A DNA stretch of 35,296 nt. Origin: Eubacteriales Family XIII. Incertae Sedis bacterium (lineage in GTDB: Bacteria; Bacillota; Clostridia; Peptostreptococcales; Anaerovoracaceae). Shown one piece after another: positions 1 through 35,296 of the stretch. The translations under genes and the position numbers were made by a program. How positions within the stretch are numbered: position 1 is the stretch's first letter; every line of letters begins with the position of its first letter. Under the pieces are notes generated by a model. The model worked only from the letters and a program-made list of their open reading frames with translations, did no database searches and had not been told where the DNA came from. The DNA is taken from assembly GCA_031277015.1 (NCBI GenBank), contig JAISLZ010000046.1, forward strand, positions 1-35,296. Reading direction: 5' to 3'.

Positions 1-81
1 AAGAGGCCGAAGAGGGCGGTTTGCTAAACCGTTAGGTCGGAAATAACCGGCGCCAGGGTTCGAATCCCTGCTTCTCCGCCA
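1..81 (+). tRNA. tRNA-Ser (anticodon GCT), 5' end cut by window edge
   Basis: Anticodon loop ttGCTaa, long class II variable arm (ggtcggaaataaccggcgcc), T arm cagggttcgaatccctg, 3' acceptor half cttctccgCCA; the first few acceptor bases lie outside the window. Confidence 0.93.
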
Positions 82-85
82 CACG
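63..85 (+). repeat. 23-bp direct repeat copy 1 (tRNA-Ser 3' end)
   Basis: aatccctgcttctccgccacacg, identical to 239-261. Confidence 0.9.
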
Positions 86-238
86 GAAAAGTCCGGGTAA
101 CGGATTTCTTCGCGGCAGATGACTAAGATCGCCGTGCAGGGATTCGAACCCGAAAGGGCTGACGGCTTCAGTGAAGCCGTCAGGTCCGAGCCGATCCCTC
201 CGGGTCGGCGCAGGACGGCAGACGCGAAGCGGATGCTA

Positions 239-261
239 AATCCCTGCTTCTCCGCCACACG
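239..261 (+). repeat. 23-bp direct repeat copy 2 (orphan tRNA-Ser 3' end)
   Basis: aatccctgcttctccgccacacg without the rest of a tRNA upstream. Confidence 0.9.
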
Positions 262-262
262 A

Positions 263-338
263 AGGGGTATAGCTCAGTTGGCAGAGCGATGGTCTCCAAA
301 ACCATGCGTCGAGGGTTCAAATCCTTCTACCCCTGCCA
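263..338 (+). tRNA. tRNA-Trp (anticodon CCA)
   Basis: aggggta...ctCCAaa...gggttcaaatccttctacccctgCCA; full cloverleaf with encoded CCA. Confidence 0.94.
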
Positions 339-382
339 TGGCCGTTCAGGGCGCGCCCTGAACGGTATCATACCAAGCATAC

Positions 383-459
383 CGGGGTGTGGCGCAGCTT
401 GGTAGCGTATCTGCTGTGGGAGCAGAGGGCCGCTGGTTCAAATCCAGTCACCCCGACCA
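383..459 (+). tRNA. tRNA-Pro-like (anticodon TGG by position) with G instead of T at position 33
   Basis: Acceptor cggggtg/caccccg, A73 and CCA as in bacterial tRNA-Pro; anticodon stem tctgc/gcaga with loop t-g-TGG-g-a. A naive reading of GTG could be miscalled His. Confidence 0.85.
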
Positions 460-553
460 CCACGAGTGTCCTTATGGGATTTAGGAAATCATACCTATGA
501 ATCCTATATCGCCACCCGTACCATATACTTGCCGCGGGCGCGTGCAAGCATTT

Positions 554-630
554 GGGCCTTTAGCTCAGTTGGTCAGAGCATCCGGCTCATAACCGGCAGG
601 TCCCGGGTTCAAGTCCCTGAAGGCCCACCA
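554..630 (+). tRNA. tRNA-Met (anticodon CAT, elongator-like)
   Basis: gggcctttagctcagttggtcagagcatccggctCATaaccgg...cccgggttcaagtccctgaaggcccaCCA. Confidence 0.92.
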
Positions 631-640
631 AAAAGTCCTT

Positions 641-685
641 ACTTAAACACCCACCGAAAAACTGATGGGTGTTTAAGTATTTTTT
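641..685 (+). terminator. Rho-independent terminator after the tRNA cluster
   Basis: 13-bp stem acttaaacaccca/tgggtgtttaagt followed by a T tract (tattttttaa). On the minus strand the hairpin is followed after 5 nt by ttttt, so it may also end the convergent operon. Confidence 0.9.
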
Positions 686-796
686 AATTGTCTCCATTAG
701 TTTTGGCGGGCTTTCATAAAAGATTGAAACGATCAACTGCGGATAATGGCGTTCTGAGGAGACGCTCATTCCGGGTGATAATCGTCACTTCCTTTT

Positions 797-2512
797 TTAT
801 GGCCTTTCGAGGATACGTACGGGGCCGTCCGCACCGCCTATGTATAGTGGGTAATCGGGTTCAGGGACATAGCTCTCCCCTAGTGGATAAGATGGTGTTT
901 CCGTTTCCGTAAAGAGCGATCCGCAACCGCCGACGGGCTCTTTGGGCGCGTTTTCCGGTACGGAAAGTATCTGCAGGGCTTTTGCGATATCTACATATAG
1001 GAGGATATCGCGAAGAAGTACCTTTTCATCGAACTTATCCCAAGTGTCTTCCGTCGTCAGTACATCGTCGCCAAATGCCTGCATCGTCAGATTTGGAATC
1101 CCTCTGCGCTCGAACGCGCCGTTGGCACAAGTTGTCCATATATGCCCGACCGGCAACGAAACGGGCCGGATGCCGCGTTGTGCCATCGCGAGCGTCGCGA
1201 GAGGCCAAAGTACGGGGTTGTCGGAAGTAGTCATGGTTCTTCCGGTGGAGGCATTTCCATCGCTTACGTGGTCTAGCCAGAGGAAGGCTTCGATCCTGTC
1301 GGCGAGCGTTGCGTGGTTCTTCAAAATCGCGTTTGCGGTCTGACAGCAATTGCCCCAGACATGAAAGCTGTCCATAAAAAACAGGATGGACTTGGGTCGG
1401 GCTGAAAGGGGCACCGACGCAAAATATTTGGCGAGGGCCAGAACCCCGACCACTCCGACCGTGTCGCATACGGCGCCTTCGAATGCCGTACAGGAGTGCG
1501 CTGCGCAGGCGATTGCCTCCGTTCCGGTGCCGGGCAGAAAGCCGAGTACGGACTGTGTCGTGGATATCTTCCTTTTGCCGTATACGGAAAGCCTCGCAAG
1601 GGTAGGTTCTCCATTTTGAAGAAGTGCTTTCAGCTCCAGGCCGTCTTCCTTCCCTATAACGACCGCGGGGAGTTTAAACTGATGATCCGGCCCCATTTCC
1701 GAAGGTCCCCACACGTTGCTCCCTCCGGTAGGTTTGATGCCCGGCTCCAGCAACTTCAGCGTGTTTCCGGGAGTATCTTCAAAAAAACCGACCATTCCGG
1801 TCGCGCCACGCGCGAAGGCGATGTCATAAAGACGCAGAAGCCCATAACGCTCATGGAGGGCGCAGGGCCCTTCGTGATCCCATATACGTCCCCAATTGAG
1901 CAACACGATTTTGCCGCGCACGTCTTTCCCCTCATAGTCTTCTTCGTGCCCGCCGCCCACATATATCAGTTCCGATTCAATGTCCCCGAACGCTACGTTG
2001 TTCTGTGGGAAGCAGATGAAGGGTCTTTCTGTAGGAGTAAGAATGGTGAATGACCATTCCCTGAAGAATACCCCGCGAAAATTGATCTGTTCCTGCCAGG
2101 TCTCCAGTCCAAATGATTTGAGTTTTTCCGTTAGATATGCTGTCGTCACATCCATTGAGTGCGTGCCGGGCACTCTGGGCGAGAAACCATCCAGCTCTGC
2201 GCCCCATCTGTACAGTTCGGCCGCGGACAGAAGATCGGATTCTTTCTCCGGCAAAGACAGGCCCGCAAGGATTGTATCTATAGGCGCAAGTTCCGCCGCG
2301 TCGCTTGTTTTCAACGCTTCATAGAGTTTTGACAGATCATTCCGTGTCAAAGCCTGTTTGTCGCTAGCTCGCTCCCAGAAGGCTGAAATGTTTTGTATAA
2401 GGAGAGGCAACGCTTCCGCTTTTTTACGAATTAGATTTCTCTCATCTTCCGGGATGTCCAAAATACGCGTCATATCCGAAAACATCTGCTGTATCGCGTT
2501 CAGTAGTGCCAT
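797..2512 (-). CDS. M28-like metallopeptidase-family protein with PA-like insert; several expected metal/catalytic residues changed
   Basis: 571-aa ORF. M28-like block AIACAAHSCTAFEGAVCDTVGVVGVLALAKYF, then ILFFMDSFHVWGN and TTEDTWDKFD near the C-terminus; PA-like segment IESELIYVGGGHEEDYEGKDVRGKIVLLNWG. Confidence 0.75.
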   Translation of the reverse strand: MALLNAIQQMFSDMTRILDIPEDERNLIRKKAEALPLLIQNISAFWERASDKQALTRNDLSKLYEALKTSDAAELAPIDTILAGLSLPEKESDLLSAAELYRWGAELDGFSPRVPGTHSMDVTTAYLTEKLKSFGLETWQEQINFRGVFFREWSFTILTPTERPFICFPQNNVAFGDIESELIYVGGGHEEDYEGKDVRGKIVLLNWGRIWDHEGPCALHERYGLLRLYDIAFARGATGMVGFFEDTPGNTLKLLEPGIKPTGGSNVWGPSEMGPDHQFKLPAVVIGKEDGLELKALLQNGEPTLARLSVYGKRKISTTQSVLGFLPGTGTEAIACAAHSCTAFEGAVCDTVGVVGVLALAKYFASVPLSARPKSILFFMDSFHVWGNCCQTANAILKNHATLADRIEAFLWLDHVSDGNASTGRTMTTSDNPVLWPLATLAMAQRGIRPVSLPVGHIWTTCANGAFERRGIPNLTMQAFGDDVLTTEDTWDKFDEKVLLRDILLYVDIAKALQILSVPENAPKEPVGGCGSLFTETETPSYPLGESYVPEPDYPLYIGGADGPVRILERP

Positions 2513-2557
2513 GTATCTATTCTCCTGTTTCCTTTATAACTATACCTGATACATACG

Positions 2558-3328
2558 CTACCGTCCATGATAGACCGGATCGCGTTTTTCGAGAAAAGCG
2601 CGTACTGATTCCGAAAAATCTTCGGTGTGCAACGCTCTGTCGTTCCACGTCTCGTCATCCTTTATCAGCGCTTCTATCCTGCCGGGAGGATAGATCGAAG
2701 CTAGCGATTCCTTCATGAAACGTATGGAAAGCGGCGGATTTGCTATTATCCGCCGCGCGATCCGTTCGCCTTCTTTGTAAAGATCGTGTTCTGATACGAC
2801 CTTCCTTACGAACCCATACGATAGAGCTTCTTCAGCAGTGATGAAAGAACCCGTCAGCGCCATGTAGCGCACCACCTTGGGCGGTAAGGAATAACTCGCT
2901 TCCGGCGCACCGCCTATCACGCCGCGCTGGATCTCAGCGATGCCGAACGAGGCATTTTCCGTAGCGACTACAATATCCGAATACGACGGGATACAGAACC
3001 CCGCACCCGTCGCGGGCCCCTGGACGAGGCAGATGACGGGCTTTGAAGATCGGATGATCGACGTCAGCCCCTCCTCTACGACTTCCTGGTACGGGCGGGG
3101 GAAAGTATCTCCTTCTATGATACCGGACAATTCACGCAGATCGTTTCCCGCACTGAAATATTTTCCGGTTGCCCTGATGATCGTGACATACACATCATCA
3201 TTAGCGTCTGCTCTGGTAAATGCCGCTGAAAGTTCTTCGTAAACAGCGTAGGAAAGCGCGTTGACCGGCGGTCTGTCAAGCGTGAGCCACATTATTTTTT
3301 CGCTGATTTCGATCCCTATCGCGGACAT
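2558..3328 (-). CDS. Enoyl-CoA hydratase/isomerase (crotonase) family protein
   Basis: 256 aa; LDRPPVNALS N-terminus, oxyanion-hole motifs FSAGNDLREL and GPATGAGFCIPSYSDIVVA, then FGIAEIQRGVIGG. Confidence 0.9.
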   Translation of the reverse strand: MSAIGIEISEKIMWLTLDRPPVNALSYAVYEELSAAFTRADANDDVYVTIIRATGKYFSAGNDLRELSGIIEGDTFPRPYQEVVEEGLTSIIRSSKPVICLVQGPATGAGFCIPSYSDIVVATENASFGIAEIQRGVIGGAPEASYSLPPKVVRYMALTGSFITAEEALSYGFVRKVVSEHDLYKEGERIARRIIANPPLSIRFMKESLASIYPPGRIEALIKDDETWNDRALHTEDFSESVRAFLEKRDPVYHGR

Positions 3329-3332
3329 TGTC

Positions 3333-5003
3333 CTAACCTACCACTTTGATATCTTTGTAATTGAAGTTGAATATCCATATAGTCCCGAGCTCATACTCGA
3401 ACTTTTTGTTCAGGAGCAACGTATTGTTCGGATACGCAAGATATTTGTACGGCACGTCTTCCGCTGCAATCGCGAAGGCTTCCTTCAGAAGTTTCGAGCG
3501 CTCCTCCGGATCAGTAGTGGCGTTCTGCGCGTCGATGAGTTTGTCCACCTCGGGGTTTGAATAGGCCGCGAAGTTTGAACCGCCCGCGCCCGTAGTCGTA
3601 CTGCTGTACTGCGGGAGCAGATGACCTACAGGGTCAGGGAAATCCGGCAGCCAGTCGTTGAGCCCGAGATCGTAGTCGCGAATGCCGTCCGTGATCTGCC
3701 CACCGTACGCATACGCGTAGTATTCGCTGAGCTGCAACTGTTTCAGCTCGAGCTCGATGCCGATTTGCTTCAACGAAGCAGCTATCGCCTGCGCCGCGCT
3801 GTTGGCTATGGGATTGGGCTTGTAGTAGAGCGATGTGGTGAACCCGTCGGGATGCCCTGACTTCGCGAGGTATTCCTTCGCTTTGTCGATGTTGTAAGCG
3901 TAGTCCGGAAGCTTCCCTGCAAATTCGATCCAGCTCTCCGCCGTACCCGGCGTATAGCCCGCTTCGCCGAACGGCAGAACGGTCGTGTCCAGCGCGTATA
4001 CACCGTACTGGCTTTCCCTGATGCCGACATTGTCTATAGCGTGCGCGATGGCTTTGCGCACATTGACGTCGTCAAACGGCGCTTTCTGTGTGTTGAAGGA
4101 AAATACGAAATTGCCGATTGAAGGTGTGCTGATGATATTGATGCTGCTCGAATCTATGAACGCGTCTGATACGGCTTTTGAGCTGCTGATGGTCAAATCC
4201 GCCTGGCCCGATTCGAGAGCCAGCTGGATCGCGCTGCTGTCGGGTATGATATTCACCGTGATCTTGTCGATCGCGCCCGCGTCCTCTTGGTTCCAGTAAT
4301 ATTCGTTGCGCGTGAGTATAATCTGGCTACCTGGAGTCCAACTTTCCAGTTTGTAAGCGCCGGCGCCGAGCGTCCCGCCGTCGTTCTTGCCGAATGATTC
4401 GCCTTTTTCCTCCACATAGGCTTTGCTGACGATCTGACCGCCCGGTGTGGCCGGAACGTATTGCCACGTAGCGTCAGGCTGCGTGAGCTTCACCGTGACC
4501 TCCCAGTCATTCGTCTGTTCGATCGTGTCCACGTTCGCAAACATCCAGTTGACGTCCGACGCGAGCGCCGGATCGCGCAGCCGTTCGAGGGAGAAGATCA
4601 CGTCCTCCACCGTAAGGTCGCTGCCATCCGAAAACTTCACGCCCTGCCGTATCTGATATACGTAGGTCGTAGCGTCCACGGCTTCCCAGCTTTCCGCCAA
4701 ACCAGGCCCAAGCTGCCCGGTCTGATCGAATGTAAGCAGGGCTTCGCTTATATGGTTGACGACGTGATAAGCCGCATATTCGTAGTTGAACGCCGGGTCA
4801 AGTGAGCGCGGCTCGCCGTTGACCGCCACGACCAGCTCCACCGGCTCCTCTGTGTCTTCTCCCTCTGTTGCTTCCGTGCTTTCCTGTGCGCCATCCGAAG
4901 TCTCCGCAGTCTCGCTCCCGCTCCCGCTCCCGCTGCAGGCTGTAATGGAAAGTACTGCCAAGGCTACTGCCAGGATCAGGACAATTTTTTTCTGAAGTTT
5001 CAT
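3333..5003 (-). CDS. ABC transporter substrate-binding lipoprotein, family 5 (peptide/nickel type)
   Basis: MKLQKKIVLILAVALAVLSITAC lipobox, GEPRSLDPAFNYEYAAYHVVNHISEALLTFD, LAESWEAVDATTYVYQIRQGVKFSDGSDLTVEDVIFSLERL. Start taken at 5003, after a ggaggg SD on the minus strand; the longer ORF in the track runs through the promoter region. Confidence 0.93.
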   Translation of the reverse strand: MKLQKKIVLILAVALAVLSITACSGSGSGSETAETSDGAQESTEATEGEDTEEPVELVVAVNGEPRSLDPAFNYEYAAYHVVNHISEALLTFDQTGQLGPGLAESWEAVDATTYVYQIRQGVKFSDGSDLTVEDVIFSLERLRDPALASDVNWMFANVDTIEQTNDWEVTVKLTQPDATWQYVPATPGGQIVSKAYVEEKGESFGKNDGGTLGAGAYKLESWTPGSQIILTRNEYYWNQEDAGAIDKITVNIIPDSSAIQLALESGQADLTISSSKAVSDAFIDSSSINIISTPSIGNFVFSFNTQKAPFDDVNVRKAIAHAIDNVGIRESQYGVYALDTTVLPFGEAGYTPGTAESWIEFAGKLPDYAYNIDKAKEYLAKSGHPDGFTTSLYYKPNPIANSAAQAIAASLKQIGIELELKQLQLSEYYAYAYGGQITDGIRDYDLGLNDWLPDFPDPVGHLLPQYSSTTTGAGGSNFAAYSNPEVDKLIDAQNATTDPEERSKLLKEAFAIAAEDVPYKYLAYPNNTLLLNKKFEYELGTIWIFNFNYKDIKVVG

Positions 5004-5061
5004 CGTATTCCCTCCTTCATTTTGTCCATCTCCGGTTGTCCGGTCGATGTCTTCAATATAA

Positions 5062-5070
5062 ATTATAACA
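5062..5070 (-). promoter_or_regulatory. Candidate internal extended -10 promoter upstream of the substrate-binding protein
   Basis: Minus strand TGtTATAAT in an 80-bp AT-rich gap between the ATPase and the binding-protein gene. Confidence 0.5.
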
Positions 5071-5085
5071 TAGTAAACATATATA

Positions 5086-5844
5086 TTATATATTATACAA
5101 GGGCGCTTCGTTGGTGTCAAGCGTTTTTGTGACAATTCTCTCAAGACCCGGCCTTGCGGCGAGTAATTTCTTTGTATACGGATGTGATGGTTCGCCAAAT
5201 ATCTGTTCTTTTTCCCCCATTTCGACGATATGGCCGCGATAGACGACGGCGACGGTATCGCAGATATACTCGACGATCGTCAGGTCGTGCGATATGAAAA
5301 GGATCGTCAGTCCGTATTCTTTTTTCAAGTCTGCGAATAGGTTGATGACCTGTGCTTGCACCGAGACGTCAAGCGCGGAAACGGGTTCATCTGCGACGAT
5401 AAATTCCGGCCTCAAAAGAAGGGCGCGTACGATAGCGAGCCGCTGTAGTTGCCCGCCGGACATCTCTTTCGGTTTTCTCTTGAGCACATCATCGGTGAGA
5501 GATACTTGTTCCAATAGCTGACTGACTCGCTGTTGTGTTTCCGCGCGCGTCAATTTGTGTACCGCGCCAACTTCGCGCAAGGCCGTCCCTATGCTGAGCG
5601 CGGGATTGAAGGAGGCATAAGGATTTTGGAAGATCATCTGCATCCGGCCGGCCCGCCGCCGCACTGCCCCCTCTGTGGGCGTCTCAAGGCCAAGTATGCA
5701 TTTCCCGATCGTCGTCTTGCCCGATCCGCTTTCCCCGACTACACCGAACACAGAGTCCTTTTCGATGGAAAAGCTGACGCCGTCGACGGCATGGGTCTTT
5801 TTGTAATATTTTTTCAGGTTTTCCACACGTATCATTTCTTCCAT
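5086..5844 (-). CDS. ABC transporter ATP-binding protein (DppF/OppF type)
   Basis: MEEMIRVENLKKYY, Walker A GESGSGKTT, signature MSGGQLQRLAIVRALLLRPEFIVADEPVSALD. Start shortened from the 351-aa ORF because its N-terminus overlaps the upstream ATPase in another frame. Confidence 0.92.
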   Translation of the reverse strand: MEEMIRVENLKKYYKKTHAVDGVSFSIEKDSVFGVVGESGSGKTTIGKCILGLETPTEGAVRRRAGRMQMIFQNPYASFNPALSIGTALREVGAVHKLTRAETQQRVSQLLEQVSLTDDVLKRKPKEMSGGQLQRLAIVRALLLRPEFIVADEPVSALDVSVQAQVINLFADLKKEYGLTILFISHDLTIVEYICDTVAVVYRGHIVEMGEKEQIFGEPSHPYTKKLLAARPGLERIVTKTLDTNEAPLYNI

Positions 5845-6803
5845 ATCGGCCTCTCGCAACGCACTATATGTGCGCCTCCCGCGCTGTGCAATTCCGGTCT
5901 TTCCGTCTCGCAACATTTTTCCGCTACAGAGCATCGCGGGTAGAACGCGCAGCCTGTATGAACGGACAGAAGATCCGGCGGCATGCCCGGGATGGACGAC
6001 AGCTTGTCGCCATGTGTTCCGGGCCTTGGTACGCTGTCGATCAGGGCCTTCGTGTACGGATGCGCGGGCGACGCAAATATCCGTTCCACGCTGCCTGACT
6101 CCACTATTTCTCCCGCGTACATCACGCAGACCGAGTCGCACATTTCTGCGACTACGCCAAAATCATGCGTCACGACAATGAGGGACATTCCTCTCTCCGC
6201 GCGCAGACGTTTCAAAAGGGCGAGGATCTCCGCCTGGATCGTCACGTCCAGGGCCGTTGTCGCCTCATCTGCTATCAGTATCTTGGGTCTCAGCGCTATG
6301 GCCATCGCTATCATTACGCGCTGCAACATACCGCCGCTGAGTTCAAACGGGTATTGCAGGTAGCGATCTTCGGGCGGTGTGATGCCTACCTGCCTCAAAA
6401 GTCGCAGACTTTCATCATAAGCCAGGCGTTTGCTCATACTTTTCCTTATGCGCAATGTTTCGGCAATCTGCTCGCCGATCTTTATTATTGGATTCAGCGA
6501 GATCATCGGGTCCTGAAAGACCATGCCTGCATCTGTCCCACGCACGATCCCCATTTCCTTCTGCGTCAGCCGGAGTACGTCACGGCCTTCAATCAATATC
6601 TGCCCGCCGTAGCGCGTATGTTTTTCCCTGTGCAAGCGCAGAATGGATTTCACCATCACGCTCTTTCCACACCCGGACTCCCCTACGATGCCTAGTACCT
6701 CGCCCTGTTTCAGCGACAGGCTCGCACCCTGCACAGCATAGACGATGCCCCGAACCGTCATGAACTCGACCGTCAAATTGTTGATCCTAAGAATGTGTTC
6801 CAT
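5832..6803 (-). CDS. ABC transporter ATP-binding protein (DppD/OppD type)
   Basis: Walker A GESGCGKS, LSGGMLQRVMIAMAIALRPKILIADEATTALD, C-terminal Cys motif GCAFYPRCSVAEKCC. Confidence 0.93.
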   Translation of the reverse strand: MEHILRINNLTVEFMTVRGIVYAVQGASLSLKQGEVLGIVGESGCGKSVMVKSILRLHREKHTRYGGQILIEGRDVLRLTQKEMGIVRGTDAGMVFQDPMISLNPIIKIGEQIAETLRIRKSMSKRLAYDESLRLLRQVGITPPEDRYLQYPFELSGGMLQRVMIAMAIALRPKILIADEATTALDVTIQAEILALLKRLRAERGMSLIVVTHDFGVVAEMCDSVCVMYAGEIVESGSVERIFASPAHPYTKALIDSVPRPGTHGDKLSSIPGMPPDLLSVHTGCAFYPRCSVAEKCCETERPELHSAGGAHIVRCERPIWKK

Positions 6804-7704
6804 GTTTCTTTAAAAATCTCTCAAATGACGGAAGTTTACGCTGTTCTGGGTCGAGATATAGCTGGATGCTGTCACTGACGATGTTGAGCGATACGATCAT
6901 CAGCCCGATCGCGACACTGGGTATGACCGTTTGAAGCGGGCTCTGCCTTACGTAGACCAAGGATTCCTGCAACATCAATCCCCAGTCTGACGTGGGTGCC
7001 TGCACGCCAAGGCCGAGAAAGCTGAGCGACGCAAGGACGATGATAGCATAGCCGATGTCTACGGTCAGTTCCGCCAGCAGTGTGGATGTGCAGTTTGGCA
7101 GAATATGCCGAAAGATGACGCGCGCATCTGAAAACCCAAAGGATTTGGCCGCGAGTACATAAGTCTTGTTTCGCTCCGCGATCGTGAGGTTGCGCGCGAG
7201 CCTGGATATCATAGGTATCCAGGCAATACCAAGCGCAAGTATGGAGGCTGTCGAACCCCTGCCAAACATCGCGACAAACAGAAACCCCAGAAGCAACGGA
7301 GGGAAGGACAGGATCACGTCCCATATCCTCATAATGACGCCGTCCAGCGCTCCGCCGTAGTATCCGCAGAGCAGTCCGAGGGGGATGCCTACGGATACGG
7401 TCACACCCACTACAAGAAACGCATTCGTGATAGCGGTCCTCCCCCCGAACAGCAACCGGGAAAGGCTGTCCCTGCCTACGTTGTCCGTTCCAAGGATATG
7501 CTCCGGCGTAATCGGCCCGTATGAAAGCGAAAGGTCGATTGCTTCCGGGTCATAAGGGGCGAGAAATCCCGCAAAGATCGTCCCGATAAGGATCAGCAGC
7601 AATATAGAGCTGGCCGCTACCATTGCGGGCGTAAATAGCGTACCTACATTTGTTGTTCTCGTAAGCTCGCCCCCCTGCAGGTTGCCTTTTCCGTACTGCC
7701 TCAT
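6787..7704 (-). CDS. ABC transporter permease (DppC/OppC type)
   Basis: HILGTDNVGRDSLSRLLFGGRTAI typical of DppC-type N-terminus; RLARNLTIAERNKTYVLAAKSFGFSDARVIFRHILPN EAA loop. Confidence 0.94.
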   Translation of the reverse strand: MRQYGKGNLQGGELTRTTNVGTLFTPAMVAASSILLLILIGTIFAGFLAPYDPEAIDLSLSYGPITPEHILGTDNVGRDSLSRLLFGGRTAITNAFLVVGVTVSVGIPLGLLCGYYGGALDGVIMRIWDVILSFPPLLLGFLFVAMFGRGSTASILALGIAWIPMISRLARNLTIAERNKTYVLAAKSFGFSDARVIFRHILPNCTSTLLAELTVDIGYAIIVLASLSFLGLGVQAPTSDWGLMLQESLVYVRQSPLQTVIPSVAIGLMIVSLNIVSDSIQLYLDPEQRKLPSFERFLKKHGTHS

Positions 7705-8723
7705 GTGAGCACCTTTTTCCCTGCGATCCTTGCGCGTGGGTCAACCGCCATGTAGATCAGATCTGCAATCAGGCCGAGGCTCAGAAAAAGTAGCAAAAGT
7801 ATGAATAGGCAGGCCTGGACTATCGGATAATTGTTGGTTTTGATGGCTTGCGTGAGTAATCCGCCGAGTCCCGGCAGGGAAAACACGGACTCCACCAGTA
7901 CCGCCGAAGATATCGCGGCGCCGATGAAGATTGTCACGATAGTCAACACCGGAATGAAAGCATTGCGGAAGCAATGCTTCCAGATCACAACGCGCATAGG
8001 AAGCCCCTTTGCGATCGCCGCCGTGGCGTATGCTGAGCGCAGCTGAATGATCATCCCGCTGCGTGTGACCCGCGTTACGATGGCCAGCATATATAGTGCT
8101 AAGATAAAGGACGGCATGATCAGCCTTGAAAAATAATCGCCGACGCTGTTGATCGCCCCTGTAAAGGCGACATCCGGCATGAACACCGTAAGAAATATGA
8201 GGGTCCCGATCGCCACAAGGAATGAAGGCGCCGAGACAAAGATGAGTACCGCCACGGAGATCACGCGATCCAGGATCGTGTTTTGCTTTACGGCGGACAG
8301 CACACCGAGCCCGACCGCAATCACCGTACCGATAGTTGTACTCATAATCACAAGGCCCAACGTGATGGGTGCACGTTGCCCGATCATGACGGCGACAGAC
8401 TGACGATTGATATAGTCTATCCCAAAGCTGCCCGAAAAAACTTCTTTGACCCATTGCCAATACTGTGCGATCAAAGGCTCATTCAGGTGGAATTGCTCGC
8501 GGAGGGAGAAGATCACGTCTTCCGTTGCCTGACGCTCGCCGAGCATGACATTGACCGGATCGACTCCGGAAAGGCGCAATGAGAAGAAAATAACCAATGA
8601 TGCTGCGAAAAGCAACGGAAAAAACACGAGGAGCCTCTTGAGTATCAGGCGCGGATATCGCGCTGACGTATTCCGGATTCTCGCCTGAAAACTGTCGCTT
8701 CGCTGGCGCTTTGTTTTTTCCAT
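7701..8723 (-). CDS. ABC transporter permease (DppB/OppB type)
   Basis: ILKRLLVFFPLLFAASLVIFFSLRLSGVDPVNVMLGERQA; TRSGMIIQLRSAYATAAIAKGLPMRVVIWKHCFRNAFIPVLT EAA loop. Confidence 0.94.
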   Translation of the reverse strand: MEKTKRQRSDSFQARIRNTSARYPRLILKRLLVFFPLLFAASLVIFFSLRLSGVDPVNVMLGERQATEDVIFSLREQFHLNEPLIAQYWQWVKEVFSGSFGIDYINRQSVAVMIGQRAPITLGLVIMSTTIGTVIAVGLGVLSAVKQNTILDRVISVAVLIFVSAPSFLVAIGTLIFLTVFMPDVAFTGAINSVGDYFSRLIMPSFILALYMLAIVTRVTRSGMIIQLRSAYATAAIAKGLPMRVVIWKHCFRNAFIPVLTIVTIFIGAAISSAVLVESVFSLPGLGGLLTQAIKTNNYPIVQACLFILLLLFLSLGLIADLIYMAVDPRARIAGKKVLT

Positions 8724-8753
8724 ATCATTCCATGTTTCTTATATAAGAGTTTT

Positions 8754-8770
8754 CATATAGTTTTTATATG
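8754..8770. promoter_or_regulatory. Inverted repeat at the predicted transcription start of the importer operon
   Basis: catata-gtttt-tatatg directly downstream of the -10 element; possible operator. Confidence 0.35.
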
Positions 8771-8772
8771 GT

Positions 8773-8801
8773 ATTATATGGCGCAAAATTTCATTTGTCA
8801 A
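8773..8801 (-). promoter_or_regulatory. Sigma-A type promoter of the importer operon
   Basis: Minus strand TTGACA - 17 nt - TATAAT, perfect match to consensus, upstream of the permease gene starting at 8723. Confidence 0.88.
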
Positions 8802-8969
8802 GCGCATTGTTTCAAAAATCTTGTCAATTTTGTGTAAAGGTAAATCTCGTCATGTCCCCGTAGCTATGATACAATCTTGTGTTGGTGGGGTCGCAGGTTT
8901 TGCCGCGAACCGGGTCGTCAGGTCGCGGAATACTATTGACACTATTGATTTTATTGCAACGATTTTGAC

Positions 8970-10349
8970 ATGAAAAGATTGACAGAACGTATAACACCGG
9001 AAGACAAAGCCCTGTACCGCAAGATATTCAGGGTGGCGACGCCTATAGCGCTCCAGAGCCTCATCTCCACCGCGCTCAGCCTCGTCGACAATCTGCTCAT
9101 CGGCAATGTTGGAGAGACCGAACTCGCGGCCGTCGGGCTATCGACGCAGATATTTTTCATTTTCTGGATGGTGCTATTCGGGTGGACGGGCGGCACGATC
9201 ACGTACATGGCGCAGTTTTTTGGTAAGGGTGACATGAAAAACCTGCGCAGGGTCGCGGGCATATCCACCACCGTTTGTTTTTCGGTCGGTGTCCTGTTCT
9301 TCGTCGCCTGCGCGTTCTTTCCCGGGCAAGTAATGCGTATTTTCACGAATATCCCCGAAGTCATAGAGCTGGGCACACCGCTCGTCAGATACGGTTCGGC
9401 TATATTCCTCACATGGAGCATCACAGTGCCGCTCACGGCCGCACTCAAATCCACGCAGCAAACGAAGATACCCATGCTCATCAGTGGTATATCCCTCGGC
9501 GTCAACACCTTCCTCACCCTCATATTCATATACGGGTTCCTCGGCATGCCGCGCCTCGGCGTTATGGGCGTATGTGTAGGTATAGTGACGTCACGTTGCC
9601 TCGAGCTCACGCTTTACATCATCTTCATCTTTGCTAGGCGCAATATCCTCGCTGCGCCGTTACGTGAGTTCTTCTCGTGGGACCGGGGGCTGTTCATCCG
9701 GGTAGTAAAAAACGCGGTGCCCACGACTGTGGACGAAACGATGTGGGGAATAGGCGTAGCGCTGTACAATGCGGCTTTCGGGCGTCTCGGTGTCACCGAG
9801 TTTGCGGCCTGCCAAGCCGGGTACACGATTATGAATATCTTTGTCGTGGCATGTTTCAGCATCGGTGAAGCCCTGCTCATACTCGTCGGCGAACGGCTCG
9901 GCGCGGACGACCTCGACGGCGCCCGCCGCACAGCGTCCAAGATATTGTTCATCGTCTTCATCGTGGGCCTCTGTGCGGGCGGGCTGCTGTTCAGCACATC
10001 GCGCTTTATCGTCTTGCTGTTCGGCTTCACTCCGCTCGGGGTGCACTACACCCTGCTCATCCTCACCGTATACAGCATCTTCCTTGTAGTGAAGGTGGTC
10101 AACGGGGCGTACATAGTCGGCGCTCTGCGTGCCGGTGGCGACACACGCTTCGCGATGGTGACAGAGGTCTGCACCGTATGGCTCTTTGGCGTGCCATGCG
10201 CCTTCTTCTTCGCCCTGTACGTACAGCTACCTGTTTATTTCGTCATCCTTATCGTGCAATTTGAGGAGGTCATTAAATTTCTCATCCTGAACCGCAGATA
10301 CCGCTCCGGCAAGTGGGTGAGGGACCTGGTTAAGGATATCGGTGAATAG
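8970..10349 (+). CDS. MATE family efflux transporter
   Basis: 459 aa, 12-TM-like hydrophobicity; IFRVATPIALQSLISTALSLVDNLLIGNVGETELAAVGLSTQIFFIFWMVLFG. Confidence 0.93.
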   Translation: MKRLTERITPEDKALYRKIFRVATPIALQSLISTALSLVDNLLIGNVGETELAAVGLSTQIFFIFWMVLFGWTGGTITYMAQFFGKGDMKNLRRVAGISTTVCFSVGVLFFVACAFFPGQVMRIFTNIPEVIELGTPLVRYGSAIFLTWSITVPLTAALKSTQQTKIPMLISGISLGVNTFLTLIFIYGFLGMPRLGVMGVCVGIVTSRCLELTLYIIFIFARRNILAAPLREFFSWDRGLFIRVVKNAVPTTVDETMWGIGVALYNAAFGRLGVTEFAACQAGYTIMNIFVVACFSIGEALLILVGERLGADDLDGARRTASKILFIVFIVGLCAGGLLFSTSRFIVLLFGFTPLGVHYTLLILTVYSIFLVVKVVNGAYIVGALRAGGDTRFAMVTEVCTVWLFGVPCAFFFALYVQLPVYFVILIVQFEEVIKFLILNRRYRSGKWVRDLVKDIGE

Positions 10350-10353
10350 GGTG

Positions 10354-11340
10354 TCAGTTCCATCCCTCGTTTTCTATTTCCGTATAAAGGGCGCGAAGTT
10401 TCTTGCGGCATTCCTTGCAGTCGGGAAGGTATGACTCGACGAGAGACCAGAATTTCCCGGAGTGGTTCATGTGTCTAAGATGGGCAAGCTCGTGAACCAC
10501 GAGATAATCGACAAGGTCGTCATCTCCGAGCATGATTCTCCATGTATACCTGATACCCCCATCCGCTTTGCAGCTGCCCCAGCGTTTTCGCGCGTTGCCG
10601 ACGCTTATTTCTTTTGGCTTCAGACTCATGAGTGAGGCCCATTCACCCGTGCGTGCGGGCAGTATCTCACGTGCGGCGGCCTTAACCAGAGGTATGAGAT
10701 GTTCTTTGATATCCGGCCACGGGAAGCCCATTACGTTTTCAATCCCGCCATCAACGGATGTGACGTGCTTGCCCCAGTCCGACTGAATAGCGTATGAGCC
10801 GGACTTATCGAACGGCTTGTCTCTCCTTATATATGACGTGATTTCCTCGTCCGTATAGTCGCCCATGGCCACGCGCGTGCATACAGCGAACGTGTCCTCC
10901 ATCCCGGTCGTACGATCTATGGCGGTAACTCCACTCCAGACTTCGTGGCTACGGTTCCGGTACGATGCCAGCATACGGAATGCGTCGTCCTCATCCCGCG
11001 GCTTGCCTATAAGCCCGTCGCACCATACCACCGTGTCCGCCGCTATGAGGATGGGAGGCAGGTACTCTTGCGTGCTTATTGACGAGGGATATTCCCCGAG
11101 GCCGCTTCTCTTGCTGCTATCACAATGTGGCCCAAAGGCGTCCCTGTATCTACCGACTCGCACGTATACATCCAGGGCCTTCTTGCGCGCAAGGTACTTC
11201 ACGATATGTTCCGGCCCGCTTGATTCCACATCCGCTGGCAGGTCTTCGTCCACGCGCGGTGGGCAGACTAAGGGATGTACTCCATGATTCCGGAGTATTT
11301 CGTACCTTCTCGGTGATGTTGACGCCAGCAAAATATCCAT
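10354..11340 (-). CDS. Fusion protein: N-terminal Maf nucleotide pyrophosphatase + C-terminal YgjP/DUF45 metalloprotease-like domain
   Basis: Maf motifs: ILLASTSPRRYEILRNHG, IAADTVVWCDGLIGKPRDEDDAFRML, DKSGSYAIQ...GGIENVMGFPW. YgjP/DUF45 motifs: RKRWGSCKADGGIRYTWRIML and VVHELAHLRHMNHSGKFWSLV (HExxH plus downstream His). Confidence 0.9.
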   Translation of the reverse strand: MDILLASTSPRRYEILRNHGVHPLVCPPRVDEDLPADVESSGPEHIVKYLARKKALDVYVRVGRYRDAFGPHCDSSKRSGLGEYPSSISTQEYLPPILIAADTVVWCDGLIGKPRDEDDAFRMLASYRNRSHEVWSGVTAIDRTTGMEDTFAVCTRVAMGDYTDEEITSYIRRDKPFDKSGSYAIQSDWGKHVTSVDGGIENVMGFPWPDIKEHLIPLVKAAAREILPARTGEWASLMSLKPKEISVGNARKRWGSCKADGGIRYTWRIMLGDDDLVDYLVVHELAHLRHMNHSGKFWSLVESYLPDCKECRKKLRALYTEIENEGWN

Positions 11341-11365
11341 AAATTAAACCTATCACTCTTTTTTT

Positions 11366-11371
11366 ATTATA
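11366..11371 (-). promoter_or_regulatory. Candidate extended -10 promoter for the Maf-YgjP gene
   Basis: Minus strand TGgTATAAT about 25 bp upstream of the start codon. Confidence 0.5.
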
Positions 11372-11432
11372 CCATTCCTTCGAGGAAACGCTGATTAATA
11401 GCGTCACGATATGTTGTTTGCATGGCACTTGT

Positions 11433-11438
11433 TATAAT
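11433..11438 (+). promoter_or_regulatory. Candidate extended -10 promoter for the ROK kinase gene
   Basis: TGtTATAAT (cttgttataatgg) about 65 bp upstream of the 11503 start. Confidence 0.55.
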
Positions 11439-11502
11439 GGCCGGGATGTAGGATAATGGAGTAACGGGCAGGGTTGCGCGATATGGGACCGGAGGCTGAT
11501 TC

Positions 11503-12471
11503 ATGCGGTACGATATAGGTATAGACCTCGGCGGCACGAACATTGTGGCGGGTGTGGTTGACGGAGAAGGCAGGATACTTCGCAAGGTGGACAAATCTAC
11601 CGACGCGGGTCGCGAACCTGCGCACATCATCAGGGACATGGCTGAGCTTGCGCTCTCTGCTACTGAGAAGTCCGGTATTTCTATGGTAGATGTTGGCAGT
11701 GTCGGGGTCGGAGTACCGGGTACTGCAAATTCAGACACGGGGGTTGTCGAGTTTGCGTCAAATCTGTATTGGCGGGACGTGCCTCTTTCGGCGATGCTCA
11801 GCGCCCGGATAGGTAAGGCCGTACATATCGGCAATGACGCCAATGCCGCGGCATATGGAGAGTATACGTCGGGAGCGGCCAAAGGTTATGGTAGCGTTGT
11901 GGCGATCACTATTGGCACAGGGATAGGCGGTGGCGCGATCTACGATGGAAGCTTGCTGACTGGTTTCAATCACGCGGGAATGGAGGTCGGCCACATGGTT
12001 ATCCGCAAGGGGGGTAGAGCCTGTCCGTGCGGACGTCTCGGCTGTTGGGAGCGTTATGCGAGCGCTACAGGCCTCGCCATTACCACACGTAGCGCGATGG
12101 GAGATGATAAAAACACAAGATTATGGGACATCGTAGGTGGCGACATAGGCAAGGTTGAAGGCCGGACGGCCTTCGATGCGATGGAGGCGGGCGACAATGT
12201 GGCGAGAGCGGTCATAGATACCTATATAGACGATCTGGCCTGCGGCGTTATCAACCTCATCAATATTTTTCAGCCCGATATTCTGTGTGTCGGCGGCGGC
12301 GTATCGAACGAAGGCGAGGTATTGCTTGCGCCGCTTAGGGAGAAGGTCATGATCGAGGTTTATTCGCGTAACAGTGGGAAAAATACGGAAATAGTGAGGG
12401 CCAGTTTGGGTAATGACGCCGGGATCATAGGCGCTGCGCATCTCTATAGGATTCACGAGGAGGATAAATAA
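11503..12471 (+). CDS. ROK family sugar kinase (glucokinase-like)
   Basis: IGIDLGGTNIVAGVVD, GTGIGGGAI, ROK zinc motif CPCGRLGCWERYAS. Confidence 0.92.
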   Translation: MRYDIGIDLGGTNIVAGVVDGEGRILRKVDKSTDAGREPAHIIRDMAELALSATEKSGISMVDVGSVGVGVPGTANSDTGVVEFASNLYWRDVPLSAMLSARIGKAVHIGNDANAAAYGEYTSGAAKGYGSVVAITIGTGIGGGAIYDGSLLTGFNHAGMEVGHMVIRKGGRACPCGRLGCWERYASATGLAITTRSAMGDDKNTRLWDIVGGDIGKVEGRTAFDAMEAGDNVARAVIDTYIDDLACGVINLINIFQPDILCVGGGVSNEGEVLLAPLREKVMIEVYSRNSGKNTEIVRASLGNDAGIIGAAHLYRIHEEDK

Positions 12472-14001
12472 ATGAACGCATTGATAGGGATAGATATCGG
12501 TACTTCAGGCGCCAAGACCTCGCTTTTTACAGAAGGCGGTGAAGTCATTGCGTCTTATACCGGCGAATATCCGATGCATCAACCGTACAACGGCTGGGCC
12601 GAGCAGGATCCTAAGGACTGGTGGGATGCTTCGGTAAAGGGACTTAACGCTGTCATCTATGAGGCGCGCAAGAAAGACAGTTCGATCGCAATATCGGGGG
12701 TTGGACTGTCGGGTCAGATGCACGGGCTGGTCATGCTCGACAAGGACGGAGAGGTCCTTCGCCCTTCGATCATATGGTGCGATCAGCGTACTGAGCGCGA
12801 GGTTGAGCTTATGAACGAGGTCGTTGGCCGGGAAAGATTGATAAGGATCACTGCCAATCCAGCGATGACGGGGTTTACTGCGGCCAAGATCCTGTGGGTA
12901 CAGAACAACGAGCCGGATATATATGAAAGATGCGCGCATATACTGCTGCCCAAGGACTATATCAGATATATGCTGACAGGGGAGTTTGCTACCGAAGTCA
13001 GTGATGCCGCCGGCATGCAGCTCATGGATATACCGAACAGAGATTGGTCGGACGAGATACTCAGATTGCTCCATATAGATAGGGGACTGCTTGCAAAGAT
13101 GCACGAATCTCCGGATGTGACGGGACGTGTACATTCCCGCGCTGCAGCCGGGACGGGGCTACCCCAAGGTACCATCGTCGTCGGCGGTGCGGGTGACAAT
13201 CCTGCGGCTGCGGTAGGAACGGGCGTCGTCAGTGAGGGCGTAGCGTTCACGACCATAGGTTCGTCCGCCGTCGTCTATGCGGTCTCGGACACTGTGAAGA
13301 TAGACATGGAGGGTAGAGTACACGCGTTGTGCGCCAGTGCGCCGGGCAAGTGGACGGTCATGAGCTGTACGCAGGGTGCGGGCATATCCCTGAAATGGTT
13401 GCGCGATACGTGTTGCCTACCCGAAGTGCTGGAATCGGAACGGCTTGACGTAGATCCGTATGTAGTTATGGACAAACTCGCGTCGGAGGTAGCCCCGGGT
13501 GCGGACAGGCTCATATTCCTGCCATACATGATGGGAGAGAGGAGCCCTCATCCTGATCCGGACTGTCGCGGTGTTTTTTTCGGGCTCTCTGCCATGCATG
13601 GCAGGCAACACCTCATCCGCTCCGTACTTGAAGGGGTGGCTTTCTCTCAACTCGAGTGTGTCGAGGTGTTCCGCGAGATGGGCGTACCTGTCGGTGACAT
13701 GGTCATAACGGGTGGTGGCTCAAATAGCCGGCTATGGTCTCAAATGCTAGCCGATCTGTACGGCTGCCCCGTCAGCGGCATGAGGTCGAACGAGGGCGCG
13801 GCTCTCGGCGCGGCTCTACTTGCGGCTGTAGGCGCTGGCGTTTATGGGACAGTGCAGGAGGCTTGCTCGGTCGTCGTCAGACGCGGGCATACCCTTACTC
13901 CTGACCAAGCTAGTAAGGATGCGTACGAGCCATATTTTGAACTGTACAAGAAGCTTTACAAGACGATGAAGGACGACTTCAAGGCTTTGTCGCGTCTATA
14001 G
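12472..14001 (+). CDS. xylB: Xylulokinase (FGGY family)
   Basis: LIGIDIGTSGAKTSLF, GWAEQDPKDWWDA, GLSGQMHGLVMLD, GGGSNSRLWSQMLADLYGCPV. Confidence 0.92.
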   Translation: MNALIGIDIGTSGAKTSLFTEGGEVIASYTGEYPMHQPYNGWAEQDPKDWWDASVKGLNAVIYEARKKDSSIAISGVGLSGQMHGLVMLDKDGEVLRPSIIWCDQRTEREVELMNEVVGRERLIRITANPAMTGFTAAKILWVQNNEPDIYERCAHILLPKDYIRYMLTGEFATEVSDAAGMQLMDIPNRDWSDEILRLLHIDRGLLAKMHESPDVTGRVHSRAAAGTGLPQGTIVVGGAGDNPAAAVGTGVVSEGVAFTTIGSSAVVYAVSDTVKIDMEGRVHALCASAPGKWTVMSCTQGAGISLKWLRDTCCLPEVLESERLDVDPYVVMDKLASEVAPGADRLIFLPYMMGERSPHPDPDCRGVFFGLSAMHGRQHLIRSVLEGVAFSQLECVEVFREMGVPVGDMVITGGGSNSRLWSQMLADLYGCPVSGMRSNEGAALGAALLAAVGAGVYGTVQEACSVVVRRGHTLTPDQASKDAYEPYFELYKKLYKTMKDDFKALSRL

Positions 14002-14083
14002 CCCTGCCGATACTGATGTCGGACTGTTTGCCGCCGTCAGCTTTCATGAGTATTATGAGTACGAGGAAACTTGAGCTAAAATC

Positions 14084-14236
14084 ATGACAGAATATCATTT
14101 AAGGATAATATTTGTATTAGTGCTATGCGCTCCTGTCGCGTATTTTGGTGTGAGGTTTTTCATGTCGCTCGTCAGTAGCGCCGTGGCCGGCAAGAAGATA
14201 CCGCCTAAGCGGAAGAAATCAGGGCATCGCGGATGA
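14084..14236 (+). CDS. Small single-TM protein (50 aa), uncharacterised
   Basis: Own translation: MTEYHLRIIFVLVLCAPVAYFGVRFFMSLVSSAVAGKKIPPKRKKSGHRG*. Hydrophobic helix then basic tail; stop overlaps the tmk ORF start (ATGA). Absent from the track because it is under 60 aa. Confidence 0.6.
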   Translation: MTEYHLRIIFVLVLCAPVAYFGVRFFMSLVSSAVAGKKIPPKRKKSGHRG

Positions 14237-14913
14237 GAAGGACGCGGAGCGATACTCAAAAAACGTATGAGGTGAGCGCTGGGCTGTTTATCACATTCGA
14301 AGGGCCGGACGGTTCGGGTAAGTCCACACAGATACGCCTGCTCGGGGAATATCTGATGGGTAAGGGGCTGGATGTCATCTACACCAGAGAACCTGGTGGC
14401 ACGCGCATAGGTGAGAAGATACGGGAAATTATCCTGGATCCGCATAGTACGGAGATGGACCCTTTGACGGAGGCCATGCTGTACGCATCCTCGCGCGCCC
14501 AACATGTCGCGGAAGTAATCAGGCCCGCTCTTGCAGCCGGCTGTGTCGTGCTCTGCGATAGATACGTGGATTCGAGCGTGGCGTATCAGGGATACGGGCG
14601 CGGCATAGGTGGCATAGTCGCGGAAGTCAACGCCATCGCCACCGGTGACGTCACCCCGGATCTGACTATATTTCTCGACATCGGACCGGAAGCCTGCTTC
14701 GATCGGATAGGCAAGCATGGCGGTGACCGCATAGAGTCAGAGGATATATCGTATCATCAGGCCGTATATGAAGGCTATCTGGAATTGGCGGAAAAATACC
14801 CTGGCCGGTTCAAGCGTGTGGATGGTTCGGGGGGTGTGCGTGTCGTCCAGAACGCCGTCAGGAAGATCGCGGATGAGTTCATCGAAGATTTTGCTGGAAG
14901 GAACAAAACTTGA
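14233..14913 (+). CDS. tmk: Thymidylate kinase
   Basis: LFITFEGPDGSGKSTQIRLLGEYL, YTREPGGTRIGEKIREIIL, DRYVDSSVAYQGYGRGI. The true start may lie a few codons downstream (for example GTG before SAGLFITFEG). Confidence 0.95.
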   Translation: MRRTRSDTQKTYEVSAGLFITFEGPDGSGKSTQIRLLGEYLMGKGLDVIYTREPGGTRIGEKIREIILDPHSTEMDPLTEAMLYASSRAQHVAEVIRPALAAGCVVLCDRYVDSSVAYQGYGRGIGGIVAEVNAIATGDVTPDLTIFLDIGPEACFDRIGKHGGDRIESEDISYHQAVYEGYLELAEKYPGRFKRVDGSGGVRVVQNAVRKIADEFIEDFAGRNKT

Positions 14914-15728
14914 AAGAAGCGCCTTTCGATGTATTGAAGAAAAGGTACACGTCGGGAGCTTTGCCTCACGCGCTTCTCGTGAGCGGAGGTACCACAAAAT
15001 CCAGATTAAAGTTTGCTGGAGACACGGCCCTCATGCTGTTTGGAGGAGCGGATCCGACCGCAGCGGGACAAAAAATCGACAGCGGCAATCATGCCGATCT
15101 CATACGTGTGATGCCGGAGAACGGCTCTATAAGGGTGAGCGCGATTAAAGAGCTGATCGAAAAACTCAGGATGAAGCCGTTTTCTTCTGACAGGCTGTTC
15201 GCCGTTATAGAGGACAGCGACCTCATGAATGCGCAGGCGCAGAACAAACTTCTCAAAACGCTCGAGGAACCCGCAGGCAATAATGTTATAATGTTGTTGG
15301 CAGCCAATACCGAGGCGTTGCGCGCGACGATAAGGTCACGTTGCATGAAATTGAATCTGGGTTATGAAGCCGCAGATATAGAGCGTACCGTGCGGGATGA
15401 TGCCGTGAAACTTCTGTCGGCTGCGTTGTTCGGCAAACCATTGAACGAAGCTTTTGCGGTATCGGATACTCACGTAGCTGACCCGTTCCCTTTGCTTGAC
15501 GCAATGGAGCTGTTCCTTAGGGATATCATCGTGGGCGGCCTTTATCCTGGGCTCGTAACGGATGATGAAAATCGCGTGATAGCGGATAAAATGAAGGACA
15601 AGGGATATGATGACGCGTTACTTACCGGTATAGGCGTGATAGAGGATACGAGGACAGTACTTCGTCTTGGTCGTATGAATGCAAAGAACAGCCTGCGCGA
15701 TATGGCGCTCAGGCTCAGGAAATACTGA
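14910..15728 (+). CDS. holB: DNA polymerase III delta' subunit-like
   Basis: LPHALLVSGG, HADLIRVMPENGSIRVSAIKELIEKLRMKPFSSDRLFAVIEDSDLMNAQAQNKLLKTLEEP. TTG start overlapping the tmk stop. Confidence 0.88.
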   Translation: MKEAPFDVLKKRYTSGALPHALLVSGGTTKSRLKFAGDTALMLFGGADPTAAGQKIDSGNHADLIRVMPENGSIRVSAIKELIEKLRMKPFSSDRLFAVIEDSDLMNAQAQNKLLKTLEEPAGNNVIMLLAANTEALRATIRSRCMKLNLGYEAADIERTVRDDAVKLLSAALFGKPLNEAFAVSDTHVADPFPLLDAMELFLRDIIVGGLYPGLVTDDENRVIADKMKDKGYDDALLTGIGVIEDTRTVLRLGRMNAKNSLRDMALRLRKY

Positions 15729-15766
15729 TCAATCGGTATTTCCTTTAAGATGGGAGGAATTGAAAG

Positions 15767-16720
15767 GTGAGAGTTGCGGGAGTAGGATGTAGATCTGCGG
15801 CGAAAGTATATTACTTTGACGCGAGCGAAATCGAAATCAAAAATGGGGACAATGTGGTCGTTGAAACTGAAGATGGCGCCGAATATGGTGTCGTAAGAGG
15901 CGACGTCAAGGAGGTTCCGGATAAAGCATTTGGCAGAAATATGAGAAAGATACTGCGTCTGGCTACGGATGAGGATACGAAAAAACATGAAGAAGGGAAC
16001 GCCAAACGTGATGAAGCCATGGCTCGGTGCCGTGAGAAGATAGAACAACGCGACCTCGAGATGAAACTCATCGATGCAAATTTCGCCTTTGACGGCTCCA
16101 AGGTCATATTTCATTTCACCGCGGATGAGAGAGTTGACTTTCGTGAGCTCGTGAAAGATCTCGCGAGTACTTTCCATAAGCGCATAGAGTTGAGGCAGGT
16201 CGGAGTCAGGGACGAGGCTAAATTACTGGGAGGAGTGGGAGGTTGTGGCAGGCCGCTATGTTGTAGCGGATGGATGCAGCACTTCGAGCCAGTGTCGATC
16301 AAGATGGCGAAGATGCAAAATCTTTCGTTAAACCCCGTTAAAATATCCGGTTGTTGCGGCAGGCTCATGTGTTGCCTCAATTACGAGAATGATATATACC
16401 AGGAGATGCGCAAGGGCATGCCAAATTCCGGAGAGATTGTCGAAACCCCGGATGGTAGGGCTAAGGTCATCGAATCCAATATCCTTTTGAGTCAGGTCAA
16501 AGTAAGACTGATAGAGGAAGATCGGACAAACGAATCCCCCGAAAAGCTCAGTTCGGATGTGTATTCCTACGACAAAAAAGATATCCGTCGCACGAAGAAG
16601 CAAAACCAGGGAGGCAGGAAAGGCAAGAGAGGTAAAACGGCGCCGCTTACGGAAGCCGACATAGACCGGGGTATCAAAGAAGCAATAAGCGAAGAAATAA
16701 TAGACGTCATCACTAAGTGA
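15767..16720 (+). CDS. ricT: PSP1-domain protein, RicT/YaaT-like
   Basis: GTG start; VAGVGCRSAAKVYYFDA, RVDFRELVKDLASTFHKRIELRQVGVRDEAKLLGGVGGCGRPLCCSGWM, SGCCGRLMCCLNYE cysteine motifs. Confidence 0.92.
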   Translation: MRVAGVGCRSAAKVYYFDASEIEIKNGDNVVVETEDGAEYGVVRGDVKEVPDKAFGRNMRKILRLATDEDTKKHEEGNAKRDEAMARCREKIEQRDLEMKLIDANFAFDGSKVIFHFTADERVDFRELVKDLASTFHKRIELRQVGVRDEAKLLGGVGGCGRPLCCSGWMQHFEPVSIKMAKMQNLSLNPVKISGCCGRLMCCLNYENDIYQEMRKGMPNSGEIVETPDGRAKVIESNILLSQVKVRLIEEDRTNESPEKLSSDVYSYDKKDIRRTKKQNQGGRKGKRGKTAPLTEADIDRGIKEAISEEIIDVITK

Positions 16721-16803
16721 CACGATATCCTGAAAAGACTACAGGAATTAGGGCATAATTAAGAATATTCCGTGTATTCCTTTTCGGCTTGTTTTTCATT
16801 GAA

Positions 16804-16831
16804 AAATATCATAGGTGAGAGTAAGATATTT
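16804..16831. promoter_or_regulatory. Inverted repeat overlapping a candidate promoter upstream of the aldehyde dehydrogenase
   Basis: AAATATC - 14 nt - GATATTT; overlaps TTGAAA - 17 nt - TAAGAT. Confidence 0.35.
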
Positions 16832-17001
16832 CTCGGGAAGCGTCCGCTTACGTTAGCATGACTGCTGCCAAGTAGGATGTTCGGCGAATGCGTTCTGCTG
16901 GATGTGTTCCGCCAGAGCTGGTGATGTTTTCCCGAATTACCGTCAATTCAGCCTTTACCGGCCGATATTTATGTTTTTTAGAAGTGTTTTAGGAGGTAGG
17001 A

Positions 17002-18429
17002 ATGGAAATTAATTATGAAGAATATGTTGCGGGTCTTGTAGCGAACGGCAGAAAGGCGCAGGAGGTGATCGACGGTTACTCCCAGGAGCGCGTTGACGAA
17101 CTCTGCGAGGCGATAGCATATGCGCTGACGGTGCCGGAGACGGCGCTTAAGTTCGGCGAAATGCTCGTGGCCGAGTCCGGCATGGGCATAGCTAAGGACA
17201 AGCAGCTCAAGATGTACAGCAAGGTCAAGGGGTCATGGGCGCAGATGAAGGGCAAGAAGTCCGTCGGTCTTGTGAACTCCGACAAGGAGACGGGTATAGA
17301 TACGTATGCCCGCCCGATGGGGGTCGTCGGTGCGATCATCCCTGTGACGAACGGAGAGGCGACGCCCGTCGTCAAGTCGCTCATGGCGATCAAGACGCGC
17401 AACGCCGTCATCCTGGCGCCGCACCCTAAGGCGCGCAACACGAACCTGGCCGTCACCGAGGCGATCAGGGAAGTCCTCCGCAAGTTCGACGCGCCCGTAG
17501 ATCTAGTGCAGGCGATAGGGCCCGAGTACGTGTCCGTCGAGTGTAGCCAGCAGCTCATGACGCAGGTCGATTTTATCCTCGCTACGGGTGGCACGCCGAT
17601 GGTGCGTCAGGCGTATTCGTCGGGCGTTCCTGCAATAGGCGTAGGGACCGGCAATGTCGTGTGCATCGTTGACGAAACCGTTGCTGATGAGTTGCCGCGC
17701 GTGGCCGATATGATCATCCGCTCAAAGACGTTCGACAACGCTACGTCGTGCTCGACTGAGAACAACATCATCGTCCTTGAGTCCGTCTATGACAAATGGG
17801 CGGAGGAGATGGCTAAGGTAGGCGCCGTGCTCATAAAGGAAGACAGTACCGATAAGGAGAAGGTAGTCAAGACCCTATGGCCCGAGACGCCCGAGAACCA
17901 CAACCTCAACCGCCACATTGTGGCGCAGCCGGCGAGCGAGATCGCGCGCCTCGCAGATGTGGACGTCCCGGAAGGCACGAAACTCATCATGGTGGAAGAA
18001 AACGGCGGCTTTGGTAACGAGTTCCCTCTCACCGGGGAAAAACTCTCGCCTGTTGCGGGCGTCAGGAAGGCGAAGGACTTCGAGGACGCTCTTGCAAAGA
18101 TGCTGAAGATATTAGATTACCAGGGCAAAGGTCACTCCGTCAGCATCCATACGAAGGACGACGCGCGTGTGACGAAGATGGGTGAGGTCGTGCCGGTCTG
18201 CAAAATCGTCGTGAACCAGCCTCAGTCGCTCGTGAACAGCGGTAGCTGGACATGCGGATATCCTGTTTCGATGACTCTAGGCTGTGGCACGTGGGGACAC
18301 AACAGCATCAGCCACAATGCTACATGGAAGGACCTTCTCAATTTCGTCTACGTCAGCCGCGAGATACCGAGCTGGCAGCCCTCGGACGATGAGCTTTTCA
18401 GCGAGAAGATAAGGGCAAAGCTCGCGTAG
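17002..18429 (+). CDS. CoA-acylating aldehyde dehydrogenase family protein (sulfoacetaldehyde dehydrogenase-like candidate)
   Basis: PMGVVGAIIPVTNGEATPVVKSLMAIKTRNAVILAPHPKA, ILATGGTPMVRQAYSSGVPAIGVGTGN, FDNATSCSTENNIIV catalytic Cys block of acylating dehydrogenases; SD aggagg at 16990-16998. Confidence 0.85.
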   Translation: MEINYEEYVAGLVANGRKAQEVIDGYSQERVDELCEAIAYALTVPETALKFGEMLVAESGMGIAKDKQLKMYSKVKGSWAQMKGKKSVGLVNSDKETGIDTYARPMGVVGAIIPVTNGEATPVVKSLMAIKTRNAVILAPHPKARNTNLAVTEAIREVLRKFDAPVDLVQAIGPEYVSVECSQQLMTQVDFILATGGTPMVRQAYSSGVPAIGVGTGNVVCIVDETVADELPRVADMIIRSKTFDNATSCSTENNIIVLESVYDKWAEEMAKVGAVLIKEDSTDKEKVVKTLWPETPENHNLNRHIVAQPASEIARLADVDVPEGTKLIMVEENGGFGNEFPLTGEKLSPVAGVRKAKDFEDALAKMLKILDYQGKGHSVSIHTKDDARVTKMGEVVPVCKIVVNQPQSLVNSGSWTCGYPVSMTLGCGTWGHNSISHNATWKDLLNFVYVSREIPSWQPSDDELFSEKIRAKLA

Positions 18430-18511
18430 CGATACGCGCATATCAACCGTGAGTGATAGTAACGCGCTGTCATAACAGGTGGTTATCAAACTGATAGAAA
18501 TGAGGCAAAAT

Positions 18512-19819
18512 ATGAGTGAAGTTAGAGAAAAATCAAAGAAATACAATCTCCATTCGTGGTCAGCGCAGAAGGCGCTTAAGCCTGCGGTGATCACAAAGGC
18601 GCAGGGCATCTTCTTCTGGGACGACGAGGGTAACAAGTATTACGATATGAGCGCGCAGCTCGTCAATTCCAATCTTGGCCACGGCAATAAGGCCCTGATC
18701 AATGCAATCAAGGACCAAGCGGACAAGCTACCCTTCATCGGCCCCGCCTACGCTATTGACGTGAGGGCCGATGCGGCGGAAGCCATCGTGAATTTTGCCG
18801 GCCCGGCGTTCAAGGGAGGCAAGGTATTCTTCACGAACGCGGGCGCCGAGGCCAACGAGAACGCGCTGAAGATCGCGAAACAGTACACGGGCAGATGGAA
18901 ATTCCTCTCCATGTACAATTCCTATCACGGATCCTCGTTCGGAGCCTCTGAGCTCACAGGCGAGCCCAGGCGGTTCACCTCGGAGCCGGGCGTACCCGGT
19001 TTCTATCACTTCGACGGGCCATATCCGTACAGGGCGCCCGCCCAGGTCACATTCAAGGATGAGGCCGACATGACGAAGTACTATCTCGACAGACTCGAGG
19101 AGAGCATGGTGCGGGAGGGGACGGAGCTCATCGCCGCGGTGTTTGTCGAGACCGTGGTCGGCTCGAACGGTGTCCTCGTGCCGCCTAAGGGCTACCTGCC
19201 GGGAGTGAAAAAACTCTGTGATAAGTACGGGATTTTGCTCGTATGCGACGAGGTCATGGCCGGATTCTACCGCACGGGCACGAAGTTCGCGTTTCAGCAG
19301 TTCGGAGTTAAGCCTGATATGGTCACCTTCGCAAAAGGCTCGACCTGCGGCTACGTCCCACTGGGCGGCGTCATCGTGAAGAAGGAGATTGCGAAGCACT
19401 TCGACAACAACAAGATGTGGAATGGACTCACCTATTCGGCCCACCCGATGGGCTGTGCGTGTTGCGTAGCGGCCATAGCTGAGTACGAGCGCCTCGATAT
19501 AGAAGGCAACGTGGCGAAGATCGGCAAGGTACTAGCGGAGGAACTGGATGGTCTTGCTGAGAAGCATCCCTGCATAGGCGAAGCGAGGCACATAGGACTG
19601 TTCGCACAGATAGAACTCGTGAAGGATAGGGCAACGAGAGAGCCGCTTTCCGTGCCTGATACGGTCAAAGCAGTTGGTATGCTGAAATCCGCGGGTTTTG
19701 CGACCTACAACAATCTTAATGGCATCATGGTTGCGCCGCCCCTCATCATTACGGAGAAGGAGCTGCGAGAGGGCATAGCCATACTTGACAAGGTGCTCGG
19801 CGAAGTCGATAAATGGTGA
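18512..19819 (+). CDS. Class III PLP-dependent aminotransferase (taurine-pyruvate aminotransferase-like candidate)
   Basis: YNLHSWSAQKALKPAVITKAQGIFFWDDEGNKYYDMSAQLVNSNLGHG, GGKVFFTNAGAEANENALKIAKQYTGR, LLVCDEVMAGFYRTGTKFAFQQFGVKPDMVTFAKG. Start set at 18512 (MSEVREKSKKYN). Confidence 0.85.
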   Translation: MSEVREKSKKYNLHSWSAQKALKPAVITKAQGIFFWDDEGNKYYDMSAQLVNSNLGHGNKALINAIKDQADKLPFIGPAYAIDVRADAAEAIVNFAGPAFKGGKVFFTNAGAEANENALKIAKQYTGRWKFLSMYNSYHGSSFGASELTGEPRRFTSEPGVPGFYHFDGPYPYRAPAQVTFKDEADMTKYYLDRLEESMVREGTELIAAVFVETVVGSNGVLVPPKGYLPGVKKLCDKYGILLVCDEVMAGFYRTGTKFAFQQFGVKPDMVTFAKGSTCGYVPLGGVIVKKEIAKHFDNNKMWNGLTYSAHPMGCACCVAAIAEYERLDIEGNVAKIGKVLAEELDGLAEKHPCIGEARHIGLFAQIELVKDRATREPLSVPDTVKAVGMLKSAGFATYNNLNGIMVAPPLIITEKELREGIAILDKVLGEVDKW

Positions 19820-19857
19820 AATAGTACAAGCGAGTGTCATATCTGTATCTGATTAAC

Positions 19858-19886
19858 AGGAAGCCGCCTTATTTGGGCGGCTTCCT
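19858..19886 (+). terminator. Strong hairpin after the aminotransferase, possible terminator without a T tract
   Basis: 11-bp perfect stem aggaagccgcc/ggcggcttcct with a 7-nt loop; followed by ggatcgatac rather than a T run. Confidence 0.5.
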
Positions 19887-19919
19887 GGATCGATACAACG
19901 TCAAATATTTGAACAGGCG

Positions 19920-19948
19920 TTTACTTTTTTTTAGAACTATGGTATTCT
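19920..19948 (+). promoter_or_regulatory. Candidate lexA promoter
   Basis: TTTACT - 17 nt - TATTCT. Confidence 0.45.
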
Positions 19949-20079
19949 GTTTATGTAAAAAATAGGGCATCATTTCTGTGTCAGTATGCCTGTGCAACGA
20001 TAGAGTCTGTTGCGGATGCTGCGTGTGAATTGGAGCGACCTTGCGGATGGCACCCGCTGTGTTAAAAAGGAGGTCCGGT

Positions 20080-20718
20080 ATGGATGAACTCAAACCGAGG
20101 GAAAGGCAGATACTTGAATTTATGAAGAAGCAGATAGCGAGCAAAGGCTATCCGCCGACGGTCAGGGAGATCAATGCCGCGCTCGGCATCAAATCCACGT
20201 CCACCACCCACAAGGACATCGAAAGGCTCGAGCACAAAGGGTATATCAGGAAGGATCCATCCAAGCCCAGGGCTATCATGGTGACGGATTCTTCGGATCC
20301 CGGCTCCGCGGGGGGCGTCAGCATGGAGCGGCATGATGTTATCGACATACCTCTTGTCGGTCGGATTGCCGCAGGCGAGCCTATCAAGTCAGAGCAGAAC
20401 ATAGAGGAGTTTGTCCCAGTTCCGGCCTCGTACGTCAAGGGGGAGAACTTCATGTTGAGAGTCCATGGCAGCAGCATGATAGAGGCGGGCATTCTCGATG
20501 GTGATCTCATCCTCGTGCAGCAACAGTCGACAGCTGACAACGGTGACATCGTGGTGGCCATGCTGGACAGCTTTGAGAGCGAGGCCACGGTCAAGACCTT
20601 CTATCGTGAAGACGGACACGTGAGATTGCAGCCGCAGAACAGCTCCATGAGCCCCATTGTCGTAGACGACGTGGCCGTGCTGGGTAAGGTCAAGGGAGTG
20701 TTCCGCTATCTGAATTGA
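20080..20718 (+). CDS. lexA: LexA repressor
   Basis: MDELKPRERQILEFMKKQIASKGYPPTVREINAALGIKS, cleavage region VGRIAAGEP, catalytic HGSSM and EATVKTF. Start at 20080 after an aaggagg SD. Confidence 0.96.
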   Translation: MDELKPRERQILEFMKKQIASKGYPPTVREINAALGIKSTSTTHKDIERLEHKGYIRKDPSKPRAIMVTDSSDPGSAGGVSMERHDVIDIPLVGRIAAGEPIKSEQNIEEFVPVPASYVKGENFMLRVHGSSMIEAGILDGDLILVQQQSTADNGDIVVAMLDSFESEATVKTFYREDGHVRLQPQNSSMSPIVVDDVAVLGKVKGVFRYLN

Positions 20719-20743
20719 CAAGCGCCCTGCATTTTGATATAGT
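20715..20743 (+). promoter_or_regulatory. Promoter of the infC-rpmI-rplT operon, overlapping the lexA stop codon
   Basis: TTGACA - 17 nt - TATAGT. Confidence 0.8.
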
Positions 20744-20749
20744 AATCTG

Positions 20750-20880
20750 GTAAGACAAGTAGAGGCTATCCGCTTCTCACCTCGTCGGTTATGGCAGGCA
20801 GGTAGATTATCCCAAACTCGCGCGCATGTGCCGAAAAGAGGAACGACAGAGCGGATATCCATGTATCCGCTCTTAATATT
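20750..20880 (+). ncRNA. L20-leader-like cis-regulatory RNA upstream of infC
   Basis: agaggctatccgcttctcacctc followed by the hairpin agagcggata-tccatg-tatccgctct; positioned between the infC promoter and infC, as in known L20 autoregulatory leaders. Confidence 0.72.
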
Positions 20881-20917
20881 AGGGCTGAAAAAGGCAAGTA
20901 AGAAAGGTGGTAATAAG

Positions 20918-21556
20918 ATAGGCAGACAACATAACCCGCGCCACGGCAGAGGCCCGGCGCCCAAGAGCAATCTGATCAACGAGGAAATAAAGGCGAACGA
21001 ACTGAGGGTCATAGACGATAGCGGTGAGCAAGCCGGGATAATGCTTCGTGAAACGGCTCTACAGTTCGCGGATAGCCGCAACCTTGATCTTGTTCTCATC
21101 TCGCCGGGCGCAAAGCCGCCCGTTGCGAGGGTCATGGATTACGGGAAATACCGGTACGAACAGCAAAAGCGGGAAAAAGAGGCTAAGAAAAAGCAGAAGA
21201 TCATCCAGGTCAAGGAGGTAAGGCTCAGTCCATCGATAGAGGAACACGATCTTTTCGTCAAATCCTCACACGCGGCAAAGTTTCTCGACGAGGGAGACAA
21301 GGTCAAGGTCAGTCTCCGGTTCCGTGGCAGGGAGCGCGGACGTACGCAGAAGGGTTTTGAAGTGATGGAACACTTTGCGGAAGCGGTGAAGGACAACGGC
21401 GCGCCCGAAAAGAACGCTGCTTTTGAGGGTCGCAACCTCGTGATGATACTCGCGCCGCTGGCCGACAAGGTGAAGCGGGTCAAGGCGAAGGTTCCTGCCG
21501 AAGATGGCGGGCTGGATGCTACTAATAACACAAACAATGTCGATAATGACCAATGA
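20918..21556 (+). CDS. infC: Translation initiation factor IF-3
   Basis: NLINEEIKANELRVIDDSGEQAGIMLRETALQFADSRNLDLVLISPGAKPPVARVMDYGKYRYEQQKREKEAKKKQK. Proposed start is a noncanonical AUA at 20918, 7 nt after aaaggtgg; the ATG at 20828 lies inside the leader RNA. Confidence 0.88.
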   Translation: MGRQHNPRHGRGPAPKSNLINEEIKANELRVIDDSGEQAGIMLRETALQFADSRNLDLVLISPGAKPPVARVMDYGKYRYEQQKREKEAKKKQKIIQVKEVRLSPSIEEHDLFVKSSHAAKFLDEGDKVKVSLRFRGRERGRTQKGFEVMEHFAEAVKDNGAPEKNAAFEGRNLVMILAPLADKVKRVKAKVPAEDGGLDATNNTNNVDNDQ

Positions 21557-21571
21557 TACAAGGAGGAGAAT

Positions 21572-21772
21572 ATGGGCAAAAACAAAATGAAGACACACCG
21601 TGGCGCCGCCAAGCGTTTCCGGCTGACCGGAACGGGTAAGCTCAAGAGGAACAAGGCTTACAAGAGCCACATCCTCAACAAGAAAACGGCGAAGCGCAAG
21701 AGGGGCCTCAGGCAGGCGACGATCCTCACTTCGGCCGATCTTACGCGCATCAAACGCTCGTTGGGGAAATAG
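21572..21772 (+). CDS. rpmI: 50S ribosomal protein L35
   Basis: [53 protein letters not shown]. Confidence 0.97.
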
Positions 21773-21796
21773 AAACACAGGGATAGGAGACAGGAA

Positions 21797-22180
21797 ATGG
21801 CTAGAGTAAAAAAGGGTCTCGCCGCCCATAAAAGGCACAAAAAGATACTGAAGCTAGCGAAGGGATACTACGGACAAAAGAGCAAAGTCTTTCGCGCCGC
21901 CAACCCCGCGGTCATGCGCGCGCTCGCGTCCGCCTACGTCGGTAGGAAGCGCAAAAAGCGCGATTATAGACGCTTGTGGATAGCTCGTATCAATGCGGGC
22001 GCCAGGTTAAACGGGCTTTCGTACAGTCGACTCATGAACGGGCTGAAGGTCTCGGGCGTTGAGATCAATAGGAAGATGCTATCGGAGATGGCCATATCAG
22101 ACAGCGCTGGTTTTGCGCAACTCTGCGAAAAGGCCAAGTCCGCGGCTTCAGGCCGTCAGGCGACCTCCGGTAGGGAATGA
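21797..22180 (+). CDS. rplT: 50S ribosomal protein L20
   Basis: [70 protein letters not shown]. Confidence 0.97.
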
Positions 22181-22188
22181 GGTAGAAT

Positions 22189-22698
22189 ATGCGTTGTCCA
22201 TTCTGCGGCAATGAGGATACGAAGGTCATAGATTCCAGACCTACAGAAGAAGGTCAGGCTATAAGGCGGCGCAGGGAATGTGAGGAGTGCGCCAAGCGCT
22301 TCACGACCTACGAAAAGGTCGAGGAAATCACTCTCATGGTGGTCAAGAAGGACGGCAGCCGTGAGGTATTTGACCGCAACAAGATCATGAATGGCATCAT
22401 CAGGGCCTGCGAGAAGCGCCCCGTCCCCATAGCCGACATCGAGAAGATCGTGTACGAGGTCGAACGCGCGCTGAACAACATGATGGAAAAGGAAATGGAA
22501 TCCTCTCTCATCGGTGAATACGTCATGGATCACCTAAAAAATCTGGATGACGTCGCTTTCGTCAGGTTTGCTTCTGTATACAGACAGTTCACCGATGCGG
22601 AGAGTTTTCGCGAGGAAATCGACAAGATACTGGGTAAGGGAAGTGACAGGAAACAGCCGTCCCGGTCATCGGGAAGCGGCAAGGGAAGGAAGCGATGA
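22189..22698 (+). CDS. nrdR: Transcriptional repressor NrdR
   Basis: MRCPFCGNEDTKVIDSRPTEEGQAIRRRRECEECAKRFTTYEKVE, ATP-cone region following. Confidence 0.96.
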   Translation: MRCPFCGNEDTKVIDSRPTEEGQAIRRRRECEECAKRFTTYEKVEEITLMVVKKDGSREVFDRNKIMNGIIRACEKRPVPIADIEKIVYEVERALNNMMEKEMESSLIGEYVMDHLKNLDDVAFVRFASVYRQFTDAESFREEIDKILGKGSDRKQPSRSSGSGKGRKR

Positions 22699-23366
22699 AT
22701 ACCAGTTCCGACCGCGTTCGCGTAGCGATCGACGGTCCGTCTGGAGCGGGTAAGAGCACCGTGGCAAAGCGTGTCGCAGAGGCAATAGGGGCGGACTACA
22801 TAGATACGGGTGCCATGTACAGGGCTGTCGCCCTCAAATTGCTGAGGGACGGCGTCGATCCGGCATCCGACATCGACGGGCTTGTGGATCTGCTGTCGCA
22901 TACCGATATCAATTTTACACAGGGGAATGTCATGCTCGATGGCGAGGACGTTACGAGCATGATACGTTCGCCCGATGTGACCGCCATGGCTTCACGCTGT
23001 AGCGCGTTCGCGCCTGTGCGCGAGAAGCTTGTCGGGCTTCAGAGGAAGATGGGTGACGCTAAGAGCGTCGTCATGGACGGACGTGACATAGGCACCAATG
23101 TCTTTCCCGATGCGGAGTACAAGTTTTATCTTACCGCGTCCACTGAGGAGCGTGCAAGACGGCGATACGCTGAGATGACGGAGGCTGGCGGTGTTGCGGA
23201 CTATCGAGAGGTACTGGACGCGATCAAAAAGAGAGACTACGATGACGCCCATAGATCATTGAACCCGCTCCAAAGAGCGGATTACGCGATCCTCATAGAT
23301 ACGGACGGCATGGGAATAGAGGAAGTGATCACAAAAATACTTTCATATATGGGAAACACTGATTGA
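22695..23366 (+). CDS. cmk: Cytidylate kinase
   Basis: VRVAIDGPSGAGKSTVAKRVAEAIGADYIDTGAMYRAVALK, VVMDGRDIGTNVFPDAEYKFYLTAS. Confidence 0.95.
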   Translation: MNTSSDRVRVAIDGPSGAGKSTVAKRVAEAIGADYIDTGAMYRAVALKLLRDGVDPASDIDGLVDLLSHTDINFTQGNVMLDGEDVTSMIRSPDVTAMASRCSAFAPVREKLVGLQRKMGDAKSVVMDGRDIGTNVFPDAEYKFYLTASTEERARRRYAEMTEAGGVADYREVLDAIKKRDYDDAHRSLNPLQRADYAILIDTDGMGIEEVITKILSYMGNTD

Positions 23367-23394
23367 TCCTATATGTGATTTTAGCTTCCTATGA

Positions 23395-23400
23395 TATAAT
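23395..23400 (+). promoter_or_regulatory. Candidate extended -10 promoter for radC/mre genes
   Basis: TGaTATAAT (ctatgatataat) upstream of radC. Confidence 0.5.
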
Positions 23401-23424
23401 ATTGTTCGACAGGCACGCTGTGGG

Positions 23425-24132
23425 ATGATCCCGGACGAAAGGATGAGGATCATGTCACGGATTAAAGAATTACCGCAGTCAGAGCGTCCGCGCGAGAGGC
23501 TGATCGCACTCGGGGCAAAGGCGCTGTCGAACCAGGAGCTTCTCGCGTTGCTCATCGGCAGCGGGCTTCAGGGAGAGTCGGCGATGGCCCTCGCGCTCAG
23601 GGTGCTCGGGTATACCGACGAGGGTATCATGTGGCTACAGACCGCTTCTTCGGAGGAGCTTTCGCGGATAACCGGCATCGGCGAGGCAATCGCTTGCCGG
23701 ATATCCGCGGCGGCGGAGCTCGGCAGGCGTATAGCGGAAGGTATGGCCGCGCAGCATATCCGCTTCGACTCCCCGGATGGCATAGCGTCGTTTCTGATGG
23801 AGGATATGCGCTATGCGAGGAACGAGATATTCAAGATACTCCTGTTTAACGTTCGCGGCGAGATGATGGGACGTGAGCTAGTTTCGGCAGGTGGTATCAA
23901 TTCCTCGATAGTGGACGCGAGAGAAGTATTTCGCCCTGCTGTCAGGCGCGGCGCTGCGAGCATCGTGCTAGTCCACAATCATCCGAGCGGTGATCCTTCC
24001 CCTAGCTCGCAGGACATAGATGTGACAGATTCCCTCACAAAGGCGGGAGAGGTGCTTGGGATCAAAGTGATCGATCATCTGATCATAGGAGATGGATGCT
24101 TCACGAGCTTCAGGCGCGAAGGCCTGATATAA
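23425..24132 (+). CDS. radC: RadC family JAB-domain protein
   Basis: SERPRERLIALGAKALSNQELLALLIGSG, VLVHNHPSGDPSPSSQDIDVT (JAMM motif). The start may be at the internal MSRIKELPQ (23452). Confidence 0.94.
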   Translation: MIPDERMRIMSRIKELPQSERPRERLIALGAKALSNQELLALLIGSGLQGESAMALALRVLGYTDEGIMWLQTASSEELSRITGIGEAIACRISAAAELGRRIAEGMAAQHIRFDSPDGIASFLMEDMRYARNEIFKILLFNVRGEMMGRELVSAGGINSSIVDAREVFRPAVRRGAASIVLVHNHPSGDPSPSSQDIDVTDSLTKAGEVLGIKVIDHLIIGDGCFTSFRREGLI

Positions 24133-24177
24133 AACAGTGGTCCACATGAATGTTGTACGATAGAAACGAGGCATGAT

Positions 24178-25215
24178 ATGTTCGGTATCGGAGGCAGAGA
24201 CGTAGGAATAGATCTTGGCACAGCCAATACCTTGGTGTACATTAAGGGTAAGGGCATCGTGCTGAACCAGCCTTCGGTCATCGCCGTGGATACTTTCGCG
24301 CGTCGCATCCTCGCGGTGGGGCTTGAGGCGAAGAAGATGATAGGCCGGGTCCCTAAGCACATCAAGGTGGTCAGGCCGCTCGAGGATGGTGTCATCTCAA
24401 ACTTTGAGATGACGGCTGAGATGCTTCGCGTATTCATAAGCAAGGCGATAGATAAAGGGTCGAGGCTCTCAAGCATACGCGTGGTCGTCGGCGTACCGTC
24501 CGGCGTTACTGAGGTCGAGAAACGCGCGGTTGAGGAGGTCGTGCGGTCCATGGGGGCGAAAGACGTATACATCCTCGACGAGCCTATGGCGGCAGCTATC
24601 GGGGTAGGTCTTCCGATCGATGGCCCGACAGGATGCATGGTCGCGGATATCGGCGGCGGCACGTCAGATATCGCCATCATAGCCCTCGAAGGCATCGTCG
24701 TGAGCACTTCCATCAGACATGCTGGCGACAAGTTCAACGAAGCGATCGTCGGCTACATGAGGAAGAACTACGAACTCCTCATCGGCGAGGCCATGGCGGA
24801 GGAGCTCAAGATAGAGATAGGATGCGCGTGGATAGATCCTAAGGAAGCCAAGAAGGGCTTCCGGGAATGGGAGGCCAGCGGACGGGATATAGTGTCCGGC
24901 CTTCCCCGTACATATACGGTCACATCAAGGGATATATATGACGCCCTACAGGAATCGATACAGGTCATAGTGGACGGCATCAAGCAGACACTTGAGAACG
25001 CGCCCCCGGCCATAGCCGAGGATATCGTTCATATGGGGATCGTACTCACCGGTGGAGGCGCCTTGATTCGCGGCCTCGACAGGCTCATATCGGAGGAAAC
25101 GGGGCTGAGCGTCATCATTGCCGAGAATGCCCTTGAGGCGGTTGCTGAGGGTGCGGGCACCTGCCTGTCGAACATAGACAAGCTCGAAAGGTACGCAAGC
25201 TACTACAAAAAATGA
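24178..25215 (+). CDS. mreB: Rod shape-determining protein MreB
   Basis: DVGIDLGTANTLVYIKGKGIVLNQPSVIAVD, PRDIGGGTSDIAIIALEGIV region, LTGGGALIRGLDRLISEETGL. Confidence 0.97.
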   Translation: MFGIGGRDVGIDLGTANTLVYIKGKGIVLNQPSVIAVDTFARRILAVGLEAKKMIGRVPKHIKVVRPLEDGVISNFEMTAEMLRVFISKAIDKGSRLSSIRVVVGVPSGVTEVEKRAVEEVVRSMGAKDVYILDEPMAAAIGVGLPIDGPTGCMVADIGGGTSDIAIIALEGIVVSTSIRHAGDKFNEAIVGYMRKNYELLIGEAMAEELKIEIGCAWIDPKEAKKGFREWEASGRDIVSGLPRTYTVTSRDIYDALQESIQVIVDGIKQTLENAPPAIAEDIVHMGIVLTGGGALIRGLDRLISEETGLSVIIAENALEAVAEGAGTCLSNIDKLERYASYYKK

Positions 25216-26042
25216 GATGGTTTGCACGGCATAGATTTCTCACGATCATTGCTGCCGTCTTGGCGGCGCTCGTCGTCTTGTTTGCTGTTTCGGTAAATCT
25301 CCAGGGGGACGACACACTAGCGGGCAAGGCCGCTCGATCGTTTGTCACCTTTGCCCAAAAGCCTTTTATTTCATTAAAAGACAAAATTCTGGGAAATGAT
25401 GCGGAAGCAGGCGTTCGAAGCAGGGACGAGATAGATAAATTGCAGTCCGAGATAGAGGAATTGAAGCTGGAGTTGCAGATGTCCAAGCTCACAGCTGAGG
25501 AATATGCGGAGTTAAAGACGTTGTCTGAGGGTCTGAACATGGTCGATCCATCCGTGGCCATTAAGCCCGTGGCTGCGGATGTCATCTCGTACAGCAACAC
25601 CGACACGTTCAACATTTTCACGGTGGATGTCGGCTCTGAGGAGGGCGTTGTGCGCGATTCGGTAGTCATATGCGGCAACGGGCTCGTGGGTCGTGTGATC
25701 AGCTCCGACAAGGGATGGGCGCGTGTCGTCTCTATCACGGACGAGAACAACCGCATAGGTTTTCAGGTGGCGGAACAAAAGGATGGCCGGAACGTGAGCT
25801 TTCTCGGTATCTGCTCCGGAGACGGTGAAGGCAATATGAAGGGAAACCTGCTTGATGAGGAGGGCTTTGCAAAGGAAGGCGACGAGGTGATCACCTCTGG
25901 CCTTGGCGGTATATACCCCGCGGGACTCACGATAGGTAAGGTGACGAAAGCAGGATATACGAAAAAGAGCCAATTGTTGGAAGTGACGATAGAACCCGCC
26001 GCGTACTTTAAAGGTTTGAAAAAAGTGGTGATTCTCATATGA
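25212..26042 (+). CDS. mreC: Rod shape-determining protein MreC
   Basis: N-terminal TM, coiled coil, then TVDVGSEEGVVRDSVVICGNGLVGRVISSDKGWARVVSITD...VITSGLGGIYPAGLTIGKV. Confidence 0.93.
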   Translation: MRWFARHRFLTIIAAVLAALVVLFAVSVNLQGDDTLAGKAARSFVTFAQKPFISLKDKILGNDAEAGVRSRDEIDKLQSEIEELKLELQMSKLTAEEYAELKTLSEGLNMVDPSVAIKPVAADVISYSNTDTFNIFTVDVGSEEGVVRDSVVICGNGLVGRVISSDKGWARVVSITDENNRIGFQVAEQKDGRNVSFLGICSGDGEGNMKGNLLDEEGFAKEGDEVITSGLGGIYPAGLTIGKVTKAGYTKKSQLLEVTIEPAAYFKGLKKVVILI

Positions 26043-26560
26043 GCGCCATGCGATGGTACATAGCCGCCCCGGTGTTTTTCGTGGCTTGCCTCTTGCAGAC
26101 AACTCTGGTCAGCGAGTTTGAGCTTTGGGGCCATTCACCCAATCTGTTGCTTTGCATGGTCTGCGTGTTCTCGTTCCTGTACACGGAGCCATATGGCCTC
26201 GTGATGGGTGTGGTATTCGGCGCGTTGCTCGATATCGCGACCTCATGGTACTTCGGGCCACAGGCCATATCGTTCGTCTTGGCCTTTGCGATAGCGAGGC
26301 CGTTCGGCAAGGTATTCAATCACGAATGGTTCCTACCCCAGATCATGATAGCGGCTATAGCTACGCCCGTCAATGTGTTCCTCATGTGGGTGATGGGTCG
26401 GATCGCCGGTAGCCCTGTGCACGTACGTTTCGCGTTTGAATCTTTGCCCGCCCTGCTTATCATGCATTGCGCTCTCGCTGTAGCGCTACATTTCATATTT
26501 GTCCGTTCCGTCATAAGGCACGGTATAGACAGAAAATATTATGGGGAGATAATGATGTGA
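26039..26560 (+). CDS. mreD: Rod shape-determining protein MreD
   Basis: Short polytopic membrane protein directly after mreC with ATGA overlap; FFVACLLQTTLVSEFELWGHSPNLLLCMVCVFSFLYTEPYGLVMGVVFGALLDIATSWYFG. Confidence 0.88.
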   Translation: MSAMRWYIAAPVFFVACLLQTTLVSEFELWGHSPNLLLCMVCVFSFLYTEPYGLVMGVVFGALLDIATSWYFGPQAISFVLAFAIARPFGKVFNHEWFLPQIMIAAIATPVNVFLMWVMGRIAGSPVHVRFAFESLPALLIMHCALAVALHFIFVRSVIRHGIDRKYYGEIMM

Positions 26561-29367
26561 GTTCGTGGTATGCCAGCAGGAATAATATACTGATCGTAGT
26601 CTTTGCTGCCCTCATCACGGTGATGGCAGTGAGGCTTTACGTCATCACCGGACCAGAAGGGAAGAAATGGGTCGCTGAGGCGGATTCGAACGCGGTCAGG
26701 ACCATAAGGACTGACGCCCCCAGGGGTGAGATATACGACCGCAACGGTATACTCATCGCGGGTAACCACTCGAGCTATGCCGTGGACTTTTCGAGGAACG
26801 AGATGTCGAACGAGGACGTGAACAATAGCGCTAAGCAGCTCGTGGACATACTGAACAAGCATGAAGAAAAAATCATAGACGAGTTCCCGATACGGGAAGC
26901 GGATGACGGTAGTCTGTCGTACATATATGACAGCAAGATCAAGGAGTGGCTGGATAGCAATGACATGCCCGCAGACTACACCGCTGAGCAAGCCTTTGGC
27001 GAACTCAGAAGCAGGAACAACATCCCGGAGGGGCTCAGCGCGGCCGACGCTCAGCAGAGGCTCATAGATATCGGCATCATTCCGCCAATATCCGTAAGCG
27101 ATTCAAAATACACATTTACACATGATATCGAAAAGAAAAATTTCCTTGAACTTCATAAAGTGAAAGATTCACCGGACGCCAGGAAAGCCTATGACTCCAT
27201 CAGGGAGCTATATAAGATCGATAAGCAGTTCCCGGGATTGACCGAAAAGGAGGCAAGGCAGCTCATCGTCGTAAGGAGCGCATTGACCTCTCTCGGCTAT
27301 TTGCAGTGGATGCCCGCCAAGATAGCGACGGACCTTCAAGAGGAGACCGTGGTTGAGCTTGAAGAAAAGAAACATAACATAGAGGGGATGGAGATCGTGA
27401 CAGAGTCCGTAAGGTATTATCCGGAAGGAAACACGGCAAGTCACGTAGTGGGATATCTTGGGAAAATATCCCAAGACAATCTGAAGAAATACGAAAAAAA
27501 AGGATATAAAGCATCCGACCTCGTCGGTCTGTCCGGCATAGAAGCCTCACAGGAGAGCATACTTAGGGGCGTGGACGGCATGAGGCGTTTGCAGGTCAAC
27601 AACGTGGGCGGTGCCATTCGCGAGCTCGACGAGGCTACGGAGGCGAGGAAGGGTAGCGATATAGCGCTTACTATAGACATGAGATTGCAGAAGATAGCCG
27701 ACGACGCCATCACGAAAGCGCTCAAAGGTATCAGAGCTGGCGGGATATTCACGAGCGAGTTTGGCAACTACACGTTCGAAGATAAATCCCCTAATGCCGA
27801 GGTGGGCGCGGCCGTGGCGATAGATGTCAAGACAGGTGAGCCGTTGGCGATATCTAGTATTCCGGACTTTGATCCGAATATCTTCTCCGAGGGCATATCG
27901 CAGAAGGACTGGGACGCCCTCCAACCGGCTAATCCGAGGGATCCGCTTGCGCCGCGGCCGCTTTACAATGTAGCCGCGCTCACGGCCGTCCAACCGGGCA
28001 GTACGTTCAAGCCTATGACAGGCATCGTCGCTCAGGAGTCGGGCCTCGATGCGTACAGAGAACTCTTCGACGCGCAGAAGGTGGTGATAGGCGATCACTC
28101 ATACAAATGTATGGGTAGCCACGGTTATGTCAACCTGTTCTCCGCGATGGAAGTATCGTGCAACTTCTATTTTTACGACGCGGCTACAGGCAGAGACTGG
28201 GCGAACAGCGGCAGAGATCTTGGCTACGCGAAGAATATCAGTATAGACAAGATATCCGACTACGCAAAGAAGTTCGGCCTCGGAGTGGAGACCGGCGCGG
28301 AGATAGGGGAGACGGTGGCTCCCGCTCCCAGCGCGGAGTCGAAGCTGGAGGGCACGAAGGCCATGCTCAGACAGCGTTTGACAGGTCAGGCCGAGGATCT
28401 ATTCGGCTCCAAAACAGCGAAGAATTACAACAAGCTTATCGAGGCAATAGATCAGATAGTGGGATGGACCGAGGAGAACCCCTCCGTGGCGGAGATAAGA
28501 GACAGGCTCATCGCTCTGGGCGTCAAAAAGGGCAAGGCTACGACGGCCGCCGAGGAGTGCAAATACACCTACTTCAACTACGCGCAGTGGACGACGGGTG
28601 ATGAATTTAACATCGCGATAGGGCAAGGGGAAAACGCTTTCACCACGATGCAGGTAGCCCGATACCTTGCCACCATCGGCGGCGGCGAGCTAAAGTCCAT
28701 GAGCCTCATCAAGGCAGTCGAGGGCGAAGGTGAGGCCATAAGGCCAGCGTCCGCCGATACGGGCGTCAAAAAACAATATGTGAAGAACGTCATCGACGGC
28801 ATGCGCCGTGTGGTATCGGATGGTTCGCTCGCGGACGGGATGTCCGGACTGAACGTCACCGTCGCGGGAAAGACCGGTACGGCGCAGCGCTCGGGATATA
28901 TCAATCCGCCAGACGAAGTCAAATATGTGAAGGAGCATCTATCGGGCATCAACCCGAATCTTTCGTGGAATGAGGTCAACAAGGAGATGAAAAGACTCTT
29001 GTCCGAATACCCGCGCCTGTATCAGAGCAGGAATACCGCGGTGCGCAAGGCCGTCATGAACCTGTCGGGGAACGGATTCAGCGAGGCGAGCATCGACGCG
29101 TTCAAGGATAAATATGCCGACTTCGCTTGGGTAATGGCAATGGCGCCTGCGGATGATCCGGAGATAGCCGTGGTCTGCCTCATCGTACAGGGCGGTCCTT
29201 CAGGCAATGCTTCGCCCGTAGTGCGGGAGATCATAGGGCAGTACTTCAAATTGAAGGATGAGGACAAGAAAAATAGTCTCAGTATCGACTTCGGTACCTT
29301 TTTTACCGAAGATAAGACTGACCGGATCATAAGCGGCCCTGCCGTGACGGTGGCTCAGCATGGGTAA
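26557..29367 (+). CDS. mrdA: Penicillin-binding protein 2 (class B transpeptidase)
   Basis: GTG start overlapping the mreD stop (GTGA); APRGEIYDRNGILIAGN, STFK (GSTFKPMTG), SCN, KTG (AGKTGTAQ). Confidence 0.93.
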   Translation: MSSWYASRNNILIVVFAALITVMAVRLYVITGPEGKKWVAEADSNAVRTIRTDAPRGEIYDRNGILIAGNHSSYAVDFSRNEMSNEDVNNSAKQLVDILNKHEEKIIDEFPIREADDGSLSYIYDSKIKEWLDSNDMPADYTAEQAFGELRSRNNIPEGLSAADAQQRLIDIGIIPPISVSDSKYTFTHDIEKKNFLELHKVKDSPDARKAYDSIRELYKIDKQFPGLTEKEARQLIVVRSALTSLGYLQWMPAKIATDLQEETVVELEEKKHNIEGMEIVTESVRYYPEGNTASHVVGYLGKISQDNLKKYEKKGYKASDLVGLSGIEASQESILRGVDGMRRLQVNNVGGAIRELDEATEARKGSDIALTIDMRLQKIADDAITKALKGIRAGGIFTSEFGNYTFEDKSPNAEVGAAVAIDVKTGEPLAISSIPDFDPNIFSEGISQKDWDALQPANPRDPLAPRPLYNVAALTAVQPGSTFKPMTGIVAQESGLDAYRELFDAQKVVIGDHSYKCMGSHGYVNLFSAMEVSCNFYFYDAATGRDWANSGRDLGYAKNISIDKISDYAKKFGLGVETGAEIGETVAPAPSAESKLEGTKAMLRQRLTGQAEDLFGSKTAKNYNKLIEAIDQIVGWTEENPSVAEIRDRLIALGVKKGKATTAAEECKYTYFNYAQWTTGDEFNIAIGQGENAFTTMQVARYLATIGGGELKSMSLIKAVEGEGEAIRPASADTGVKKQYVKNVIDGMRRVVSDGSLADGMSGLNVTVAGKTGTAQRSGYINPPDEVKYVKEHLSGINPNLSWNEVNKEMKRLLSEYPRLYQSRNTAVRKAVMNLSGNGFSEASIDAFKDKYADFAWVMAMAPADDPEIAVVCLIVQGGPSGNASPVVREIIGQYFKLKDEDKKNSLSIDFGTFFTEDKTDRIISGPAVTVAQHG

Positions 29368-30082
29368 GCTCTATCTCGCCGCCTCGGGCAAGGGTGGCGT
29401 CGGCAAGTCCATCTTCTCGTCCAATCTCAGCTCCACGTACGCTGACAGAGGCGTCAAGGTGGCTCTAGTTGATATGAATGTAGGGCTGCGCAACCTCGAC
29501 CTATACATGGGACTGGAAAACAAGGTCATCTTCGATGTGGCGGACGTACTCGCCGGTGTCGTGCCGCCGCGCAAAGCTTTAGTGCGGGACAGGAGGTTCC
29601 CATTCCTGTATCTGCTCGCCACTACGCAGAAAAAGGAAAAGTTCAGCGCCGGTCACGATGACATGAAGCGCCTGTACGAATATTTCAGGAAGAATTTCGA
29701 TGTGACGGTTATAGATGGCCCTGCGGGCGTTAATCGCGAGCTCAGCCTCGCCGCCACGGACGTCGACGCGGCCGTCATGATAACGACGCCCGAATACGTA
29801 TCCCTGCGCGACGCGGACCTCGTGGAACAGACTCTGAGGAAGCAGGGTGTGAAGAACAGGGTCTACGTCGTCAACAAGGTGAACAAGGACTTCCTCGGGA
29901 ACAGCAAACTTCCATCGGTGGAAGTCATCACAAGTACGATGAAGATACCGCTTCTTGGCGTCATACAGTATGACGACGACATCCATATCGCGGCCAACAG
30001 CGGCGTACCCGCTGTCGTTGGAAATGATTCATATATTACGAGAAATTTCAATAAAATTGCTGATAGGCTACTCGCCTATTGA
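29360..30082 (+). CDS. MinD/ParA-family ATPase (septum site-determining MinD-like)
   Basis: Deviant Walker A SGKGGVGKSIFSSNLS, VDMNVGLRNLDLYMGLENKVIFDVADVL, VIDGPAGVNRELSLAA; overlaps the mrdA end by 8 bp. Confidence 0.88.
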   Translation: MGKLYLAASGKGGVGKSIFSSNLSSTYADRGVKVALVDMNVGLRNLDLYMGLENKVIFDVADVLAGVVPPRKALVRDRRFPFLYLLATTQKKEKFSAGHDDMKRLYEYFRKNFDVTVIDGPAGVNRELSLAATDVDAAVMITTPEYVSLRDADLVEQTLRKQGVKNRVYVVNKVNKDFLGNSKLPSVEVITSTMKIPLLGVIQYDDDIHIAANSGVPAVVGNDSYITRNFNKIADRLLAY

Positions 30083-30097
30083 TAGGCGCGCGCTCCA

Positions 30098-31246
30098 TCA
30101 CCTATGTATAGGGATGCCCGGCGCTGTCTCGGAGTCTACGTGCTTATAAGTGCGCTCTCGGCTTCTCATGCCGCAGCCAGCGATGAGGCCTATCGCTATC
30201 ATATTCGCCATGACTGACGTACCTCCGGCCGATACGAACGGCAGGGTGATCCCCGTGATAGGCATGATGCCGATCGTCATCCCTATGTTTTCGAATATCT
30301 GAAATCCGAACATGCACATGAATCCTACACATAGCAAGCCGCTGAAATATTCCTTGGCGTCGGCCACCGCCCTCCATATGCGCGTGAGCAGAACGAAGAA
30401 TAGCCCTATGACGAGGAATCCACCCAGGAAACCGAGCTCCTCGCATATCACCGAGAAGATGAAGTCCGACTCCGCCACCGGAAGAAACTCCTTTATCGTG
30501 CCGTTGCCTAGTCCCTTGCCCCTTATACCCCCGCTACCTATGGCGAGCATGGACTGGTGTAGTTGAAATGTTTCCTTGATCGTGGTGTCCTCTGGGTGCA
30601 GGAAGGCCACGAAACGTTGCTTCTGATGGTCCTCCAGAAATCTATAGCCGATGGGAAAGAGCAGGACGACCACTCCCACGATACGAAGGAACAGGCTGCC
30701 TCTGATGCCCGCAGCGAAGACCATGCCGATGAAGATGACCGCAATAACTATACCCGCGCCCATGTCGATGAAAGCGACGAGCCCTATAACGGGCGCCGCG
30801 AACAGCAGGGCCCGGATGAATCCAATAAGCGAACCCAATTCTTCACGGTGCTTCTTCAGGTAGGCGGCTAGCGCGATCGTGAACGTTATTTTTACAAGCT
30901 CGGAAGGTTGCATCGTAGTAAAACCGAGATCTATCCACGCCCTGGAACCATACCTCTCAAGGCCCAGGAACGGAACGAACACCGATAGCTGTATGATCAA
31001 AGAGAGTAACCATATGATGCGGTAAAATTTAGAAAAATGTTCGATGTCGAAACGCGCGGCCAGTGCCAGCAGTGCGTACCCCATACCGAACGAGAGTGCC
31101 TGTACATAAATATCGCGCGGGTAGTCCACTTCATCACTCGTTACGCTACCGATTACGAGGATGCCTATGAGCCCGAGAATGGCGGGAAGGATGATCAATA
31201 GCAAGTCTACGCGCTTTAGCCTGTCAAAAAGATTAGTTTCCATCAA
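30098..31246 (-). CDS. rodA: RodA/FtsW/SpoVE family (SEDS) glycosyltransferase
   Basis: GSRAWIDLGFTTMQPSELVKITFTIALAAYL, HQSMLAIGSGGIRGKGLGNGTIKEFLPVAESDFIFSVICEELGFLGG, GITLPFVSAGGTSVMANMIAIGL. Confidence 0.94.
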   Translation of the reverse strand: MMETNLFDRLKRVDLLLIILPAILGLIGILVIGSVTSDEVDYPRDIYVQALSFGMGYALLALAARFDIEHFSKFYRIIWLLSLIIQLSVFVPFLGLERYGSRAWIDLGFTTMQPSELVKITFTIALAAYLKKHREELGSLIGFIRALLFAAPVIGLVAFIDMGAGIVIAVIFIGMVFAAGIRGSLFLRIVGVVVLLFPIGYRFLEDHQKQRFVAFLHPEDTTIKETFQLHQSMLAIGSGGIRGKGLGNGTIKEFLPVAESDFIFSVICEELGFLGGFLVIGLFFVLLTRIWRAVADAKEYFSGLLCVGFMCMFGFQIFENIGMTIGIMPITGITLPFVSAGGTSVMANMIAIGLIAGCGMRSRERTYKHVDSETAPGIPIHR

Positions 31247-31339
31247 ATAAAATACGCCCTGTACAATACCGTACTACGGGCGGGGGCGGCCTTCCACGCT
31301 TATTTTGGAGGAGTCATGCCATCTCGCCGCGCCACCGCC

Positions 31340-31369
31340 TTGACATTGACTTTCGATGAACATTATAAT
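31340..31369 (+). promoter_or_regulatory. Promoter upstream of rny
   Basis: TTGACA - 18 nt - TATAAT. Confidence 0.75.
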
Positions 31370-31500
31370 ATATACGGTATGATTGTAGCAACTCTTTGCG
31401 GCATATTGAGATATGGTAGCTCAATGCAAAGTTTTCAAATAGCAATAAACCCAGATCATAGTTACAGCCTGGGGGCACGGAAGGGAGATTATCACGAGGA

Positions 31501-33042
31501 ATGGAATCATATATAGTCATAATATTGGTCGTGGCGTGCGTCGCCATCGGCTTCTTCTTAGGTTTTGTTGTACACAAAGCGCGCGCGGACAAGACGGTAG
31601 GCAACGCCGAAACCACAGCTAAGAATCTCATCTCGGACGCCGAGAGAAAGGCTGAGGAAATACGTAAGGAGAGGCTGTCTGACGCAAAGGAGGAAGCTCG
31701 CAGGATCAAGAGGGAAACCGACGAGGAAATAAAGGAAAGACGCGAGGATGTCAAGAAGCAGGAGCGCAGGCTCCAGCAAAAGGAAGAAAACATCGATAGA
31801 AAGCTTGAGAATATCGACAAGAAGTTCGAGCAGGCCGACCGCAGGGAAAAGGCATTGGCGGGCAAGGAGAAGGAGCTCGACGAGGCCATTCAGCGTCAGA
31901 ACGTGGAGCTTGAGAATATCTCTGGCTATACGAAGGACGAGGCCAAGCAGATACTGCTAGCCAATGTGGAGAGGGAGATACGCTCCGAGACGGCTGTTCT
32001 CATACGCGAGATCGAAAGTGAAGCGCGTGAAAAGGGTGAGGCTAAGGCTAAGGAGATCATCACTGGAGCTATACAGCGGACCGCCGCCGACCATGTAGCC
32101 GAAACGACGGTTTCAGTCGTACCCCTGCCAAATGACGAGATGAAGGGCCGCATCATAGGGCGCGAAGGACGTAATATCCGCGCCATTGAGACCATGACGG
32201 GCATAGACCTCATCATAGACGACACGCCCGAGGCCGTCGTGCTCTCCGGATTTGATCCTGTCAAACGTGAGATCGCAAGGCTCAGCCTCGAGAAGCTCAT
32301 AGTTGATGGCCGCATCCATCCCGCACGCATCGAGGAGATGGTACAGAAGGCCGAAAAAGAGGTCGCGAGCGTCATCAAGGATGCCGGGGAACAGGCCACG
32401 TTTGAAGTCGGCGTCCACAATCTGCATCACGAGCTCATCCGTCTGCTCGGGCGTCTCAAATATCGTACGAGTTACGGCCAGAATGTTCTGAAACACTCCA
32501 TAGAGGTCGCCCACCTGGCGGGACTCATGGCGAGTGAGCTCAGTCTCGACCCGACCCTCGCCAAGCGCGCGGGCTTGCTCCACGACATAGGCAAGGCCGT
32601 CGGCCACGACGTCGAGGGTACTCATGTGGACATAGGGATGGATATGCTGAAGAAATACAAGGAGAGCCAGACGGTCATAGACGCCATGGCGTCGCATCAC
32701 GGAGACTATGAGGTCAAGAGCCTCGAAGCTGTACTCATCGCGGCGGCGGACGCCCTCTCGGCCGCGCGCCCTGGGGCGCGTAGCGATACTCTGGAGACGT
32801 ACATCAAGCGTCTGCAAAAGCTCGAGGAGATCGCGAACACGACGAAGGGCGTAGAGCATTCCTACGCTATACAGGCCGGGCGTGAGATACGCATAGTCGC
32901 CAAACCCGATGAGGTGAATGACAACGAAATAGTCCTGCTCGCGCGCGAGATCAGCAAGAAAATAGAAAGTGAGCTAGATTATCCGGGTCAGATCAAGGTC
33001 AACGTGCTCAGGGAAACGAGGGCGATAGACTACGCGAAGTAG
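31501..33042 (+). CDS. rny: Ribonuclease Y
   Basis: N-terminal TM, long coiled coil, KH domain [47 protein letters not shown] domain [23 protein letters not shown]. Confidence 0.97.
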
Positions 33043-33079
33043 GCGCGATGCCTTTGTGCGCGGCGCGCTTTTACGAGCC

Positions 33080-34342
33080 ATGATCGTATATCTTGACAAT
33101 GCATCCACGACCAAACCGAGCGAGGCGGCGATAGACGCCTCGCTCGACGCGTCTGCCTCGCTCTACGGCAATCCATCGTCCACGCATACGATGGGCCAGG
33201 ACGCGGAGCGCGTCATCAAAGAGGCCCGCTGCGCCGTAGCGGAGTCGATCGGCGCGCGTCCTGAGCATCTGGTGTTCACCGGTAGCGGCACGGAGGCGGA
33301 CAACCTTGCCCTGCGCGCCGTATGCAGGGATCCGGGCCGTGCGTCCGGATCTGCGATATTCATTTCGTCCGTAGAGCATCCCGCCGTTAGGGAACCGGCT
33401 ACGTACATGTCCGAACTCGGCGTGAATCTCACAATTGTCTCTACGGACGGCTATGGTATGGTGGATTGCACGGAGCTAGAGGACTCGCTTGAAGCGGCCT
33501 TGGAGCGCGGAGATGTGAGGCGTGCCATCATATCCGTCATGCATGTGAACAATGAACTCGGTACCATACAGCCTGTCGCGGAAATAGCGCGAATCCGCTC
33601 GCGTATCTCCGAAAAGACGGGCACGGATATACTGTTTCATACCGACGCGGTCCAATCGTACCTCAAACTTCCCATGGATGTCCGCTCCGCGTCAGGAGCT
33701 GGAGGTTTTGCCGGCGTAGACCTGATCTCGTTCAGCGCGCATAAGGTGCACGGGCCAAAGGGAGTCGGCGCGCTCTACGCATCCTGCCCGGAGAAGCTCG
33801 TGCCTATCGTCAGAGGTGGCGGACAGGAGGGCGGCTTGCGCGCCGGCACGGAGAACGTGCCGGGTATCGCGGGTTTCGGCGCTGCCGCGGTAAGCTTTAA
33901 AGACATTAATGAAGGGCATGGCCAGGAAAGTGAAGGTAAGCGCGTGGCCCTGCTGCGCGATCGCCTGCTCAAGGGCATCGAAAACTCTATTCCGGATGTG
34001 CGCGTGAATAGCCCTGAGAAAGCGTCCCCGGAGGGGGAGGCGGGAGGTTGCTCGCCGTATATTCTGAACGTGAGTTTTATTGGTACGCGTGGCGAGGTCG
34101 TACTGCGCGATCTGGAGCAGCGAGGCGTGTTCGTATCCACAGGTTCGGCATGCTCGAACATAGGCATGGGCGTGAAGAAGATGAATACCGTTCTCGCCGC
34201 GACCGGCTTGACTCCGGAAGAAGCAGAGGGCGCGATAAGGTTCAGCCTTAGTGGCTACAATACGTATGACGAGATCGACTACGCGATCGAGCAGGTGACA
34301 GCCGCCGTGGCCAGGTTCAGGCGTATAGGGAGTCTGAGATGA
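33080..34342 (+). CDS. Cysteine desulfurase (NifS/IscS family)
   Basis: MIVYLDNASTTKPS, SSVEHPAV, HTDAVQSYLKLPMDV, SFSAHKVHGPKGVGALY, STGSACSNIG. Confidence 0.94.
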   Translation: MIVYLDNASTTKPSEAAIDASLDASASLYGNPSSTHTMGQDAERVIKEARCAVAESIGARPEHLVFTGSGTEADNLALRAVCRDPGRASGSAIFISSVEHPAVREPATYMSELGVNLTIVSTDGYGMVDCTELEDSLEAALERGDVRRAIISVMHVNNELGTIQPVAEIARIRSRISEKTGTDILFHTDAVQSYLKLPMDVRSASGAGGFAGVDLISFSAHKVHGPKGVGALYASCPEKLVPIVRGGGQEGGLRAGTENVPGIAGFGAAAVSFKDINEGHGQESEGKRVALLRDRLLKGIENSIPDVRVNSPEKASPEGEAGGCSPYILNVSFIGTRGEVVLRDLEQRGVFVSTGSACSNIGMGVKKMNTVLAATGLTPEEAEGAIRFSLSGYNTYDEIDYAIEQVTAAVARFRRIGSLR

Positions 34343-35296
34343 CAGATAGACAGGATACAGAACGAATCCTCATAGTCAGGTATGGGGAGATCGCGCTGAA
34401 AGGGATGAACAAACCCTACTTTGAACGAGTGCTGGAAGGCAGGGTAAGGAAGGCGCTGATCGGAGCCACCGGCGCGGAATCACTCAACACCATGCGCACG
34501 GGAGGCCTCATCGTAATAAGCGGGTTTGGAGATGCGGACGCCGGAGCCACCGGATTTTGTACCGTTCCTGATGCCGACCCTCTCATGCGTGAATGCGTCA
34601 GGCGCATTAGGCGCGTGTTCGGCGTGGCGTCGGTCAGTCCCGCAACGCGCATGACAAGCAGGGAGATCGGAGATATCTCGCTTTCCGCCATCTCTTACAT
34701 GCGAGGCGTGCTCGCTCGTGGAGGCAGTGGGGCTCGTGCGGATATCGAAAATCACGTGGACGCGTTTAGCCGTGGCGGTGAAATGGGGCCCCTGACCTTC
34801 AAGATATACGCGAAGCGTTCGGACAAGAACTATCCGGTGACATCCCCCGAGCTCGCCGCGAAGGTGGGCGAGGCCGTTCTCGATGTCCTGGGGCCGTGTG
34901 TAAAGGTCGATGTGAAGGATCCCGATGTCATTCTCACCGTTCACCTGCGCAGGAACGAGGTATTCATCTACGATGGGAAGATAGGCGGTTTCGGAGGCCT
35001 GCCACTCGGCACGAACGGCAAAGGCATGGTCCTGCTGTCGGGCGGCATAGACAGCCCTGTCGCCGCGTGGCTCATGGCCAAACGTGGGATGCGCATAGAG
35101 GCCGTCCATTACCATTCCTATCCCTATACGTCCGGACGCGCAAAGGAGAAGACGATAGAGCTCGCATCCATCCTCGCGGCATACTGCGGTGAATTTCGTA
35201 TGCATGTCGTCAACCTCCTGCCCGCACAGGAAGCCATAGCGGAGCATTGCCCTGCAGAGCTCATGACTATACTCGTGCGCAGGTTCATGATGAGGA
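34339..35296 (+). CDS. thiI: tRNA 4-thiouridine synthase ThiI (3' end beyond window)
   Basis: Own translation: MTDRQDTERILIVRYGEIALKGMNKPYFERVLEGRV... FKIYAKRSDKNYPVTSPELAAKVGEAVLD ... GTNGKGMVLLSGGIDSPVAAWLMAKRGMRIEAVHYHSYPYTSGRAKEKTIELA. Starts with ATGA overlap on the cysteine desulfurase stop; runs off the window. Confidence 0.94.
   Translation, partial: MTDRQDTERILIVRYGEIALKGMNKPYFERVLEGRVRKALIGATGAESLNTMRTGGLIVISGFGDADAGATGFCTVPDADPLMRECVRRIRRVFGVASVSPATRMTSREIGDISLSAISYMRGVLARGGSGARADIENHVDAFSRGGEMGPLTFKIYAKRSDKNYPVTSPELAAKVGEAVLDVLGPCVKVDVKDPDVILTVHLRRNEVFIYDGKIGGFGGLPLGTNGKGMVLLSGGIDSPVAAWLMAKRGMRIEAVHYHSYPYTSGRAKEKTIELASILAAYCGEFRMHVVNLLPAQEAIAEHCPAELMTILVRRFMMR

Follow-up and report, generated by a model that had tools for sequence, protein, structure and literature searches.

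Does the window, a 35,296-nucleotide stretch of an Anaerovoracaceae draft genome (contig JAISLZ010000046.1), encode a true single protein in which a Maf pyrophosphatase is joined to a YgjP-like (DUF45) metallopeptidase-like domain, and if so, what could such a protein do?

One open reading frame encodes Maf and the catalytic half of a YgjP-like protein

A preliminary description of the window, made from its letters only, had proposed an uninterrupted 328-aa open reading frame carrying both domains, and this was borne out by Pfam, by the frame running from ATG to stop and by the same fusion in two relatives. The maf-ygjP fusion gene lies at 10354-11340 on the minus strand, begins with ATG and encodes 328 aa plus a stop, with no internal stop codon. 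The Maf domain (PF02545; aa 3-215, 10696-11334, minus strand) was matched with an E-value of 2.2e-46 and 158 bits against a curated cut-off of 27, and the YgjP-like catalytic core (PF01863; aa 211-316, 10393-10710, minus strand) with 4.1e-36 and 125 bits against a cut-off of 26; both families exceeded their cut-offs in the two fused relatives as well. The YgjP/DUF45 domain is indeed present, as had been claimed, but only as its C-terminal catalytic half: the match covers positions 100-205 of the 207 of the PF01863 profile, the N-terminal half (profile positions 1-100) is absent from the window protein, and in both fused relatives the match likewise begins at position 100-101. In the protein as modelled, Maf physically replaces the N-terminal half of YgjP.

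The fusion is rare and restricted to one genus

The window genome (G000) is a 1.98-Mb draft of 117 contigs, 87% complete, and its single Maf match and single YgjP match both fall within the fusion gene. The fusion occurs in three of the five genomes of the genus, namely G000, G001 (JAISZM010000183.1) and G002 (JAISAI010000033.1); the relatives are listed as Clostridiales Family XIII bacterium, which the taxonomy assigns to Anaerovoracaceae. The fused proteins are 64-66% identical end to end and share the same gene neighbourhood. In the other two congeners, G003 and G004, Maf (about 205 aa) and a full-length YgjP are encoded by separate genes on other contigs. The preliminary description had held that the fusion would be refuted if close relatives always encoded two separate genes; this does not apply, since two congeners share the fusion and two do not. 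Because the full-length fusion recurs in two further genomes at this identity and in this neighbourhood, the join is not to be ascribed to assembly: a fragmented window genome and two fused relatives that are metagenome-assembled could raise the suspicion of an assembly or binning artefact, but the same junction in three genomes, each with MATE to one side and, where the contig is long enough (two genomes), with ROK/xylB to the other, makes such an artefact hardly conceivable.

A profile of the three fused proteins was run against 352 genomes from the family, 392 from the class and 399 from the phylum and detected no further full-length fusion; strict cut-offs were applied at the class and phylum levels, where a very distant independent fusion could have escaped detection. 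No report of a Maf+YgjP/DUF45 architecture was found in the paper library that we searched. The fusion is a rare, genuine and lineage-restricted variation on two known families, and it is old and preserved. It most likely stands in for the separate ygjP gene, as no second copy was found in its own genome, the genomes being 73-87% complete, such that a separate ygjP could be absent from the assemblies.

A single origin at the maf locus is most likely

A ROK kinase gene and xylB adjoin maf in G000 and G002, which are fused, and also in G003, which is not. Downstream of maf, MATE follows in the fused genomes, either immediately or beyond intervening genes, an MFS gene among them, and G003 and G004 have another gene, with a 3D-like domain by eye. 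None of the genes flanking the fusion lies beside ygjP in the relatives examined. In trees, the fused proteins cluster within the genus by their Maf halves (support 86/88), and their three YgjP halves form one clade with support of 100/96 or better. The shared maf locus, together with the grouping of the Maf halves and that of the YgjP halves, points to one fusion event at the maf locus, most likely in an ancestor shared by three species of a single Anaerovoracaceae genus. Common descent of the fused YgjP halves with the separate YgjP of the congeners was not rejected (AU p 0.25), the nearest relatives of these halves being poorly placed. We also considered a prior adjacency of maf and ygjP as the source of the fusion and rejected it, because in the five sampled genomes having both genes on one contig (G012, G015, G037, G038 and G049) the distance between them ranges from about 19 kb to over 1 Mb.

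The Maf half retains the YhdE-type active site

Maf proteins act as pyrophosphatases on dTTP, UTP, CTP and modified pyrimidine NTPs, and their signature (YhdE S10, R13, E33, K52, D70 and K82) and subfamily residues have been defined (PMC3899018). When the window protein was aligned with E. coli YhdE, S9, R11, R12, E32 and K54 corresponded to S10, R12, R13, E33 and K52, and D102, T103, K113 and Q186 to D70, T71, K82 and Q153. All six signature residues S-R-E-K-D-K (S9, R12, E32, K54, D102 and K113) are therefore present, as are the R-T-Q residues of the YhdE subfamily (R11, T103 and Q186); the G001 protein has Arg at the position of Q186. The Maf motifs noted earlier thus belong to a complete YhdE-type domain with every published catalytic residue, which would cleave dTTP, UTP and modified pyrimidine NTPs, releasing NMP and pyrophosphate. 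Compared with the YhdE subfamily (E. coli YhdE, B. subtilis BSU28050), the fusion has the same signature residues and fold and an active site that aligns position by position, but it carries an additional variable loop, about 30 aa long, ahead of the strand of the catalytic Asp, and its C-terminal helix continues into the second domain. The loop, noticed in the preliminary description as an insertion, does exist at about aa 61-94 (11059-11160, minus strand), but it varies in length and sequence among the fused proteins (67-85% of aligned positions differ) and was modelled with low confidence by AlphaFold; we therefore rejected the idea that it is a new functional element.

The second half is predicted to be a minigluzincin-type core

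Few YgjP-like/DUF45 proteins have been studied experimentally, and the family is widespread and poorly understood. Protease activity in DUF45 has been linked, weakly, to a B. cereus protein that had been purified and identified by mass spectrometry (PMC4352737). The fusion has in common with the family (PF01863, COG1451) the catalytic core with RWGSC and HELAH...NHS...FW, whereas it lacks the family's N-terminal half and has Maf in its place. In the window protein, RWGSC is at aa 253-257, HELAH at 283-287 and the third histidine at H293; alignment showed that RWGSC, H283, E284, H287 and H293 are conserved in all three fused proteins, and that the His and Glu residues of HExxH, like the third His, do not vary across the 34 YgjP domains compared. 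The HExxHx5H spacing of 283/287/293 equals that of H115, H119 and H125, the zinc ligands of Wss1 (PMC5557861). Zinc would accordingly be held by H283, H287 and H293, with E284 as the general base. By sequence, a profile of YgjP cores found proabylysin with an E-value of 1.8e-7, and projannalysin and Wss1 as well.

An AlphaFold model built on a 26-sequence alignment (pLDDT 89.3, pTM 0.86) showed a Maf fold and a complete minigluzincin fold; the two have one continuous helix in common, at aa 208-237 (10630-10719, minus strand), in which the last Maf helix would pass without a break into the helix that opens the peptidase core. Foldseek comparison of this predicted model placed the N-terminal part on Maf structures with TMt 0.83-0.90 (0.89 for B. 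subtilis Maf, 1ex2), and the C-terminal part on proabylysin (4jiu) with TMt 0.78 and an rmsd of 1.7 A over 98 columns, that is, a proabylysin-like fold of about 100 residues, and on Wss1 (5xbn) with TMt 0.53. As the modelled minigluzincin domain is complete, the retained piece appears to be the catalytic core, and the N-terminal half proper to the family is the part that was lost. The predicted fold is that of the minigluzincins (proabylysin and the WLM/SprT proteases of the Wss1/SPRTN type), and the HExxHx5H zinc site is that of Wss1, but structural alignments gave identities of 12-18%, and no DNA-, SUMO- or Cdc48-binding parts are known in the fusion. That such a core is kept alone in a natural fusion suggests that it is a self-contained unit.

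Both parts are under purifying selection

Nei-Gojobori estimates for the genes of the fused proteins gave dN of 0.30-0.33 and dS of 1.1-2.4 for the Maf half, and dN of 0.21-0.24 and dS of 0.66-2.1 for the YgjP half, dS being partly saturated. In each core domain, the third codon position was clearly more variable than the other two. The lower dN and the third-position excess in both halves indicate that both are maintained, and the nucleotide comparisons point to purifying selection on each part.

What the fused protein may do

Taken together, we consider that the gene probably encodes a bifunctional housekeeping protein whose two active sites are separate and intact, a predicted NTP pyrophosphatase and a predicted zinc peptidase, the latter being the minimal metallopeptidase core, of minigluzincin fold, of a YgjP-like/DUF45 protein. 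This agrees with the part of the preliminary description that had Maf coupled to a peptidase-like domain, which fits the minigluzincin fold match and the Wss1-like spacing of the zinc ligands. Our guess is that the two halves are probably independent modules joined without strong or specific coupling. Loss of the N-terminal half could have left the peptidase core without activity or with faulty regulation.

It is doubtful, though, that the YgjP piece is only a non-catalytic remnant, or a structural or oligomerisation module, on a working Maf. Half of the PF01863 profile is missing, and the occurrence in the bacterial family of other, unrelated Maf fusions with radical SAM, NUDIX and PanC partners suggests that Maf may tolerate accidental tails; however, the zinc ligands, the general base and RWGSC are all retained in three diverged proteins, dN is well under dS, and the piece retained corresponds to an entire minigluzincin fold.

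The other suggestion made at the outset, that the fusion joins two activities for cleaning the nucleotide pool, with the YgjP half as a second UTP (or related NTP) pyrophosphatase, seems to us unlikely. The annotation on which it drew was found only as a table label in Salmonella, where ygjP is listed as 'UTP pyrophosphatase, nucleotide metabolism' (PMC12783615), and a Maf-NUDIX fusion in another Anaerovoracaceae member would suit it, but the RefSeq name of the K-12 protein is only 'putative metal-dependent hydrolase', and the profile search and the Foldseek match of the model both give the fold of minigluzincin peptidases. Moreover, E. coli YgjP (L117, 2461-2961, plus strand) is a short, divergent member of PF01863 that matches just positions 146-200 and lacks RWGSC; the YgjP half of the window protein shares with it the metallopeptidase motif region and no whole-length similarity. 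Because of this divergence, the E. coli protein reveals little about the domain in the fusion, and the 'UTP pyrophosphatase' label is unsafe to transfer to DUF45 proteins and should not be copied across the YgjP family.

A more elaborate version of the peptidase reading, a nucleotide-gated zinc protease in which the shared helix is rigid and relays nucleotide binding by Maf to the peptidase half, strikes us as very improbable, and we give just as little credence to Maf being a sensor that replaces the lost N-terminal domain of YgjP. If it were true, a division or DNA-repair protein, for example, would be cut when pyrimidine NTP pools become abnormal. A role in anti-phage defence was rejected, no PADLOC family having been matched.

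Returning to the bifunctional housekeeping protein, we regard the fusion as weak evidence for a general functional partnership of Maf and YgjP, because it is confined to one small clade, because maf and ygjP are non-adjacent in the sampled relatives having both on one contig, and because Maf is also fused to other partners. It nevertheless offers a naturally anchored construct for testing the role of the YgjP-like domain.

Other Maf fusions and genes of the window

Human ASMTL likewise has an N-terminal YhdE-like Maf covalently joined to a C-terminal enzyme-like domain (PMC3899018), but its partner is an unrelated methyltransferase whereas that of the present fusion is a predicted metallopeptidase. 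Three further open frames with other Maf partners were observed. In another Anaerovoracaceae genome, Maf (aa 13-212) and NUDIX (aa 245-365), two nucleotide-cleaning domains, are fused in one open frame (L122, 1010-2154, minus strand; G262:C16). In a 505-aa frame, Maf (aa 13-207) precedes radical SAM and Radical_SAM_C domains (L121, 2165-3679, plus strand; G200:C12), and a 528-aa frame has PanC (pantoate-beta-alanine ligase) followed by Maf (L073, 5939-7522, minus strand; G018:C2).

In other bacteria, maf is often found in the radC-mre neighbourhood, and E. coli yhdE adjoins mreD. The window has the order radC-mreB-mreC-mreD-PBP2-MinD-like-RodA (names by eye) at 23425-31246, without maf, which lies about 12 kb away. 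At 263-630 on the plus strand, the window also carries a cluster of three tRNA genes (Trp, Pro and Met).
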